DNA of 64,000 nt, taken from assembly GCF_024721585.1 (NCBI RefSeq), contig NZ_CP102629.1:744001-808000 (forward strand), written 5' to 3'. The translations under genes were made by a program, and so were the position numbers. The stretch is from Sphingomicrobium aestuariivivum (GTDB lineage: Bacteria > Pseudomonadota > Alphaproteobacteria > Sphingomonadales > Sphingomonadaceae). This document shows, in pieces, positions 1-64,000 of this stretch (position 1 is its first letter; each line of letters begins with the position of its first letter). The notes beneath the pieces are model-generated. The model did not search any database. It had not been told where the DNA came from and was given only the letters and a program-made list of their open reading frames with translations.

Positions 1-1
1 G

Positions 2-478
2 ATGCTCGGACGACCAGATGATGCCAAGTTGCTGAGGATGCTGCACGGTGCCGCCGAGGACACCGGCGATCGCATCCGCATGGTCTGTGACCGCATCACC
101 AACCAGCAGATCGTCAAGATCCTCCAGGACTGCTGTTCCAACCGTGACGAGATGATCCCGCTGGTCAAGGCGGCGCTCGACGAGCTCCACGCCCCGCTCG
201 AGGACAGCGAGCGCCGCATCTGCTGCCCCGCCAGCTGGTTCGACCTGTCGGACAGCGCGACCGAGACGGGCAATTACGGCCCCCTCCTCCTCAAGCTCGC
301 CGACTGCGACGAGATCGTGAAGGGGCGCCTCGAGGAGGCCAGCGAGACCGCCGACCTGTCGGCCAGCACCCGCCTCGCCATCGACGAGGCCATCATCCTG
401 CTCGACGAGACGGTCAAGAAATTCCGCCGCATCGTCGAACAGTCCGACGGCAAGGCCAAGGACGAGGCCGCGGCCTAG
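2..478 (+). CDS. Unrecognised helical protein (possibly 5'-partial)
   Basis: The frame is open from the first bases, so the ATG at 2 could be the true start or an internal methionine of a gene beginning before the window. The 158 predicted residues are almost entirely helix-forming, with a Cys-Cys pair near residues 44-45 and another near 74-75, and a Lys/Glu-rich end. The overall look is a four-helix-bundle protein, but I do not recognise the family and assign no function. Its TAG stop interlocks with the stop of the convergent gene in a shared CTAG. Confidence 0.6.
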   Translation: MLGRPDDAKLLRMLHGAAEDTGDRIRMVCDRITNQQIVKILQDCCSNRDEMIPLVKAALDELHAPLEDSERRICCPASWFDLSDSATETGNYGPLLLKLADCDEIVKGRLEEASETADLSASTRLAIDEAIILLDETVKKFRRIVEQSDGKAKDEAAA

Positions 479-1290
479 TCGATCAGGCCTGCCGCCCGAC
501 CGACGGGCACGACCGCGAACAGCTCCAGCGCATTGTCGCCCGCGGCCCCGTCGGGAACGCGAAGCCGCCTGCCGGTCACGCAGACCTGCTCGCCCTCCGG
601 CGTCTCGAAGCACTCGTGCATCTCTGTCAGGACCTTCGACAGATGGAGCACATCGCTCGCCGCCCTGCCGACGCGGTCGTGCCAGCGCAGGACCTGTTCG
701 CGGTCGCCCCATAGCGAGCCGACGAGCCAGTCACCCTGCGAATAAAGCGGATGGTCGACGATCTGCATGCCGATCATCAGCGCATGCTGCTCCTGTTCGC
801 GGTCACATGGCTGCGGTGCTGCGTCACCGGGTGCCAGTTGTCCGCACCGGCGCAACGCCCCCTTGGCGGTAAAGCCGAACAGTAGCGGCGTCGGGATCGT
901 CCGCGCCGCTTCGACTGGAAAGGCGTCCACGGGAGGCCGGCTGATCCGCCACTCCACCGTCGGCGTCACATAGATGCCCGAGGTCGGCTGCCCCGCCTCG
1001 TCGAGCGCCGGCTCGAAGCGGGCCCGCGCGCGCAACACGGTGCAGGTCGCCCGGTCGAGATGCTCCGAGCCCGAACTCTCGGCGATCTTGCACTGGGTCA
1101 CCCGGCCGTCGGGACCGACGTGCAGCCGCGCGCGCACCCCGCCCTGTTCCTGGTGCCGGAGCGCCATGCTCGGATAGTCTTCGGACGTGAACAGCCCGCG
1201 GATATCGCCCCGCGGTGCGACCTCGACCGGCTGGCCCGCGGTGGCGGACGCATAGAGGAGGCCGCCCAGCAGCCCCGATGCGATCATCAT
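475..1290 (-). CDS. Periplasmic TonB C-terminal-domain protein
   Basis: The protein has 271 residues. The ATG at 1290 is chosen because AGGGGGA lies just upstream and a signal peptide (MMIASGLLGGLLYAS) follows directly. Residues about 40-115 match the TonB C-terminal fold: YPSMAL, GGV, then DGRV, SSGSEHLD and RARFEPAL. Classical TonB has an N-terminal membrane anchor and a Pro-rich linker; neither is present, so this is probably a secreted TonB-like protein and not the energy transducer. The last 150 residues are not recognised. The stop overlaps the convergent gene at CTAG. It lies downstream of the terminator of the candidate RNA and so probably has its own promoter. Confidence 0.75.
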   Translation of the reverse strand: MMIASGLLGGLLYASATAGQPVEVAPRGDIRGLFTSEDYPSMALRHQEQGGVRARLHVGPDGRVTQCKIAESSGSEHLDRATCTVLRARARFEPALDEAGQPTSGIYVTPTVEWRISRPPVDAFPVEAARTIPTPLLFGFTAKGALRRCGQLAPGDAAPQPCDREQEQHALMIGMQIVDHPLYSQGDWLVGSLWGDREQVLRWHDRVGRAASDVLHLSKVLTEMHECFETPEGEQVCVTGRRLRVPDGAAGDNALELFAVVPVGRAAGLID

Positions 1291-1441
1291 GAAATCCCCC
1301 TTCCCCCGAGCAGGGCGGAGACAAGCAAATGGAGGAAGAGACGGCAAGCCCCGGCCTGGCCCGAACCCGCCTCATCGTCGCGTTAGCGGACAGCGCATCG
1401 ATCATCGACGGCGGCGCCCCCGACCCGCCCGACACCCGCGC

Positions 1442-1990
1442 AAAGAAAAAGGGACCAGCGCCGAAACGCTGGTCCCCTTCTTGGCTCCGGGTCGGTTTGC
1501 CGGTCTTGGCCCGGGTTCGCTTCACGTCCGCCCGAAGGCTTCTGTTCGGCGCCCATCGCCATCCTTGCGCACCCACTCAGGCGTCGCTCGTTTCCACCCG
1601 GCCTGCTCCCATGAGGAGCTTCGCCTCGGGTCCGGCGCCTTGCCTGTTGAGAGCTCTCACTCACGACAGGCTCCGTGCCTTTCCCTCACCGACCGACCCG
1701 TCAAGCGGATCGCGTCCCGGTGGTTCGTCGCGGCCCTTCCTGGACCGGGACCTTCGCGCCCTTCGCTCCCCCGATCCGAAGATCGGTGCAGCGCGGCTGC
1801 GTTAGGCACCCCGGTGCTTCCGGTGCCGTCCGACCGGCTGGTCTGGTCCCCAAGGGTCCGGATCTCGACACGCTGTCCGGATCCGAAGATCCTTTGGCGC
1901 TCCTTCCGGTCTTGCGACCCTCGCCTGCCGGCGGAGATCGGAACTTCCGTTTCCTTGCCCCGAAGGGCCCGGGCGGTTCGTCCCGATCAC
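1442..1990 (-). ncRNA. Candidate long structured non-coding RNA (~550 nt)
   Basis: This 1-kb gene gap holds no convincing reading frame but has clear RNA structure on the minus strand. Visible in order are GCCC-UUCG-GGGC, GGUC-GCAA-GACC, GGAUC-UUCG-GAUCC, a GGCACC/GGUGCC stem, CCGAUC-UUCG-GAUCGG, a GCCUGU/ACAGGC stem, GCUCC-UCAU-GGGAGC inside ACCCG/CGGGU, and GCC-UUCG-GGC. It ends in a 10-bp GC-rich hairpin followed by TTTTT. A promoter-like TTGGAA-17-CATATT sits just upstream. Conserved blocks of RNase P RNA, tmRNA, 6S and SRP RNA were looked for and not recognised. Ends are inferred from the promoter and terminator. Confidence 0.6.
1446..1476 (-). terminator. Rho-independent terminator of the candidate ncRNA
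   Basis: A perfect 10-bp stem (GGGACCAGCG/CGCTGGTCCC, six-base loop) is followed on the minus strand by five Ts and then CTTTG. It closes the structured region and separates it from the TonB-like gene downstream. Confidence 0.8.
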
Positions 1991-1996
1991 AATTTC

Positions 1997-2025
1997 AATA
2001 TGTCGCGAATCGGCTTGGTTTCCAA
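1997..2025 (-). promoter_or_regulatory. Sigma-70-type promoter for the candidate ncRNA
   Basis: On the minus strand TTGGAA (2025-2020) and CATATT (2002-1997) are separated by exactly 17 bases, placing a start near 1990, just before the first hairpins. This is the most AT-rich stretch of the gap. Confidence 0.5.
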
Positions 2026-2047
2026 GCGCTTAAAAGATGTTTTCGCC

Positions 2048-2056
2048 TGTGGATAA
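2048..2056 (-). promoter_or_regulatory. Perfect DnaA box
   Basis: TTATCCACA on the minus strand matches the 9-mer DnaA-box consensus exactly. It lies about 23 bases upstream of the ncRNA -35 element. A single box is not evidence for an origin; it could be a DnaA-titrating or DnaA-responsive site. Confidence 0.45.
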
Positions 2057-2281
2057 CGGGGATATCGCGCATAACTCGCGAATTTCGCGGGCACGACCCC
2101 AGTCCAGCCGCGCCTCTAGCCAGCACAAAGCCGATTCGCAAGCCCGATTCCGCCCGCCCGACTCGAAAACGACTCACCAACTGCATCTTCGAGTCGCCTC
2201 CCCGACTCCCCGACCACCGACCGGGTTGCCCAAATGTTCTCCCCGCCCTACCTGTCAGGCGTGACCGAATCTTCGCCCCCC

Positions 2282-4615
2282 ATGCCCGCCGACACGCCAG
2301 CCTATCTCGCGCACCTCAACCCCGCGCAGTACGAGGCCGCGACCACCCTCGACGGCCCCGTCCTCATCCTCGCGGGCGCGGGCACGGGCAAGACCGCCAC
2401 GCTGACCGCGCGCCTCGCCCACCTCATCGCCACCCGCCGCGCCTGGCCGAGCCAGATCCTCGCCGTCACCTTCACCAACAAGGCCGCGCGCGAGATGAAG
2501 GAGCGCGTGGCCAAGATCACCGGCGGCGCGGTCGACAACATGCCCTGGCTCGGCACTTTTCACTCGGTCTGCGCGCGCATGCTCCGCCGCCACGCCGAGC
2601 TCGTCGGCCTCCAGCCCAACTTCACCATCATCGACACCGACGACCAGCTCCGCCTGTTGAAGCAACTCGTCGAGGCCGCGCAGATCGACCCCAAGCGCTG
2701 GCCGCCCCGCGCCCTCGCCGGCCTCATCGACCAATGGAAGAACAAGGGCCTCACCCCCGCCCACATCGACGCCGCCGATGCGCAAGCCTATGCCGACGGC
2801 AAGGGCGCCGACCTCTACGCGCAATATCAGGAGCGGCTCAAAGCGGTGAACGCCTGCGACTTCGGCGACCTCCTCCTTCACATGCTCACCATCTTCAAGG
2901 CGCACCCCGACGTCCTCGACCAGTGGCGCGAGCGCTTCCGCTACCTGATGGTCGACGAATATCAGGACACCAACGCCAGCCAGTATGAATGGCTGAAGAT
3001 GCTCGCCTCCCCCGACAACAACATCGCCTGCGTCGGCGACGACGACCAGAGCATCTACAGCTGGCGCGGCGCCGATGTGTCCAACATCCTCCGCTTCGAG
3101 CGCGATTTCCCCGGCGCCAAGATCGTCCGCCTCGAACAGAATTACCGCTCCACCGGCCACATCCTCGCCGCCGCCAGCGGAGTGATCGCCCACAACAGCG
3201 GCCGCCTCGGCAAGGAGCTGTGGACCGACGCCGGCATGGGCCAGAAAGTGAAAGTGCTCGGCGTCTGGGACGGCCCCGAGGAAGCCCGCCGCATCGCCGA
3301 AGAGATTGAAAACCACGTCTCCAAGGGCGGCAGCCTCGATGATTGCGCCATCCTCGTGCGTGCCTCGCACCAGACCCGCGAGTTCGAAGAGCGTTTCATC
3401 GCCATCGGCATGGATTACCAGATCATCGGCGGCTTCCGCTTCTACGAGCGCGCCGAGATCCGCGACGCCATCGCCTACCTCCGCCTCTTGGCCTCCCCGC
3501 AGGACGACCTCGCCTTCGACCGCATCATCAACACCCCCAAGCGCGGCCTCGGCGACAAGGCGGTCGCCACCATCCACCAATATGCGAGATCGCAGGGCCT
3601 CCCGCTCCTTATGGCCGCCGCGCAGATCCTCGACACCGACGAACTCACCCCCCGCGCCCGCAATTCGCTCGGCCGCTTCGTCGGCGACTTCGCCCGCTGG
3701 CGGACACTGATGTCCGGATCGATCGCCACCCCCGTCATCGGCGACGACAACCGCCAGCTCATGGAAAGCGGCACCAAAGCCCTCACTCCGTCCGAGCTGA
3801 TGCAGCAGGTGATCGAGGAGTCAGGCTATGTCGCCATGCTCCAGGCCGACAAGTCCGCCGAGGCCCAGGGCCGCCTCGACAACCTCGCCGAACTCGCCCG
3901 CGCGATGGAGGAATATGAGACCCTCTCGGACTTCCTCGAACATGTCAGCCTCGTCATGGACAATGACGCCAACAAGGCGGGAGAGCGCGTCACCCTCATG
4001 ACCATCCACGCCGCCAAGGGCTTGGAATTCCCCTTGGTCTTCCTCGCCGGCTGGGAAGAAGGCCTCTTCCCTTCACAGCGCGCGCTGGACGAAGGCGGCA
4101 ATGCCAGCCTCGAGGAAGAGCGCCGCCTCGCCTATGTCGCCATCACCCGCGCGCGCCGACAGGCGATGATCGTCCACGCCGCCAACCGCCGCATCTACGG
4201 CCAGTGGACGAGCAGCATCCCCAGCCGCTTCGTCGACGAACTCCCCGCCGAACATGTGGAAAGCGACCAGACCATGTCGGGCGGCGCCTCGCTCTGGCAG
4301 GCCCAGTTCCAGCCCCACGAAGACCCCTTCGCCCACCTCGCCGCCGCGGGCTCCAACCGCGCCAGCACCCGAGGCCCCGGCTGGAAACGCGCCAGCTCCC
4401 GCTTCGAAAAAGGCGAACAACGCATCATCGAAAGCCGCGGCAGCGCGGTGAGCCTAGGCAACAAGGGCCGCGACGACCTGACCGTCGGCATGCGCGTCTT
4501 TCACGGCAAGTTCGGCTACGGAAAGATCGAAGCGATCGAAGGCAACAAGCTCGAGATCGAGTTCGAGAAAGCAGGACGGAAACGGGTATTGGATAGCTTT
4601 GTGAGTTTGGACTGA
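2282..4615 (+). CDS. pcrA: UvrD/PcrA-type superfamily 1 DNA helicase
   Basis: An ATP-dependent 3'-5' DNA helicase for repair and replication-fork maintenance. The 777 residues carry Walker A AGAGTGKT (31-38), AVTFTNKAA (61-69), GTFHSVC, Walker B DEYQDT (225-230), GDDDQSIYSWRGA (252-264), QNYRST, and VTLMTIHAAKGLEFP in the last third, with a basic Tudor-like tail. ATG 2282 is preferred because family members begin shortly before the LNPAQ motif; an in-frame GTG at 2261 and an ATG at 2234 are alternatives. The final ~15 codons use AT-rich synonyms unlike the rest of the gene, suggesting a recombination junction near the stop. Confidence 0.92.
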   Translation: MPADTPAYLAHLNPAQYEAATTLDGPVLILAGAGTGKTATLTARLAHLIATRRAWPSQILAVTFTNKAAREMKERVAKITGGAVDNMPWLGTFHSVCARMLRRHAELVGLQPNFTIIDTDDQLRLLKQLVEAAQIDPKRWPPRALAGLIDQWKNKGLTPAHIDAADAQAYADGKGADLYAQYQERLKAVNACDFGDLLLHMLTIFKAHPDVLDQWRERFRYLMVDEYQDTNASQYEWLKMLASPDNNIACVGDDDQSIYSWRGADVSNILRFERDFPGAKIVRLEQNYRSTGHILAAASGVIAHNSGRLGKELWTDAGMGQKVKVLGVWDGPEEARRIAEEIENHVSKGGSLDDCAILVRASHQTREFEERFIAIGMDYQIIGGFRFYERAEIRDAIAYLRLLASPQDDLAFDRIINTPKRGLGDKAVATIHQYARSQGLPLLMAAAQILDTDELTPRARNSLGRFVGDFARWRTLMSGSIATPVIGDDNRQLMESGTKALTPSELMQQVIEESGYVAMLQADKSAEAQGRLDNLAELARAMEEYETLSDFLEHVSLVMDNDANKAGERVTLMTIHAAKGLEFPLVFLAGWEEGLFPSQRALDEGGNASLEEERRLAYVAITRARRQAMIVHAANRRIYGQWTSSIPSRFVDELPAEHVESDQTMSGGASLWQAQFQPHEDPFAHLAAAGSNRASTRGPGWKRASSRFEKGEQRIIESRGSAVSLGNKGRDDLTVGMRVFHGKFGYGKIEAIEGNKLEIEFEKAGRKRVLDSFVSLD

Positions 4616-4620
4616 AATAT

Positions 4621-5664
4621 ATGAGTGACAATGAACTAAGGTCATGCACCTGTAAGAGCTACATTCTCCCCAGATATCATATCGACAGCGAAGAATTCTT
4701 AGCGCTTCGCGAATGGGCTTTATCCCGAATTGATGGAATGGTTCTGTCGTGCTGGAATTTCGACCCCGAATTTCTCTGCGAAACTATCACATTGAACGTG
4801 AAAGACATTGACCCTGAAGAATTAGACTTTCTCAAGATTAGAACGTTTGCCGCAGGCTTAGACAATTGTATTGTCATAGAAGCCACCGCTAGCGAACCTA
4901 CGTTTTCCGCGAGCGACCTTCCTAAAATCCAATATCCTGATGGAAGCGAGATAGAAGATGAAAAACTGCTCTCAATGCTTGAGGATTCCTTGTGCGATCA
5001 AGTCACGAAATTGATCGATGGCTGTTTCGGCATTTGGAACATTGCCTTTGGCGGTGCTCTAAATACCATCAAAACCTTTGCTGAGTGTGGAGAACAGCAT
5101 TCAGAGTCAAATGGATGTGACTCATGCATACCGTGGGCTGTGAACGATGACAATCTTATCGACATCAGTAGGATACCTAAAACGCATCCAGAAAAGGTTT
5201 TGGAGTGGTCATTAAAATGTAAGGGCTATTGGTACGGAAAGGGAGAGACGAACGTCGAGAAGTCGGTTTGCCTTCTTTCGAGAATCTTTAAGGTATCAAA
5301 CAAACACGACTCTTACCCAACGCTTCTGTGGACGATAGCGTCCTTGGAGGCTTTATATTGTGACAGTTCTAGTGCCATTGCTTATCAAATACGTCGCCGG
5401 GCACCTCTTTTATCAGCGGAGATAAGGGGGCATGATATGAATAAACTAATCAATAAAGGGTACGGATTTCGGTCACGTATTTTCCATGGGGATATACGAA
5501 TGGAGAGCATTTTCGCCGAAAGAGACGATTGCCCTGATGACCACCACACCCTCAAATCGTCAGATCATACCGACGCATTTTTAGCCGTGGCAGTTTCATC
5601 AATCGCATGCTGCATTTCTAATGATTGGCACGAGGTAACCTTCGAGGAACGATTGGTAATTTGA
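4621..5664 (+). CDS. HEPN-domain protein (Apea-like), AT-rich acquired gene
   Basis: A 347-residue protein whose base and codon use are much more AT-rich than all neighbours. The C-terminal third resembles the Apea-like HEPN fold: a helix around LWTIASLEALY (236-246), a basic helix QIRRRAPLL (256-264), and RSRIFHG (284-290), which fits the R-X4-H signature of HEPN ribonucleases. The N-terminal two thirds, with several Cys (including CDSC at 166-169), are not recognised. HEPN proteins are often RNases of toxin or phage-defence systems; that role here is inference. It starts 5 bases after pcrA and its TGA overlaps the TTG of the next gene, so it is probably co-transcribed. No partner antitoxin is apparent. 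Confidence 0.75.
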   Translation: MSDNELRSCTCKSYILPRYHIDSEEFLALREWALSRIDGMVLSCWNFDPEFLCETITLNVKDIDPEELDFLKIRTFAAGLDNCIVIEATASEPTFSASDLPKIQYPDGSEIEDEKLLSMLEDSLCDQVTKLIDGCFGIWNIAFGGALNTIKTFAECGEQHSESNGCDSCIPWAVNDDNLIDISRIPKTHPEKVLEWSLKCKGYWYGKGETNVEKSVCLLSRIFKVSNKHDSYPTLLWTIASLEALYCDSSSAIAYQIRRRAPLLSAEIRGHDMNKLINKGYGFRSRIFHGDIRMESIFAERDDCPDDHHTLKSSDHTDAFLAVAVSSIACCISNDWHEVTFEERLVI

Positions 5665-6164
5665 TCTCGAAAACAACCCTCCTCCGCGCCATCAACGCCG
5701 GCACGCCGCTCAAGATGCACACCCTGCGCGCGCTCGCGGCGGCGGCGGGCTATGCGGACCCGCGCACCTATATCGCCAGCGGCAACCTCCTCCTCGACAC
5801 CGACGACAGCGAGGGAGAGATCCGCGCCCGCCTCGGCCCCGCGCTTAAGGCCCATGTCGGCGCCCCCGTCCCGCTCTTCGTCCGCACCGCCGACGAACTC
5901 GACGCCCTCCTCGCCGCCAACCCGTTTCCGCAAGCCCCCGGCAACAAGGTCATAGCGCTCTTTCTCGACGACGCACCGACACAGGCCGACATCACCGCCG
6001 CCACCAACATTACCGACGAGCAGGTCGCGCTCGGCACCCGCCACCTCTACCTCCACTATCCCTCGGGCCAGGGCCGCAGTCGCATGAAGCTCCCCGCCAT
6101 GGACCGCGGCACCGCGCGCAACATGAATACGGTGAAGAAACTCAGCCAGCTCGCCCGCGCCTGA
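5661..6164 (+). CDS. DUF1697 family protein
   Basis: A 167-residue cytoplasmic protein of a widespread family of unknown function. Family hallmarks are an N-terminal LLRAINAG, LRAL, then RTYIASGNLLL, a central VIALFLD and a C-terminal RNMNTVKKL. I place the start at TTG 5661 and not at the upstream ATG 5625: it gives a normal N-terminus (ISKTTLLRAINAG), a GAGGAA ribosome site lies 11 bases upstream inside the HEPN gene, and TTG overlaps the HEPN TGA in TTGA. This suggests translational coupling. The first codons look like part of the imported segment. Confidence 0.82.
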   Translation: MISKTTLLRAINAGTPLKMHTLRALAAAAGYADPRTYIASGNLLLDTDDSEGEIRARLGPALKAHVGAPVPLFVRTADELDALLAANPFPQAPGNKVIALFLDDAPTQADITAATNITDEQVALGTRHLYLHYPSGQGRSRMKLPAMDRGTARNMNTVKKLSQLARA

Positions 6165-6309
6165 CCGGGCACACCAGACACCGCGCGCCAGACGCCGCGC
6201 GACATGCGGCGCGATCCGTGCTATACCACTGGCATCACAAGAATTTTCTCGAAGCATCCTGTGACTGTCGGAACGAGTAACTCGCCGACGCTTGTCGCAG
6301 GAACGCCTT

Positions 6310-6486
6310 ATGCCCATCACCGATCTTAACGAATTGCTCCACCGCGAACAGGTGGCGCACGACCGCGCCCACCGTGCCGCGACCGAGGAAATGCGCCGTG
6401 TCTACACGCGCATGGCCGAGGATTATCGCGCCCGCATCAACGCCCGCCCCTTCGAGGGCAGCGACCGCGTCGGCGCCATCCGCTAG
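6310..6486 (+). CDS. Small helical protein, 58 aa
   Basis: It starts at ATG 6310 with AGGA eight bases upstream. The sequence is one long amphipathic charged helix (REQVAHDRAHRAATEEMRRVY) ending in a short tail. No function is recognised. It resembles in style the two small coiled-coil proteins encoded at 6483 and 11088, which share alternating Arg/Glu/Ala helices. Its TAG overlaps the stop of the convergent neighbour in CTAG. Confidence 0.6.
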   Translation: MPITDLNELLHREQVAHDRAHRAATEEMRRVYTRMAEDYRARINARPFEGSDRVGAIR

Positions 6487-6743
6487 GACCGGGGCGGGCG
6501 TCCGCCGCGCGGCGGACGCTCGATGCCGGCCGCTTCGTCGGCGGCCGCCTGCGCCTCGCGCTCGGCCTTTCGGGCGGCCTCCTCGCTCTTCAGGATATCG
6601 GTACGCAGCGACCGCTGCGCCAGCGCTTCCCACGCCGCCGCCGATCGCAGATGGTTGGCGCGCACATTGTCGAGCGTGGCCTCGCGGGCCAGCGCCCGCG
6701 CTTCACGCACGCGCTCTACGAGATAATCGCTCTGGTCGGACAT
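6483..6743 (-). CDS. Small coiled-coil protein, 86 aa (paralogue of the 11088 gene)
   Basis: It starts at ATG 6743 behind GGAGGAAGGAAG. The N-terminal 65 residues form a charged helix (DYLVERVREARALARE, then AAWEALAQRS and SEEAARKAERE) that aligns without gaps with the protein at 11088-11309 (EFLIERMEEERAKAD, SWEKLANRA, AEEARKAEMR). The tail is Pro/Gly/Arg-rich. I recognise no characterised family. Stop codon interlocked with the upstream convergent gene. Confidence 0.7.
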   Translation of the reverse strand: MSDQSDYLVERVREARALAREATLDNVRANHLRSAAAWEALAQRSLRTDILKSEEAARKAEREAQAAADEAAGIERPPRGGRPPRS

Positions 6744-6774
6744 GCTGCTTCCTTCCTCCCCCCGGGGTGAAAGA

Positions 6775-6807
6775 GAAAAAAGGGCCCGCCGCATTGCGAC
6801 GAGCCCC
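6775..6807 (-). terminator. Terminator of the cold-shock gene
   Basis: On the minus strand a GC-rich stem around GGGCTCGTCGC and GCGGCGGGCCC, with a three-base loop, is followed by TTTTTTCTC. It lies just downstream of the cold-shock gene and before the 86-aa gene. Confidence 0.6.
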
Positions 6808-6859
6808 TTCCCCCCCTGCCCGCGGCCCCCGCGGCGGGCAAAACGATAGCGGCCTTTCG

Positions 6860-7066
6860 CTAGAGCAGCGTGATCTTGCACGCGGCCATCTTGCCGCGCC
6901 GATCCTGTTCGAGCTCGTAGCCGACCCGCTGTTCCTTCTCGAGGGTCTGCAGCCCGGCCGCTTCCAATGCGCTGACATGCACGAAGGCATCATCGCCCTC
7001 GCCGTCGGGCGCGATGAAGCCGAAGCCCTTGTCGCTATTGAAGAATTTTACGGTGCCTTCGATCAT
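6860..7066 (-). CDS. Cold-shock domain protein (CspA family)
   Basis: A 68-residue single cold-shock domain that binds single-stranded RNA/DNA and acts as an RNA chaperone. It shows RNP1 KGFGFI and RNP2 DAFVHV in the first half, separated by an acidic loop (PDGEGDD). The start is ATG 7066, preceded by AAGGAC; longer in-frame extensions lack the fold. It is followed by a terminator and is probably monocistronic with a leader reaching toward 7110. Confidence 0.93.
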   Translation of the reverse strand: MIEGTVKFFNSDKGFGFIAPDGEGDDAFVHVSALEAAGLQTLEKEQRVGYELEQDRRGKMAACKITLL

Positions 7067-7112
7067 GGGAATAGTCCTTCGGTGCCGCTGCGAAGGGCGC
7101 AGCAGCTTCATG

Positions 7113-7268
7113 CTAGAAATCGGCGATGACGAAAGACTCGGGCGCGTTGTCCGCCCGGATGTTCCAGAAGTCGGCAACTGGTAGCCCGTCCGGCTCTACG
7201 CCCTTTGTTTCGAGAAGGCAATGACACCGCTGTCCTCGCGGCCCCGCCACTGTCGCGCGACGCGAATG
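7113..7268 (-). pseudogene. Possible frameshifted small gene between the cold-shock and membrane-protein genes
   Basis: Two overlapping minus-strand frames each read like protein but break into one another. The upstream frame gives IRVARQWRGREDSGVIAFS and then stops; the other frame continues as GVEPDGLPVADF, WNIRADN and ESFVIADF to a TAG at 7113-7115. Joining them needs one frameshift near 7215. There is no good ATG at the front. It may be a decayed gene, a sequencing error or coincidence. Confidence 0.3.
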
Positions 7269-7274
7269 CTCGCC

Positions 7275-7844
7275 TTAGCCCAAACTGCGCCCCAGCCAGT
7301 TGATCGGCCCGACATAGAGCACCACCAGCGCCACCCAGTGCCACCAGCGCCGCCGCACGAAAATGAGCGAGCCCATCAGGAAGGTCACGATCACGAGGTC
7401 GGGGCCATATTGCAGCAGGATCCGGTCGCGCCCCACCCCCGCCATCGCCGACTGCACCACCCCCGTCAGGCTCGAGAAAAGCGAGGCCACCGTATAGAGC
7501 AGCCAGATCATCCGGCTGTTGGCGTCATAATAAGCGAACATGTCGTAGCGCCCGGTCGCCTGCACCTCCTCGCGGTCGGGCAGGCTGTGCGCGGCCAGCA
7601 GGAAGAGGAGCACGAGCAGGAGGAAACTCGGCAGGAAGCCGCCGATCGTCATGGTCTCGGCCTCATCCCCCGCAATGCCCCACCACACCATGATGATGGT
7701 CAGCGTCACCAGGAGCGCGGTGGCGAGGCACAGGGGATCCCACCGCACCGCCCGTCCCTTGCGCAGCAAGTGGTGCAGGCTGGTCAGCTGGTCGGTCACG
7801 GCTACGCCGACGACCAGCGATGCAAAGATGATCGCCCCCTCCAT
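7275..7844 (-). CDS. Multi-pass membrane protein of unknown function
   Basis: 189 residues with about five hydrophobic segments (GAIIFASLVVGVAV, ALLVTLTIIMVWWGI, PSFLLLVLLFLLA, MIWLLYTVASLF, VIVTFLMGSLIF followed by a Trp-rich end). ATG 7844 is preferred; a TTG at 7865 would add seven residues. Charged loops between segments 3 and 4 (LPDREEVQATGRYDMF) are probably cytoplasmic. I do not recognise a family. It is divergent from the sensor kinase, whose TTG start is about 140 bases away. Confidence 0.75.
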   Translation of the reverse strand: MEGAIIFASLVVGVAVTDQLTSLHHLLRKGRAVRWDPLCLATALLVTLTIIMVWWGIAGDEAETMTIGGFLPSFLLLVLLFLLAAHSLPDREEVQATGRYDMFAYYDANSRMIWLLYTVASLFSSLTGVVQSAMAGVGRDRILLQYGPDLVIVTFLMGSLIFVRRRWWHWVALVVLYVGPINWLGRSLG

Positions 7845-7987
7845 GCCGCCGATAATGAGCAGCAACCGCCCGGCCCCGCAAGCCCCGCGCCCGTCCCAGA
7901 AGCTCCCCGCGCGCGATCGTTTCGGAACCCGAACCGCCCGCGCTTGTTGGATTATTCATCCACGTCCGCTCGGGGGCCAACACCGCT

Positions 7988-10219
7988 TTGACCGATTTTT
8001 TGTCACGCTACCGATTACCGCTGTTCCTGCTGCTCGCGGGACTGGTGCTGAGCGTGCTGGCGGCCTTCGAATCGCTCGAGAATTCGCAGCGCCGCTACGA
8101 CCAGCAATTGTCGCGCCTCGCCGACCGCGCTGCCCTGTCGGTCGAGAACAAGTTCGCGCTGCAATCGGCGGTGCTGCGCGGCGGCGCGGCGCTGTTCCGC
8201 GCCTCCGACCGCGTCACCGCGACCGACTTTCGCCGCTATGTCGAGCGCCAGAACCTCGCCCGCTTCAACCCCGGCATCCTCGGGGTTGGCTTCTCCGTCT
8301 ATGCCCAGTCGCCGGGGGAGGCCAATCGCCTGGCCTCCGCCTACCGGCAGGGCGAAACCTTCCGCGCCCTCTGGCCCGAAGGGGAGCGCGAAGGCTATTC
8401 GATCATCACCTTCCTCGAGCCCGGCAACGAGCGCAACGAAGCCGCGCTCGCCTTCGACATGATGAGCGAGGACAACCGCCGCGCCGCGATGGAACGGGCG
8501 CGCAAGTCCGGCGAGGTGGCGCTCAGCCACAAGATCGAGCTCGTCCAGGAAATCGACGAGGACAAGCAGGCGGGCTTCCTCCTCTACATGCCGGTGACCC
8601 AGCCGCTGCAGGGGCGCGAGCGTTTCATCGGCTGGGTCTACAGCCCGTTGCGGGCCGGCGACCTGTTCAGCACCATCACCGACGAACCGCTCTACGAGGA
8701 TGTCGAGATCGGGGTCTATGACGGCCCCGTCTCCGCCGAGACCCTCCTGTATGGCGAGCGCGATGCCGCGGAGCGCGCCTTCGCCGAGACGCGCGAGCTC
8801 TCCATCGGCGGCCAGACCCTCACCATCCGCGTCGCCGCGACCCGCGCCTTCCACACGCCCGATCCCAAGATCGGCGCACTGGTCGTCTTCTGCATCGGCC
8901 TTGCGCTTACCCTGCTCGTCGTTCTCCTCACCTTCCAGCAGCAGCTCGCCCGCCTGCGCATCGAGCGCGAGGTCGAGGCGCGCACCCACGACCTGCAGGA
9001 AGCCAATGACCAGCTCATCGCCGAGGCCGCCGCCCGCGCGGAGGCCGAGGACCAGATCCGCCAGCTCCAGAAGATGGAAGCGATCGGCCAGCTGTCGGGC
9101 GGTATCGCGCATGACTTCAACAACATGCTCGCCATCATCACCGGCAATCTCGACATGGCGCGGCAAATCGATGATCCCGACAAGCAGCGCAAGGCGCTGT
9201 CACGTGCCATGATGGGCGCCGAGAAGGCCGCCGAGCTGACCCAGCGCCTTCTTGCCTTCTCGCGGCGCCAGACGCTCATGCCCGAGACTGTCGACTGCAA
9301 CCGTCTCGTCGGCGAGATGTCGGAACTCCTGCGCCGCACGCTGGGCGAGCAGATCGAATTGAAGACCGTCATGGCGGGCGACCTGTGGCCCGTGGTCGCC
9401 GATCCCAGCCAGCTCGAAAACGCCATCGTCAATCTCGCGGTCAACGCCCGCGACGCCATGCCCGAGGGCGGACGGCTGACCATCGAGACCGGGAACGCCC
9501 GCCTCGATGGCAGCCATGCCGCCGCCGAGGACATTCCCGCGGGCGACTTCGTCCTCATCGCCATCAGCGACACCGGCACCGGCATGTCGCCCGAGGTGCA
9601 GGCCAAGGCGGTCGATCCTTTCTTCACCACCAAGGAGGTCGGCAAGGGCACGGGCCTCGGGCTGAGCCAGGTGTTCGGCTTCCTCAAGCAGTCCGACGGC
9701 CATTTCGCCATTTATTCGGAGGAGGGCGAGGGAACGACCATCAAGCTCTACCTCCCGCGCGCCATCGGCGAGGGGCTGGAGGACCGCCGCGTGAGCGCCG
9801 GGGAAAGCGACCATTTGCCGATGGCGCAGCCCGGCGAGACGGTGCTGGTGGTCGAGGACGAGGCGGCGGTGCGCGAGACGAGTGTCAATGCGCTCGAAGC
9901 GCTCGGCTATGCCGTGATCGAGGCGAAGAATGGCGAGGAAGCGCTGGAGCGGCTGGGGTCGGATTGCGGGGTCGATCTCGTCTTCACCGACGTCGTCATG
10001 CCGCAGATGGACGGGCGGCGGCTTGCCGATGCGGTCGCCGAGCGCTGCCCCGGCATGCCGGTCCTCTTCACCACCGGCTTCACCCGCGATGCCATCGTCC
10101 ACAACGAACGGCTGGACGAGGGCGTGGCGCTCTTGGCAAAACCCTTCAGCCTGTCGCGGCTCGCCCAGGCGGTCCGCGAGCGGCTCGACGGGGCCACTGA
10201 CCAGGACCGAGCGCCGTAA
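7988..10219 (+). CDS. CHASE-domain hybrid sensor histidine kinase with receiver domain
   Basis: 743 residues. An N-terminal membrane helix (LPLFLLLAGLVLSVLAAF), a periplasmic CHASE-like sensor (~60-260), a second helix near 297-318, a short coiled coil, then HisKA with phospho-acceptor His375 in AHDFNNML, HATPase with NAIVNLAVNARDAM, DTGTGM and GKGTGLGL, and a C-terminal receiver (VLVVEDE; phospho-Asp668 in FTDVVMP; Lys in AKPFS). The start is TTG 7988; no ATG or GTG gives the membrane helix. No partner output regulator lies adjacent, so signalling may pass through a phosphotransfer protein elsewhere. The ligand is unknown. Confidence 0.9.
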   Translation: MTDFLSRYRLPLFLLLAGLVLSVLAAFESLENSQRRYDQQLSRLADRAALSVENKFALQSAVLRGGAALFRASDRVTATDFRRYVERQNLARFNPGILGVGFSVYAQSPGEANRLASAYRQGETFRALWPEGEREGYSIITFLEPGNERNEAALAFDMMSEDNRRAAMERARKSGEVALSHKIELVQEIDEDKQAGFLLYMPVTQPLQGRERFIGWVYSPLRAGDLFSTITDEPLYEDVEIGVYDGPVSAETLLYGERDAAERAFAETRELSIGGQTLTIRVAATRAFHTPDPKIGALVVFCIGLALTLLVVLLTFQQQLARLRIEREVEARTHDLQEANDQLIAEAAARAEAEDQIRQLQKMEAIGQLSGGIAHDFNNMLAIITGNLDMARQIDDPDKQRKALSRAMMGAEKAAELTQRLLAFSRRQTLMPETVDCNRLVGEMSELLRRTLGEQIELKTVMAGDLWPVVADPSQLENAIVNLAVNARDAMPEGGRLTIETGNARLDGSHAAAEDIPAGDFVLIAISDTGTGMSPEVQAKAVDPFFTTKEVGKGTGLGLSQVFGFLKQSDGHFAIYSEEGEGTTIKLYLPRAIGEGLEDRRVSAGESDHLPMAQPGETVLVVEDEAAVRETSVNALEALGYAVIEAKNGEEALERLGSDCGVDLVFTDVVMPQMDGRRLADAVAERCPGMPVLFTTGFTRDAIVHNERLDEGVALLAKPFSLSRLAQAVRERLDGATDQDRAP

Positions 10220-10226
10220 GGCGTAC

Positions 10227-10430
10227 CTAGTCGCGGACCGCTTCGCCGCCGCCGAGGCGGCACGAATAATCGTCGGCCGCGATCTGGTCGAAGGTCAGCT
10301 GGCAGAAGCCGGCCGCCGTGCTGGCGGGCATGTGGGTCGAACCGCTGTCCGGATCGGCCATGCCGGAGAGGAGCCACGGCAGCGACATGGCGGCGGCTCC
10401 AAGGGCGAGGATGTTGACCAGAAGTTTCAT
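10227..10430 (-). CDS. Small secreted protein, 67 aa
   Basis: ATG 10430 is preceded by GGGAG. A signal peptide (MKLLVNILALGAAAMSLPW) is followed by a short polar mature part with two cysteines (GFCQLTF and YSCRLGG) that could form a disulfide. No family recognised. It converges on the hybrid kinase with a 7-base gap. Confidence 0.6.
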   Translation of the reverse strand: MKLLVNILALGAAAMSLPWLLSGMADPDSGSTHMPASTAAGFCQLTFDQIAADDYSCRLGGGEAVRD

Positions 10431-10518
10431 GTGCGCGTCTCCCTCTTTGCGGGGTCCGTTCTAACGCCACACGGAAAAGCGATCCTGACGCGCTACTGGA
10501 AAGATGCTGAGGAAATTG

Positions 10519-10908
10519 TCAGCCGGCCTGAAGCTGCCCGCGCGCACCGGTCTCGACCTCGGCCTCGCCGAGCCTGACCGAATGTTTTCCCCAGAACAGC
10601 CCTTCGCGGTGCCGCCCGTAGGGCACCCGCACCTGCATCGCCCGGTCACCCCACGCGACCGAAATGATGATGGTGCCGCGATCGCGGTCCCTCGGGAGGC
10701 ACTCGGTCAGCGCGGTGGCCCGCACCACGCCATTGGCCATGAGCTGGTCCATCTCCTGCTCGAGCTCGCGGCGCGAGGCGCCGGCGATACCGTGCGGGCT
10801 GCCGCCGGCATCGAGCATCGCCCCGAAAGGCGCCGGCGATGCATCATCGACCAGCCGCCGCGCGGCCTCTTCGGTGCAATAATCGACGAGCCGTGACGAA
10901 CCGTTCAT
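10519..10908 (-). CDS. Unrecognised protein, 129 aa
   Basis: I chose ATG 10908 because GGGAG lies six bases upstream; an in-frame start at 10944 has no ribosome site. The first half is helical (LVDYCTEEAARRLVDDA), the second half beta-rich (GTIIISVAWGDRAMQVRVPYG), with an acidic end. It is cytoplasmic by prediction. I do not recognise the family, and neighbours give no clue. Confidence 0.6.
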   Translation of the reverse strand: MNGSSRLVDYCTEEAARRLVDDASPAPFGAMLDAGGSPHGIAGASRRELEQEMDQLMANGVVRATALTECLPRDRDRGTIIISVAWGDRAMQVRVPYGRHREGLFWGKHSVRLGEAEVETGARGQLQAG

Positions 10909-11032
10909 ACGTGTCTCCCGGTCCATCGACTTAACATAGATCAAGCGAGATGTCAGCCGGTCAGGGCGTGGTAAAAGCCCCTAGCCAATAGGCCCGACGG
11001 GGCCGGCGAGGCAGCTGCGGCAACGGGCAACA

Positions 11033-11062
11033 AAAAAGGCGCAGGGACAACCCCCGCGCCTC
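11033..11062 (-). terminator. Terminator of the 73-aa coiled-coil gene
   Basis: On the minus strand GGCGCGGGGG and CCCTGCGCC form a stem followed by TTTTTTGTT, 26 bases past the stop codon. Confidence 0.7.
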
Positions 11063-11087
11063 TTTGTGTTCCCTGAGGGATGAAGGG

Positions 11088-11309
11088 TCAGGCCGGCATC
11101 GGCATCTGCGCCTGTTCGGCGCGCATCTCGGCCTTGCGGGCCTCTTCGGCGACGCGCAGCTTGTCGGCAGCGATCGCGCGATTGGCGAGCTTTTCCCAGC
11201 TCCTCGCGGCGCGCTCATGGCGTTCCTTGACCTTGGCCAGCGTGGCCGCGTCGGCTTTGGCGCGTTCTTCTTCCATCCGCTCGATCAGAAATTCGGTCTG
11301 GTGGGCCAA
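11088..11309 (-). CDS. Small coiled-coil protein, 73 aa (paralogue of the 6483 gene)
   Basis: The TTG at 11309 is chosen: AAGGAG lies eight bases upstream, and the resulting N-terminus (AHQTEFLIERMEEE) aligns residue for residue with the paralogue at 6483-6743. The whole protein is one charged helix with a short Met/Pro tail. An upstream extension of the frame is Pro/Arg-rich and implausible. Function unknown; a terminator follows. Confidence 0.7.
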   Translation of the reverse strand: MAHQTEFLIERMEEERAKADAATLAKVKERHERAARSWEKLANRAIAADKLRVAEEARKAEMRAEQAQMPMPA

Positions 11310-11596
11310 TGCAATGTCTCCTTGGACTGGGCGGGCCGCCGCGGGAACGGAGGCCCCGGGGGTTGGCGTCAGTCGCGCCCGCCGGGCCGGACGGCCGACA
11401 GGTGATGGGGGCGGGGCGAGGTGCGGAAGCTCGGAATCGTCTCCATGCCGCTGCGCGGCTGGATGGCGTAGGGCCGATCGGAAGGAGACGGTCGAACGAT
11501 AGTGGAACAGGTTGTAGGATATTGTGAAGAAAAACGCAAAATTCCGCCATTTCCGCGATTCATTTGACGCTAATGCTCGTTGCGCCCGCGAATCGG

Positions 11597-12538
11597 TCAG
11601 ACAAAGTCGACCTCGGTGCCCGGCGAAACCGCCTCGAGAAGCCTGCGCGCATCCCAATTGGTCAGCCGCACGCAGCCGTGGCTCGAGGTCTTGCCGATGA
11701 GCGCGGGGTCGGGGCTGCCATGGATGCCGTAGCCGTCCTTCGACAGGTCGATCCAGATGCCGCCGACCGGATTGTTGGGGCCCGCGGGAATGCTCAGCGG
11801 CTTGTCCCCGCCCCAGTCCTGGTCCGACGGATCGAAGGTGTAGCTCGCCTCGGGCGCGATGGCGTTGACCTCCATCGACCCCGACGGGCTCGGGAAGTCG
11901 CTCGATCCCACCGTCGCGGGGAAGGTCGCGACGAGATCGCCGCTCTCGCCATAGGCGCGCAGTTCGTTGGCGCCGCCATCGACCTCGATGCGCGCCACCG
12001 CGGGCAGGTCGCGCATCGTGGCATTGGCAATGATGATCTCCTGCCCTTGCCCAAAACCGCCGGGATTGAGCGCGCGCAGGAAGCCCTCGCCCATGCCGAA
12101 CTTCTCGGCCAGCATCTCGGCCGCCGAGCCATAGCCGACATTGCCGGTCTCGGCCTGCGCCTCCATGCCGCTGGCGGGCGCGGTGAAGCCCCCTGCAACA
12201 TCATCGGCGCTGATCACATAGGTTCCGAGCACGGGCGCATCGCCCGCCTGCGCGCGCAGCCTGTCGAGCGTGGCGCCATCGGCCCTGCCCGTCACCTCGA
12301 GCCCCTCGGCCTCCTGGAACGCTTCGAGCGCGCGCGCGGTATTGCCGCCCGGATAGCCGTCGATCACGCCCGGCGAATGGCCGACGCGCGCCAGCAGCAC
12401 CTGCGCCTCGAGTGTCGCCTCCTGCCGCTTGTCGTCGAACAGCCCCGAGGGTGTGCCCTCGGGAAAAGCCTGCGCGGCGAGCGGGGTGGGGGACAGGAGG
12501 ACGGCGAGCCCGGCAAGGGCGGTACGGGAAAAGCTCAT
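11597..12538 (-). CDS. L,D-transpeptidase with peptidoglycan-binding domain
   Basis: 313 residues: signal peptide (ALAGLAVLLSPTPLAAQA), an N-terminal PG_binding_1-like helical repeat (LLARVGHSPGVIDGYPGGNT), a LysM-like or linker segment, and a C-terminal YkuD domain with HGSPDPALIG and SSHGCVRL; Cys289 is the expected nucleophile. YkuD enzymes form 3-3 cross-links or attach proteins to peptidoglycan in the periplasm. ATG 12538 is used because it opens the signal peptide. It is 31 bases downstream of the serine-hydrolase gene and probably in one transcript. It is one of three YkuD proteins in the window. Confidence 0.9.
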   Translation of the reverse strand: MSFSRTALAGLAVLLSPTPLAAQAFPEGTPSGLFDDKRQEATLEAQVLLARVGHSPGVIDGYPGGNTARALEAFQEAEGLEVTGRADGATLDRLRAQAGDAPVLGTYVISADDVAGGFTAPASGMEAQAETGNVGYGSAAEMLAEKFGMGEGFLRALNPGGFGQGQEIIIANATMRDLPAVARIEVDGGANELRAYGESGDLVATFPATVGSSDFPSPSGSMEVNAIAPEASYTFDPSDQDWGGDKPLSIPAGPNNPVGGIWIDLSKDGYGIHGSPDPALIGKTSSHGCVRLTNWDARRLLEAVSPGTEVDFV

Positions 12539-12569
12539 GCGCCAAAGAACGGGCGGCGCGCCACTTGGT

Positions 12570-13826
12570 TCAGCTGTCGAGTTCGAGCCAGTCGCGCGCC
12601 TCGAGCCCGTAGACCATGTCGAGCAGCTCGAACTGCACGCCATTGGGCTGCGAGCTGTTCGAATTCCACAAGGCGACGATGCCGGTCGCCAGCTCGGGGT
12701 CGAACAGGATCAGGCTGCGATAGCCGTTCACCCCGCCGCGATGGCCGATGATCTCGTGCCCGGCATAATCATAGGTGCGCCAGCCGAGCCCGTAGCGCGC
12801 GTCCGAAAGCCGTTCGCGGAAATCGCGCATCCGGCGCATCTCGACCGGCGTCCCGATCAGCGGGCGGTGCGCCTCGTTCAATACCTCGGGGGCGAGGATG
12901 TCGGGAAACTCGCCGGTCTGCGCCTGCAGCCAGATGGCAAGGTCGAGAATGTCCGAATTGACCCCGCCCGCCGCGGGGACCTTGTAATAGGCGTCGGTCA
13001 CGGGGACCTCGCGGCGGCCGCGGCTGTGCGGATGCGCCCAGCTTGCTGCCCCCTCGAGCCCCTCGCGATTGACGTTGGTATCGCGCATGCCGAGCGGGCC
13101 GAACAATTCGCTGATGAGCGCCTCTTCGTAGGTCTTGCCGGTACCGCGCTCGACCGCCTCCGAACTGCTGTCGAAGGCGACATTCTGGTAGCTCCAGCAA
13201 GCGCCCACGGGGCAGACCTGCGTCAGCCCGCCGAGCTGGCCGCGGATGATGTCGGGGTCGATCCCGCCCTCGAGGCGGTCGTCATAGGCGTTGCGCCAGA
13301 TGCCGAGCCGGTGGCTGAGCACGTCGCGAAGGCTGGCCGAGAAATGGTTGTTCTCGGGCAGCTGGAGCGTGTTGCTGTAATTGGAAATGGGCAGGTCGAG
13401 GCTGAGGCGCTTCTCGGCATCGAGCTTGGCCGCCATCACACCTGCCACGCCCTTCGACACCGAGGCCCAGCGGAACTGCGTGTCGATGCCGACCATCTCG
13501 CCCGAGCCCTCGAGCGTCTCGCCATAGCCCTTGATGAAGCTGATCTCGCCATTCTCGACCACGCCGACCGCGAGGCCGACCATGCCGGGCTCCTCCACCA
13601 ATCGCTCGAGGCGAGCATCGAGCCGGTCGTAGTCCACCGCGCTTTCGGCTACGTCGCCCGAGGCCTCGTCGGGCGTCACCGAGGAGGGCGCGGGCAGCGC
13701 GACATGGATGCGGTCGCGCGGCGGCTCGGGCACGACATTGACCGTGCCCGTCGCCATCCCCGCCGCGAGAACGGTGGCGAAAAGCAGCGCGGAGGCCGCG
13801 ATATGCATGAGGCTATGGCGATTCAT
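12570..13826 (-). CDS. Periplasmic serine hydrolase, beta-lactamase class C/PBP-like
   Basis: 418 residues with an N-terminal signal or anchor (ALLFATVLAAGMATG). The penicillin-interacting Ser/Lys pair is S122-V-S-K125 (WASVSKGVAG), followed by Y213-Q-N215 and a C-terminal GHRGGVNG in the position of the KTG box. This is the serine beta-lactamase-like fold used by class C lactamases, DD-peptidases and esterases; the sequence alone does not say which. A Cys pair near 205-210 may be disulfide-bonded. ATG 13826 overlaps the leader of the divergent lapA region. The L,D-transpeptidase follows. Confidence 0.85.
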   Translation of the reverse strand: MNRHSLMHIAASALLFATVLAAGMATGTVNVVPEPPRDRIHVALPAPSSVTPDEASGDVAESAVDYDRLDARLERLVEEPGMVGLAVGVVENGEISFIKGYGETLEGSGEMVGIDTQFRWASVSKGVAGVMAAKLDAEKRLSLDLPISNYSNTLQLPENNHFSASLRDVLSHRLGIWRNAYDDRLEGGIDPDIIRGQLGGLTQVCPVGACWSYQNVAFDSSSEAVERGTGKTYEEALISELFGPLGMRDTNVNREGLEGAASWAHPHSRGRREVPVTDAYYKVPAAGGVNSDILDLAIWLQAQTGEFPDILAPEVLNEAHRPLIGTPVEMRRMRDFRERLSDARYGLGWRTYDYAGHEIIGHRGGVNGYRSLILFDPELATGIVALWNSNSSQPNGVQFELLDMVYGLEARDWLELDS

Positions 13827-13950
13827 CTGTGTCGGCTGTGTTGACTGTCGCACCAACGAAGGCAAGAGGAATGCATGTCCGCTCGTGCCGCATGTGCAAC
13901 GGGCGACCGATATCGGTCCGCGACGAGCGGGCGAGCGAGGGAGACAAGAC

Positions 13951-14271
13951 TTGCAGTTCCTGCGCACGATTTTCTGGGTGCTCCTCGCCGTCGGCATCGC
14001 GATCTTCGCGACCGCCAACTGGCACGACGTGATGATCGACATCGGGGGCGAGATGCGCATGGCGATCAAGCTGCCGCTGCTCCTCGCCCTCACCTTCCTC
14101 CTCGGTGCGGTGCCGACGATGCTCTGGTATCGCGGCCGCCTGTGGAAGATGAAGCGCCGCATCGACCAGGCCCAGCGCGCGCTCGATGCGCATCCGCATA
14201 CGCCCGCACCGCCCGTCGCCCCGCCGCAGCGCACCAGCCCGCCGCCGCCCGAACCCGACAGCCCCTTCTAG
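13951..14271 (+). CDS. lapA: LapA-domain (DUF1049) inner-membrane protein
   Basis: 106 residues with two membrane helices (TIFWVLLAVGIAIFATAN and LPLLLALTFLLGAVPTMLWY), then a basic cytoplasmic segment and a Pro-rich tail. It is the LapA/YciS family linked in E. coli to control of lipopolysaccharide synthesis. TTG 13951 is chosen because GGGAGA lies upstream and it opens directly into the first helix. In alphaproteobacteria lapA commonly sits before pyrF/trpF, as here; pyrF starts 19 bases on. Confidence 0.82.
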   Translation: MQFLRTIFWVLLAVGIAIFATANWHDVMIDIGGEMRMAIKLPLLLALTFLLGAVPTMLWYRGRLWKMKRRIDQAQRALDAHPHTPAPPVAPPQRTSPPPPEPDSPF

Positions 14272-14290
14272 ACCCTCAAGGATCCCGCCC

Positions 14291-14968
14291 ATGCCCGGCC
14301 CCATCTTCGTCGCCATCGACACCCCCAAGCTCGACACCGCGCAGAACCTCGCGGTGGCCGTGCGCGCCCATGCGGGCGGCCTCAAGCTCGGGCTCGAATT
14401 CTTCAACGCGCAAGGGTCCGACGGGGTGATGCGCCTCAAGGAGCGCGGGCTACCGATCTTCCTCGACCTGAAGCTGCACGACATCCCCAACACTGTCGGC
14501 AAGGCGGTCGAGGCGATCGCGCCGCTTCGCCCCCGCATCCTCACCGTCCATGCCGCAGGCGGGCTCGACATGCTGCGCGCTGCCAAGGCCGCCGCCCCCG
14601 ACATCACCAAGGTCGTCGCGGTCACCATGCTGACCAGCCTCGACCAGCCCGACCTCGACCGCGCCGGCATCAAGGGCACCCCCGCCGATTTCGTCGACCG
14701 CATGGCCGACCTGTCGCGCGAGGCCGGCCTCGACGGCATCGTCTGCTCGGGCCTCGAGGTGAAGGCGATGCGCGAGAAGTGGCCCGACGGTCATCTCGTT
14801 GTCCCGGGCGTGCGCCCCGCGGGCGGCGGCGAACTGGCCGACCAGAAGCGCGTCGTCACCCCGCACGAGGCGATGGAAAACGGCGCCTCGGTGCTGGTCA
14901 TCGGTCGCCCCATCACCGGCGCCGAGGACCCCAAGGCCGCGATCGCCGCGATCGACGCCTCGATCTAG
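14291..14968 (+). CDS. pyrF: Orotidine 5'-phosphate decarboxylase
   Basis: Converts OMP to UMP, the last step of de novo pyrimidine synthesis. 225 residues, normal for the short bacterial class. The active-site D-x-K-x-x-D is D59-L-K61-L-H-D64 (FLDLKLHDIPNTV), the N-terminal FVAIDTP binds phosphate-end substrate, and VVPGVRP with the C-terminal VIGRPIT complete the barrel. It follows lapA and precedes accD by 61 bases; trpFBA, which usually lie between, are missing. Confidence 0.96.
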   Translation: MPGPIFVAIDTPKLDTAQNLAVAVRAHAGGLKLGLEFFNAQGSDGVMRLKERGLPIFLDLKLHDIPNTVGKAVEAIAPLRPRILTVHAAGGLDMLRAAKAAAPDITKVVAVTMLTSLDQPDLDRAGIKGTPADFVDRMADLSREAGLDGIVCSGLEVKAMREKWPDGHLVVPGVRPAGGGELADQKRVVTPHEAMENGASVLVIGRPITGAEDPKAAIAAIDASI

Positions 14969-15029
14969 CGAACTGGACAGCAGGCACGCGGAAGGCTAGC
15001 TCCGGCGTCGATATTCACGAGGAGCTTTC

Positions 15030-15884
15030 ATGAGCTGGATCGACCGCGTCCGTAACGGCATCCCCTTCCTTCCCAAGCGCCAGAGCGAGGACCAGCTCTG
15101 GCACAAGTGCAAGTCGTGCGAGAGCATGATCTTCACCAAGGAATGGGCCGACAATCTCTACGTGTGCCCGCGCTGCGAGCATCACGACCGGATCGGCGTC
15201 AACGAGCGCTTCGACCAGCTGTTCGACGCGCCGCCCGAGCGGCTGCCCGCTCCCGAGGTGCGCGAGGATCCGCTGAAGTTCCGCGACAGCAAGAAATACA
15301 CCGACCGCATGAAGCAGGCGCGCGCCAAGACCGGCGAGCGCGATGCGCTGCTCACCGGCTATGGCCGCATCAATGGCATGCCCGCCGTCGTCGGCGTCCA
15401 GGATTTCGCCTTCATGGGCGGCTCGATGGGCATCGCGGTGGGCGCCGCGATCGTCGCGGGCATCCGCGCCGCGATCGAGCGCAAGGCCCCTTACATCCTC
15501 TTTACCGCAGCGGGCGGCGCGCGCATGCAGGAAGGCATCCTCAGCCTCATGCAGATGCCCAAGACCACCGTCGCGCTGGCCGAGCTGCGCGAGGCGGGCC
15601 TGCCCTATATCGTCGTCCTCACCGACCCGACCACGGGCGGGGTGACCGCGAGCTACGCCATGCTCGGCGACGTCCAGATCGCCGAACCGGGCGCGCTCAT
15701 CGGCTTTGCCGGCCAGCGCGTCATCGAACAGACCATCCGCGAGAAGCTCCCCGAGGGCTTCCAGCGTGCCGAATATCTGCTCGAGCATGGCATGCTCGAC
15801 ATGGTCGTGCATCGCCACGAGCTGAAGGAACGGCTCGCCGCGCTGATCGGCTATCTCGCGCCGCAGACCGAAGACGCGGCCTGA
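15030..15884 (+). CDS. accD: Acetyl-CoA carboxylase, carboxyltransferase beta subunit
   Basis: With AccA forms the carboxyltransferase that makes malonyl-CoA for fatty-acid synthesis. 284 residues. The N-terminal zinc ribbon is C27-x2-C30...C46-x2-C49, followed by the crotonase-like core with [16 protein letters not shown] and TTGGV. ATG 15030 is preceded by GAGGAGC. Its TGA overlaps the ATG of folC (TGATG), a typical alphaproteobacterial accD-folC pair. Confidence 0.97.
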
Positions 15885-17194
15885 TGAAGGACGGAGCACG
15901 GTCGGATGATCCGGCCGTGCAAGCCCAGCTCGACCGGTTGGAAGCGCTCGGCCATGGCGGCGAGCGCGAGGGGCAATATCTCGAACCCGTCAAGGCGCTG
16001 CTCGCCGCGCTCGGCCACCCCGAGCGCGCGCTGCCCCCCGTCCTCCATGTCGCGGGGACCAACGGCAAGGGCTCGACCATCGCCTTCGCCCGCGCCGGCC
16101 TCGAGGCGGCGGGCTGCCAGGTCCATGTCTTCACCTCGCCCCATCTCGTCCGCTTCAACGAGCGTATCCGGCTAGGCGGCACGCTGATCGGGGACGAGGC
16201 GCTCGCCCCGCTCCTCAGCGAAGTGCTCGACACGGTCGAAGCCAAGGGCCTCTCGCCCAGCTTCTTCGAGGCGACCACTGCCGCCGCGCTCCTCGCCTTT
16301 TCGCGCGCCCCCGCCGACGCGCTCCTGCTCGAGGTCGGCATGGGCGGGCGGCTCGATGCGACCAACGTGGTCGCAACGCCCGCCGCCTGCGGCATCGCCG
16401 CGCTCGGCCTCGACCACCAGCGCTGGCTGGGCACCACCCTGCCCGAGATCGCTGGCGAAAAGGCGGGGATCGCCAAGCCGGGCGTCCCGCTCGTCGTCCA
16501 GCGCCAGTCGCCCGAGGCCACCCAGCGCATCGCCGATGTCGCCGCCGCGACCGGCGCCCCCCTCAAGCTGCAGGACCGCGACTGGACGATCCGCCGCGAG
16601 GGCGATGAACTCCTCTACGAGGGCCAGCGCGCGCTCCGCCTGCCGCTGCCCGCGCTGCCCGGCGCGCACCAGCATGAAAATGCGGGCCTCGCGCTCGCGA
16701 TGCTCGACTACCAGTCCGCCATCGACCTCGACTGGCCGGCGCTCGCGCCGATGACGCGCTGGGCGCAGTGGCCCGCGCGGCTCCAGCGGATCGAGGAAGG
16801 CGAACTCCGCGCCCGCCTCCCCGGCGACATCAGCCTGATGCTCGACGGCGCGCACAATGGCGAGGCCGCGCGCGCCGTCGCGCAGGCGCTACAAGGACGA
16901 CGCGTGCACATTGTCGCAGGCATCCTCGCCAATCGCGACCCGCTGGCGCTCCTCACCCCCTTCATCCGGCAGATGGCAAGCTTCACCGCACTGCCTGTGC
17001 CGCACCACGACCATCACCAGCCGCAGGCGCTCGCCGCGATGATCGACGGCACGGACAGCGCCCCCGCCAGCGACTTGCGCGCCGCCTTCGAACGCGTCGC
17101 GCAGCGCGTGCAGCCCGGCGACACCGTGCTGGTGATGGGATCGCTCTATCTCGCGGGTGCCTTCCTCGCCGAGAACGGCACCCTGCCGGCCTAG
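15884..17194 (+). CDS. folC: Bifunctional folylpolyglutamate/dihydrofolate synthase
   Basis: Adds glutamate to dihydropteroate and to reduced folates. 436 residues: Mur-ligase type P-loop G58-T-N-G-K-G-S64, TSPHLVRFNERI, VGMGGRLDATN and, in the C-terminal domain, DGAHNGEA. The ATG at 15884 overlaps the accD stop, so translation is probably coupled. Its TAG is interlocked with the stop of the convergent permease in CTAG. Confidence 0.96.
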   Translation: MKDGARSDDPAVQAQLDRLEALGHGGEREGQYLEPVKALLAALGHPERALPPVLHVAGTNGKGSTIAFARAGLEAAGCQVHVFTSPHLVRFNERIRLGGTLIGDEALAPLLSEVLDTVEAKGLSPSFFEATTAAALLAFSRAPADALLLEVGMGGRLDATNVVATPAACGIAALGLDHQRWLGTTLPEIAGEKAGIAKPGVPLVVQRQSPEATQRIADVAAATGAPLKLQDRDWTIRREGDELLYEGQRALRLPLPALPGAHQHENAGLALAMLDYQSAIDLDWPALAPMTRWAQWPARLQRIEEGELRARLPGDISLMLDGAHNGEAARAVAQALQGRRVHIVAGILANRDPLALLTPFIRQMASFTALPVPHHDHHQPQALAAMIDGTDSAPASDLRAAFERVAQRVQPGDTVLVMGSLYLAGAFLAENGTLPA

Positions 17195-18900
17195 GCGAAT
17201 TCGACCTCGGGCGGCGGAGCGTTCTGGTCGGCGGTGCCGAGCCTTTTCTGCCGCGCCCATTCGAGCAGGCACAGCACGACCGCCACCCCGCCGATCGCGG
17301 TGGTGATGAGGAAGACGGTGTAATAGCCCAGTTCCTCGATCAGCTGCCCCAGCGGCGCGCGCCCGAGCGTGCCGACCAGCAGCGCGAGGCTCGAGAGCAG
17401 CGCATATTGCACCGCGCTATAGCCCTTGGCGACGATGCTCGAGAGATAGGCGACGAAGGCCGCCCCCGCGATGCCGACGGCAAGATTCTCGCCCGCGATG
17501 GTGATCATCAGCTTGGACAGTCGCTCGTCGCCGCCCAATTGCGTGACGAGCCAGGTGAAGCCGGTCGCATCGGCCACCGCCTGCATCCGCGCGCCGCCCA
17601 CCGCGAGGTCGGCGTAGAGGAGGTTGGTGAGCGCCGCGATCACCGCGCCGAAGGTCAGCGCCGCCATCCGCCCGATCAGCGTCAGCAGCGCGCCGCCCAC
17701 TGCCAGCCCGACGAGCAGCGCGCCCACGCCGAAGAACTTGGACGCGATCGCCACCTCGTCATTGGTGTACTGCAGCTCGCCGAGATAGAAGGGGTAGGCG
17801 AAGCTGCCCCAGATGGCGTCGCAGATGCGATAGGTGAGGATGAGCGCGATGACGAGGATCGCCGCCGAGCCCAGCCGCCCGATGATCTCGGTCAGCGGCA
17901 ACACCAGCGCGCGATAGCCGAAGTCGATCGCCCGCTCGCCGCTCGTAGTGGCAGGGGCGGGCTCGGTCAGCACGTGGCGTCCGTGCTTCTGCTGGTGCAC
18001 CAGCCATGCCGCGATGATCCCCGGCACGACGATGGTGGCGAGGATGATGAGCGGACCCTGCTGGGTGATCCATTCGACCGACTGGTTACGCGATTCCGCA
18101 TCGGCATTGAGGCTGCGCACCATGAAGACGAGTACCATGCCGAGTGCGATCGCCCACAGCCCGCCGATTGCGGCAAAGGCGGTCTTGCGCACGCGGGGCT
18201 TGAGCTGGCCGGGCTGGCGCAGCGCATCGAGTTCGGCGCCCGCCGCCTCGATCATGTCGGTGGTGCGCTTGGCATCGGGGGCACGGATGCCGGCGATGCC
18301 GATGACGAAGATCATGCCGCCGAACAGCGCATAGGTCTGCGGCCAGCCGATGCGCGCGGCGATGATCAGCGCGAGCGCGCCGCCCGCCAGCGCGGCGAGG
18401 CGGTAACCCATCTGGTAGATGGTCGAGAGGATGTCGATGGTGGCGACCTCGTCGGCGACATCGACGCGCCAGGCGTCGATCACCACGTCCTGCGTCGCCG
18501 AGGAAAAGGCGACGATCCCCGCGAGCAGGCTGAACAGCCCGAGCTGCGACTTGGGATCGAGCAGCGACAGGGTGATGAGGCTGACCCCGATGAGGATCTG
18601 CGCGGTGACGATCCATTGCTTGCGATGCCCGAGCCGTTTCAGCCCCGGCAAATCGACGCGGTCGAGCGCGGGCGACCACAGGAACTTGAAGGCATATGCG
18701 AGCCCGATGAGCGAGAAGACCCCCATCGTCTCGAGGTCGACCTTGGCTTCGGACAGCCAGGCATAGAGCGTGCCGAGGACGAGCGAATAGGGCAGCCCCG
18801 CCGCGAAGCCGAAGAGCAGCATGTAGAGCGTCTTCTTCTGCCTGAGCGAGCGCAGGAGCACGCCCCAGCCGGGCTTCGTGGTCTTCGAGTCGTCGGCCAT
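17191..18900 (-). CDS. ampG: AmpG-like muropeptide permease (MFS)
   Basis: Imports GlcNAc-anhydroMurNAc peptides from the periplasm for cell-wall recycling. 569 residues with 12-14 membrane helices; the N-terminal region has FAAGLPYSLVLGTLYAWL, WSPALDRVD and SSATQDVVIDAWR, characteristic of AmpG. It is longer than E. coli AmpG because of a central ~100-residue insertion including QQKHGRH and a second pair of helices. ATG 18900 has AAGGGAG six bases upstream. Substrate is inferred from family membership. Confidence 0.85.
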   Translation of the reverse strand: MADDSKTTKPGWGVLLRSLRQKKTLYMLLFGFAAGLPYSLVLGTLYAWLSEAKVDLETMGVFSLIGLAYAFKFLWSPALDRVDLPGLKRLGHRKQWIVTAQILIGVSLITLSLLDPKSQLGLFSLLAGIVAFSSATQDVVIDAWRVDVADEVATIDILSTIYQMGYRLAALAGGALALIIAARIGWPQTYALFGGMIFVIGIAGIRAPDAKRTTDMIEAAGAELDALRQPGQLKPRVRKTAFAAIGGLWAIALGMVLVFMVRSLNADAESRNQSVEWITQQGPLIILATIVVPGIIAAWLVHQQKHGRHVLTEPAPATTSGERAIDFGYRALVLPLTEIIGRLGSAAILVIALILTYRICDAIWGSFAYPFYLGELQYTNDEVAIASKFFGVGALLVGLAVGGALLTLIGRMAALTFGAVIAALTNLLYADLAVGGARMQAVADATGFTWLVTQLGGDERLSKLMITIAGENLAVGIAGAAFVAYLSSIVAKGYSAVQYALLSSLALLVGTLGRAPLGQLIEELGYYTVFLITTAIGGVAVVLCLLEWARQKRLGTADQNAPPPEVEFA

Positions 18901-19016
18901 GCTTACTCCCTTGTCCAAACAGTCGGCGCTCACGCTAGAGGGGCGCGACGCTGCGGAAAAGGGGGTGAACATCGGCTGACTTGCAAGGCCGGCGCGGCAG
19001 GCGCACCATCCGCCTC

Positions 19017-20165
19017 ATGGACGTGGCCCGACGCAGCTCTCCCATGACCCCCGGCCAGCGAAGGCTCGCCGAGGCGATGCAGCGCGGCGACCATTTCATC
19101 GGCGAGCACGCCGAGCGGATCGAGACCTCGCGCTATGTCGATCCCCAACGGCACGAACGCGAGCTTTCCACCTTCTTCCGCGCCATGCCGACCGCGCTTT
19201 GTCCGTCGGCGCTGGTGGGCAAGAACGAGATGGTGCGCCACGACCTCACCGGCCTCGACCTCATCGTCACGCGTGATGGCGAGGGACAGGTGCATGTGCT
19301 GGCCAACAGCTGCCTCCACCGCGCCACCCGCCTCGTCGAAACCGACGCGGTGCAGCCCGCGAAGAAGATCATCTGCCCCTATCACGCCTGGACCTACACG
19401 CCCGACGGCAGCCTTCGAGCCCTGCCCCGACCCGACAGCTTCCCGGGCTTCTGCAAGGAAGGAAAGGCGCTCACCCGATACCCCGTCGCCGAGCATGGCG
19501 GGCTCATCTGGTTCATCGGCGATCCGCAGGCGCAGGCCGACTTCTCGCTGCTCGAGGAACTGGGCGCCGACCTCGATGCGATCGGGATCGGCGACATGGC
19601 CTTCTTCGAGCGCGCCACCCATGAGGTCGCCGCCGACTGGAAGATGGTCGTCGACGCCTTTTGCGAGGGCTATCACGTCAAGCGGCTCCACGCCCGCTCG
19701 ATCGGCGACTTCTTCGCCGACGGGGTCAATGTCGCCGACCGCATCGGCCCCCACCAGCGCTTCATCGTCGGTCGCACCGATCATGCGATGGAAGTCGATC
19801 TCGACGACTGGGACGCGGTGCGCGAGGTGATGACCTTCACCTACCAGCTCTTCCCCAACAGCATCGTCATCGTCAGCCCCGACTATGTGAACCTGCTGGT
19901 CGTCCACCCCGACGGCGTAGGGCGCTGCAGGGTCGAGAATTTCATGCTCGTGCCGCCCGATGCCGATGCCGCGGTGATGGAGCCACGCTGGCGCAAGAGC
20001 TGGGAGCTGCTCGACGGCCACACCTTCGGGGGCGAGGACTTCCGCGCCGCCGCGCTTTGCCAGCGCGGGGTGGAATCGGGCCACCGCGACGATATGCTGA
20101 TCGGCACGCTGGAAACCGGCGTCGCGGTTTTCCACGCCGAATGCGACGCGCGCCTGGAAATCTGA
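19017..20165 (+). CDS. Rieske non-heme iron oxygenase alpha subunit
   Basis: 382 residues. The Rieske [2Fe-2S] ligands are visible as C-L-H (NSCLHRATRL) and C-P-Y-H (IICPYHAWTY); the mononuclear iron site is in DAFCEGYHVKRLH. Such enzymes hydroxylate aromatic or quaternary-amine substrates using an external reductase; the substrate cannot be read from sequence, and no reductase gene lies nearby. ATG 19017 is used, but ATG 19044 (MTPGQRRL) is an equally plausible start; neither has a strong ribosome site. Divergent from ampG. Confidence 0.85.
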   Translation: MDVARRSSPMTPGQRRLAEAMQRGDHFIGEHAERIETSRYVDPQRHERELSTFFRAMPTALCPSALVGKNEMVRHDLTGLDLIVTRDGEGQVHVLANSCLHRATRLVETDAVQPAKKIICPYHAWTYTPDGSLRALPRPDSFPGFCKEGKALTRYPVAEHGGLIWFIGDPQAQADFSLLEELGADLDAIGIGDMAFFERATHEVAADWKMVVDAFCEGYHVKRLHARSIGDFFADGVNVADRIGPHQRFIVGRTDHAMEVDLDDWDAVREVMTFTYQLFPNSIVIVSPDYVNLLVVHPDGVGRCRVENFMLVPPDADAAVMEPRWRKSWELLDGHTFGGEDFRAAALCQRGVESGHRDDMLIGTLETGVAVFHAECDARLEI

Positions 20166-20169
20166 GGCC

Positions 20170-20619
20170 TCAGGGTGTCACGTAGAGCTGGAGCCCCTTC
20201 ACCGCCTTGAAATTCTTGCCCGCCACGAGGCTGTCGATCGCCGCGATCGCATCCTTCAGCTGGCGGTCGCTATAGGGTTTGACGAGGCTGCCCAGCGCAT
20301 AGACCGCGCATTGCCCCGGCGGATTGCCGGTGGCGAAGAGGACGGGGATGCCCTTCTCGCTGGCGATCTTCGCGACGTCGATGCCGCTCTTGTCGCCCGC
20401 CAGCTGGATATCGCACAGGACGAGGTCGATGTCCTCGAACTCGATATCGCGCCGCGCATCCTCGTAATTGTCGCGCGTTCCGACCACGACATAGCCCAGC
20501 CGCTCGAGCCGCTGTTCATTGTCGAATGCGGTCAAGGGCTCGTCCTCGACGACGAGGATGCGGGAAATCGCGCGCTTTGTCTTTCCGAACAGTGTGTTGA
20601 TCCCTAGAGAGAGCGGCAT
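20170..20619 (-). CDS. Single-domain CheY-like response regulator
   Basis: 149 residues, receiver domain only. Acidic pocket in VVEDEP, phospho-acceptor Asp in LCDIQLAGDKSG, switch Thr in FATGNP, and Lys in VKPYS. There is no output domain, so it probably acts by protein contact or as a phosphate shuttle. The only ATG that keeps the domain intact is 20619, which overlaps the ATG of the divergent pseudouridine synthase; GAAGG lies upstream. It converges on the Rieske gene with a 4-base gap. Confidence 0.85.
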   Translation of the reverse strand: MPLSLGINTLFGKTKRAISRILVVEDEPLTAFDNEQRLERLGYVVVGTRDNYEDARRDIEFEDIDLVLCDIQLAGDKSGIDVAKIASEKGIPVLFATGNPPGQCAVYALGSLVKPYSDRQLKDAIAAIDSLVAGKNFKAVKGLQLYVTP

Positions 20620-21439
20620 GAAGCCTTCAGACAACAAGCGCCGCACCCCCCGTTCCGGTTCCGTAAAGTCGTCGCCGAACCGCACGAAACCCAAGGGTGG
20701 TGCCGCCCAGCCACAGCGCGAGGAACAGCGCATCGCCAAGCTGCTCGCCCGCGCCGGCGTCGCCTCGCGCCGCGAAGTCGAGCGCATGATCGGCGACGGG
20801 CGCATCGCCATCGACGGCAAGACGCTCGACACGCCCGCCACGCTGGTGAAGAACCTCAAGGGCGTCACGGTCGACGGCAATCCCGTCGCCAAGGCCGAAC
20901 AGACCCGCCTCTTCGCTTTCTACAAGCCGCGCGGCTGCCTCACCGCCGAGCGTGATCCGGCGGGCCGCCGCACCATCTACGACACGCTGCCCAAGGGCCC
21001 CAAGATCCCGCGCCTCATGCCCGTCGGTCGCCTCGACTATAATACCGAGGGCCTCCTCCTCATGACCAATGACGGCGAATTCAAGCGCGAGCTCGAACTG
21101 CCCGCCACCGGCGTGCCGCGCACCTATCGCGCCCGCGCCTTCGGCCATGTCCACCAGGAGCAGCTCGAGGCGCTTGCCGAGGGCGTCGAGATCGAGGGCA
21201 TCCGATACGGCTCGATCGACGCAAATCTCGAACGCTCGAAGGGCGACAACCAGTGGATCGAGATGACGCTGACCGAGGGCAAGAACCGCGAGGTGCGCCG
21301 CGTCCTCGAATGGCTCGGCATGGAAGTCTCGCGCCTCATCCGCGTGGCCTACGGCCCGTTCACCGTCGAAGGACTCGACAAGGGCCAGCTCTACGAGATC
21401 GACCGCGACACCATCCGCGACTTCCGGAAGTCGATGTGA
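20618..21439 (+). CDS. rluB: RluB/RsuA-type rRNA pseudouridine synthase
   Basis: 273 residues: a basic disordered N-terminus, an S4 RNA-binding domain (RIAKLLARAGVASRREVERMI), and the catalytic domain with GRLDYNTEGLLLMTNDG, where the Asp is the nucleophile. Modifies a large-subunit rRNA uridine if RluB, or small-subunit if RsuA; RluB is more likely from the S4-plus-extension layout. Its ATG overlaps that of the divergent regulator. Its TGA overlaps the GTG of rsmD in GTGA, so the pair is an operon for rRNA modification. Confidence 0.88.
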   Translation: MKPSDNKRRTPRSGSVKSSPNRTKPKGGAAQPQREEQRIAKLLARAGVASRREVERMIGDGRIAIDGKTLDTPATLVKNLKGVTVDGNPVAKAEQTRLFAFYKPRGCLTAERDPAGRRTIYDTLPKGPKIPRLMPVGRLDYNTEGLLLMTNDGEFKRELELPATGVPRTYRARAFGHVHQEQLEALAEGVEIEGIRYGSIDANLERSKGDNQWIEMTLTEGKNREVRRVLEWLGMEVSRLIRVAYGPFTVEGLDKGQLYEIDRDTIRDFRKSM

Positions 21440-21984
21440 GGATCATCGCCGGCCAGCATCGCGGGCGCCCGCTCGTCGCGCCCGCCGGCCAGGCCACGCG
21501 CCCCACCAGCGACCGCGCCCGCGAAACGCTCTTCTCGATGCTGACCAGCCGCATCGGCGGCTTTGGCGAACTCCATGTCGCCGACCTGTTCGCGGGCTCG
21601 GGCGCGCTCGGCCTCGAAGCGCTCTCGCGCGGTGCCCATCGCGCAACCTTCGTCGACAGCGATCATGCCGCCCGCCGCGCCATCGAGACCAACATCGACT
21701 CGCTGGGCTATGGCGAGCGCGCCACCGTCCTGTCGGGCTCGGCGCTCGCCCTGCCCGCGCCGGCGCGTCCTTTCGACGTCATCTTCGCCGACCCGCCCTA
21801 TGCGCCGGGCAGCGGCAATGCGGTGGTCGAGGCGGTGGCGAAAGCCGGCTGGCTCGTCCCCGGCGGATGGCTCGCCATCGAAAGTGACGCCAAGGACAAG
21901 ATCGACGCGCCCGGCCCCTTCACGCTGGCCAAGGACCGCAAGGTCGGCCGCGCGCGGCTGTCGCTACTCTTCTTCGCTCCCTGA
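21436..21984 (+). CDS. rsmD: 16S rRNA (guanine966-N2)-methyltransferase
   Basis: 182 residues. SAM-binding motif ADLFAGSGALGLEALSRG, the catalytic FADPPY box, and the N-terminal RIIAGQHRGRPL with TRPTSDRARE that defines RsmD. The start is GTG 21436, overlapping the TGA of the upstream pseudouridine synthase gene. The 3' end overlaps the convergent Lys-rich gene by 21 bases. Confidence 0.95.
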   Translation: MRIIAGQHRGRPLVAPAGQATRPTSDRARETLFSMLTSRIGGFGELHVADLFAGSGALGLEALSRGAHRATFVDSDHAARRAIETNIDSLGYGERATVLSGSALALPAPARPFDVIFADPPYAPGSGNAVVEAVAKAGWLVPGGWLAIESDAKDKIDAPGPFTLAKDRKVGRARLSLLFFAP

Positions 21985-22404
21985 GCCTTTCTTCGCCGCC
22001 GCCTTGGCGCGCGCCGCTTCCATCTCGGCCATGAAGCGCTTGCCCATCGCGGCGGCCGCCGCCTTGCCCGCGAATTTCAGCGTTTCCTTCGAGCCCGAGG
22101 AGGAGCCCTTGGCCTTGGTGACCTGCCGTTCGGCAAGGCTCGCCACCGCCGCCACCGCGCCCGCGGCAACCACGTCGGCGACCAGCGGATGGTCGATCAG
22201 CTTGCCGATCGCCTCCATGCTCTCGTCGACCTTGCCCTTCTTCGCGCCGTCATCCTCGTGCTCGACGCGCTCCGCCACGCGCACCTTGGTGGCCTTCTTC
22301 TCCTTCTTTTCCTTCTTTTCCTTCTTTTTCGACTTCTTGGCGGCGCGTTTCTGCGCCTCCGCCTCGTCGAGGATCTCGTTCTTCTTCTTGTCCTTCTTGG
22401 CCAT
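21964..22404 (-). CDS. Lysine-rich small protein of unknown function
   Basis: 146 residues with an extremely charged N-terminus (AAKKSKKKEKKEKKEKKA), an Ala-rich hydrophobic middle (VVAAGAVAAVASLAE) and a second helix ending in an acidic tail. It may bind nucleic acid or membranes, but no family is recognised. ATG 22404 heads the frame. It is convergent with rsmD by a 21-base overlap, and lies 12 bases after the SRAP gene. Confidence 0.65.
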   Translation of the reverse strand: MAKKDKKKNEILDEAEAQKRAAKKSKKKEKKEKKEKKATKVRVAERVEHEDDGAKKGKVDESMEAIGKLIDHPLVADVVAAGAVAAVASLAERQVTKAKGSSSGSKETLKFAGKAAAAAMGKRFMAEMEAARAKAAAKKGSGSEEE

Positions 22405-22416
22405 GCTGGTCCTTTC

Positions 22417-23025
22417 TCAGGCGAATTGGGTCATCTTGTCGTCGGGATAGGCCTTGGCAAGCGCGCAGGCCTCCTCGGTGCTGCCACCGAGCCATTGGTC
22501 GTAATCATCGGGATCGAGCATCACCGGCATCGCCTTGGGATGCACCGCCCCCACCATCGCGTTGGGCGCGCAGGTGAGGAAGGAGAAATAGGGCCGCTCC
22601 TCCCCCGGGCGCCAGATGCCGGCAAAGGCGAACAGCGCGTCGCGCTCGCCCTCTCCCCGCTCCTTCAGGCCGAACCAGTGCTTCACCTTGCGCCCCGTCG
22701 CGGGGTCGGGCTTCGCGCTCCATTCGGAAAAACGGGTGACCGGCACGAGGCAGCGTCGCTCCGGATTGGCCAGCGCCGAGCGCCAGAAGGGAGATGACAG
22801 GTTGCGCACGTTGGTCACGGGGCGCCCGCCCGCCGCCTTGGGCCCGGGAAATCCCCACTCCATCTCCCTGAGCGCCAGCGCGCCTTCCTCGCGGGTCATG
22901 ACGGGCGCTGCATATTTGGGATAGATCTCGTCCTGCGCCGCCACGTTCGACCGCTCGCCCTCGAAGCTGCCGAACAGCTTCTTCATCTCGTCGACGCTCG
23001 CGGTCATCCGGTAAAGATTGCACAT
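22417..23025 (-). CDS. SRAP-family abasic-site processing protein (HMCES/YedK)
   Basis: 202 residues. After Met removal Cys2 is the residue that forms the thiazolidine link with abasic sites in single-stranded DNA. Other family residues are visible: Asn in NVRNLSSPFW, Glu in RFSEWS, and His in GAVHPKAMPVML. It protects replication forks at abasic sites. No LexA box was sought rigorously. Confidence 0.92.
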   Translation of the reverse strand: MCNLYRMTASVDEMKKLFGSFEGERSNVAAQDEIYPKYAAPVMTREEGALALREMEWGFPGPKAAGGRPVTNVRNLSSPFWRSALANPERRCLVPVTRFSEWSAKPDPATGRKVKHWFGLKERGEGERDALFAFAGIWRPGEERPYFSFLTCAPNAMVGAVHPKAMPVMLDPDDYDQWLGGSTEEACALAKAYPDDKMTQFA

Positions 23026-23165
23026 AGGCCCTCCCTCACCTCGAGCCTGCCCCGCACTCGGCTCGTCGTAAAGCGTGCAGAGTAACCGTTAACCCCGCTT
23101 GCCGGTTGTCTTCCGTTAAGTTTCATCGACGCAACATCCTCTCCGGAACAATCATGGAGATTATC

Positions 23166-23522
23166 ATGTCGCGTCTCACGATCAGCCTCGTCGCGGCCAG
23201 CCTGCTGGTCCCGACCCTCACCGCGCCCGCGATGGCGCATCACAAGAAATGGCACCGCGGCGGCCCGCCCCACGGCTACCATCGCATCTCGGGCTATGAC
23301 GGCGACGTCTGGCTCGACGAGCGCAACCGGTACCGCTGCAAGAAGTCGGACGGCACCACCGGCCTGATCGTCGGCGCCGCGGGCGGTGTCCTCCTCGGCC
23401 GCGCCATCGACACCGAGGGCGACCGCACCACCGGCACCGTGGTCGGCGCTGCCGCCGGCGCGCTGCTCGGCAAGGCGATCGACCAGAAAGTCGTCAACCG
23501 CGATACCTATCGCTGCCGCTGA
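23166..23522 (+). CDS. Secreted glycine-zipper protein
   Basis: 118 residues. ATG 23166 is preferred over 23154 because GGAG lies five bases upstream. A signal peptide ends at APAMAHH, followed by a His/Gly-rich stretch (KWHRGGPPHGYH), then a double glycine zipper (GLIVGAAGGVLLGRAI and GTVVGAAAGALLGKAI), typical of outer-membrane-associated 17-kDa-antigen-like proteins. Two Cys flank the zipper. The role is not known. Confidence 0.8.
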   Translation: MSRLTISLVAASLLVPTLTAPAMAHHKKWHRGGPPHGYHRISGYDGDVWLDERNRYRCKKSDGTTGLIVGAAGGVLLGRAIDTEGDRTTGTVVGAAAGALLGKAIDQKVVNRDTYRCR

Positions 23523-23600
23523 TCCCCCAGTCGGCGACGGCGCGCGCGCGCCCGGGCTTTCCCCCCACTGCCCGGGCGCGCCTTTCGCGAAACTGTGCCG

Positions 23601-23622
23601 CTGTATTGACATTCTAATACAG
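23601..23622. promoter_or_regulatory. Inverted repeat, candidate operator of the DUF2157-like gene
   Basis: CTGTATT and AATACAG form a perfect 7-bp inverted repeat with an eight-base centre that contains TTGACA-like and TAATAC-like elements. It lies 44 bases upstream of the membrane-protein gene at 23666 and has the size of a dimeric repressor site. Confidence 0.4.
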
Positions 23623-23665
23623 TAGGGGCAGCCTGCTCCCACTTCAACAGTGGGGGTATGTTTTC

Positions 23666-24790
23666 ATGTACAGCCAACAGGAACTGGACGACGCCGTCGC
23701 TGCCGGCGCCATCCCGGCCGAAAGCGCCAATGCGCTGCGCGCCTTCGTCTCGCAGCAGCGCTCCTCGACCATCGTCGATGAGGAGCATTTCCGCCTCATC
23801 ACCGGCTTCAACGACATCTTCGTCGCGGTCGCGGGCGGCATCCTCTTCTTCGCGGTCGGCTGGATCGGCCAGTGGCTCGGCGAGCAGACCGGCTTCATCC
23901 TCGACGGCGAGATGACCCCCATCGCGGGCGCCTTCATCGCCGCCACCGCCTGGGGCCTTGCCAGCTACTTCACCGCCAAGCGCCGCATGGCGCTCCCCTC
24001 GATCCTCTTCATGCTGGCCTTCCTCGTCGGCATCGGCTGGACCGTCTTCGGTGGTCTTGCCATGGGCGTCGAGGCGATGATGGCCGAGCCGGGCGAACGC
24101 GAGCTCGCGATCGTCGCCGCCATTGCCGCGGCCTGCACCGCTTTTGCGGCAAAGCTGCACTGGAACAGCTATCGCGTCCCGATCACGGTCGCGGCCGGTG
24201 CCGTCGCCGTTGCCGCCATCGTCATCGCGCTGGTCGCCGCCGTGCTGGCCGACACCATCGCTGCCGCCGCGCTGATGGACATCATCCTCGCGATGGTGCT
24301 CGTCCTCGGCATCGCCATCTTCGCCTATGCGATGAAGTGGGACGCCTCCGACCCCGCGCGCGTCACCCGCCGCTCGGACGTCGCCTTCTGGCTCCACCTC
24401 GCCGCCGCGCCGATGATCGTCCATGCGACCTTCAGCCTCCTCGGCCTCAACGATGGCAACGCCACCATCGCCGAGGGCTTCATCGTCATCGGCCTCTACA
24501 TCGCCATGGGCCTGACCGCGCTGGCGGTCGACCGCCGCGCGATGCTCGTCTCGGCGCTCGCCTATGTCCTCATCGCCTTGTCGGAGATGTTCCGCCAGTT
24601 CGGCGCGGTCGAGCTCAACATCGCGCTCACCGCGCTGGTGATCGGCTCGGCACTGCTGCTGCTGTCGGCCTTCTGGCACCAGGCGCGGGGCAAGGTCGTG
24701 TCGGCGCTGCCCGCCGGCCTCCAGTCGCGCCTGCCCAACCTGCACGGCGTGGCCGCCGCGCCGCAGGTCAGTCGCGAACCAGCCGCATAA
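23666..24790 (+). CDS. DUF2157-like multi-pass membrane protein
   Basis: 374 residues. The N-terminal soluble segment (ELDDAVAAGAIPAESANALRAF) resembles the start of DUF2157 proteins, and is followed by about ten to eleven hydrophobic helices with few charges. Function unknown. ATG 23666 follows a GGGGG tract. Its last 23 bases overlap the convergent DUF2794 gene. Confidence 0.75.
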   Translation: MYSQQELDDAVAAGAIPAESANALRAFVSQQRSSTIVDEEHFRLITGFNDIFVAVAGGILFFAVGWIGQWLGEQTGFILDGEMTPIAGAFIAATAWGLASYFTAKRRMALPSILFMLAFLVGIGWTVFGGLAMGVEAMMAEPGERELAIVAAIAAACTAFAAKLHWNSYRVPITVAAGAVAVAAIVIALVAAVLADTIAAAALMDIILAMVLVLGIAIFAYAMKWDASDPARVTRRSDVAFWLHLAAAPMIVHATFSLLGLNDGNATIAEGFIVIGLYIAMGLTALAVDRRAMLVSALAYVLIALSEMFRQFGAVELNIALTALVIGSALLLLSAFWHQARGKVVSALPAGLQSRLPNLHGVAAAPQVSREPAA

Positions 24791-25109
24791 GCCGGCGCTC
24801 GATCGGGGCCAGGACGTTCTTCAACTCCTGGCCCCGCTTGAGGACCTGGCCCTGCTCGCCGAAGAGCGCATAGACGCCCTGCCGCTGCCGAAGCGCGGGG
24901 CGTTTTTCTATCCTTATCTCGGGCCGCTCGGCGGCGCGGCGAAAGGCCGCGAAGACGGCGACGTCCCTGTCCATGCGAATGGCATAGTCACGCCAGTGCC
25001 CCGCCGCGACCATGCGGCCGTAAAGATCGATGATGGTGAGGAACTCGAGCCGTTCCCAGCCGACCTGCGCGGGCCCCCGCCCGCTAGGGAAGGGCGTCAC
25101 CACACTCAT
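24768..25109 (-). CDS. DUF2794 family protein
   Basis: 113 residues of a small alphaproteobacterial family of unknown function. The hallmarks are [26 protein letters not shown] and [16 protein letters not shown], then VLKRGQELK. Its ATG at 25109 overlaps the TGA of cysE (ATGA), so the two are co-translated; a link to cysteine metabolism is possible but unproven. Confidence 0.88.
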
Positions 25110-25786
25110 GCGCGGCGGCTGTCCTTGTCGTCGTCGGCGGCCTTGGCGGAGGCCAGTTCGGCGCGCAGCTTCTTGATCTCGCGCTCCATCTGGCAGAGCC
25201 GCTGCTGCATCGGGTCGGTCAGCTCCTCGCACGGTGTGCCATAGGGCATGAAGCCGCCCGCCGTCTCGGCCTTGACGGGGATGGGCCGTGCCACGGGGCC
25301 GACCATCGTCGCGCCCACCGGCACGTCCTTCGTCACCACCGCATTGGCGCCGATCCGCGCCGCCTTGCCGACCGTGATCGGCCCCAGCACCTGCGCGCCC
25401 GAGCCGATCACCACCCCGTCCTCCAGCGTCGGGTGCCGCTTGCCCGCCACCCCGTCGAAGGGGTTGGTGCCCCCCAGCGTCACGCACTGGTAGATGGTCA
25501 CGCCATCACCGATCTCGGCGGTCTCGCCGATCACGGTGAAGCCATGGTCGATGAAGAGATGCCTGCCCACCTTCGCGCCCGGGTGGATGTCGATGCCCGT
25601 CGCGAAGCGCGCGAAATGATTGATCATCCGCCCGAGGAAATAGAGCTTGCCGCCCCACAACCAGTGCGCGAGCCGATGCAGCCCGAGCGCCATCACGCCG
25701 GGGTAGAACAGCACTTCCCAGCGGCTGCGCGCTGCGGGATCGCGTTTCTTGATGCTGTCGAGATAGTCGATGAGCGAGCTGAACAG
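25106..25786 (-). CDS. cysE: Serine O-acetyltransferase (EpsC/short CysE type)
   Basis: Makes O-acetylserine for cysteine synthesis. 226 residues: N-terminal helices ([20 protein letters not shown]), a left-handed beta-helix of hexapeptide repeats with [23 protein letters not shown] and VTLGG, and a helical, charged C-terminus. I place the start at CTG 25786: GGGAG is seven bases upstream and family members begin at this point (M-FSSLIDYL). The alternative TTG at 25837 lies next to a terminator and has no ribosome site. A CTG start would be unusual. Confidence 0.85.
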
Positions 25787-25837
25787 TGCGGGTCTCCCGG
25801 GGCCTCGTTCGCCCCAATGTAGGGCTGGCTGTGCCAA

Positions 25838-25880
25838 TAGAAAAGCCGGAGGCCCCCGAAAGGGGCCCCCGGCCTCCCCG
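25838..25880 (-). terminator. Terminator of the ahpC-ahpD region
   Basis: On the minus strand GGAGGCCGGGGGCCCC-TTTC-GGGGGCCTCCGGC forms a long stem followed by TTTTCT, 14 bases past the ahpD stop. Confidence 0.75.
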
Positions 25881-25893
25881 ATCCATGCGCGAA

Positions 25894-26415
25894 CTAGAGG
25901 GTGCCGTGCACCGTCGCGAGCGCGTTCATCACCGCCGCGATGCGCACCGCCGACTGGATGTCGACTTCCTTGACCTCATGCTTGGCGAGCACCTTCTCGT
26001 GGCTGTCGATGCACAGCCCGCAGCCGTTGATCGCGCTGACCGCGAGGCTGAACAGCTCGAACTCTTCCTTGGCCACCCCGTGCGTGCCGATCATGTTCAT
26101 CCTGAGCTTGGCGGGCATGGCGGCGTAATTCTCGTTCCCCGCGAGGTGGGTGAAACGATAATAGACATTGTTCATCGCCATCACGGCGGCAGCGCCGCGC
26201 GCGGCCTCGGCCATCTTGTCGTCGAGCCTGGGCGCGCAATCGGCTTCGGCGGCCTCGATCAGCGGTTTGTAGCCGGTGCCATGCGCGCAGGCGAGGAACA
26301 GGCCGTATTTGCGCGCATCGCTCATCCCCTGCTCGGTGAGCAGCGTCGACAGGTTGAGCTTCAGGTCCTTGGCATAGGCCGGCATCGCGGCCGAAAATTC
26401 CTTGAGAGCGGACAT
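25894..26415 (-). CDS. ahpD: Alkyl hydroperoxidase AhpD
   Basis: 173 residues of the AhpD/CMD fold. The redox pair C132-G-L-C135 with H139 (CGLCIDSHE) recycles peroxiredoxin AhpC. It lies downstream of ahpC, with a hairpin between them that may reduce read-through. ATG 26415 heads the frame. Likely under OxyR control through the ahpC promoter. Confidence 0.94.
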
Positions 26416-26436
26416 GGGGGTCTCCGGCTAAGGGGC

Positions 26437-26485
26437 AAAAAAGGGCGGGAGCGCGATGTTTCAGGGGGAAACGCGCTCCCGCCCC
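26437..26485 (-). terminator. Hairpin between ahpC and ahpD
   Basis: A 13-bp stem GGGCGGGAGCGCG/CGCGCTCCCGCCC is followed on the minus strand by TTTTTT. It can terminate or attenuate transcription after ahpC, giving more peroxiredoxin than AhpD. Confidence 0.7.
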
Positions 26486-26540
26486 GGGGGCTGACGGCTA
26501 TCGGGGGGCGGACAGCCGCCAAACCTTCATGGCAGGCGCG

Positions 26541-27086
26541 TTAGGCGGCCTGCGGCTTGAGGACCTCGTCGCCCTCGGTCCAGTTGCACGGGCACAGCTC
26601 GTCGGTCTGCAGCGCGTCGAGGACACGCAGCGCCTCGGCGGGGTTGCGGCCGACATTGAGGCCGTTGATCGTCACGTGCTGGATGATGTTGTCGGGGTCG
26701 ACGATGAAAGTGGCGCGATAGGCAACGCCTTCTTCCTCGTTGAGGATGCCGAGCTCGCGGGCGAGCTTCTGGTTGGCATCGGCGATCCACGGGAAGTCGG
26801 CAGCGGCCAGCTGCTCGTCCGAACGGCGCCACGCGAAGTGGACGTGGGTGGTGTCGGTCGAGGCACCGATCAGCACCGCGTCACGGTCGGCGAAGTCTTC
26901 GGCGAGCTCGCCATAGCCGACGATCTCGGTCGGGCAGACGAAGGTGAAGTCCTTCGGCCAGAAGAACAGGACCTTCCACTTGCCATTGGTTTCGCCGAGA
27001 TCGAGCGTCTCGTCGGCGGGAAGCTGGTCGGTGCCCTGCTGGACGGGAACGGTGAGCGAGGGAAACTTGTCGCCAATGGTAAGCAT
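26541..27086 (-). CDS. ahpC: Peroxiredoxin AhpC (2-Cys)
   Basis: Reduces hydroperoxides. 181 residues with peroxidatic Cys51 in DFTFVCPTEI and C-terminal C165-P-C167 in ELCPCNWTEG, the resolving-cysteine arrangement of the AhpD-linked subgroup. ATG 27086 starts the domain. Divergent from oxyR across a 144-base regulatory gap. Confidence 0.95.
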   Translation of the reverse strand: MLTIGDKFPSLTVPVQQGTDQLPADETLDLGETNGKWKVLFFWPKDFTFVCPTEIVGYGELAEDFADRDAVLIGASTDTTHVHFAWRRSDEQLAAADFPWIADANQKLARELGILNEEEGVAYRATFIVDPDNIIQHVTINGLNVGRNPAEALRVLDALQTDELCPCNWTEGDEVLKPQAA

Positions 27087-27169
27087 GAGCGGAAAACTCC
27101 GGTTTTATGGGTTTTGAAGAAGGACGGTGCAGTGCAGCACCGCTGGGTTCGCGGCCCGATATAGGGGGG

Positions 27170-27186
27170 ATTGAACGCGCTTCAAT
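27170..27186. promoter_or_regulatory. LysR-type operator between ahpC and oxyR
   Basis: ATTGAA-CGCGC-TTCAAT is a perfect inverted repeat of the T-N11-A class bound by LysR regulators, midway between the two divergent genes. A partial third copy, ATCAAT, follows. It is the likely OxyR site controlling both genes. Confidence 0.6.
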
Positions 27187-27230
27187 CGCTTAATATCAAT
27201 GAGCGTGATCGAATCAGTCGATGAGGAAAA

Positions 27231-28148
27231 ATGGCCGTCCACCTGCCCACCATCAAGCAGCTCCAATATCTGATCGCGCTCCACGAGCATGGCCATTTCG
27301 GGCGCGCCGCCGAACATTGCTATGTCACCCAGTCGACCCTGTCGGCGGGCATTCGCGAACTCGAGACCCTGCTTGGCACGGTGCTGGTCGAGCGCACCCG
27401 CCGCGTCGTCCGCTTCACCCCGCTGGGCGAGAAGATCGCGGCGCAGGCGCGCGACGTGCTGCGCGAGACGCAGGCGCTGGCGGGCCTCGCCGCGGCCGAG
27501 GGCAAACCGCTGTCTGGCGACCTCCGGCTCGGTGTCATCCCGACCATCGCCCCCTTCCTCCTGCCGCGCGTGCTCCCGCACCTGCGCCAGCGCTATCCCG
27601 ACCTTCGCCTCTTCCTGCGCGAGGAAACCAGCCAGGCGAGCTGCGAGGCGCTGCACCGCGGCCAGCTCGACTGCGTGCTCCTCGCCCTCCCCTTCCCGTG
27701 CGGAGACGTCGACCATGTCGATCTCATCCGCGACCGCCTCTTCATCGCCTATCCCAAGGGCGAGGCGCCCGACCTCGCCTCGATTCCCCCGCGCCTGATC
27801 GAGGAAGGCCGCCTCCTCATGCTCGAGGACGGCCACTGCCTGAAGGACCATGCGCTGGCGGCCTGCAACCGGCCCGAGATCCGCGCCTCGGCGGCGATGA
27901 TGGCGACCAGCCTGCACACGCTCGTGGAACTGGTCGACAATGGCCTCGGCCTCACCTTCATCCCCGAAATGGCGCTGTCGGCGGGCATCATCGAACATAC
28001 CGGCATCGAGGCGCGCCCGCTGGAGAGCGAGAATGGCACCCGCACCATCGCGCTTGCCTGGCGCCGCAACAGCCCGCGCGAGGAGGAATTCCGCCTCCTT
28101 GGCGAGGCTTTGAGCGAGCTAGCCGGGGAGCTGGTCCAGCCCCAATAG
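27231..28148 (+). CDS. oxyR: LysR-family peroxide sensor OxyR
   Basis: 305 residues: winged HTH (QLQYLIALHEHGHFGRAAE, VTQSTLSAGIRELE) and a substrate-binding-type sensor domain. Cys203 and Cys212 in GHCLKDHALAAC have the nine-residue spacing of the redox pair of E. coli OxyR (Cys199/Cys208). ATG 27231 follows GAGGAAAA. It is divergent from ahpC-ahpD, its expected targets. Its 3' end overlaps the convergent gene by 30 bases. Confidence 0.93.
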   Translation: MAVHLPTIKQLQYLIALHEHGHFGRAAEHCYVTQSTLSAGIRELETLLGTVLVERTRRVVRFTPLGEKIAAQARDVLRETQALAGLAAAEGKPLSGDLRLGVIPTIAPFLLPRVLPHLRQRYPDLRLFLREETSQASCEALHRGQLDCVLLALPFPCGDVDHVDLIRDRLFIAYPKGEAPDLASIPPRLIEEGRLLMLEDGHCLKDHALAACNRPEIRASAAMMATSLHTLVELVDNGLGLTFIPEMALSAGIIEHTGIEARPLESENGTRTIALAWRRNSPREEEFRLLGEALSELAGELVQPQ

Positions 28149-28418
28149 CCACATGTCGAGCCGCACCGCGCGGATGGGCGCATCGGGCATCGCCTCGGCC
28201 AGCTCGCTGCGGTGGCGCATGATCCATTGCAGGCAGTCGCCGCGGCTGTCGAAGGTGGGAAAGCGCTCCCGGCTCGGGCGCATCGTGCGGCGGTCGACGA
28301 GGTAGCGCGCCTCCTTGCGGCAACCCGGCACCGCGCTCCAGTCGCGGCACGGCGCGCGCACGCAGGGCACCCAGTGCAGGTGCGCGCTATCGAGCCCTTC
28401 GATCTCGCTCCTGTGCAT
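28119..28418 (-). CDS. Small Cys-containing protein, 99 aa
   Basis: ATG 28418 has GGAGAGGGG directly upstream. The protein contains four Cys (CVRAPC, PGCRKE, GDCLQW), several Trp and a basic middle (RYLVDRRTMRPSRERF); no signal peptide. I do not recognise the family. The 3' end overlaps oxyR by 30 bases in the opposite orientation. Confidence 0.6.
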   Translation of the reverse strand: MHRSEIEGLDSAHLHWVPCVRAPCRDWSAVPGCRKEARYLVDRRTMRPSRERFPTFDSRGDCLQWIMRHRSELAEAMPDAPIRAVRLDMWLLGLDQLPG

Positions 28419-28508
28419 CCCCTCTCCTCTCCCGATCAGGCGATGATCGGGTCAGGAAGGCGGATTTTTCGGCAAAAGTCAAAAGCGCCTGTGAAACGAG
28501 CCCCGGGC

Positions 28509-29081
28509 TCAGTCCATGTGGCGAAGGCCGACGCGCAGATAATCATAGCCGGTGATCATGGTCAGCACGGCCGCGCCCCACAGGCTGGCGATGCCGACCT
28601 GGTGGATCCACAGCTCGCCCGGGATCGCCCCGCCGAGGATGAGCGCGCCGAGCGCCATCATCTGCAAGGTGGTCTTCCACTTGGCGAGTCGGCTCACCGG
28701 CACCGAGACATTGAGCGGCCCGAGGAATTCGCGCAGCCCCGAGACGATGATCTCGCGCAGCAGGATGACCAGCGCGGGAATGATGGTGAGCCCCGCGATG
28801 ACCGGCTCGGGCTCGCCTGCGACGCGGCGCGTGGCGACCAGCATGATGATGACCGCCGCCACCATGATCTTGTCGGCGATGGGATCGAGGAACTGCCCCA
28901 GCCGGCTGATCTGCCCCTGCGCCCGCGCGAGATAGCCGTCGATATAATCGGTCACCCCCACCACGCAGTAGAGGACGAAGGTGATCGCATAGTCGAGCGG
29001 GCTCGGCGACCAGAGGAGCCACACGAGGATCGGCACCGCGAAGATGCGCGACAGGGTGAGAAGGTTCGGAAGGGTCAGCAT
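28509..29081 (-). CDS. pgsA: CDP-diacylglycerol-glycerol-3-phosphate 3-phosphatidyltransferase
   Basis: First committed step of phosphatidylglycerol synthesis at the inner membrane. 190 residues with about five membrane helices and the CDP-alcohol phosphotransferase motif D48-G-x2-A-R-x8-G62-x3-D66-x3-D70 (DGYLARAQ...GQFLDPIAD). ATG 29081 (MLTLPNLLTLSRI) is the usual family start; an in-frame upstream start would add eleven residues. Confidence 0.93.
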   Translation of the reverse strand: MLTLPNLLTLSRIFAVPILVWLLWSPSPLDYAITFVLYCVVGVTDYIDGYLARAQGQISRLGQFLDPIADKIMVAAVIIMLVATRRVAGEPEPVIAGLTIIPALVILLREIIVSGLREFLGPLNVSVPVSRLAKWKTTLQMMALGALILGGAIPGELWIHQVGIASLWGAAVLTMITGYDYLRVGLRHMD

Positions 29082-29195
29082 CGTTTCGGGGCCGACCTTA
29101 GGCACAAGCGCCACCCTGCGGCAATTTCTTTTTGTTTGCGCTTATTCGTGGCTATGCATGGGAACAGTCGCGGATCAGGGGGAAAGCGTCACGTC

Positions 29196-30509
29196 ATGAA
29201 AACCAGCCTCGCCCTGCTCGGGCGCCGCCGCTTCGCGCCGCTCTTCGCGGTCCAGTTCCTTGGCGCCCTCAACGACAACCTGTTCCGCACCGCGATGGTG
29301 CTCCTCGTCATCTTCGGCATCTATGACGACCCCGATACCGAGGCGAGCCTGTCAGCGCTGGCGGGCGGCCTGTTCATCCTGCCCTTCATGCTCTTCTCGG
29401 CGGTCGCGGGCAGCCTTGCCGATGCGCATGACAAGGCCAAGGTCATCCGCCACATCAAGAGCGCCGAGCTCGTCATCATGTTGTGCGGCGCCGCCGGGCT
29501 CCTCCTCCAGAACGTGCCGCTCCTCCTCGGCACGCTGGCGGCGACGGGGCTCCAGTCGGCCTTCTTCGGCCCGATCAAATATGCGCTGCTGCCCCAGCAT
29601 CTGGCGAAGGACGAGGTGCTCGGCGGCACCGCGCTCGTGCAGGCCGGCACCTATGTCGCCATCCTCGGCGGCACGCTGCTCGGCGGCGCGCTCCTGTTCC
29701 GCGACCTCGTCGGCGGGGTCGATGCGAGCTGGGCCGCGCTCGGCGTCTTCATCGTCGCGCTGCTCGGCCGCTATGCCGCCTCCTTCGTGCCCCCCGCCCC
29801 GCCCGCCAAGGGCGCGCGCGGGTCGCATGTCGACTGGAACCTGTGGCGCTCGGCGCGCTCCATCGTGCGCGCGGTGATGGGCCGCCGCGAGGCCCGCCGC
29901 GCCATCTGGGCGATCAGCCTGTTCTGGGCGCTGGGCGCGGTGCTGCTCGCGCAATTCCCGCCGCTGGTGAAGAATGCGCTGGGCGGCAACGAGACCGTGG
30001 CCACCGCCTTTCTCGCCATCTTCTCGATCGGGGTGGCGCTCGGCAGCGTGGCGGCCAACCGCCTCCTCAAGGGAAAAGTCTCGGCGCGGCTCGCCCCGTG
30101 GGCGGGGCTGGGCATGGCGCTATTCGTGCTCGATCTCTTTCGCCGCCTCCAGGGCTGGGACGCGGGCGATGGCCTCATCGGCATCATCCCCTTCCTCGAA
30201 CGGCCCGGCGGACAGGGCATCGCGCTCGATCTGTTCGGTACCGCGCTGATGGGCGGCGCCTATGTCGTGCCGCTCTACGCCTGCCTCACCACCCGCATCG
30301 ATCCCGCCCTCACCGCCCGCGCGGTGGCGGTCAACAATATCGTCAACGCGGGGCTGATGGTGGTCGGCTCGCTGATGCTGACAGGCGCGATCCAGGCCGG
30401 CATCTCGATCACCGACAGCCTGCTCGGCGTCGTCGCGGTGGCGCTGCTCGCAGGCCTCCTCGGCGCGCGGGTCGAGCGCGGCAGCGACAGCAAGGAACTC
30501 GTCGCCTAG
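29196..30509 (+). CDS. MFS transporter, LplT-like
   Basis: 437 residues with about twelve membrane helices. FAVQFLGALNDNLFRTAMVLL near the start and SAFFGPIKYALLPQHL are typical of the LplT family, which flips lysophospholipids to the cytoplasmic side for reacylation. No acyltransferase domain is fused or adjacent. ATG 29196 is used. The stop is interlocked with a 57-aa convergent gene in CTAG. Confidence 0.8.
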   Translation: MKTSLALLGRRRFAPLFAVQFLGALNDNLFRTAMVLLVIFGIYDDPDTEASLSALAGGLFILPFMLFSAVAGSLADAHDKAKVIRHIKSAELVIMLCGAAGLLLQNVPLLLGTLAATGLQSAFFGPIKYALLPQHLAKDEVLGGTALVQAGTYVAILGGTLLGGALLFRDLVGGVDASWAALGVFIVALLGRYAASFVPPAPPAKGARGSHVDWNLWRSARSIVRAVMGRREARRAIWAISLFWALGAVLLAQFPPLVKNALGGNETVATAFLAIFSIGVALGSVAANRLLKGKVSARLAPWAGLGMALFVLDLFRRLQGWDAGDGLIGIIPFLERPGGQGIALDLFGTALMGGAYVVPLYACLTTRIDPALTARAVAVNNIVNAGLMVVGSLMLTGAIQAGISITDSLLGVVAVALLAGLLGARVERGSDSKELVA

Positions 30510-30679
30510 GCGATGAAGAGGGTGGTGAAGAGAAAGCCCGCCGCGAAGGTCGTGCCGAACAGGCGGATATCCTCGGCGCGGGCCAATTCCTGCTCGAGCA
30601 GCTTCTCGAAGGTCACGCGATAAGCCATCCGCAGGCTGCGGAGAAAATCATCGAAGGCAAGGCGCGTTGTCGACTCCAT
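30506..30679 (-). CDS. Small membrane-associated protein, 57 aa
   Basis: It reads from ATG 30679 to a TAG at 30506-30508. A charged amphipathic helix (YRVTFEKLLEQELARAED) is followed by one hydrophobic segment (FGTTFAAGFLFTTLFIA) at the very C-terminus, a tail-anchored layout. Codon use has the normal GC-rich third positions. No family recognised. It shares a CTAG with the MFS gene stop. Confidence 0.6.
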   Translation of the reverse strand: MESTTRLAFDDFLRSLRMAYRVTFEKLLEQELARAEDIRLFGTTFAAGFLFTTLFIA

Positions 30680-30755
30680 ATCGAGAGTCCTAACGCGCGA
30701 TTTACCTTTTGGGCAAACTGTCCGCTAACTTTTGTCCCAAGGCAGGACGGTTCCC

Positions 30756-32366
30756 TCAGGAAGCGCGCTGTTCGCCCGGCACCTCGTCCACCCCGTCATC
30801 GCCGTGACGCAAGAGCTGCTCGGCCTGGTCGGCGGTCATCGGCTTGCCGAAATACCAGCCCTGCCCCTTCTGGCAGCCGATCTGCATGACCAGCGCATGG
30901 GTGCGGGCGGTCTCGACCCCCTCCACCGTGACGGGAATGTCGAGCGCCTGCGCCAGCGTCGTCACCGCGCGCACGATCGCGCGGCTTTCTCGATCCTCGG
31001 CGAGGCTCGAGACGAAGCTGCGGTCGATCTTGATCATGTCGAAGGGCAGCGCGCGCAGGTGCGACAGGCTCGAAAAACCCGTGCCGAAATCGTCCAATGC
31101 GATGCGGATGCCCTGGTTCTTGAGGCTGGCGATGACCGTGCGCGCCACCTCGAGATCGGAGAAGAGCGAGCTTTCGGTGATCTCGACCACCAGCCGCTCG
31201 GGCGGGAAGCCGGTCTCGGTAAGCAGCTTCACGAGCTTCTGTGCAAGCCAGCTGTCGCTAAGCTGCGAGGGTGCGATGTTGATCGACAGGTCGATGTCGT
31301 CGGGCCATTCGGCCGCGCGTTTCATCGCGCCCTTGAAGACATGCTCGGTGAGCGGCCCGATGAGATTATGCTCCTCGGCCACGGGGATAAAGCGGTCGGG
31401 GCCGATCATGCCCGCCAGCGGATGGTCCCAGCGTGACAGCACCTCGAACCCCGTGACGCGGCCGGTGGCAAGGTCCACCTGCGGTTCGAAATGGGCGAGG
31501 AACTGGCCTGCCTCCACACCGGCACGGATGCCCTGCTCGAGTTCCGAATGGGCGATGAGCTCGCGTTCCATGCCATCGTCGAACCAGACGGGGCGCGCCA
31601 GCCTGCCCGCCTTGCCCGCGGCCAGCGCGATATCGGCGCGTCGCAGGAGCGCGCGGGCGGACAGGTCGCCGCGCGGCGCGGTGGCGATGCCGACATGGGC
31701 GCCGACCTGGATCATCTTGCCGTCGATATCGAACGGCTTGGTCGCGGTGTCGAGCATTGCCTGCGCGAGCGTCTCGGTCGCGGCCTTGTCGACATCGGCA
31801 GCGCACGACGGAACGATCAGCGCGAACTCGTCCCCCGCCACGCGCGCGGGCACGACCGCCCCGGTGGCGAGCTCGGCAATCTCGGCGGCGATGCGGCGCA
31901 AGAGCTCGTCACCAAGGTCGAAGCCGTGGCGCTCGTTGATCGACTTGAAGCGGTTGAGCTGGAGCGAGATGACCGCGACATGGCCCTGGGCGTCCTCGGC
32001 GTTGACCCGCTGGCCCGCTTCGGAAAAGCCCTTGCGGTTCGCCAGCCCCGTCATGCCGTCGATCGATGCTCGCTCGCGGGCGCGGCGTTCGCTATCCTCG
32101 CGCCGCTGCATCTCGTGCTGCACGTCGACATAATAGCGCCAGCCGAACAGGATCAGCGCGACGTTGAGGACCAGCGTAACGGTCGAGACCCGGAGGTCGG
32201 CGGTGACCCCCTGCAGCCCCTCGCTCAGGCGGAAGAAGAAGCTCGCGCCATTGACGATGAACAACGCGATGGCACCGACGAGGATGGCCAGCGTGACCCA
32301 CTCGCGGCGCCAGCGCAACGCGTGAACCAACCGCTTCAGCGGACCGAGGTCATGCCACCCACTCAT
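30756..32366 (-). CDS. Cyclic-di-GMP GGDEF-EAL protein with degenerate GGDEF
   Basis: 536 residues: two membrane helices (~20-40 and ~65-82), a GGDEF domain and an EAL domain. The GGDEF signature reads AGDEF (177-181). In the EAL half FEVLSRW (EVL), NIAPSQL, EITES, DDFGTGFSSL, KIDRSFV and VEGVET keep the metal- and substrate-binding residues, so it is probably a phosphodiesterase whose GGDEF domain may only bind GTP. Start ATG 32366. Confidence 0.9.
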   Translation of the reverse strand: MSGWHDLGPLKRLVHALRWRREWVTLAILVGAIALFIVNGASFFFRLSEGLQGVTADLRVSTVTLVLNVALILFGWRYYVDVQHEMQRREDSERRARERASIDGMTGLANRKGFSEAGQRVNAEDAQGHVAVISLQLNRFKSINERHGFDLGDELLRRIAAEIAELATGAVVPARVAGDEFALIVPSCAADVDKAATETLAQAMLDTATKPFDIDGKMIQVGAHVGIATAPRGDLSARALLRRADIALAAGKAGRLARPVWFDDGMERELIAHSELEQGIRAGVEAGQFLAHFEPQVDLATGRVTGFEVLSRWDHPLAGMIGPDRFIPVAEEHNLIGPLTEHVFKGAMKRAAEWPDDIDLSINIAPSQLSDSWLAQKLVKLLTETGFPPERLVVEITESSLFSDLEVARTVIASLKNQGIRIALDDFGTGFSSLSHLRALPFDMIKIDRSFVSSLAEDRESRAIVRAVTTLAQALDIPVTVEGVETARTHALVMQIGCQKGQGWYFGKPMTADQAEQLLRHGDDGVDEVPGEQRAS

Positions 32367-32442
32367 GCCAGCCTGATTGGGGCACGAGTGGTTAAAATTT
32401 CGCTCAACTCTCGAACGGAGTTTAGCGGCAGCAAGAAGAAGG

Positions 32443-32528
32443 TGGTGCGGACGGCGGGACTTGAACCCGCACTCCCGTTGGGGAAGCCGATTTTAAGTCG
32501 GATGCGTCTACCATTCCGCCACGTCCGC
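32443..32528 (-). tRNA. tRNA-Leu (TAA anticodon)
   Basis: Minus-strand cloverleaf with a 7-bp acceptor stem GCGGACG/CGTCCGC, long variable arm typical of class II tRNAs, anticodon loop ACTTAAAAT with TAA, T-loop GGTTCAAGTC, and an encoded CCA end. 86 nt. Confidence 0.95.
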
Positions 32529-32628
32529 ACGCTGAAACGCCTAGCGGCAATTGCGCCCATGTCCAAGGCGCCCGACCCTTTCGGTCGCTGGCGAGGCGAA
32601 AATCGGGAAAGCGGGCGACCCGGCGCGC

Positions 32629-32652
32629 AGCATAGCCTTGGCTATGTGAGCA
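32629..32652. other. Short perfect hairpin in the ihfB-tRNA-Leu gap
   Basis: CATAGCC and GGCTATG pair across a two-base turn within the 170-base gap between ihfB and tRNA-Leu. There is no T-tract, so it is not a typical terminator. The rest of the gap holds no gene. Confidence 0.3.
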
Positions 32653-32699
32653 CCGGAAGTGACCGCTTTCGTGATTTGCAGCCCGCCAGGGGCCGAAAG

Positions 32700-33002
32700 C
32701 TAGTCGTTGTCGGCGCTGTGGGCGTTGAGGTTCAGCCGCTCGCGCATTTCCTTGCCCGGCTTGAAGTAGGGCACGCGCTTGGCCGCCACGTCGACCGGCT
32801 CGCCGGTGCGCGGGTTGCGCCCCGTGCGCGCATCGCGCTGGCGCGTCGAGAAGGCGCCGAAACCGCGCAGCTCGACACGGCCCCCGTCGGCAAGCTGCTC
32901 GATGATGCTGTCGAACAGGTTGGCGACGACGCTTTCCACCTCGCGCTGCGTCAAATCCGGAAAATCCTGGCAAAGCTTCTGCACCAGTTCGGAACGGATC
33001 AT
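32700..33002 (-). CDS. ihfB: Integration host factor beta subunit
   Basis: 100 residues of the HU/IHF family, DNA-bending nucleoid protein acting as a heterodimer with Ihf[14 protein letters not shown] at the start and [24 protein letters not shown] at the DNA-binding arm identify IHF beta. ATG 33002 is chosen with AGAGGG upstream; the frame could start at 33026. It follows rpsA, the usual alphaproteobacterial order, but a strong terminator lies between them. Confidence 0.93.
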
Positions 33003-33071
33003 GCGGCCCTCTTCCCCCATATTCACTCAAACATCCCGCCCCCCGGCAGGCTCTCGGTGACAAGGAGTGGG

Positions 33072-33112
33072 AAAAAAAACGGGGCGGTGCAAGCCCTTGC
33101 TCGCACCGCCCC
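33072..33112 (-). terminator. Strong terminator downstream of rpsA
   Basis: GGGGCGGTGC/GCACCGCCCC stem followed by eight Ts on the minus strand; the plus strand also carries a T-run beyond the stem. Confidence 0.85.
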
Positions 33113-33143
33113 GAATTTTTTGTCCCGTGAAGGGAAAGGCGAC

Positions 33144-34844
<1,701 letters not shown>

Positions 34845-35099
34845 AAAGTTCACTTCTTTCGTCTCTGGGTTTGCCGCCGGACCTTCCACCACGGAAGACC
34901 TTCTCCTTGCGGACTTGGACAAACCTGATCCAATCCCGCCCCGCGACCATCGCGAAGCGACATCCACCAGGCCGGCAGGACACGGGGGCTGCGACAGCAT
35001 CGTCATGAAGCGAAACGACCGACAAAATCGCCAGTAAGTTCCGTCACTTGAAGCTGGAGACGGGCACCCCGCGAACCGGTCGGCTCGCTGGACGGGCGC

Positions 35100-35128
35100 G
35101 CTGTAGCGGCAAAGCGCTATTTTTTCAA
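35100..35128 (-). promoter_or_regulatory. Candidate rpsA promoter
   Basis: On the minus strand TTGAAA (35128-35123) and TACAGC (35105-35100) are separated by 17 bases, immediately after the cmk stop codon. This would give rpsA a leader of about 250 bases, room for autoregulation by S1. Confidence 0.4.
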
Positions 35129-35130
35129 GG

Positions 35131-35772
35131 CTATCCTCGCGCCGCCTCGACGGCCTCGAGCGCCTTTGCGATGGCTTCCTCGACGCCCATCGCGCTGGTG
35201 TCGAGCAGCACCGCGTCGGCGGCCTGCGCCAGCGGCGCGCTGTCGCGCCCCGCATCGCGCTCGTCGCGGGCACGGATGTCGGCGAGGACGTCTTCGAGAT
35301 GCACGGGGATGCCCCGCCCCTCGATCTCCTTGAAGCGGCGCTGGGCGCGCACCTCTGGGCTCGCGGTCACGAACAGCTTGGCGGTGGCATCCGGCGCGAT
35401 CACCGTGCCGATGTCGCGCCCGTCGAGCACCGCGCCGCCATCCTGACCGGCAAAGTCCTGCTGGCGCTTGAACAGCGCCTCGCGCACTTCGGGATAGGCC
35501 GAGACGCGGCTGGCGATCTCCCCGATCGTCTCCGAGCGCAATTCCTCGTCGCCGAGGTCGACCTGCTCCAATGCCTCGACCGCGCGGCGCGCCTCGAAGA
35601 CATTGCCCGGATCGCCGCCGAAGCGGAACAGCGACAGCGCCACCCCGCGATAGAGCATGCCGGTGTCGAGGTGCGGCAGGTCGTAGTGGCGGGCGAGCGC
35701 GCGGGCGATCGTTCCCTTGCCGCTGGCGGCGGGACCGTCGACGGCGATGACGAGGCGCGAGGGCTTTTCCAT
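35131..35772 (-). CDS. cmk: Cytidylate kinase
   Basis: Phosphorylates CMP and dCMP. 213 residues with P-loop DGPAASGKGT near the N-terminus, TGMLYRG, and DGRDIGTVI followed by RAQRRF in the lid. ATG 35772. In most alphaproteobacteria aroA precedes cmk; here the upstream neighbour is the divergent TIGR02300 gene 105 bases away. Confidence 0.96.
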   Translation of the reverse strand: MEKPSRLVIAVDGPAASGKGTIARALARHYDLPHLDTGMLYRGVALSLFRFGGDPGNVFEARRAVEALEQVDLGDEELRSETIGEIASRVSAYPEVREALFKRQQDFAGQDGGAVLDGRDIGTVIAPDATAKLFVTASPEVRAQRRFKEIEGRGIPVHLEDVLADIRARDERDAGRDSAPLAQAADAVLLDTSAMGVEEAIAKALEAVEAARG

Positions 35773-35877
35773 GATGACAGGGCTTTGACAGCGCTAGCGG
35801 GCTATGGCAAGGCGCCGCCCGATGAACATCATGGCCGGCAGTCTGTATCCGGCCTCGCACACATAAGAGGAAGACAG

Positions 35878-36192
35878 ATGGTCAAACCCGAATGGGGCAC
35901 CAAGCGGACCTGCCCGAAATGCGGCACCCGCTTCTACGACCTCGGCAACGACGAGCCGGTCAGCTGCATCGAATGCGATGCCGAATGGATCCCCGAGCCC
36001 GTGCTCAAGTCCAAGCAGCCGCTGCCCTTCGACGACGACGACAAGAAGAAGAAGGACGAGGATCTCGCCGGCGACGATCTCGACGATGTCGAGGACGATG
36101 ACGGCGGCAGCGCCGATGATGATGTCGATCTCGACACCGGCGATGCGGGCGTCACTGTCACCAAGGATGACGACGGCGACGACGAAAATTAA
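35878..36192 (+). CDS. TIGR02300 family zinc-ribbon protein
   Basis: 104 residues. An N-terminal zinc ribbon (CPKC, FYDLGND, CIEC) precedes a long Asp-rich tail. The family is alphaproteobacterial and of unknown function. ATG 35878 follows GAGGAAGAC. tRNA-Ala starts about 70 bases downstream, a common arrangement in the class. Confidence 0.92.
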   Translation: MVKPEWGTKRTCPKCGTRFYDLGNDEPVSCIECDAEWIPEPVLKSKQPLPFDDDDKKKKDEDLAGDDLDDVEDDDGGSADDDVDLDTGDAGVTVTKDDDGDDEN

Positions 36193-36263
36193 GGCAATTT
36201 GGGCGTCGTGAAATTTTTGGCTTGCATCGCCAGCCAAACCTTCTAAACGACGCCCCACGCTCT

Positions 36264-36339
<76 letters not shown>

Positions 36340-36362
36340 TCCCCTCAAGGGATACGAGAAAA

Positions 36363-36387
36363 GGCGTCGCGCAAGCGGCGCCTTTTT
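36363..36387 (+). terminator. Terminator after tRNA-Ala
   Basis: GGCGTCGC-GCAA-GCGGCGCC, an 8-bp stem with one G-U pair and a GNRA loop, then TTTTT. From here to the pilin terminator at 36601 (about 210 bases) I see no gene. Confidence 0.8.
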
Positions 36388-36600
36388 CGTTTTCGGGCGG
36401 CAAGGAGGTCGGCGCGACGCAGGGCTGATGGACGTCGCCCCCCCGCGCCCTGTCGGGACGTTGAGCATCGTCCCCGCGGCCCCATGGGCGCGACCTCGTC
36501 CGGAGAAGGCCCCGGGGCCGTCCTGCCGATCGAGAGGCGCTGACGTGCCTTTCTCGTCCCGGCAACGCAAAAGACCCGCCCCCCCGAGGAGACAGGCCGA

Positions 36601-36635
36601 CAAAAGAAAGGGGCGGCACCCGAAGGTACCGCCCC
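36601..36635 (-). terminator. Terminator of the Flp pilin gene
   Basis: GGGGCGGTACC-TTCG-GGTGCCGCCCC on the minus strand, followed by TTTCTTTTG. Confidence 0.7.
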
Positions 36636-36661
36636 CAACTTTGCAACAATGTCGCTACAGC

Positions 36662-36820
36662 TTAGAGCTTGTTGGCAACGTTGTTGAAGGTCGAGCCGAG
36701 CTGGGTGCCGATCGAGCTCATGGCGGCGATCGCGGCAACGGCGATGAGGGCGGCGATCAGGCCGTATTCGATCGCGGTCGCACCCTTGTCGTTCTTCAGC
36801 ATCTTGATGATCTTGGTCAT
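36662..36820 (-). CDS. Flp/Fap-type IVb pilin
   Basis: 52 residues from ATG 36820 to TAA. The pattern is that of Tad-system pilins: a short basic leader (MTKIIKMLKNDKGA), then Glu-Tyr in the hydrophobic helix (TAIEYGLIAALIAVAAIAAM) and a polar C-terminus. Cleavage after the Gly before ATAIEYGL by a TadV/CpaA-type prepilin peptidase is expected. No cpa/tad assembly genes lie nearby, so assembly proteins must be elsewhere. GGAG lies seven bases upstream; the sequence just before it is complementary to a candidate sRNA at 48.5 kb. Confidence 0.9.
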   Translation of the reverse strand: MTKIIKMLKNDKGATAIEYGLIAALIAVAAIAAMSSIGTQLGSTFNNVANKL

Positions 36821-37003
36821 GACTGGTCTCCAATTGGTTCCACAAATTCGAGGGGGACATCCCCCAGTGTCCGCCGACCTCGGGAAAAATCCCGTGTCCG
36901 GTCATTCCAGATAGCCTTGGAGGAGTTGAGAAAGTCTTAATCCCGCACCGGATTTCTCGTTAACCATTAACCTCGATTTTTGACGGCAATCCGCCGGAAA
37001 AAT

Positions 37004-38950
37004 CTAAATGCGGTCGAGAAAGTCCTCAATTTCCCGCGCCAGGTCGCGCAGGATATGGCGATCCTCGCGGCCCCGTCCCGGCACCGGCATCCCCGGCGGC
37101 GGCAGCTCGCGGCGGGGACGGAAATCGACCGGCAGGCGCGGGCCGCGGGTCCCGTCGACGCGCATGGCGCGGCTCATGAAATCCTTGAAGATCGCAGCGG
37201 GAAGCGTGCCCCCCGACACATTGCCGAGCGAGCGGTCATCGTCATGGCCGACCCACACGCCGACCACGAGGTTGCCGGCAAAGCCGATGAAGATCGCGTC
37301 GCGATTGTCCTGCGTGGTGCCGGTCTTGCCGAAGGTCGGCACATTGGAAAGCGCGGCGCGCCGCCCCGTGCCGCGATTGGCGGCATTGTAGAGAAGGTCG
37401 AGCATCGGCGCCCATTCCTGCCGCGGATCGAGCCCCGCCTGGCGGCGGATGGCGCCACCCTGCCCGCCCAGGTCGGCCTCGAGCCCCGCGACCTCGACCG
37501 GATAGGCCCCGCCCGCGATCGCCGCATAGGCCGCCGTCATCTCGATGAGCGGCACCCCGCCGGTGCCCAGCGCGAAGCTCGGCCCGTCGGGGATGTCGGC
37601 AGTGATGCCGAGCTCGCGCGCGGTGCGCACGATGCGCTCGCGCCCCACTTCCTGCGCCAGCCGCACCGTCGCCGCGTTGGACGAGCGCGAAAAGGCCTCG
37701 CGCAGCGTGATGCGCCCGCGATATTGCCCGTCACTGTTCTGCGGGCTCCAGCCGTCGACCGTGATGGGCGTATCCTCGATCAGGTCATCGGGCGACCAGC
37801 CGGCGCGCAAGGCGGCGAGATAGACGGCGAGCTTGAACGCGCTGCCCGGCTGGCGCGTCGCCTGCGTGGCGCGATTGAAGGGGCTCTTCTTGTAGCTCCG
37901 CCCGCCGATCAGCGCGACGACCTCGCCCGTCGGGCGCATCGCCACGAAGCCGACCTGCCGGTCACCGAGATTGGCATTGATCGTCGCCTGCACCGCGATC
38001 CGCTGGAGATCGGCATCGAGCGTGGTCGGCACGGTGGTCACGCCATAGCCCGCCTCGATGGTCCGCCGCGCGCGCGGCGCCACCCAGTCGGCAAAATAGG
38101 TGCCGGTCGGAAGCCGCGCCCGCCGCCCGCGCAGCGTGGCGCTCTTCGCCCCGCTCGCCTCGGACTGGCTCACCGCGCCCATGTCGGCCATTTCCTGCAG
38201 CACGATACGGCTGCGCGCCTGCGCCGCCTCGAGGTCGCGCGTCGGCGCAAGCCGCGAGGGCGCCTTCACCATGCCTGCGAGAAGGGCGCTCTCGGCCAGC
38301 GTGAGGTCCTCGGGTGCGCGGTCGAAATAGTGCCGCGCGGCGGCGCGCAGGCCATAGACGCCGTCGCCGAAATAGATGCTCGACAAATAGCGCGACAGGA
38401 TCTCGTCCTTGGTCAGCCAGCCCTCGAGCCAGAAGGCGATCACCGCCTCGCGCGCCTTGCGCGTCATCGAGCGCTCCCCATCGAGGAAGGCGGTCTTGGC
38501 GAGCTGCTGGGTGATGGTCGAGCCGCCCTGCCGGACACCGCCCGCCTGCGCGTTCGCGATCGCGGCGCGCGCCACGCCGCGGGGGTCGACGCCCCAGTGC
38601 GAATAGAAGCGCCTGTCCTCGATGGCGATGAAGGCGTTGGTGACATGGGCGGGCAATTGCGTGACATCGACCGGTTCGTCCTTGATCGCCCCGCGCCGCG
38701 CGATCGCCTCGCCATCGGCCGAGACGAACAGCATCGCAGGCTCCTCGAGCGGCTCGAGGCTGCGCCCGAGCGGCGCGGTCACGACCAGCCACAGGACGAG
38801 CGCCACGAACAGGGCCGCGAAGGCGGTGAAGCCCCAGCGCAGCCAGCGCCAGCGCCGCCGCCGCCGCGGCGGTGCGACGGGCGTGTCGTCGAACGGCGGC
38901 AGGGCACCCTCGCCCGCCGGATCGAAAGACGGCTGGTCGCGTTCGGCCAT
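37004..38950 (-). CDS. Class A penicillin-binding protein (PBP1 family)
   Basis: A bifunctional glycosyltransferase/transpeptidase for peptidoglycan synthesis. 648 residues: acidic then Arg/Trp-rich cytoplasmic N-terminus, one membrane helix (~38-60), GT51 domain with EDRRFYSHWGVDPRG and QGGSTITQQLAK, and transpeptidase domain with the Ser nucleophile in RQPGSAFKLAVY (S-x-x-K), SRSSNAA (S-x-N) and KTGTTQDNRD (K-T-G). ATG 38950 is chosen because it precedes the charged N-terminus. Shorter than PBP1a; it is closest to the PBP1a/1c-like forms of alphaproteobacteria. Confidence 0.94.
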   Translation of the reverse strand: MAERDQPSFDPAGEGALPPFDDTPVAPPRRRRRWRWLRWGFTAFAALFVALVLWLVVTAPLGRSLEPLEEPAMLFVSADGEAIARRGAIKDEPVDVTQLPAHVTNAFIAIEDRRFYSHWGVDPRGVARAAIANAQAGGVRQGGSTITQQLAKTAFLDGERSMTRKAREAVIAFWLEGWLTKDEILSRYLSSIYFGDGVYGLRAAARHYFDRAPEDLTLAESALLAGMVKAPSRLAPTRDLEAAQARSRIVLQEMADMGAVSQSEASGAKSATLRGRRARLPTGTYFADWVAPRARRTIEAGYGVTTVPTTLDADLQRIAVQATINANLGDRQVGFVAMRPTGEVVALIGGRSYKKSPFNRATQATRQPGSAFKLAVYLAALRAGWSPDDLIEDTPITVDGWSPQNSDGQYRGRITLREAFSRSSNAATVRLAQEVGRERIVRTARELGITADIPDGPSFALGTGGVPLIEMTAAYAAIAGGAYPVEVAGLEADLGGQGGAIRRQAGLDPRQEWAPMLDLLYNAANRGTGRRAALSNVPTFGKTGTTQDNRDAIFIGFAGNLVVGVWVGHDDDRSLGNVSGGTLPAAIFKDFMSRAMRVDGTRGPRLPVDFRPRRELPPPGMPVPGRGREDRHILRDLAREIEDFLDRI

Positions 38951-39061
38951 CAGTCTGCCAACCTTGTCTGGATCATCCCGCTGTCTTATACATATATAAC
39001 AGTTGAGTCCATCGCAGCATCCGCTTGCTGAACCCCGTCTGAAACGGCCATAGGAGCCCCG

Positions 39062-40483
39062 ATGTTTCCGTCCCGCCCGTCCTTCCCGACCCTCGTCGCC
39101 AGCGCCATCTCGCTGGCGCTCGCGGGCTGTGGCGGCGCGCAGGATGGCGAGGTGGTGGTCGTCGTCATCGACCCGGATGTCGAGGAGCAGATGCTCGACG
39201 CCGCCTTGGCGCAGGGCCTCGTCCGCTTCGACGCGGCGGGCGAGATCGAGCAGGGCCTCGCCACGAGCTGGCACGTGTCCGACGATGGGCGCAGCTACAT
39301 CTTCCGTCTTGCCGACATCAATTGGGCCGACGGCGAACCGGTGACCGCCCCCGCCGTCGCGCGGCTCCTCGAACAACAGCTCACCCGCGACTCGATCGCC
39401 GACGAGTTCGGCGCCATCGAGGACGTGCGCGCCATGACCGACAAGGTGATCGAGATCCGCCTTGCTGCTCCGCAGCGCAACTTCCTCCAGCTCCTCGCCC
39501 GTCCCGAGCTGTCGATCGCGCGGCAGGGAGACGGTACCGGCCCATTCACCCGCATTGACCGCCCGGAGGTCAAGGTCGCCGCGGTCACGGTCGGGCGCAT
39601 GGTCGAGACGCCGCGCGGCGACCTCGTCGAGGAACGGGTCCGGGTCGATACCGGGCGGAGCGCCGAACAGGCGATCGGGGCCTTCACCGAGGGCGAGGCC
39701 GATCTCGTCACCGGCGGCACCTTTGCCACCGCGCCGCTCGCGCTCGAGGCTGCAAGGACCTTCGGCCGCCCGCGCTTCGATCCGGTCGCGGGGCTTTTCG
39801 GGCTTGTCCCGCAGTCCGCCGAGGGCCCCCTCGCCAGCCCCGAATTGCGCCGCGCCCTGTCCGCCGCGATCGACCGCGACGCCATCATCTCGGCGCTCGG
39901 CGTGCGTAGCCTCCTGCCCCGCGCCACCGTGCTGCAGGACGCGCTCGACATGGATGTGCGTCCGCGCCCGCCCGCCTTCGTTGCCGAACCGCTCGAGGAT
40001 CGCCGCGCCGCCGCACGCGAAGCACTCGCCGGGGCCGAACTCGACGACACGGAAATCGCGATCGCGTTGCCCGACGGCCCCGGCGCCGACATCCTGTTCA
40101 CGCGCCTCCTTGCTGACTGGAGCGCCATCGGCCTTTCCCCCGCCCGCGTGGCCGAGCCCGAGCAGGCCGACCTCGTCCTCATCGACCGCGTCGCGCCTGC
40201 CGCCAATTCGGCCTGGTTCCTGCGCCAGTTCCGCTGTGCGCGCGTCACCATCTGCGATGCCGAGGCCGACCGCCTGCTCGACGAAGCCCGCGCGACCCGC
40301 GATCCCGCGCGCCGCAACGCGCTCCTCGCCGAGGCCGCCGCGCGCATCGAGGAGGCGCAGCTCTTCATGCCGATCGCCGCCCCCGTGCGCTGGTCGCTCG
40401 TCGCGCCCGGCCTGACCGGCTTTGCCGAAAACCGTTTCGCGCGCCATTTCATCGGCGGCCTGCGCGAGCCGAGGAGACGTTGA
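39062..40483 (+). CDS. Peptide/solute-binding lipoprotein (SBP family 5)
   Basis: 473 residues. The signal ends in a lipobox LALAGC, so the mature protein is lipid-anchored. The fold is that of oligopeptide-binding proteins: DLVTGGTF, then LRRALSAAIDRDAIISALG and a C-terminal EAAARIEEAQLFMPI. No ABC permease or ATPase is adjacent, so its transporter partner is unknown. Its TGA overlaps the ATG of the DUF4112 gene. Confidence 0.82.
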   Translation: MFPSRPSFPTLVASAISLALAGCGGAQDGEVVVVVIDPDVEEQMLDAALAQGLVRFDAAGEIEQGLATSWHVSDDGRSYIFRLADINWADGEPVTAPAVARLLEQQLTRDSIADEFGAIEDVRAMTDKVIEIRLAAPQRNFLQLLARPELSIARQGDGTGPFTRIDRPEVKVAAVTVGRMVETPRGDLVEERVRVDTGRSAEQAIGAFTEGEADLVTGGTFATAPLALEAARTFGRPRFDPVAGLFGLVPQSAEGPLASPELRRALSAAIDRDAIISALGVRSLLPRATVLQDALDMDVRPRPPAFVAEPLEDRRAAAREALAGAELDDTEIAIALPDGPGADILFTRLLADWSAIGLSPARVAEPEQADLVLIDRVAPAANSAWFLRQFRCARVTICDAEADRLLDEARATRDPARRNALLAEAAARIEEAQLFMPIAAPVRWSLVAPGLTGFAENRFARHFIGGLREPRRR

Positions 40484-40878
40484 TGCCCGACCTCTACGAC
40501 CGTGCCCGCCTGTCGAAAGCACCCGATGCCGTCCGCGCCCGCGTCGAGCGGCTCGAATATGTCCTCGAGCGCCTGTTCACCGTGCCCGGCATCAACCGCC
40601 CCGTCGGCCTCGACGCGATCCTCAGCCTCGTCCCCGGCGTCGGCACCATCTCGGGCGCCGCGCTCGGCACCTATCTCGTCTGGGAGGCGCGCAACCTCGG
40701 GCTGTCCAAATGGCAGATGGCGCGGATGAACCTCAACACGCTGTTCGACATGGCGGTGGGCGCCATCCCGGTCATCGGGATCGTCCCCGACTTCTTCTTC
40801 CGCTCGAACAGCCGGAACCTGCGGATTATCCGCAAACATCTCGATAAACATCACCCGGCGCAGCCCGACTTCGACTAA
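40483..40878 (+). CDS. DUF4112 family membrane protein
   Basis: 131 residues. Hallmarks are a hydrophobic VGLDAILSLVPGVGT, the following helix GAALGTYLVWEAR and the C-terminal VGAIPVIGIVPDFFFRSN. Family function unknown. ATG 40483 overlaps the stop of the upstream lipoprotein gene (TGATG), with GAGGAG as ribosome site. Confidence 0.9.
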   Translation: MPDLYDRARLSKAPDAVRARVERLEYVLERLFTVPGINRPVGLDAILSLVPGVGTISGAALGTYLVWEARNLGLSKWQMARMNLNTLFDMAVGAIPVIGIVPDFFFRSNSRNLRIIRKHLDKHHPAQPDFD

Positions 40879-40961
40879 GCGTTACGGACCCGAAATTGAC
40901 GGAACTTTGACGCTTACTCGGGTTTGACCTAGCGACTGTTCACTCGAAGAAAGTGTTGATT

Positions 40962-41672
40962 ATGAAGACGCTAGCCCTTTCGCTGGCGACCGTCGCGCTC
41001 GCCTTGTCGAGCCCCGTCCACGCCAGCCTCGCTGCCAATGGCAGCGCCAACAGCAACAGCAGCGCTGCCACCGGCAGCCTTGCCGCCTTCGACTATGACG
41101 CCTCCAATCTCGAACGCGTCTATTATTACGACGGCCGCAGCTTCGACTATGACGAAGCCGACGTCACCATTGACGGCGACATCGCCGGCGGCACCAATAC
41201 GCTCGAAGGCTATGCCGCGCTCGCCGAGGCCGCCAAGCAGGCCGAACGCGGCTATCGCGACATGCAGGAGCGCTTCGACGTCGACGATATCGCGCCCAAC
41301 AAGTACAAGTGGAAACGCGGCGATGCCGAGGGCGACATGCGCATCGTCATCTCCATCTCGCGCCAGCTCGCCTTCGCCTACATGGGCGACACGCTGGTCG
41401 GCGCGGCAGCGGTGACCACCGCGCGCGACGACAAGCTCACCCCACAGGGCATCTTCCCCATCTGGCTCAAGAAGCAGATGCACTATTCCAAGGCCTATGA
41501 GATGACCCCGATGCCCTACACCCAGTTCCTCGACGAACATGGCATCGCGCTCCATGCCGGCCCGAATCCCGGCCATCCGGCCAGCGCGGGCTGTATCCGC
41601 CTGCCCAAGCAGTTCGCGAAGAATTTGTTCGGTCTGACCGATATCGGCACGACCGTGATGATCGGGGCCTGA
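40962..41672 (+). CDS. L,D-transpeptidase (YkuD family)
   Basis: 236 residues: signal peptide (ALSLATVALALSSPVHASLA), an Asn/Ser-rich and acidic linker, and a C-terminal YkuD domain with HAGPNPGHPASAGCIRLP; nucleophile Cys211. ATG 40962 has AAGAAAG upstream and begins the signal peptide. It may cross-link peptidoglycan or act on secreted proteins. Confidence 0.9.
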   Translation: MKTLALSLATVALALSSPVHASLAANGSANSNSSAATGSLAAFDYDASNLERVYYYDGRSFDYDEADVTIDGDIAGGTNTLEGYAALAEAAKQAERGYRDMQERFDVDDIAPNKYKWKRGDAEGDMRIVISISRQLAFAYMGDTLVGAAAVTTARDDKLTPQGIFPIWLKKQMHYSKAYEMTPMPYTQFLDEHGIALHAGPNPGHPASAGCIRLPKQFAKNLFGLTDIGTTVMIGA

Positions 41673-41696
41673 TCGGCAAGGCAGCCCGTCCGTCAC

Positions 41697-41737
41697 GAAA
41701 AAGGGCGGCCCGCGCTTCGTGCACGGGCCGCCCTTGT
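41697..41737. terminator. Bidirectional terminator between L,D-transpeptidase and nadA
   Basis: GGGCGGCCCG/CGGGCCGCCC stem with AAAAA on the left, so the minus-strand transcript ends in TTTTT; it can also stop the plus-strand gene. Confidence 0.8.
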
Positions 41738-41753
41738 CGTTGCTGGCTGACGC

Positions 41754-42752
41754 CTAGCGGATCTGCGGCTTGCCGACGTCGCCCTGCCCCACGGTGCGCC
41801 CCGCCATGTCGAGCATGCGGTCGAGGGGCTTTCGCGCCGCGTCCATCAGCTCGGGGCTGAGCTCGATCCGAGGTTCCATGTCGCGCAGCGCGACATAGAG
41901 CTTCTCGAGCGTGTTAAGCGCCATATAGGGGCACATGTTGCAGTTGCAGTTGCCGTCGCCGCCCGGCACCCCGATGAAATTGGTCTCGGGCCGCGCCTTC
42001 TCCATCTGGTGGATGATATGCGGCTCGGTCGCGACCAGCACGGTATCCGCCTCGGTCTCGGAACAGAATTTGAGGATCGAGCTGGTCGAGCCGACATGGT
42101 CGGCATGTTCGACGATATGCGGCGGGCATTCGGGATGCGCCGCGACCGGCGCGCCCGGATGCTCGGCCTTGAGCTTGAGGAGCTCGGTTTCCGAGAAAGC
42201 CTGGTGGACGATGCAGATGCCCGGCCACAGCAGCATGTCGCGCCCCGTCTTGCGCGCGAGATAGCCCCCGAGATGGCGGTCGGGCGCGAAGATGATCTTC
42301 TGGTCCATCGGGATCTGGTCGAGGATTTCCTGCGCCGACGAGGACGTCACAATGATGTCCGACAGCGCCTTCACCTCTGCCGAGCAGTTGATGTAGGTCA
42401 GCGCGATATGGTCGGGATGCGCCTCGCGAAACGCCTTGAACTGGTCGGGCGGGCAGCTGTCCTCGAGGCTGCAACCGGCGTCCATGTCGGGCAGGATCAC
42501 GGTCTTCTCGGGGCTCAGGATCTTGGCCGTCTCGGCCATGAAGCGCACCCCGCAAAAGGCGATCACCTCGGCATCGGTCGCCGCCGCTTTCCGCGACAGG
42601 TCGAGGCTGTCGCCGACGAAATCGGCGAGGTCCTGGATCTCGGGCTTCTGGTAATAATGGGCGAGGATGACCGCGTTGCGCTCTTTCTTCAGGCGCTCGA
42701 TTTCGGCGAGGAGGTCGTCGCCCTGGGGCGGACGCTGGGGGGCACTCATCAT
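41754..42752 (-). CDS. nadA: Quinolinate synthase A
   Basis: Condenses iminoaspartate with DHAP in NAD synthesis, using a [4Fe-4S] cluster. 332 residues with NAVILAHYYQKPEIQD, FCGVRFMAETAKIL, AGCSLEDSCP, AHPECP and GNCNCNMCPYM. The ATG at 42752 overlaps the TGA of the DUF4230 gene; the adjacent ATG 42749 is equally possible. nadB and nadC are not in the window. Confidence 0.96.
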   Translation of the reverse strand: MMSAPQRPPQGDDLLAEIERLKKERNAVILAHYYQKPEIQDLADFVGDSLDLSRKAAATDAEVIAFCGVRFMAETAKILSPEKTVILPDMDAGCSLEDSCPPDQFKAFREAHPDHIALTYINCSAEVKALSDIIVTSSSAQEILDQIPMDQKIIFAPDRHLGGYLARKTGRDMLLWPGICIVHQAFSETELLKLKAEHPGAPVAAHPECPPHIVEHADHVGSTSSILKFCSETEADTVLVATEPHIIHQMEKARPETNFIGVPGGDGNCNCNMCPYMALNTLEKLYVALRDMEPRIELSPELMDAARKPLDRMLDMAGRTVGQGDVGKPQIR

Positions 42753-43504
42753 TCTTCTCCTTGGGCGGCCCGGCGCGCTCGGCCGGCCGCAATGGCATCT
42801 TCATAGCTGGTAGACACGTCGACCGCCTCCGTCGAGGGGTCGGGATCGCTTTCGAAACGGGCGATGACGCGCGCATTTTCGAGCCCCGCGACGCGCAGCG
42901 GCAGTTCGAAATTGCGCGCCACCGCCTCGCGCGCCGCCTCGCGCGCCAGCCGCATCGGCACCGCGCCGCCCGCCTGCTTGCGAAGGTCGGCAAGCGCTGC
43001 GCGCTGGTTGGCATCGCCAAGTACTTCCTCGGCATCGGTCAGCGCGCCGAGGATACCGTCCTCGCCATATTCGCGCGCGCCGGCGAGATCGACCTCGGGT
43101 CCCGCGATCTCGATCTCGGGCAGCGTCACGGTCAGCGTACCGCTGCCCGCGTCCCATTCGAGGTCGTCGGCCTCGAGCGCGGCCATGTCGACCTCATAGC
43201 GCGCCGTGCCCGGCAGGATCAGCGTGCGCTCGGCCTCGAACAACCCCGCCAGCCGCCGCTGCCGCGAGGTCACCACCGACACGAATCGCGCGGTAAAGGG
43301 GGTCAGCCGGTTCTGCGCCTGCATCGCCTCGAGGCTGGTCGCGACCACCGTCTCGGGGCTCGGCCCCTTGTCGGCGCGGTCGAGCAGCGCGAGGATGGCG
43401 AGGAAGACCACCGCCGCCACTCCCACCGCCAGCAAGGCGATGAGGATCGGGCGGATCAGTCCCGGTCGCTGTCGTTCGGAATTGGCTTGTCGGTCGCTAT
43501 CCAT
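42749..43504 (-). CDS. DUF4230 family membrane-anchored protein
   Basis: 251 residues: one N-terminal helix (LIRPILIALLAVGVAAVVFLAI), then a periplasmic beta-rich domain with RFVSVVTSRQRR, EAERTLILPGTARYEVDMA, and TVTLPEIEIAGPEV that defines DUF4230. Function unknown. Its 5' end overlaps the upstream metallo-hydrolase gene by 49 bases, and its stop overlaps nadA, giving a tight three-gene operon. Confidence 0.88.
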   Translation of the reverse strand: MDSDRQANSERQRPGLIRPILIALLAVGVAAVVFLAILALLDRADKGPSPETVVATSLEAMQAQNRLTPFTARFVSVVTSRQRRLAGLFEAERTLILPGTARYEVDMAALEADDLEWDAGSGTLTVTLPEIEIAGPEVDLAGAREYGEDGILGALTDAEEVLGDANQRAALADLRKQAGGAVPMRLAREAAREAVARNFELPLRVAGLENARVIARFESDPDPSTEAVDVSTSYEDAIAAGRARRAAQGEE

Positions 43505-44340
43505 CGTCCCTCCACCTCCTCAACGCACCCCTTGCGGGCAAGTTCGATGAGATGTGCGGTTACCGAGCCGCCGGCAGCGGGCACGAGCCGCTCGTCGAGC
43601 CCCGGATAGCAGGTAGCGACAATGGCATGGACGTCGTCATCGCCCGCCATCACCGCCTTCAAGATTTGCTTCTCGCGCGCCATCCTGTGACCCATGAGGT
43701 GCCGCACCAGCCGCCGAGGCCGCTCGATTTCGGGGCCGTGGGCGGGATAATAGACCTCGTCCTCCTCGCGCCCCCGGAGCTTGTCGAGACTGCGCAAATA
43801 GGCGCCCATGTCGCCGTCGGGCGGCACGATCACGCTCGTTGACCAGCCCATCACATGGTCGCCCGTGAACAAGGCGCCACGATAGGCGAAGCAGAGATGG
43901 TTGGAGGTGTGCCCCGGCGTCGCCACCGCGACGAAATCGTGCCCGCCCACATGCAGCGTCTCGCCGTCGCCGAGGATATGGTCGGGGGCATAATCGTCAT
44001 CGAAGCTCGCATCGGCGCGCGGGCCGTCATCGTCCAAGCTAAGCGGCCCGCAGCCGATGATCGGCGCCCCCGTCGCCGCTTTCAGCGGACGCGAGGCGGG
44101 CGAATGGTCGCGATGCGTATGCGTGCAGGCGATGGCGAGGAGCTTGCGGCTCCCCACCGCCGCGACGATCGCCTCGACATGCGCCTCCATGTCGGGGCCG
44201 GGGTCGATGACGACCACTTCGGTGTCATCGCCCGCGAAATAGGTCTGCGTGCCGGTGAAGGTATAGGGCGAGGGATTGCGTGCCAGCAGCCGCCCCACAC
44301 CGGGGCGCAGCATTTCCAATCGGGCGTACGGAGCATCCAC
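43456..44340 (-). CDS. Metallo-beta-lactamase-fold hydrolase with winged-helix tail (LACTB2-like)
   Basis: 294 residues. Metal ligands in THTHRDHSP, PGHTSNH, GDHVMGW and PAHGPEI; a C-terminal winged-helix-like region follows (GGSVTAHLIELARKG). GTG 44340 is chosen: AGGAG lies seven bases upstream, and a longer frame to 44427 would run through the terminator of the upstream operon. Substrate unknown; related proteins include RNases and thioesterases. Confidence 0.85.
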   Translation of the reverse strand: MDAPYARLEMLRPGVGRLLARNPSPYTFTGTQTYFAGDDTEVVVIDPGPDMEAHVEAIVAAVGSRKLLAIACTHTHRDHSPASRPLKAATGAPIIGCGPLSLDDDGPRADASFDDDYAPDHILGDGETLHVGGHDFVAVATPGHTSNHLCFAYRGALFTGDHVMGWSTSVIVPPDGDMGAYLRSLDKLRGREEDEVYYPAHGPEIERPRRLVRHLMGHRMAREKQILKAVMAGDDDVHAIVATCYPGLDERLVPAAGGSVTAHLIELARKGCVEEVEGRWIATDKPIPNDSDRD

Positions 44341-44396
44341 GCCCACGCTCCTGCCACGCGGGGCCCGCCGCGCCAAGGCAAAGCGGGACGGATCGG

Positions 44397-44441
44397 CAAA
44401 AGAAAGGGGGCGCCCCGAGGCCTTCACCTCGAGCCGCCCCC
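44397..44441 (-). terminator. Terminator of the BlaI/M56 operon
   Basis: GGGGGCGGCTCGAGG and CCTCGGGGCGCCCCC pair on the minus strand, followed by TTTCTTTT. Confidence 0.7.
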
Positions 44442-44476
44442 TGCTTGCCGGATCCCGTGGGGTTTAGGGACGGATC

Positions 44477-46045
44477 CTAGCGGTTCCGGCGAGCCTCCAT
44501 GTCGGCAAGTGCCGCTTCAAGGCCCGTTTCTGCCGCATCGAGGCTGGAGATGACCATATCCACATCGACGGACTGCGTGGCAGCTTCGACCACTGCGTCG
44601 ATATCCATCGCCGAGAGCGAGGCCTTGGCGGCGCGCAGGCTCGCCTTGATCACTTCGGGGTCCTGTCCCTTGGCGCGAAGCTCGGCGGCTTCGGCATCGA
44701 TCTCGGCAATCGCGGCCTCGATTTCAGCTTCGGCCTCGGCCAGCTCGGCGCGCATTTCCTCGCGGTCGATGACGACCTCGCGGCGCATCTCGGCCATTTC
44801 CTCCGCGAGCTCCTGCCGGACCTCGACCTTCTCGGCGCGCAGTTCGACGATCGCCTCGCGAATGCCTTCCATCGCCGCATCGAATTCGCGGCGCTCGGCG
44901 GCGGTCATCTCGCTGTAATCCTTGTCGTCGTCCACATCGAGCTTGATGTGGAGCCCGTCATGGTCGTCCTGTGCGGCGGCAAGCGCGGCGACCGGCGCAA
45001 CGGGAGCGACCGGTGCGACCGGCGCGACCGGCGCCATCGGGGCCTGCACCGCGGTCGGCACGACCGGCGCGACCGGCGCGGCGGGCGCGGCGGCGGGCAC
45101 GTCCACCACGCTCACGGCGCGGCTGGCGGTGGCGGGCAGCAGGATCGCGGCGGCCGCGATCATCATCAGCGTGCCCGCGGGGCGGTGTGCACTGTTGGTC
45201 ATCATCTTCAATCTCCGTTTCAGGCTGGTGTCGCGGGCATTGGCAAAGAGCAGCCGCGCGGGCGCCGCCGACTTGGCGATCGCCCGGCCGTAATCGGCCC
45301 GGGCCTTGGGACCGCGCCGCGCCAGGACACGGGCATCGCACGCCGCCTCCTGGTCGAAATGGAAGGCCGCATAGGCTTTCCACGCGATCGGGTTGAACCA
45401 GTGGAGAGAAAGGACGAACAGGCCGAACTGGCGGGCGAACAAATCGCCCGAACGATGATGCGACAATTCGTGCTCGAGGGCGAGATCGAGCTCGATGTCG
45501 GTGCACCGGTCGGCATAGGATTGGGGCAGCGCGATCACGCGGTTGAGCGTGCCGAAGGCCATCGGTCCGGGGGCTGCGGGCGAGACCATGAGGTCGATGC
45601 CGCCGACCCGTTCCACCTTGGTGGCAGGTCCGAGGATGGCGCGGCGGTGCGCAATGTAGCGCCCCTGGTAGATCAGGAAGGTCGCCACCGCGCCGATCGC
45701 CCAGACGGTCAGCAGGAGGAGCGGCCAGTCATAGGAGGGCGCCGCGGGCGCGAGCGCCCCGCCCGCCTCGGATTGCCCGCGCATGGCGGCGACGATGAAG
45801 GCATCGGCGAGCGCCTGTTCCTGCCCGCCCGCGCTCACGGCAGCAGCAGGCAGCACGGTCGGCGCCGCGACCTCGCGTTCGACCACCGTCTCGAAGGTCG
45901 GCACCAGGAAGCGCGCGGCGGGCAGCAGCCACAGCGAATAGGCGACGCGGGCGCCGAATTTCTCGGCCACGGGGCCGCGGATCAGCAGCACCAGCACCAT
46001 CAGCGCGCTGGTCCAGACGAGCGTTTCGATCAGCCATTCGCTCAT
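44477..46045 (-). CDS. M56-family membrane metallopeptidase with coiled-coil C-terminus
   Basis: 522 residues. Four membrane helices and a zinc-peptidase HELSH (192-196, EHELSHHRSG) resemble the BlaR1/MecR1 sensor-transducer core. It does not continue into a penicillin-binding sensor domain; after a membrane helix near 290-310 come a Pro/Val/Ala repeat (PVAPVAPVAPVAP) and a long Glu/Ala-rich coiled coil. The periplasmic signal sensed is therefore not evident. Its ATG overlaps the stop of the upstream BlaI-type repressor, which it probably cleaves or inactivates. Confidence 0.85.
   Translation of the reverse strand: MSEWLIETLVWTSALMVLVLLIRGPVAEKFGARVAYSLWLLPAARFLVPTFETVVEREVAAPTVLPAAAVSAGGQEQALADAFIVAAMRGQSEAGGALAPAAPSYDWPLLLLTVWAIGAVATFLIYQGRYIAHRRAILGPATKVERVGGIDLMVSPAAPGPMAFGTLNRVIALPQSYADRCTDIELDLALEHELSHHRSGDLFARQFGLFVLSLHWFNPIAWKAYAAFHFDQEAACDARVLARRGPKARADYGRAIAKSAAPARLLFANARDTSLKRRLKMMTNSAHRPAGTLMMIAAAAILLPATASRAVSVVDVPAAAPAAPVAPVVPTAVQAPMAPVAPVAPVAPVAPVAALAAAQDDHDGLHIKLDVDDDKDYSEMTAAERREFDAAMEGIREAIVELRAEKVEVRQELAEEMAEMRREVVIDREEMRAELAEAEAEIEAAIAEIDAEAAELRAKGQDPEVIKASLRAAKASLSAMDIDAVVEAATQSVDVDMVISSLDAAETGLEAALADMEARRNR
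44988..45083 (-). repeat. In-gene tandem repeat coding for Pro-Val-Ala
   Basis: Nine-base units of the GCGACCGGC type recur in two blocks within the M56 gene and encode repeated Pro-Val-Ala. Such a tract can vary in copy number between strains. Confidence 0.7.
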
Positions 46046-46416
46046 TTGCGGAGCTCCTTCAGCAGCTTTTCGATTTCGGCGATCTCATCCTCGTCGATCG
46101 CTTCTTCCTCGGCGAGACGCGCGATCATCGGGGTGAGCTTGCCGCCGAACAATCGGTCGACCAGCCGGCGGCTTTCCCCGCCGACATAGGCATCGCGCTC
46201 GATCGCGGGGCTGTAGAGGTAGCGCCGCCCCTCGGCGACATGCCGCACCGCGCCCTTCTGGGCGAGGCGCGAGAGCATGGTCTTGACCGTCGGCAGGCTC
46301 CAGCCGCGGCTCTGCGGCACGGCCTCGGCTACCTCGGCGGCGCTCATCGCGGTCGGACTCGCCGTCCACAGCGCCTCCATGATTTCCAGTTCGGCTTCGC
46401 TGACACGCTTGTCCAA
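46042..46416 (-). CDS. BlaI/MecI/CopY-family transcriptional repressor
   Basis: 124 residues. A winged HTH (LEIMEALWTASPTAMSAAEV, WSLPTVKTMLSRLAQKGAV) and a dimerisation tail define the family. TTG 46416 is chosen: AGGAG lies eight bases upstream, and no ATG gives a full HTH. Paired with the M56 peptidase, it should repress its own operon until the peptidase acts. Operator-like repeats sit just upstream at 46434-46471. Confidence 0.88.
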   Translation of the reverse strand: MDKRVSEAELEIMEALWTASPTAMSAAEVAEAVPQSRGWSLPTVKTMLSRLAQKGAVRHVAEGRRYLYSPAIERDAYVGGESRRLVDRLFGGKLTPMIARLAEEEAIDEDEIAEIEKLLKELRK

Positions 46417-46433
46417 GACTCGGGCTCCTGTTC

Positions 46434-46471
46434 GATTACGCTCGTAGTCATTACGTCTACAATCGTAATCG
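46434..46471. promoter_or_regulatory. Overlapping inverted repeats, candidate BlaI-type operator
   Basis: Two overlapping palindromes occur: GTAG-N9-CTAC (46444-46460) and ATTACG-N8-CGTAAT (46450-46469), in the leader of the repressor gene, as expected for autoregulation. Confidence 0.6.
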
Positions 46472-46555
46472 TCAAGCCCCGAGTGACGGACCGGGTGATC
46501 TTTTTCGACAAACGGGATCAAGTCGGCGCGGGGGAGCACGCCGCCCCGCCCCGCC

Positions 46556-46984
46556 CTATTCGGCGTCGAGGCTCGCGATTTCCTCGTCGATCGCCCCGAG
46601 CAGCTCCTCGCGGCTCTCGGCGCTCAGCTGGTCGGTCTTGCCGATCTGCTCCTTGGCGCTCTCGAGCATGGTGCGATAGGTCGCGGGATCATCGCTGTCG
46701 GCGCACAGCACGATGCGGCTCACCCGCTTCTCGCCATCCTCGCCCACCGTCTCGGCATCGGCGGCAAAGGCGCGGGTCGCGCATTCGGGCGTGCCCTCCT
46801 CGACCGTCACTTCGGTCTCGACCTCTTCCTCCATCACCTCGCCATTTTCATCGACCCAGCGGCGGACTTCGCGGCGCACGACGCGCTTCTGCCCTTCCTC
46901 GGCCGCTTCGACCTTGGGCGTGGGCGGCGGCGGCGGCGGCGCGGGCTGGAGGGCGAGCGCGGCGGCGAGCGTGGTCAGAAGCAT
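46556..46984 (-). CDS. Secreted acidic protein, 142 aa
   Basis: A short signal (LLTTLAAALALQ) is followed by a Pro run (PAPPPPPPTPK), a Glu-rich beta segment (ENGEVMEEEVETEVTVEEG), two Cys (ECATRAF, VLCADSD) and a helical end. No family recognised. It is next to the BlaI/M56 pair and shares their Pro-rich, Glu-rich style; a link is only a guess. Confidence 0.6.
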   Translation of the reverse strand: MLLTTLAAALALQPAPPPPPPTPKVEAAEEGQKRVVRREVRRWVDENGEVMEEEVETEVTVEEGTPECATRAFAADAETVGEDGEKRVSRIVLCADSDDPATYRTMLESAKEQIGKTDQLSAESREELLGAIDEEIASLDAE

Positions 46985-47058
46985 ATGGGGGTCCCCTTCG
47001 ATCGATTTCGCGCGAGGCTTCGCCGCGGCGCTTTAACGACCGATGAATAGGGCAGCGA

Positions 47059-48315
47059 TCAGCGGGTCGCCAGCGCCATGTCCGCCCCGACCGGCACCTC
47101 GGCACCAAGGTCGCGACTGCGGCGCCGCTCCAGCGCGGTCGGATAGACCTCGCCGAACAGCATCTCGAAGGTCTTGTCCCAGCTGTAGGTGGAGCGCACC
47201 ATCTTCTTGCCCTCGGCGCCGATCATGGCCGCACCCTCGCGCCACACGCGTTCGATGTTGGCGGCCATGGCGGCGGCATCGTCGACCGGACCGAGATAGC
47301 CGGTACCGGGCGGCACCTGGCAGGGCATCGACCCTGCCTCGACGCCGACGACCGGCAGCCCCGCGGCCTGCGCCTCGAGGATCGAATTGCCCGCCACTTC
47401 ATAGGGCATGGCCGAGACATAGATGTCGGAGGAGGCATAGGCCCGCGCCAGCGCCTGCCGGTCCTTGAGATAGCCCGGCATGTGCACGACGGGCTCGAGC
47501 CCCTGCTCGATCTGGCGCTGCCGCCACTTGCCGTCGCCGAGGATGAGGAGATGCGCGCCCATCTCCTCGGGCAGCCGGCGGAAGGCGTCGAGCACGACCT
47601 GCACGCGCTTCTCGCGGTCGAGCCGGCCGGCGTAGACGAGCAGCGGCTGCTTGTCGGAAATGCCGAGGCGCGCGCGGAAATCGGGGTCGCGCTCTTCCTC
47701 GCGAAACTGCGACAGGTCGATGCCCTGCGGCAGCTGGAAGGGGTCGACCACCCCCATCTCGCGGAATTGCTTCAGCGCGATGGGATTGAGCGCATAGACC
47801 GCATCGAAGCGGTTGTAGAGCTTCTTGGCATAACGCCGCGCCATGTCGGCAGCGAAGCGGCCGACGCGCTTGCCCGCGAGATGATGCACGGCCTCGTAGA
47901 AATGCGCCTCGGGAAAATCGGTGCGATAGCCCGCCACCGTCGCCGTGCCGGGCGTCGCGTCACGATATTTCAGCGCCGCCCACGGCAAATTGTAAGGGTC
48001 GATCGACTCGATCACGTCGGGCCGGAAGCGATCGAGGATCGCGCGCACCTGCTTGTTCCTGAGCATCAGCCGGTAGTTGGGCTGGTGCGGCAGCGTCGGG
48101 CTCTTCACATAGGCCGTGATCAGCCGACCTTCCTCGACCACCTTGTCCTCGGGGCCGGGAATGACGAGCAGGTGCTGCCAGTCGAGATTGTCGCGGATAT
48201 AGCGCCGCTTGTAGCGCAGGTAATTGCCCCCGCCCCCGCCGGTCTCGGAGTAGTTCTGCGTCAGGTCGCAAAGCATGGGCGGACGGCCCGCCGGGTAGGT
48301 GGTTCGATCAAGCAT
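47059..48315 (-). CDS. Glycosyltransferase family 4-type (GT-B)
   Basis: 418 residues. N-terminal Rossmann half with a Gly-rich NYSETGGGGGNYLRY, a C-terminal half with LLVYAGRLDREKRVQVVLDAFRRL, LILGDG and the E-x7-E-like NSILEAQAAGLPVVG. It transfers a sugar (probably from a nucleotide-sugar) to a lipid or glycan; acceptor unknown. ATG 48315 heads the frame. Confidence 0.85.
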   Translation of the reverse strand: MLDRTTYPAGRPPMLCDLTQNYSETGGGGGNYLRYKRRYIRDNLDWQHLLVIPGPEDKVVEEGRLITAYVKSPTLPHQPNYRLMLRNKQVRAILDRFRPDVIESIDPYNLPWAALKYRDATPGTATVAGYRTDFPEAHFYEAVHHLAGKRVGRFAADMARRYAKKLYNRFDAVYALNPIALKQFREMGVVDPFQLPQGIDLSQFREEERDPDFRARLGISDKQPLLVYAGRLDREKRVQVVLDAFRRLPEEMGAHLLILGDGKWRQRQIEQGLEPVVHMPGYLKDRQALARAYASSDIYVSAMPYEVAGNSILEAQAAGLPVVGVEAGSMPCQVPPGTGYLGPVDDAAAMAANIERVWREGAAMIGAEGKKMVRSTYSWDKTFEMLFGEVYPTALERRRSRDLGAEVPVGADMALATR

Positions 48316-48468
48316 GGTCGCCCCATTGCAGGGGAAAATGGGCGAAAAATCGGCAAGCGCGATATTTTCGCTTCAACAGGAGCCCGACTGTCGAAATTTT
48401 TTACGCCTCCGCTGCCGCGCCGCGATGCGCTTGCTAGATTTTTGCCTGTTTTCCGGCCTTCCCGAAAA

Positions 48469-48485
48469 TTGGCACGCGGCATGCA
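48469..48485 (+). promoter_or_regulatory. Sigma-54-type promoter
   Basis: TTGGCACG-N4-ATGCA matches the -24/-12 consensus (TTGGCACG-N4-TTGCA) except for one T to A change; GG and GC have the required spacing. A transcript would begin near 48496 and reach the hairpin at 48525. Confidence 0.5.
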
Positions 48486-48495
48486 AAGTATTCGG

Positions 48496-48578
48496 CGTCC
48501 ACATTGGTTCCACAAACCAAAGCTAAAGGGACGGTGACAACGGGTATCTGGTCCCCGACGTCACCGTCCCTTTTCTCT
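48496..48578 (+). ncRNA. Candidate sigma-54-dependent small RNA (~80 nt)
   Basis: The 306-base gap between the glycosyltransferase and grxD holds no convincing gene. Downstream of the sigma-54-like promoter come about 29 unstructured bases, then a 14-bp stem (AAAGGGACGGTGAC/GTCACCGTCCCTTT) with TTTTCTCTT, the layout of a small regulatory RNA. The single-stranded part includes ATTGGTTCCACAAA (48503-48516), an exact complement of the Flp pilin leader. Confidence 0.45.
48525..48578. terminator. Long hairpin terminator
   Basis: A perfect 14-bp stem with a 21-base loop. T-rich on the plus side (TTTTCTCTT); the minus side has only CCTTTAGCTTT, so it would end grxD transcription less well. Confidence 0.7.
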
Positions 48579-48621
48579 TGGGCCCCATCGGGCCGGAGCG
48601 GGGCCGACAGCCCCTCGCCCC

Positions 48622-48933
48622 TCAGCCTTCGAGCATCGCCTTCAATTCGCCGCTCTCGTACATCTCCATCATGATGTCCGAGCCGCCGACGAATTCGCCC
48701 TTCACATAGAGCTGCGGGATGGTCGGCCAGTCCGAATAGTCCTTGATGCCCTGCCGGATCTCCTGGTCCTGCAGCACGTCGACCGTCTCGAAATCCTCGC
48801 CGACGAGGCGGTCGAGGATGGCCACCGCGCGGCTCGAGAAGCCGCACTGCGGGAAGAGCTTGGAGCCCTTCATGAAGAGAAGGACGTCATGGTCCTTCAC
48901 CAGCGCATCGATGCGCGTCTTGATATCGCTCAT
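48622..48933 (-). CDS. grxD: Monothiol glutaredoxin Grx4/GrxD
   Basis: 103 residues with C30-G-F-S (PQCGFSSRA), the Fe-S-binding monothiol motif, and WPTIPQLYVKGEFVGGSDI. Works with BolA, encoded immediately upstream, in Fe-S delivery and iron sensing. ATG 48933. Confidence 0.96.
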   Translation of the reverse strand: MSDIKTRIDALVKDHDVLLFMKGSKLFPQCGFSSRAVAILDRLVGEDFETVDVLQDQEIRQGIKDYSDWPTIPQLYVKGEFVGGSDIMMEMYESGELKAMLEG

Positions 48934-48943
48934 GTCTTGTCTC

Positions 48944-49180
48944 CTATGCCGGGGGGCATTTGGTGGTGAGCTGAAGCGCATGCAACTCGCCGCCCATGCG
49001 GCCACCCAATGCGGCATACACCTTCTGGTGCTGCTTCACCCGGCTCAATCCTTCGAACTCGCTACTGGTGACGACGGCGGCCCAATGGTCGTCGTCGCCC
49101 GCAAGGTCGGTCAGTTCGACGTGCGCATCGGGGATCGCGGCGGTAATCGCCGCCACGATCGCCTCGCCGCTCATCGGCAT
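48944..49180 (-). CDS. bolA: BolA family protein
   Basis: 78 residues with FEGLSRVKQHQKVYAALG and a C-terminal GELHALQLTTKCP. BolA forms a [2Fe-2S] complex with monothiol glutaredoxin; the His residues in DDHW and ELHAL are candidate ligands. ATG 49180 overlaps the TGA of the zeta-subunit gene, and grxD follows 10 bases on. Confidence 0.93.
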   Translation of the reverse strand: MPMSGEAIVAAITAAIPDAHVELTDLAGDDDHWAAVVTSSEFEGLSRVKQHQKVYAALGGRMGGELHALQLTTKCPPA

Positions 49181-49506
49181 CAGTCCATGCTCTCGATGAA
49201 GTGGCGGCGCGCCTCGACCTGCTTGTGCTCGAGCGCGGCGCGGATGTCGGCCTCGCTGACATCGCAGCCCGCCTGCGTGAGATCGCCCAAAAGCTTGCGG
49301 ATCACGTCCTCGTCGCCCGCTTCCTCGAAATCGGCACGCACGACTTCCTTGGCGTAATTTTCGGCTTCGACCTCCGACAGCCCCATCTTCTCGGCGGCCC
49401 ATGCCCCGAGCAGCCGGTTGCGGCGGGCGGCAATCTTGAACTGCATTTCCTGGTCGCGTGCGAACTTGTTCTCGAACGCCTTCTCGCGATCGTCGAATTG
49501 ACCCAT
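49180..49506 (-). CDS. ATP synthase zeta subunit family (DUF1476)
   Basis: 108 residues. FDDREKAFENKFARDQE at the N-terminus is the inhibitory helix of the alphaproteobacterial F1-ATPase inhibitor zeta, followed by RRNRLLGAWAAEKMGL and a helical bundle. It probably blocks ATP hydrolysis by F1. ATG 49506. Operon with bolA-grxD. Confidence 0.92.
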   Translation of the reverse strand: MGQFDDREKAFENKFARDQEMQFKIAARRNRLLGAWAAEKMGLSEVEAENYAKEVVRADFEEAGDEDVIRKLLGDLTQAGCDVSEADIRAALEHKQVEARRHFIESMD

Positions 49507-49610
49507 GACACTGTCCCCTTGATCTTGACGGTTCCCCGTCGAGATAGGGCGCAGGACGCGGGCGCGCAATGCGCCGGTGCGCCTAAAATTGGGCCGGAAC
49601 GGCAAGTGGC

Positions 49611-50936
49611 CTAGAAAGCGGCGGCCTCGTCGGCATTGGCAAGGCGGGTCGCGGCGGCGACCTGCTCGGCCAGCTGCTGCTCGCCGTCGATGCCATAGAC
49701 GTCGTGCGCGATGCGCAGCGGCCCCTCGATCGCCTCGGCAGTCAGGTACGTGACGAACACCGCCACGCCCTCGGGCAGCTGGTCGTGCGTCTCGGTGCCG
49801 CGGATGTCGGGCACCGGGCGCCCCTTGTAGAGCCACTGGGCAAAGCGCGCCGCATCCTCGAGACGGATGCAGCCGTTCGACAGGGTTCGCACGTCCTTGT
49901 TGAAATAATCCTTCATCGGCGTGTCGTGCAGGTAGATGCCCGTCGCATTGGGGAAATTGAACTTGTAATTCCCCATCGAATTGTAGCGCCCCGGAAGCTG
50001 CCGCACCTTGAGATTGCCGGGCTGGAGCGCGGTCGACCAGTCGATCTCGCTCGGGCTCAGTACCTTGGCATCGAGCGCCCAGCGGTCGACGATCTCGTAC
50101 CCCTGGCGGTCGAGATAGGCCTGTCCCTGGTCCTTGATCTTGGGTCCGATGGTGTCGCGCACGAGCGAGTCCGGCACGTGCCAGTAGGGCTTGTGGGTTG
50201 CATAGTGGATGGTCGAGTTGATGAGCGGGGTACGCTTGTGCCCCTCGTCGCGCCCGACCACCACCTTCATGCTGTCGACCGGCTGGCCGTTCTCGTACAT
50301 CCACAGCCGCTGGGTCGCGACATCGACGAGGACGAAGCGGTCGCGCTTGGGTAGCGCGCGGGTGCGCTCGAGCGTCGCCATCAGCGCGCGCTTGGCATCG
50401 GCAGGCAGCCCGCGACCCTGCGCGATGGCGGCGGCGCGAAGCTTTTCATAGACGATGTTGCGGCTGGTCTGCTGGCGCACCAGCTGGAACAGCGAGGGCG
50501 CACGTTCGAGCAGCTTGATCTGGTCCCCGCGCGAGAAACTCGCGGGCTTCTGGTAAGGATCGCCGATCTCGACACCGCTCGTCGGGCGCTGGAGCAGGCT
50601 GACATAATCGATATAGGCGCGGTCGAGCAGCTGCGACAGTTCGGCCGCCGCATTGCGGTCACCGCTCTTGATGCGCTGGCGCAGGCCCGTCGCCTGCGCG
50701 GCGATGGTCGGCCCCTTGTCGAAACCTTCGAAATCGGCGGTGCGCAGGAGGGTGATGAGACGATCGGCCGCCTGCTCGTCATCCTGGCTCCCCGACCAGC
50801 GCGGCGCGTGGGCGGGCGCGGCCGCGGCATAGGTCGCGGCGCCCATGGGCGCGCTTTCGGCGCCGGCGGCGGCCGGCAAGGACGCGCACAGGATGGTGGC
50901 AAGCGAGAGGAGCGTGGCGTGTCGCATGTCGATCAT
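49611..50936 (-). CDS. L,D-transpeptidase YcbB-like
   Basis: 441 residues: signal peptide (LLSLATILCASLPAAAGA), a large N-terminal helical domain with an acidic lid, and a YkuD domain with GIYLHDTPMKDYF and TLSNGCIRLED; nucleophile Cys356. The size and long helical part fit the YcbB/LdtD class that makes 3-3 cross-links. ATG 50936 is used, with ATG 50927 as an alternative. Confidence 0.9.
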   Translation of the reverse strand: MIDMRHATLLSLATILCASLPAAAGAESAPMGAATYAAAAPAHAPRWSGSQDDEQAADRLITLLRTADFEGFDKGPTIAAQATGLRQRIKSGDRNAAAELSQLLDRAYIDYVSLLQRPTSGVEIGDPYQKPASFSRGDQIKLLERAPSLFQLVRQQTSRNIVYEKLRAAAIAQGRGLPADAKRALMATLERTRALPKRDRFVLVDVATQRLWMYENGQPVDSMKVVVGRDEGHKRTPLINSTIHYATHKPYWHVPDSLVRDTIGPKIKDQGQAYLDRQGYEIVDRWALDAKVLSPSEIDWSTALQPGNLKVRQLPGRYNSMGNYKFNFPNATGIYLHDTPMKDYFNKDVRTLSNGCIRLEDAARFAQWLYKGRPVPDIRGTETHDQLPEGVAVFVTYLTAEAIEGPLRIAHDVYGIDGEQQLAEQVAAATRLANADEAAAF

Positions 50937-51131
50937 CTTTCGTTACGCCCTTTATACAGGAGAAAACTATACGGAAGCTGAAGGATTCACACGTGTCACC
51001 GAATGAAACACACGGCTTCCCGCGTCCGATGGTCGGGGCGCAACTAGCCCTTTCCCCCGGGTCGTCAAACAAAACGTGAAATCGGCCGTCCTGTTCCGTA
51101 GCGGGACGCAAGACGCCGACGGACAGCGCGC

Positions 51132-51413
51132 TCAGCGACCGATGAAGTAGAGCGTGACGAAGAGCGCCGCCATCGACCCCGTCACCAGCGCGCGCTTGCC
51201 CTGCCCCGCCGCCGCGCGCCCCGCCCGCCGCGCCGCGACCATGCGGTCGACATAGGCAAGCGCGAACAGCGTGAAGACGATGCCGAGCCCGAGCATCCAC
51301 CAGCCCGGCTCCTCGCTCTGGTTCACGGCAAGCGCGGTCCCCGCCAGCCCGAGCGGCACTGCCCAGCAGCCGATCGGCATCAGCGGGAGGTTGTCGGGTG
51401 CGGGCGTCGCCAC
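51132..51413 (-). CDS. Small membrane protein, 93 aa
   Basis: GTG 51413 is chosen: GAGGCGG lies three bases upstream and the frame starts eight bases after the quinone-reductase stop. Three hydrophobic segments (CWAVPLGLAGTALAV, WWMLGLGIVFTLFALAYV, LVTGSMAALFVTLYFIG) with a basic loop. No family recognised. Last gene of the operon that begins with scoA. Confidence 0.65.
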   Translation of the reverse strand: MATPAPDNLPLMPIGCWAVPLGLAGTALAVNQSEEPGWWMLGLGIVFTLFALAYVDRMVAARRAGRAAAGQGKRALVTGSMAALFVTLYFIGR

Positions 51414-51421
51414 GGGCCGCC

Positions 51422-52420
51422 TCAGTCCATCGTCACGACGAGCTTGCCGGTCACCTTGCGCGTCGCCAGCGCGGCAATCGCCTCGCCGCCCTTCTCGAGC
51501 GGATAGGTGCCCGTCACGCGCGGGCTGATCCTGCCCTCGGCGAGCAGCGCGAACAGCTCCTTCACCTGTGCCCCATAGGCTTGCGGATCGCGCATCGCGA
51601 AGGCACCCCAGAAGACCCCGCTCACCTCGGCCTCCTTGAGGAGCGCGAGATTGAGCGGCAGCTTCGGGATCCCCGCCGGAAATCCGACCACGAGGAATCG
51701 TCCCTGCCAGCCGAGGCTGCGCAGCGCCGGCTCGGCATAATCGCCGCCGACGGGATCGAGCACGATATCGAAGCCCTCGCCCTTGGCGGCATCCTTGAAC
51801 TGCTTGGCCAGCGCCTTGGACGCCTCCTTGTCGAGCGGCCCGCGCGCATAGATGACGCAATCGTCGGCGCCCGCTTCCTTGGCGACCCGCGCCTTGTCGG
51901 GGCTCGACACGGCAGCAACGACGCGCGCGCCATAAGCCTTGGCCAGCTCGACCGCGGCCAGCCCGACCCCGCCCGCCGCGCCGAGCACCAGTACCTGTTG
52001 CCCCGCGGCAATACGCCCGCGGTCCTTGAGCGCGTGGATGGCGGTCGCATAGGTCAGCAAGAGCGCCGCACCTTGCGCGTAACTCGCGCCCTCGGGCAGC
52101 GGGATCGCCGCCTTCGCCTCGACCACCACCTGCTCTGCCAGCCCGCCGAAGCCCGGCACCGCGATCACGCGGTCGCCCTCGGACAAATGCTCGACCCCCT
52201 CGCCGACCTTGTCGACGACGCCCGCCACCTCGCCGCCCGGCGCGAAGGGGCGCGGCGGTTTCATCTGGTAGAGGTCCTGGATGATGAGCAAATCGGGATA
52301 GTTGATCGCCGCCGCCTTGACCGCGATCCGCACCTGCCCCGGCCCCGGCTCGGGCGCCTCCACTTCCTCGAGCTTCAGCGTCTCGGGCCCGCCCGGCTCA
52401 TGGCTCAACAGCGTGCGCAT
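51422..52420 (-). CDS. NADPH:quinone reductase-type MDR oxidoreductase
   Basis: 332 residues of the zinc-free medium-chain dehydrogenase/reductase family: AAINYPDLLIIQDLYQ, PGGEVAGVVDKVGEGV, and the cofactor loop VLGAAGGVGLAAVELAK. Probably reduces quinones or enoyl groups with NADPH. ATG 52420 is two bases after the stop of the lipoprotein gene. Confidence 0.88.
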   Translation of the reverse strand: MRTLLSHEPGGPETLKLEEVEAPEPGPGQVRIAVKAAAINYPDLLIIQDLYQMKPPRPFAPGGEVAGVVDKVGEGVEHLSEGDRVIAVPGFGGLAEQVVVEAKAAIPLPEGASYAQGAALLLTYATAIHALKDRGRIAAGQQVLVLGAAGGVGLAAVELAKAYGARVVAAVSSPDKARVAKEAGADDCVIYARGPLDKEASKALAKQFKDAAKGEGFDIVLDPVGGDYAEPALRSLGWQGRFLVVGFPAGIPKLPLNLALLKEAEVSGVFWGAFAMRDPQAYGAQVKELFALLAEGRISPRVTGTYPLEKGGEAIAALATRKVTGKLVVTMD

Positions 52421-52422
52421 CC

Positions 52423-52722
52423 TCAGTTCCCCTCGTTCATGATTCCCCGCGCGCGCGCATCCTCGACCACCTGCGCGGCGGTCATGCCGTCGAAGGCGCG
52501 GCGGCGGAAAGCGTCGACATCGCGTTCGCGGTTGGAGCGCGCGCCGACCGTGTTCAAGGCGCGGTCGAAGACCAGCCGGTCATCGAGCGGCAGCTGCGCG
52601 CGCGCCGCCGCGGCCGAGGCGGCAAACGCCTCCTCGCTCGACCCGTCGATCACCACCGGCTCGGGCGCCTCGCAGCCGGCCACCGCCAGCAGCGCGAGGA
52701 TCCCGAGGCCGGCGCGGATCAA
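52423..52722 (-). CDS. Small lipoprotein, DUF6694-like, 99 aa
   Basis: Lipobox LAVAGC after a short hydrophobic stretch, then SSEEAFAASAAAARAQL and FRRRAFDGMTAAQVVEDA, a pattern seen in small DUF6694-type lipoproteins. The start is TTG 52722, which overlaps the scoB TGA in TTGA. Function unknown. Confidence 0.65.
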   Translation of the reverse strand: MIRAGLGILALLAVAGCEAPEPVVIDGSSEEAFAASAAAARAQLPLDDRLVFDRALNTVGARSNRERDVDAFRRRAFDGMTAAQVVEDARARGIMNEGN

Positions 52723-53360
52723 AGCGCGACCTTGTAGGACGCCGTGGTCTTCTCGGCGATCTCGGCCTCGGTGACGTCGGGCGCCAGCTCGATCAGCTCG
52801 AAGGCGCTGTCATGATCCTTGCGGCGGAGCACGCCGAGGTCGGTGATGATCATGTCGACCACATTCTGTCCCGTGAGCGGCAGGTCGCAGGCGGGCTTGA
52901 ACTTGGCATCGCCGTTCTTCGAGACATGCTCCATCACGACGATGATCTTCTTCACGCCCGCGACGAGGTCCATCGCCCCGCCCATGCCCTTGATCATCTT
53001 GCCGGGGATCATCCAGTTGGCGATGTCGCCCTTCTCGCTCACTTCCATCGCGCCGAGCACGGTGAGGTCGATATGCCCCCCGCGGATCATCGCGAAGCTC
53101 TGCGCGCTGTCGAAATAGGAGGACTGCGGCAGCTGGCTGATCGTCTGCTTGCCCGCATTGATGAGGTCGGCGTCGACCTCGTCGGCATAGGGGAAGGGCC
53201 CGATGCCGAGCATCCCGTTTTCCGACTGCAGCGTCACCGTCTTCCCCTCGGGGATATAGTTGGCAACGAGCGTCGGGATGCCGATCCCGAGGTTGACGAA
53301 AAAGCCGTCTTCCAGCTCCTGCGCGGCCCGCGCCGCCATCTGGTTACGATCCCAGGGCAC
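52719..53360 (-). CDS. scoB: Succinyl-CoA:3-ketoacid CoA-transferase subunit B
   Basis: With ScoA transfers CoA from succinyl-CoA to acetoacetate, activating ketone bodies. 213 residues; the catalytic Glu is in QSENGMLG. LGIGIPTLVANY and PLTGQNVVDMIITD fit the family. Start GTG 53360, overlapping the scoA TAG. Confidence 0.94.
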   Translation of the reverse strand: MPWDRNQMAARAAQELEDGFFVNLGIGIPTLVANYIPEGKTVTLQSENGMLGIGPFPYADEVDADLINAGKQTISQLPQSSYFDSAQSFAMIRGGHIDLTVLGAMEVSEKGDIANWMIPGKMIKGMGGAMDLVAGVKKIIVVMEHVSKNGDAKFKPACDLPLTGQNVVDMIITDLGVLRRKDHDSAFELIELAPDVTEAEIAEKTTASYKVAL

Positions 53361-54067
53361 TATGCTTCCTCCCGCTCGCGCGTCGTCACGAATTCGATCT
53401 TCTTGTCATAGGGCGCGCCCGAAATGAGGCGGTTCACATAGACGGCGGGCAAGTGGATGCAGTCCGGATCGAGGCTGCCGACCGGTACGATTTCCTCGAC
53501 CTCGGCCACGCAGATCCTGCCGCAGGTCGCCGCCGGCAGGTTGAAGTTGCGCGCGGTCTTGCGGAACATGAGGTTGCCCGCCTCGTCCGCCTTCCAGCCC
53601 TTCACGATCGACAGGTCGGCGAAGATGCCGCGCTCGAGGATATAATCCTGGCCGTCGAAATTCTTCACTTCCTTGCCCTCGGCGACCACGGTGCCGACGC
53701 CGGTCTTGGTATAGAAGCCGGGAATGCCCGCGCCGCCCGCGCGCATGCGCTCGGCCAGCGTGCCCTGCGGGCAGAATTCCACCTCGAGCTCGCCCGCCAG
53801 ATACTGGCGCTCGAATTCCTTGTTCTCGCCGACGTAGGAAGAGATCATCTTCTTCACCTGCCGCGTGCGCAGCAGCTTGCCGATGCCCTCATTGTCGATG
53901 CCCGCATTGTTCGAGGCGAAGGTCAGCCCCTTCACCCCGCTGTCGCGGATCGCGTCGAGCAGCCGCTCGGGAATGCCGCACAGGCCGAAGCCCCCCGCGG
54001 CGATCAGCATGCCGTCCTCGAGGATGCCCTCGAGCGCATCGGCCGCACTGTCGTAAATCTTGGTCAT
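53360..54067 (-). CDS. scoA: Succinyl-CoA:3-ketoacid CoA-transferase subunit A
   Basis: 235 residues: [51 protein letters not shown]. It forms the CoA-transferase with ScoB, encoded directly after. ATG 54067. Head of a five-gene operon. Confidence 0.94.
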
Positions 54068-54188
54068 GAAGCCTCCTGTTGGCCCATCGCCTAAGCACTG
54101 CGACAGGCGCATGCAAGCGCCGAGCGCCCCGCCGCCCCGCCGCCGCCATGGTTGACAATCACGGCGCACGGGCGTCGATGCGCGCATC

Positions 54189-55181
54189 ATGCGCTCGCCC
54201 CTTCTCCCCGGACTTGCCCTTGCCGCCGCCGCCGGCCTCGCTGCCTTCGCCCTCGACCGGCTCGCGGGCGCCCCGCTCATCCTCGCCGGCCTGCTGCTCG
54301 GCCTCGCCCTCCAACCGCTTGCCGCGCGCCTCGGCACCGGCCCCGGCCTCGGGCTCCTCGCCAAGCAGGGCCTGCGCGCCGGCATCATCCTCCTCGGTTT
54401 TCGCATCACCTTCGCCGATGTGGCCGCGCTCGGTGTCACCACCTTCGCCGCGCTGCTCCTCGTCATGGGCAGCGCCATCCTCGCCGCGCTGGTCGCGGGA
54501 CGCATGGTCGGCACCAGCCGCGAGGTCGGCCTGCTCGCGGGCGGCGGCACGGCCATCTGCGGTGCGTCCGCCGCGCTCGCCATCCACGGCGCCATCGGCA
54601 AGGGCCGCATCAGCGAGGCGCAATTCACCCTCACCCTGATCGTCCTCGCCGGCGCCAGCGCGCTCGCCTTCCTCGCCTATCCGCTGATCGCCGGATTGCT
54701 CGACCTGTCGGACCGGCAGGCGGGCTTCCTCATCGGCGCGGGCATCCATGACGCCGCGCAGGCGGTCGGCGCGGGCTTCGTCGTCTCCGATGGCGCGGGC
54801 AATGTCGCCACCATCGTCAAGATGAGCCGCGTCGCGCTTCTCGCCCCGCTGGTCGCGCTGATGACGCTGTGGGTGCATCGCGGCGGGCGCGGGGAGGCGG
54901 AAGGCAAGTCGCCCCCGCTCCTCCCCGGCTTCATCCTCGCCTTCCTCCTCGTCATCGCGCTCAACTCGGCCGTCGCGGTGCCCGCCCCGCTCGCCGACGG
55001 CGCGCTCGACCTGTCGAAAGCGCTCCTGCTGCTCGCCGTGACCGCCACCGCGATGAAGACCCCGCTCGGCCAGCTGCGCGCCCTCGGCTGGCGCGCCGCC
55101 ACCCCCGTCGCCGCCGCCACCCTCGCCTCGCTCCTCGCCAGCCTCGGAGCCGCGATCTGGTGGATCGATCACAGCGGATAA
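54189..55181 (+). CDS. YeiH-family putative sulfate exporter
   Basis: 330 residues with ten membrane helices. [26 protein letters not shown] and [16 protein letters not shown] are hallmarks of the YeiH family. Substrate is not certain; sulfate or sulfite-type anions have been proposed for relatives. ATG 54189, divergent from scoA. Confidence 0.88.
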
Positions 55182-55280
55182 GACGTCTCAGTCCCCCGTT
55201 CGTCGAACTTGTCGTTGACTGTTGCAGGCCTTCCGGTGCCAAACGGTCGAATATCGATTCACCGGGGGAAAGTTTAGCGT

Positions 55281-56213
55281 ATGTCTGTCCTGTCCATGGA
55301 CGGCGTGACCAAGCGTTTCGGCGCGATCACGGCCGTCGACAATCTCGTCATGCATGTCGAACAAGGCGAGATCTTCGGCTTCCTCGGCGGCAATGGCGCC
55401 GGCAAGACCACCAGCCTGCGCATGGTCCTCGACATCATCCGCCCCACCGAGGGCACGATCAGCGTCATGGGACTGCCCCCCGGCCAGGAAAATGCCGACC
55501 GCATCGGCTTCCTTCCCGAGGAACGCGGCCTCTACCCCAACATGCGCGCGATCGACACGATCATCTATTTCGGCGAGTTGAAGGGCATGAGCCCGCGTGA
55601 CGCGCGCGCCGAGGGCATGGCGCTCCTCGAGCGCTTCGACCTCGCCGACCGCGCCTCGAGCCCCATTTCCGACATGTCGAAGGGCATGGCGCAGAAGGTC
55701 CAGCTCGCCACCGCGCTCGTCAATTCGCCCGACCTCCTCATCCTCGACGAGCCCTTCTCGGGGCTCGACCCCGTCAACCAGCAGCTCCTCGAGGCCGAGA
55801 TCGTGCGGGCCGCCGCGCGCGGTGCAGCGGTCGTCTTCTCCACCCACATCATGCAGCATGCCGAGCGGCTGTGCGACCGCCTCCTCATCCTCCGCAAGGG
55901 CGAGAAGAAGTTCGAGGGCGACCTTGCCGCGGCGCAGGCGCTGGTCCCGCCGACCGTGCGCATCACCACCACTGCCGACCTGACGGCGCGCCCCAATGTC
56001 GCCGCCGCCCGCGTGGTGGATCGCGACGGCGACTGGACCCGCTACGAGGTTGACCTCGTCGAGGGCAGCGATCCCGCCAAACTCCTCGAGGCCATGACCC
56101 GCGACGGCGTGCCGCTGCGCGGCTTCGAGGCGCGCCATGCCGCGCTCCACGACATCTTCGTCCATCTCGTCGGCCATGACGCCGATGCGCAGGCGCAAGG
56201 AGAAGCCGCGTGA
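55281..56213 (+). CDS. ABC exporter ATPase, NatA-like
   Basis: 310 residues. Walker A GGNGAGKTT (36-44), a Q-loop region FLPEERGLYPNM, signature DMSKGMAQKVQLA, Walker B LLILDEPFSGLDP, and a C-terminal extension. Works with the permease that follows. ATG 55281. Its TGA overlaps the GTG of the permease (GTGA). Confidence 0.93.
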   Translation: MSVLSMDGVTKRFGAITAVDNLVMHVEQGEIFGFLGGNGAGKTTSLRMVLDIIRPTEGTISVMGLPPGQENADRIGFLPEERGLYPNMRAIDTIIYFGELKGMSPRDARAEGMALLERFDLADRASSPISDMSKGMAQKVQLATALVNSPDLLILDEPFSGLDPVNQQLLEAEIVRAAARGAAVVFSTHIMQHAERLCDRLLILRKGEKKFEGDLAAAQALVPPTVRITTTADLTARPNVAAARVVDRDGDWTRYEVDLVEGSDPAKLLEAMTRDGVPLRGFEARHAALHDIFVHLVGHDADAQAQGEAA

Positions 56214-57691
56214 ACAAGATCCTCCTCGTCGCCAAGCGCGAGTTTCGCCACATCACCACGATGCGCAGCTTCTGGGTCTCCATGCTGCTCCTGCCCGCCA
56301 TCCTCTTCCTCGCCCCCCTCATCCAGAAAGTGGTGAGCGATGACGAGCCCACCCGCATCGCCATCATCGACCGCGATGCCGGCACTTCGGGCGAGGCCAT
56401 CGCCGCGCGTTTCGAACTGGACGAGACGCTCGCCGAGATGGGCTCGCTGTCGCGCTACGTGCGCCGCTACGAGCTCGAACAGGCCGATCCGCAAGCCTCC
56501 TGGGCGCAATATGATCGCGCCCTCACTGCCGCCGACGCCGAAGCCTATGAGGCCGCCGGCGGGCTCGATGCCGCCTTGGAGGCGATCGAGCCCTTGAAGG
56601 ACGACGACACCCCTGATTTCGAGGCACCGCCGCGCGATTACGAGATCGTCGATGCGCCTGCGGGGCTTGCCGACGCCGACGCCGCCGCCATCGAGGAACA
56701 GCGCGAGGACATCTTCGCCGCCAAGGGCCCCGCGGCGCCCGACTATCTCCTCCTCCTCGAGGAGGGCCAGATCGGTCCCGTCGTGCAGGTCTTTTCAAAG
56801 AACCGCCCGAGCCCCCGCTTCCTCAATGTCGTGCGCGAGGAAAGCGCGCGCGCCATGCGGCAGGAAGCGCTCGCCACCCGCGGCATCTCGCCCGAAGAGG
56901 CGCTCGCCGTCGAAGGGCTCACCCCCCCGATCATGATCTCCACCCCCGCCCCCGGCGGCGGCGCGCGCGAGACCCATGTGATCCGCTCGATCCTGCCGCT
57001 GGCGCTCGCCTACATGCTGCTCATGAGCCTCCTGCTCTCCGGCAACTGGATGGTGCAGGGCGCGGTCGAGGAACGCGGTTCGAAGCTGGTCGAGAGCGTC
57101 ATCGCCTGCGTGCGCCCCCAGCAGCTCATGTTCGGCAAGCTCCTCGGCACCGCCGCCACCGGCCTGTCGATGATCATCGTCTGGCTCGGCTGCGCGGTGC
57201 TGGCAGCGCTCGTCACCAAGGGGATCGTCGCCGACCTCCTGCGCCCAGCGCTCGACAGCATTTCCTCGCCGGGTGCCATCCTGACGATCATCTACTTCTT
57301 CGTCGTCGGCTATGTGATGCTCGCCACCATCTTCCTCGCCATCGGTGTCCTCAGCGACAATATGAACGAGGCGCAGGGCTTCCTCATGCCCGTGATGATG
57401 GTCATCCTCCTGCCCGTCACCTACATGCTGCAGGCAGTGGTGCAGGATGCGGGCGGCACGGCGCTGAAAGTGATGACCTGGTTCCCGCCGATCACCCCCT
57501 TCGCGGTCCTCGCGCGCCTCGGCGCGGGCATCGAGACATGGGAACTCGTCGGCACCGCCATCATGCTCGCAGGGTTCACCGCGCTCATGCTCTGGCTGGT
57601 CGGCAACCTGTTCCAGGCAAGCCTCCTGAAGAGCGGGCAGAAGAGCGGCGTCGCCCAGCTCGTCGACCGCTTCCGCGTCGCCCGCGACTAG
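56210..57691 (+). CDS. ABC-2 type exporter permease, NatB-like
   Basis: 493 residues. One N-terminal helix (FWVSMLLLPAILFLAPLI), a large ~200-residue extracytoplasmic domain, and five to six C-terminal helices. GAVEERGSKLVESVIACVRPQQLMFGKLLG is typical of NatB-like permeases. Sodium or a peptide/antibiotic could be exported; no evidence decides. Start GTG 56210. Confidence 0.9.
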   Translation: MNKILLVAKREFRHITTMRSFWVSMLLLPAILFLAPLIQKVVSDDEPTRIAIIDRDAGTSGEAIAARFELDETLAEMGSLSRYVRRYELEQADPQASWAQYDRALTAADAEAYEAAGGLDAALEAIEPLKDDDTPDFEAPPRDYEIVDAPAGLADADAAAIEEQREDIFAAKGPAAPDYLLLLEEGQIGPVVQVFSKNRPSPRFLNVVREESARAMRQEALATRGISPEEALAVEGLTPPIMISTPAPGGGARETHVIRSILPLALAYMLLMSLLLSGNWMVQGAVEERGSKLVESVIACVRPQQLMFGKLLGTAATGLSMIIVWLGCAVLAALVTKGIVADLLRPALDSISSPGAILTIIYFFVVGYVMLATIFLAIGVLSDNMNEAQGFLMPVMMVILLPVTYMLQAVVQDAGGTALKVMTWFPPITPFAVLARLGAGIETWELVGTAIMLAGFTALMLWLVGNLFQASLLKSGQKSGVAQLVDRFRVARD

Positions 57692-57698
57692 GATCAGG

Positions 57699-57724
57699 CG
57701 GGGAGCGCTGTGCGGCGCTCCCCG
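57699..57724. terminator. Hairpin between ABC permease and racemase homologue
   Basis: CGGGGAGCGC/GCGCTCCCCG stem between convergent genes; T-tracts are weak on both sides. Confidence 0.5.
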
Positions 57725-57731
57725 TTCCTAG

Positions 57732-58421
57732 CTAGACAAGCGCCATCTCCAGCGCCGCCTCGCAGTGGATCCGCGTCGTGTCGAAGACCGGTAGCGGGCT
57801 GTTGTCCGGCCCCAGCAGCATGCCGATTTCGGTACAGCCGAGGATCAGGCAGTCCGCCCCCGCTTCGCCCAGCCGCGCCGCAATTGCCTCATAGGCCGCG
57901 CGGCTCTCCCCGCGCACCTCGTCCCTGCACAATTCCTCATAGATGATGCGGTGCGTCTCGGCGCGGTCCGCCTCGCTCGGTATCACTGGCAGCAGCCCCG
58001 CCGCCTCCAGCCGCGCCCGATAGAAATGCTCTTCCATCGTGAAGCGCGTCGCCATCAGCCCCGGCCGCGCGAACCCCGCCGCGACGATCCGCGCCGCGGT
58101 CGCATCGGCGATGTGGAGGAGCGGCACGCCTACCCCCGCCATCATCGGCTCCACCACCTTGTGCATCGTGTTCGTCGCCAGCAGCAGCAGTTCCGCGCCG
58201 CCCGACTCCAGCGCCCGCGCCTCGGCATTGAGCCGCCCCCCCAGCGCCGCCCATTCGCCCGCCATCTGCATTTGCTCGATGGTCGCGAAATCGACCGAGC
58301 GAATGAGCAATTCGGGCGAGTGCAGCCCGCCCAGCTTCTCGCGCGCCAATTCGCACATCAGGCGATAGTAGCCCTGCGTCGAGGCTGCCGACATGCCGCC
58401 CAAGATCCCGATCGTCTTCAT
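57732..58421 (-). CDS. Aspartate/glutamate racemase family protein lacking the first catalytic Cys
   Basis: 229 residues, full-length for the YgeA-like L-Asp/Glu racemase family: TIGILGGMSAASTQGYY, ATNTMHKVV, LHIADATA, TEIGMLLG near the end. The first of the two catalytic cysteines (C-T-N-T-M-H in E. coli YgeA) is Ala82 (ATNTMHK), while the second, GCTEIG, is intact. Two-base racemisation is therefore doubtful; it may be an isomerase, decarboxylase or inactive homologue. ATG 58421. Confidence 0.87.
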   Translation of the reverse strand: MKTIGILGGMSAASTQGYYRLMCELAREKLGGLHSPELLIRSVDFATIEQMQMAGEWAALGGRLNAEARALESGGAELLLLATNTMHKVVEPMMAGVGVPLLHIADATAARIVAAGFARPGLMATRFTMEEHFYRARLEAAGLLPVIPSEADRAETHRIIYEELCRDEVRGESRAAYEAIAARLGEAGADCLILGCTEIGMLLGPDNSPLPVFDTTRIHCEAALEMALV

Positions 58422-58430
58422 GGCCAAAAG

Positions 58431-58480
58431 AAAAGCGCCCGCCGCGCCGCCACGCAAGTGGCAAGCGCGGGCGGGCGCCC
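58431..58480 (-). terminator. Terminator of the SCP2-like gene
   Basis: GCGCCCGC/GCGGGCGC outer stem with inner pairing, followed on the minus strand by TTTTCTTTT. Confidence 0.6.
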
Positions 58481-58499
58481 TTATACGCTTCGGCCTGGC

Positions 58500-58799
58500 T
58501 TAGCCGCGCAGCTTGGCGAGCACGCCCTGCAGCTGCATCGCGTTCGACATGTCGCCCTCGACCTTGAGCTTGCCGGTCATGAAGGCAGTCATGCCGTCGA
58601 GCTGGCCATTGGCCATCGCCTGCCAGTCGTCCCACGCCACCTTGATGGTGGTGTCGGCATCGCCATCCTCTTCGGTCACCTTGTGATCGACGCCGTCGAG
58701 CATGATCACGCCCTTGTCGTCATAGTCGATCTTGACCTTCTTGCCTTCGACCCAGGCCTGGTTTTCCTGCATCTTGGCGGCGAGTTCGGCTTTTTCCAT
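58500..58799 (-). CDS. SCP2 sterol-binding-domain protein
   Basis: 99 residues. A small alpha/beta lipid-binding fold: KVKIDYDDKGVIMLDG, TIKVAWDDWQAMANGQ, AFMTGKLKVEGDMSNAMQLQ. Probably binds fatty-acyl or hopanoid lipids. ATG 58799 begins MEKAEL. Confidence 0.88.
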   Translation of the reverse strand: MEKAELAAKMQENQAWVEGKKVKIDYDDKGVIMLDGVDHKVTEEDGDADTTIKVAWDDWQAMANGQLDGMTAFMTGKLKVEGDMSNAMQLQGVLAKLRG

Positions 58800-58897
58800 G
58801 ATCGTCGATGCTCCTGACATTCGTGTTGGTTCGCCAACAGACCTAGGAGGACGCAACGCCCCTTTCAACCGCGAAACGACGCGCCTATGTCAGGCCC

Positions 58898-60325
58898 ATG
58901 ACCTACCAGACCGATCTCAAGCTCTTCATCGATGGTGTGTGGAGCGGCGCCGAAGGCCGCGACTGCATGCCCGTCACCAACCCCGCGACCGGCGAGACGC
59001 TCGCCCAGCTGCCGATGGCGACCAAGGCCGACCTCGACGCCGCGCTCCACGCCGCCGAAAAGGCCTATCCGAAATGGCGCGCGACCGACGTCGAGACCCG
59101 CGCCGCCATCCTCCACAAGGCCGCCGCCTATCTCAAGAAGAACGCCAAGGAGATCGGCGCCCTCCTCACGCAGGAACAGGGCAAGCCCGTCAAGGAAGCC
59201 ATCGGCGAAGTCTATGGCGCCGCCCAGATGTTCGACTGGTATGCCGAGGAAGCCAAGCGCGACTATGGCCGCACCCTCGTGCGTCCCGTCGGCCAGCGCT
59301 CGATCGTCACCCGCCAGCCGGTCGGCGTCGTCGCCACCTTCACCCCGTGGAACTTCCCCATCTACCTTCTCGCCAAGAAGGTCGCCGCCGCGCTTGCCGC
59401 GGGCTGCTCGGTCATCTCCAAGCCGCCCGAGGAAACGCCCGCCTGCGTCAACGCGGTCGCCAAGGCGCTCGAGGATGCGGGCCTTCCCGCCGGCACCTTC
59501 CAGCTCGTCCACGGCGATCCCGACATGGTCAGCCGCCATCTCATGGCCAGCCCCATCGTGCGCAAGGTCAGCTTCACCGGCTCGGTAGGGGTCGGCAAGC
59601 ATCTCATGGGCCTTGCCGCCGACGGCCTGAAGCGCCTCACCCTCGAACTGGGCGGCCACGCCCCCGTCCTCGTCTTCGATGACGTCGATCTCGAGGCCAC
59701 GCTCGACAAGCTCGTGCCGCAGAAATTCCGCAACGCCGGACAGGTCTGCGTCTCGCCGACCCGCTTCTACGTGCAGGAAGGCATTTACGACGACTTCATC
59801 AAGGGCTTTGCCGAACGCACCGGCCGCGTGCAGGTCGGCAACGGCATGGAAGACGGCACCCAGATGGGCCCGCTCGCCCATGAACGCCGCCTCCCCGCCG
59901 TCCACGAACTGGTCGCAGATGCGAAAGCCAAGGGCGCCCGCATCGCGGCGGGCGGCGAGCCGATGGGCAATGCCAACTTCTTCCAGCCCACGCTGATCGC
60001 CGATGCGCCGCTCGATGCGCGCATCATGAACGAGGAGCCCTTCGGCCCCGTCGCCGTGGCGCGTCCCTTCAAGGATCTCGACGAGGCGCTCGAACAGGCC
60101 AACCGCCTGCCCTTCGGCCTTGCCGCCTTCGCCTTCACCAACCAGCTCCAGCGCGCCAACATCCTCGGCGACATGATCGAGGCGGGCATGGTCGGCATCA
60201 ACAATTTCGCCATCTCGGGCGCCGACACGCCCTTCGGCGGGGTCAAGGATTCGGGCTTCGGCTCGGAAGGCGGCAAGGAAGGCCTCGAGACCTACCAGGT
60301 CGTCAAGGCGATCCACATGAGCTGA
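58898..60325 (+). CDS. gabD: NAD(P)-dependent succinate-semialdehyde dehydrogenase-type
   Basis: 475 residues. Aldehyde dehydrogenase fold with TFTPWNFPIYLLAKK, general base Glu250 in LELGGHAPV and nucleophile Cys284 in NAGQVCVSPTRF. The pattern best fits succinate-semialdehyde dehydrogenase (GABA or 4-hydroxybutyrate route to succinate), but close paralogues use other aldehydes. ATG 58898. Confidence 0.88.
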   Translation: MTYQTDLKLFIDGVWSGAEGRDCMPVTNPATGETLAQLPMATKADLDAALHAAEKAYPKWRATDVETRAAILHKAAAYLKKNAKEIGALLTQEQGKPVKEAIGEVYGAAQMFDWYAEEAKRDYGRTLVRPVGQRSIVTRQPVGVVATFTPWNFPIYLLAKKVAAALAAGCSVISKPPEETPACVNAVAKALEDAGLPAGTFQLVHGDPDMVSRHLMASPIVRKVSFTGSVGVGKHLMGLAADGLKRLTLELGGHAPVLVFDDVDLEATLDKLVPQKFRNAGQVCVSPTRFYVQEGIYDDFIKGFAERTGRVQVGNGMEDGTQMGPLAHERRLPAVHELVADAKAKGARIAAGGEPMGNANFFQPTLIADAPLDARIMNEEPFGPVAVARPFKDLDEALEQANRLPFGLAAFAFTNQLQRANILGDMIEAGMVGINNFAISGADTPFGGVKDSGFGSEGGKEGLETYQVVKAIHMS

Positions 60326-60352
60326 TCTGCGCGATAACAGGGGGGACTGAAT

Positions 60353-60490
60353 ATGATCGACGAACTCATCGAAGAGGCTGCCACCAGCAGCCTGGTGGAC
60401 CGTCTGGGCCGGCGCTGGCGCACCCTCGCCTCGCTGGTCTGCATCGGCCTGCTCGCCTGGGGGGCGATCGGCTACTTCGTGAACGGCTGA
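60353..60490 (+). CDS. Small single-pass membrane protein, 45 aa
   Basis: ATG 60353 with GGGGG upstream, ending TGA at 60490. An acidic N-terminus (IDELIEEAATSSLVDRL) precedes one helix (TLASLVCIGLLAWGAIGYFV). It sits between the dehydrogenase gene and a second small membrane protein. No family recognised. Confidence 0.6.
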   Translation: MIDELIEEAATSSLVDRLGRRWRTLASLVCIGLLAWGAIGYFVNG

Positions 60491-60525
60491 TTCCAACGAT
60501 GATGGGGGCAGAGGAGAACCCCAAG

Positions 60526-60551
60526 GGAACCCTTACGCCCCCGTCATTGTT
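60526..60551 (+). promoter_or_regulatory. EcfG-type general stress promoter
   Basis: GGAAC (60526-60530), 17 bases, then TGTT (60548-60551), close to the alphaproteobacterial EcfG consensus GGAAC-N16/17-CGTT. It lies 37 bases before the 84-aa membrane protein. Confidence 0.45.
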
Positions 60552-60587
60552 GACCACCCGCAACGAAAACAACCGAAAGGTTCTCGA

Positions 60588-60842
60588 ATGAGCAAAGGTG
60601 CGGGTAACAAGACCCTCCTGTGGGTGGTGGTCGTCATCGCCCTTCTCCTGATCATCGCCTACGCGACCGGTTTCTTCAAAACCGAGGTCGACGATGCCGG
60701 CTCGCTGCCGAGCATCGACGTCGAAGGCGGCGAACTTCCCGACATCGACAGCGACGTCGGCGACATCGAGGTCGATACCGAGGAGGTCACCATCGAGACC
60801 CCGACGATCGACGTCGAGGAAGCTACGCCCGACGAGGAATAA
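60588..60842 (+). CDS. Small acidic single-pass membrane protein, 84 aa
   Basis: Basic N-terminus, one helix (LLWVVVVIALLLIIAYATGFF), then an Asp/Glu-rich tail with repeated short units (SIDVEGG, DIDSDVGDIEVDTEEV). The tail should be outside the cytoplasm and may bind cations. ATG 60588. A stress-sigma-like promoter lies upstream. Confidence 0.7.
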   Translation: MSKGAGNKTLLWVVVVIALLLIIAYATGFFKTEVDDAGSLPSIDVEGGELPDIDSDVGDIEVDTEEVTIETPTIDVEEATPDEE

Positions 60843-61079
60843 GCTCACCCACCGCTTTTCCGAGCGGGGGAGCGAAGGGCGGTTCCGCTTCGGCGGGGCC
60901 GCCCTTTTCCTTGGCTAGGACAACGAAACCCCTGTCCTACCCTGCCGCCCGGGCCTATGGTCGCGCCCCATGACGCAGCACCCATCTTCGGATCCCGCTT
61001 TTCCGGCATTCCTGCCGCCGAAAGTTCCCGAAGTGGACAAAGTGGACACTGTCCGAATTCAATCCAACAGGTGACCAAC

Positions 61080-62744
61080 GTGACCATCCGCACCGGCGGC
61101 CGAATCCTCGTCGACCAACTCCTCGCCCAAGGCGTCGACCGCATCTTCACCGTTCCCGGCGAAAGCTTCCTCGCCGTTCTCGACGCGCTCCATGACAGCC
61201 CCGAAATCGACACCGTCGTTTGCCGGCAGGAAGGCGGGGTCGCCTATATGGCCGATGCCGACGGCAAGATGACGGGCCGCCCCGGCATCGGCTTCGTCAC
61301 CCGCGGTCCCGGCGCCACCAACGCCACCGCGGGCGTCCATGTCGCCATGCAGGATTCGACCCCGATGATCCTCTTCATCGGCGACCTCGACCGCGGCGAC
61401 CGCGACCGCGAAGGCTTTCAGGAGGTCGACTTCACCGCCTTCTTCAGCCCCATCGCCAAATGGGCCGCGCGCATCGACGATGCCGCGCGCATCCCCGAAT
61501 ATGTCGCCCGCGCCTTCCGCGTCGCCAGCTCCGGCCGCCCCGGCCCCGTCGTGCTGTCGCTGCCCGAGGACATGCTGCGCGACGAAGTCGAAGCGCTCGA
61601 CCGCCCCGCCGTGCCCCCCGTCGCGATCAGCCCCGATCCCGGCGCGCTCCACGCGCTCGTCGAACTTTTGAAGGACGCCGCCAGTCCCATCGCCATTGTC
61701 GGCGGTGCCGACTGGTGCCCCTGCGCGGCGCATCATTTCGAAAGCTTCGCGCGCCGCATCGGCCTGCCCGTCGCCGCCGCCTTCCGCCGGCAGGACGCGA
61801 TCGACAACAACAGCCCCGTCTATGCGGGCCAGCTGGGCTACGGCCCCAACCCCAGGCTCCAGCAGCGGGTGCGTGATGCGGACCTCATCCTCGCCGTCGG
61901 CGCCCGCCTCGGCGAGGCCACGACCGACGGCTACAAGCTGATCACCCCCGACCATCCCGACCAGATCCTCGTCCACGTCCACCCCGACCCCAACGAACTG
62001 GGCCGCGTCTACCGGACCGACCTGCCCATCGTCTCGGACATGGAGGAATTCGCGCAGGACATGGACGCGTGGGAAGATGACGACCTCGTCCCCTTCTCCT
62101 GCGGCGCCAAGGCGCATGAGGAATGGCGCGAATGGTCCGAGCCCAAGCCGCGCGACGGCGTCGCGCTCGACCTCGGCCCCGTCGTCAAGACGATGCGCGA
62201 GGCGCTTCCCGCCGACACCATCATCTGCAACGGCGCGGGCAATTTCTCGGGCTGGTGGCACCGCTACTGGCATTACGGCCCGACCCCGACCCAGCTCGCG
62301 CCGACCAGCGGCACCATGGGCTATGGCCTTCCCGCCAGCGTCGCCGCTGCCTTGCGCTTCCCCGGCCGCAAGGTCGTCTGCGTCGCGGGTGACGGCGACT
62401 TCCTGATGAACGGGCAGGAGCTCGCCACTGCTGCCGCGCATGGCGCTGACCTCCTCGTCATCATCGTCGACAATGGCGCCTATGGCACCATCCGCATGCA
62501 CCAGGAGCGCGACTATCCCGATCGCATCAGCGCCACCGAGCTCGCGCCCGGCAACCCCGATTTCGTGAAGTTCGCCGAGGCCTTCGGCGGCTGGGGCGCG
62601 CGGGTCGAGACCACCGACCGGTTCGACGAAGCCTTCGCCGCGGCGATGGAGAGACAAGGCATCCGCCTCCTCCACCTCCTCACCGACGTCGAGGTCATCA
62701 CCAACGCCACCACGCTGGAAGCGATGAAAGCGGCACGCAGCTGA
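61080..62744 (+). CDS. Thiamine-diphosphate-dependent enzyme of the acetolactate-synthase family
   Basis: 554 residues in the three-domain POX/ALS layout. Catalytic Glu51 in CRQEGGVAY, the FAD/NAD-like central domain, and the ThDP motif GDGDFLMNGQELATAAA from Gly437. The substrate pocket of true acetolactate synthase is not confirmed; related enzymes act as decarboxylases or glyoxylate carboligases, and no regulatory ilvH is adjacent. GTG 61080 is chosen, with GTG 61071 possible. Confidence 0.85.
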   Translation: MTIRTGGRILVDQLLAQGVDRIFTVPGESFLAVLDALHDSPEIDTVVCRQEGGVAYMADADGKMTGRPGIGFVTRGPGATNATAGVHVAMQDSTPMILFIGDLDRGDRDREGFQEVDFTAFFSPIAKWAARIDDAARIPEYVARAFRVASSGRPGPVVLSLPEDMLRDEVEALDRPAVPPVAISPDPGALHALVELLKDAASPIAIVGGADWCPCAAHHFESFARRIGLPVAAAFRRQDAIDNNSPVYAGQLGYGPNPRLQQRVRDADLILAVGARLGEATTDGYKLITPDHPDQILVHVHPDPNELGRVYRTDLPIVSDMEEFAQDMDAWEDDDLVPFSCGAKAHEEWREWSEPKPRDGVALDLGPVVKTMREALPADTIICNGAGNFSGWWHRYWHYGPTPTQLAPTSGTMGYGLPASVAAALRFPGRKVVCVAGDGDFLMNGQELATAAAHGADLLVIIVDNGAYGTIRMHQERDYPDRISATELAPGNPDFVKFAEAFGGWGARVETTDRFDEAFAAAMERQGIRLLHLLTDVEVITNATTLEAMKAARS

Positions 62745-62764
62745 CGTTGGATGTGGGGAAAACA

Positions 62765-62788
62765 GGCGCTGGCTTCACCGCCAGCGCC
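62765..62788 (+). terminator. Terminator of the ThDP enzyme gene
   Basis: GGCGCTGGC-TTCACC-GCCAGCGCC, 20 bases after the stop; the T-tract is short (CTCTTT). Confidence 0.6.
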
Positions 62789-62821
62789 GGCTCTTTGAGA
62801 TGATGGAAGCCCTATGGGGCG

Positions 62822-63025
62822 CTAGAGCTTGGGCAGCTCCGACAGGATCGCCTCGACATTGGCTTCCTGGCAGGCGGCGGGATCGAACATTTCGGCCCAT
62901 TTGCGGTGGCCACGGGCATCGGGATCGCCAAACAGCGCGAGCAGCTGCTGGCCATCGTCGAAATTGCCCGCCTGCTCGTCGTCGAGGACGGGGGCATAGT
63001 CGAGTTTGGGCGTGGCAGTGAACAT
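62822..63025 (-). CDS. Small acidic protein, 67 aa
   Basis: ATG 63025 with AAGGAG upstream. Hydrophilic, with DDEQAGNFDDGQQLL and a single Cys (PAACQEA). Unknown function; no signal peptide. One of several tiny proteins at this end of the window. Confidence 0.65.
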   Translation of the reverse strand: MFTATPKLDYAPVLDDEQAGNFDDGQQLLALFGDPDARGHRKWAEMFDPAACQEANVEAILSELPKL

Positions 63026-63165
63026 GATCGCTCCTTGCTGGCTCGGCATGTCCGTCTAACCCCCTGTTCGCGCCCGCTGTTGCGGGCATTTGCCTCCGCT
63101 TCGGAGCAAGACCGCGACTCGGCCTGCCCCCGAAATCCGCCACCACCCTCGCCTTCCTTGGTAAA

Positions 63166-63201
63166 CAAAAGGAAAAGGCCGCCCCGAAAGGCAGCCTTTC
63201 C
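63166..63201 (-). terminator. Terminator of the 51-aa gene
   Basis: GGAAAGGCTGCC and GGCGGCCTTTTCC pair on the minus strand, followed by TTTTGTTT, past the stop at 63242. Confidence 0.6.
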
Positions 63202-63241
63202 TTCATCCGATCCGGCAGCGATTATGCTGCCGTCAGGTTCC

Positions 63242-63397
63242 TTACTCTTCTTCCTCGAGCGAGGTGCCATCCTGATTGGCCGTGCTCCTGTCATGGGAGG
63301 AGGGCTGCTGGCCCTGCTGCTGGCCGGTCGCCGGTTCGGTCTGGTGCTGCGGGCGGCCATAGCTGGCCTGCGGCTCATGTTTGTCGAGGTTACTCAT
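63242..63397 (-). CDS. Small hydrophilic protein, 51 aa
   Basis: ATG 63397 with AGGAG seven bases upstream and a TAA stop at 63242. Gln/Ser/His-rich and disordered (QTEPATGQQQGQQPSS), ending in four Glu. No family recognised. Confidence 0.6.
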   Translation of the reverse strand: MSNLDKHEPQASYGRPQHQTEPATGQQQGQQPSSHDRSTANQDGTSLEEEE

Positions 63398-63525
63398 CAC
63401 GTCACTCCTGTGCAGGCGGTTGCGGTGCTGGAAGAACGAAGCACCTGCCCCTCAGGTGGCACCGCAAGGCGCTCCCCGCCCCCTGCCCGTCGCACCGCCA
63501 GCGCAACGTTCGTGACGGACCCGAA

Positions 63526-63557
63526 AAGAAAGAGGCCGACCCTCGGGGCCGGCCTCT
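63526..63557 (-). terminator. Terminator of the CsbD-type gene
   Basis: AGAGGCCG/CGGCCTCT stem followed by TTCTTTT on the minus strand. Confidence 0.65.
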
Positions 63558-63599
63558 CTCGCGGGGATCTAGCCCGCGAAACGCGACACTCTTGTCCGA

Positions 63600-63782
63600 T
63601 TAGATGTCGTTGCCGAGGGCACCTTCGACTTCACCCTTGAGCTGCTGGGCTTCGCCCTTCTTCTCCTGGTTGTCGCCCTTGATGATCAGCGACTCATTGT
63701 CGGTCGCACGACCGATGCCTTCCTTGGTTTCGCCAACGGCTTCGTTGAAGTTGCCTTTGATCTTTTCGCCAAGTTCACCCAT
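63600..63782 (-). CDS. CsbD-family stress protein
   Basis: 60 residues with GELGEKIKGNFNEAVGETKEGIGR and EKKGEAQQLKGEVEGALG, the CsbD signature. Members are induced by general stress and are intrinsically flexible; molecular role unclear. ATG 63782 with AAGGAG upstream. Confidence 0.88.
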   Translation of the reverse strand: MGELGEKIKGNFNEAVGETKEGIGRATDNESLIIKGDNQEKKGEAQQLKGEVEGALGNDI

Positions 63783-63910
63783 GTGACTTACTCCTTGCGT
63801 GTCTGAATTACCCCACCAACGCAAGGACTTGGGACGCCGCCCCTCGGCCCGTCGCCCGCATCCATCGGACCATCAATCTACTGTCAATTCGGGGTGCCGC
63901 GAGGCCATAA

Positions 63911-63943
63911 GCAAAAGAGGCCGAACCCGCAGGTCCGGCCTCT
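63911..63943 (-). terminator. Terminator of a minus-strand gene lying beyond the window
   Basis: AGAGGCCGGACC/GGTTCGGCCTCT stem followed by TTTTGC on the minus strand. Its gene must enter from beyond position 63950. Between 63783 and 63910 I see no gene. Confidence 0.55.
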
Positions 63944-64000
63944 CTCTTCCGGCTTTTCACACCGGAATTGCATGATGTGTTTATCTCATCAGCACCCTAT

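Follow-up and report, generated by a model that had tools for sequence, protein, structure and literature searches.

Large structured RNAs are few in bacteria. GOLLD and ROOL are large, ornate non-coding RNAs (ncRNAs) of hundreds of nucleotides, and the sponges CsrB and RsmZ show fast sequence turnover and a GGA-containing motif, the loop ANGGA, that is repeated between hairpins. In Caulobacter, the cell cycle ncRNA CcnA has been reported to act on the ctrA and gcrA mRNAs; that report places ccnA beside hemE at the replication origin and describes it as CtrA-controlled, and its putative homologs are not alignable together without too many gaps (PMC8959179).

Here we analyze a locus in a 64-kb window of DNA (744 to 808 kb of a 2.346-Mb single-contig genome). 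The window is the whole stretch analyzed, and positions are those of the window unless the genome is named. Beyond a preliminary description of this DNA, the analysis adds relatives in many genera, a promoter with a DnaA box and usually GANTC, and an interior that changes faster than the ends.

RESULTS

The locus and its transcription unit

The minus strand from position 1990 to position 1445 almost certainly encodes a structured ncRNA of ~545 nt, counted from a predicted start, placed by the -10 element, to the end of the terminator. In minus-strand order, DnaA-type 9-mers (2074-2048) are followed by -35 and -10 elements with GATTC (2025-1997), by the ~545 nt of the RNA and by the terminator. 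The divergent neighbor encodes a UvrD/PcrA-type helicase (2234-4615, plus strand; Pfam PF00580 and PF13361), and the downstream neighbor encodes a TonB C-terminal domain (475-1347, minus strand; PF03544). A 347-amino-acid frame without a Pfam match adjoins the helicase gene (4621-5664, plus strand).

The preliminary description had named a TTGGAA-17-CATATT promoter and a strong terminator, and both are present on the minus strand: TTGGAA at 2025-2020 and CATATT at 2002-1997, with a spacer of 17, and a 14-bp stem with a U-rich tract after it at about 1479-1445. A strict promoter/terminator scan of positions 1000 to 2500 found neither element, the promoter being missed because its match is 8/12 compared with a required 9. 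The same description had seen no credible frame in the stretch, which agrees with a longest ATG frame of 40 amino acids on the RNA strand, under the shuffled mean of 65; a coding gene was rejected because the frame is shorter than in shuffles. Plus-strand mechanical open reading frames of up to 437 amino acids run across the region, and the sense frame exceeds the shuffled mean in 4 of 10 RNAs tested (L059, L076, L106, and L134). The minus-strand fold beats 100 shuffles (z, -5.1), and the plus-strand fold likewise beats shuffles (z, -4.2). Since both strands fold better than shuffles, folding energy cannot settle the strand, which is fixed by the tetraloops described below.

Conserved domains and covariation

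Three domains were delimited on the minus strand. The 5' domain, GUGAUCGGG...CCGAUCUCCGCCGGCAGGCGA (1990-1905), is kept within the genus. The core (1827-1730), defined by alignment of relatives, consists of GGCACCGGAAG, a covarying helix that pairs ACCGGGGU (1815-1808) with GUCCCGGU (1751-1744), and then CCAGGAAGGGCCGC. The 3' domain (1585-1480), likewise defined by alignment, opens with GACGCCUGAG and closes onto the pre-terminator sequence, where the window RNA has CCCGGAGCC, differing from the common GCUCGGCGC. The intrinsic terminator (1479-1445) follows, its stem covarying over 30 sequences.

The core alignment holds 31 sequences, in which loci of further genera were added by requiring three short anchors (GGCGCCGGAAG, CCAAGAAGGGCC, and GACGCC(T)GA). 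Because these anchors picked the aligned loci, their invariance and that of their outer stem are by construction; the outer core stem given by RNAalifold (GGC.CC with GGGCC) is invariant and neutral as evidence. The helix flanked by the first and second anchors lies outside the selection criteria, and its arms vary widely yet pair. Over the 31 sequences, 96.1% of cells are paired and 55 cells are changed on both sides, each value reached by 0 of 500 shuffles; weaker measures were reached by 10 of 500 (double-change pairs) and 14 of 500 (further pair types). Slid controls pair at 29 to 58%, the best slid version at 57.7%. In a swap test with 28 distinct pairs, own arms scored 15.46 compared with 10.61 for swapped arms (standard deviation, 0.58; z, 8.4), and the maximum of 1,000 swaps, 12.79, stayed below the own-arm score.

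Over 30 sequences of the 3' domain with its terminator (L003 being excluded owing to an insertion), 95.2% of cells are paired and 11 pairs show double changes, with 0 of 500 shuffles reaching the observed values on all five measures; seven of these 11 pairs sit in the terminator, and the test leans towards structure because the outer helix was placed from one relative. For the long-range 3' helix, which is mostly invariant, the swap test showed no covariation (z, 1.1), and the two pairs deepest in the helix mostly fail or are gapped. The alignments thus show that at least one internal helix covaries. The check for covarying stems in relatives that the preliminary description had proposed accordingly turned up compensatory changes in the core helix and in the 3' domain with terminator.

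High G+C content and the folding of both strands would also suit hairpins that arose by chance in intergenic DNA rich in G+C, with no RNA gene at all. Conservation, covariation, tetraloops on one strand and the meeting of promoter and 3'-end models in order speak against such a chance origin; the covariation refutes it unless the alignments are wrong, and we give it hardly any credence.

Two local features of the alignments can be noted. In the 3' domain of locus L003 (genome G002), ~180 extra bases with several CCUUCGGG strings lie between GACGCC and the terminator, as if the RNA had grown by hairpin addition. In core alignment A3 (columns 30 to 40 and 127 to 139), an internal loop with GGAAG facing AAGAA lies between two helices. 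It is possibly a tertiary or protein-binding motif, and its invariance is partly an artifact because anchors were used to pick loci.

Tetraloop hairpins and CGGAA repeats

The preliminary description had counted at least five hairpins with UUCG or GCAA loops on one strand. The count stands: with stems of at least 4 bp, the window RNA has five tetraloop hairpins, three UUCG and two GNRA. As for their being beyond chance in this RNA alone, that holds clearly for the UUCG loops only (3 versus a mean of 0.02 and a maximum of 1 in 50 shuffles), because shuffles reach five GNRA hairpins (2 versus a mean of 0.48). The wider idea of a concentration of stable tetraloops is upheld by 41 non-redundant RNAs (G, 35.8%; U, 13.7%), in which both types are enriched on the sense strand: 47 UUCG hairpins versus 0.6 in shuffles and 1 antisense, and 140 GNRA hairpins versus 22.5 and 11, respectively.

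By the score used, CGGAA is the most over-represented 5-mer in these RNAs, with 147 copies versus 60.9 in shuffles and presence in 40 of the 41. CGGAAG forms a tetraloop in the minimum-free-energy fold in 7 of 82 copies, and its unpaired probability of 0.64 is a slight excess over the value of about 0.5 from composition. Since CGGAAG is so seldom a tetraloop, the CGGAA linkers may be repeated sites for a protein.

Comparison with described RNA families

When the window was searched with 4,227 Rfam families, two tRNAs elsewhere reached the gathering score, with no family doing so in the RNA stretch, and 12 related loci (52,190 bases) gave 0 matches at that score; this was the Rfam/Infernal check suggested earlier. 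The best weak match by E value is BjrC68 (RF02353, a small RNA of Bradyrhizobiaceae) at the terminator end, with 19.5 bits (E = 0.024). It differs in that the match has half of the gathering score of 39 and is confined to the terminator and flank, and BjrC68 is 82 nt long. HOTTIP_3 and ctRNA_p42d follow at E values of 0.05 to 0.06.

The size of the RNA and two short look-alike strings, AACAGAA and GGAAGUUCCG, could point to a housekeeping RNA in diverged form (RNase P, tmRNA, 6S, or SRP RNA). The preliminary description had failed to recognize the cores of these four, and indeed none of the four families matches in the RNA stretch up to an E value of 10. The only RNase P match (RF00010) in the genome is elsewhere, at genome positions 371563-371940 (282.9 bits). 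Together with the Rfam result at gathering score, this makes a housekeeping origin very improbable, and RNase P and the other Rfam families were rejected as identities. Among the open-access papers that literature searches listed, no title or abstract opening describes this RNA, and an earlier description may exist in other papers. The earlier suggestion of an undescribed sphingomonad ncRNA class is supported by the covariation in relatives together with the lack of an Rfam match at gathering score, and on these sequence comparisons we class the RNA as a new family, unrelated to any described one.

A promoter region with a DnaA box and GANTC

Upstream of the RNA, three abutting 9-mers, TTATGCGCG, ATATCCCCG, and TTATCCACA, occupy positions 2074-2048 of the minus strand. 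The third (2056-2048) is an exact DnaA-box sequence and presumably is bound by DnaA. A GANTC site, GATTC (2011-2007), lies between the -35 and -10 elements of the promoter (2025-1997).

These elements were compared in 35 loci, all found without a promoter search; the loci are related, so the box and GANTC counts are not independent events. In the 130 nt upstream, 31 of 35 loci carry exact TTATNCACA or its complement, compared with 0.1% of 4,953 background windows, as do 27 of 31 once L076, L077, L081, and L086, which were kept partly because a box was visible, are removed; the exact box is absent in 4 of the 35. Of the 35 loci, 25 have GANTC at the promoter (24 of 31 without the four box-selected loci) and 10 lack it. 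A background of 3.6% is too low a yardstick for these GANTC counts because promoter anchors were hand-set, the hand-set loci being those without GANTC. In a measurement without anchors, 23 of 31 box-bearing loci have GANTC 5 to 60 nt downstream of the nearest box (background, 6.6%), as do 22 of 27 without the four box-selected loci (background, 6.4%).

GcrA is encoded in the window's genome (126.7 bits, in a search whose control also matches, oddly, in Sulfolobus). GcrA acts at methylated GANTC promoters, in agreement with PMC5988900. Both marks of a GcrA/CcrM-type promoter, GANTC at the promoter and an encoded GcrA, are thus found here, and we infer that transcription of the RNA responds to DnaA and to GcrA/CcrM methylation.

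A 9-bp TATCC repeat occurs in 20 of the 35 loci (background, 0), and boxes in both orientations occur in 5. Abutting 9-mers with a strong box, seen in those 20 loci, and the boxes in both orientations could also mean that the locus matters as DNA, serving to titrate DnaA or to control replication, with the RNA as a by-product. Selection at the level of RNA is needed to account for the compensatory changes within the transcript and for its tetraloops on one strand, and genus g96 (L180 to L182) keeps the RNA layout without an exact box. We regard the DNA-site explanation as quite improbable.

DnaA boxes near GANTC sites were also seen upstream of hemE (L131 and L163) and of a ppsR-like gene (L117 and L123), the genes being read by eye; these sites are perhaps the replication origin region, and no RNA-like terminator follows the L163 promoter match. 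The RNA lies at 745.4 to 746.0 kb and hemE at 1,500 kb of the 2,346-kb genome. A location of the RNA in the hemE origin region was rejected because the two are about 754 kb apart, with hemE as the origin mark assumed from Caulobacter. A relaxed -35/GANTC pattern with two mismatches, run over 246 genomes of the order, was by eye no better than its reversed control.

Distribution among sphingomonads

A DNA search of 61 genomes (the window's own and 60 relatives, 37 in the window's genus) matched 16 genomes, all among those 37. All 16 loci yield RNAs of 415 to 728 nt with conserved blocks in the same order; 14 of them form the same-genus alignment, the ends of the other two having been missed by the pattern.

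Two models were run separately on the same 199 genomes of the family, and 150 listed matches of each were compared. R1, a model of the 3' domain, was built from 15 same-genus sequences; R2, a sequence-only promoter model, was built from 26 aligned loci, 11 of which were first found by a promoter pattern. Among the matches listed, at least 37 pairs in at least 34 genomes have both models on one strand, with R2 upstream of R1 by 60 to 1,200 bases. Controls among the same matches gave 5 pairs on the opposite strand, each overlapping a sense match, and 2 on the other side, both in a genome with tandem copies. The 34 genomes span 23 of 96 genera sampled, as counted by hand, and 20 of them (14 genera) gave no training sequence to either model; these 20 were told apart by handle, and same-species overlap with named R2 contigs is possible. 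R1 matches occur in at least 119 genomes among the matches listed, many without an R2 partner. The tallies of 129 of 199 genomes for R1, in which many matches span the terminator alone, and of 155 of 199 for R2 at an E value of ≤1 are not counts of the RNA.

A terminator pattern revealed the RNA layout in further genera, with g45, g66, g96, and g108 among its 23 matching genomes, some of which are chance matches; the extent of the family obtained from the models and this pattern is a lower bound. Among named genomes, a promoter pattern had 33 matches, 19 of them in sphingomonads or unplaced alphaproteobacterial metagenome-assembled genomes (MAGs), including Sphingosinicella soli, S. microcystinivorans, Sphingomonas vulcanisoli, S. 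cremea, S. edaphi, and a Sphingomicrobium MAG. None of the remaining 14 matches, 13 from outside the group and one at hemE of Sphingopyxis witflariensis, was followed by the terminator. A 16-base 5'-domain pattern was too short to discriminate in G+C-rich genomes.

Forty-eight of 53 loci were delimited, with each span starting 26 nt past the promoter anchor and ending at the terminator, and gave RNAs of 302 to 727 nt, with the RNA starts of L006, L086, L107, and L132 set by hand; the other five have no perfect-stem terminator. Compact members include L060 (321 nt) and L015 (415 nt). From 40 fetched regions, 11 were kept on account of visible motifs, 6 others have the same layout and lie outside the counts of 35 loci and 48 RNAs, and 23 more were left out.

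Outside the family, R2 matched 11 of 80 same-order genomes at an E value of ≤0.01, all but one at ≥9.5e-4. The exception, G050 (locus L243, family f2), has two R2 matches (best E value, 2.1e-7). The L243 promoter, outside Sphingomonadaceae, carries a DnaA box and GCGACTCG, and the contig ends about 170 bases on. Locus L068 (genome G227) holds two strongly diverged tandem copies of the RNA on the minus strand, each with its own promoter and terminator. In genome G245, facing promoter matches 2.8 kb apart on contig C1, at 1041850 (plus strand) and 1044690 (minus strand), each have a 3'-model match downstream, and G245 would therefore appear to be a second genome with two copies.

Conserved ends, variable interior and changing neighbors

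With the ends removed, the interiors of the 41 RNAs show BLAST similarity in 146 of 820 pairs, which link them into 14 groups. In their last 75 nt, 476 of 820 pairs are similar, and the RNAs form one group of 40 plus one. By eye, the clades have in common the promoter, the strings GACGCC...GGCGC, a terminator of the AGUGGG type and the style of the hairpins. Because the interior turns over while delimiters and hairpin style stay, an ordinary sequence search misses most family members. This suggests a general route for finding such RNAs, in which separate promoter and terminator models are both required, in order.

In the window's genus, the RNA is divergent to uvrD and the upstream region is common to both, as would be expected of a cis-acting element of a neighboring gene, such as a regulator of uvrD. 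UvrD motifs adjoin 4 of 4 same-genus loci compared with none of the 6 loci examined from other genera. In other clades the RNA adjoins argG (three loci), nadA, phzF (two), a thiolase or M19 peptidase gene (two), or a gene for an RsmB-type methyltransferase, and one genome has tandem copies (L068). The uvrD cis-element was rejected because contexts vary between clades, and we consider a cis-acting role very unlikely. Of 20 flanking frames scanned, eight had no match to any Pfam family.

DISCUSSION

The explanation that we favor, with slightly better than even confidence, is that the locus is a standalone gene for a large structured, trans-acting ncRNA under DnaA/GcrA-type cell cycle control that would act as a protein scaffold or sponge. 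What the DNA demonstrates is an upstream region of its own with a DnaA box and usually GANTC, a unit bounded by a terminator, no conserved frame seen, tetraloop hairpins, an internal helix (at least one) that covaries and neighbors that vary by clade. The promoter of its own, the independence from neighbors and a structure kept without constancy of sequence argue for an RNA that acts in trans. In the proposed mechanism, DnaA and GcrA/CcrM methylation would control transcription, so that the RNA would be made within a window of time after replication starts, and the RNA would then serve as a protein-binding scaffold or sponge. That action, taken by itself, is a guess: it is the likeliest one, at somewhat less than an even chance, because interior sequence and length vary freely while hairpin caps and the repeated CGGAA linker persist, a pattern easier to reconcile with protein binding than with catalysis or a single fixed antisense target.

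This raises the rather doubtful possibility that sphingomonads share a widespread, perhaps near-universal RNA of 300 to 730 nt, switched on by DnaA and methylated GANTC once per replication round and identified by its promoter, terminator and hairpins more than by the sequence of its interior, which would couple replication state to a protein through its CGGAA linkers as a scaffold or sponge. If the reading of the promoter is true, sphingomonads have a large RNA timed by the cell cycle.

In size and ornateness the RNA is like GOLLD, ROOL and OLE, yet no Rfam model reached its gathering score here. It is like OLE in being non-coding, ornate and hundreds of nucleotides long, and unlike OLE, whose sequence is described as extensively conserved, in that mainly its ends are conserved between genera. 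It is like CsrB and RsmZ in its fast turnover and in a GGA-containing motif repeated between hairpins, and unlike them in that the repeated motif is CGGAA and not the loop ANGGA. CsrA (PF02599) had 0 matches in the window's own genome, with control matches in Escherichia coli, Bacillus subtilis, and Thermotoga maritima, and a CsrA sponge was rejected because CsrA was not detected in the genome.

An unlikely alternative to protein binding, though one to be weighed above the other rivals, is a base-pairing cell cycle regulatory RNA like CcnA, in which an exposed loop would free or block ribosome-binding sites of target mRNAs. Its promoter elements would belong to the same regulatory circuit, and CcnA itself reportedly acts on ctrA and gcrA mRNAs and has putative homologs that resist alignment (PMC8959179). 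Weighing against base pairing are the lengths of 302 to 727 nt with many capped hairpins and the distance of about 754 kb from hemE, compared with ccnA at the origin; besides the loose CGGAA, an unsystematic look saw no short unpaired stretch common to clades. As a candidate protein-binding scaffold or sponge, the present RNA would be like CcnA in being an alphaproteobacterial ncRNA of the inferred DnaA/GcrA/CtrA/CcrM circuit with putative homologs that are hard to align. Unlike the base-pairing CcnA as that report presents it, the RNA is long, its promoter region carries a DnaA box and in most loci GANTC, and its distance from hemE is about a third of the chromosome rather than a shared place at the origin.
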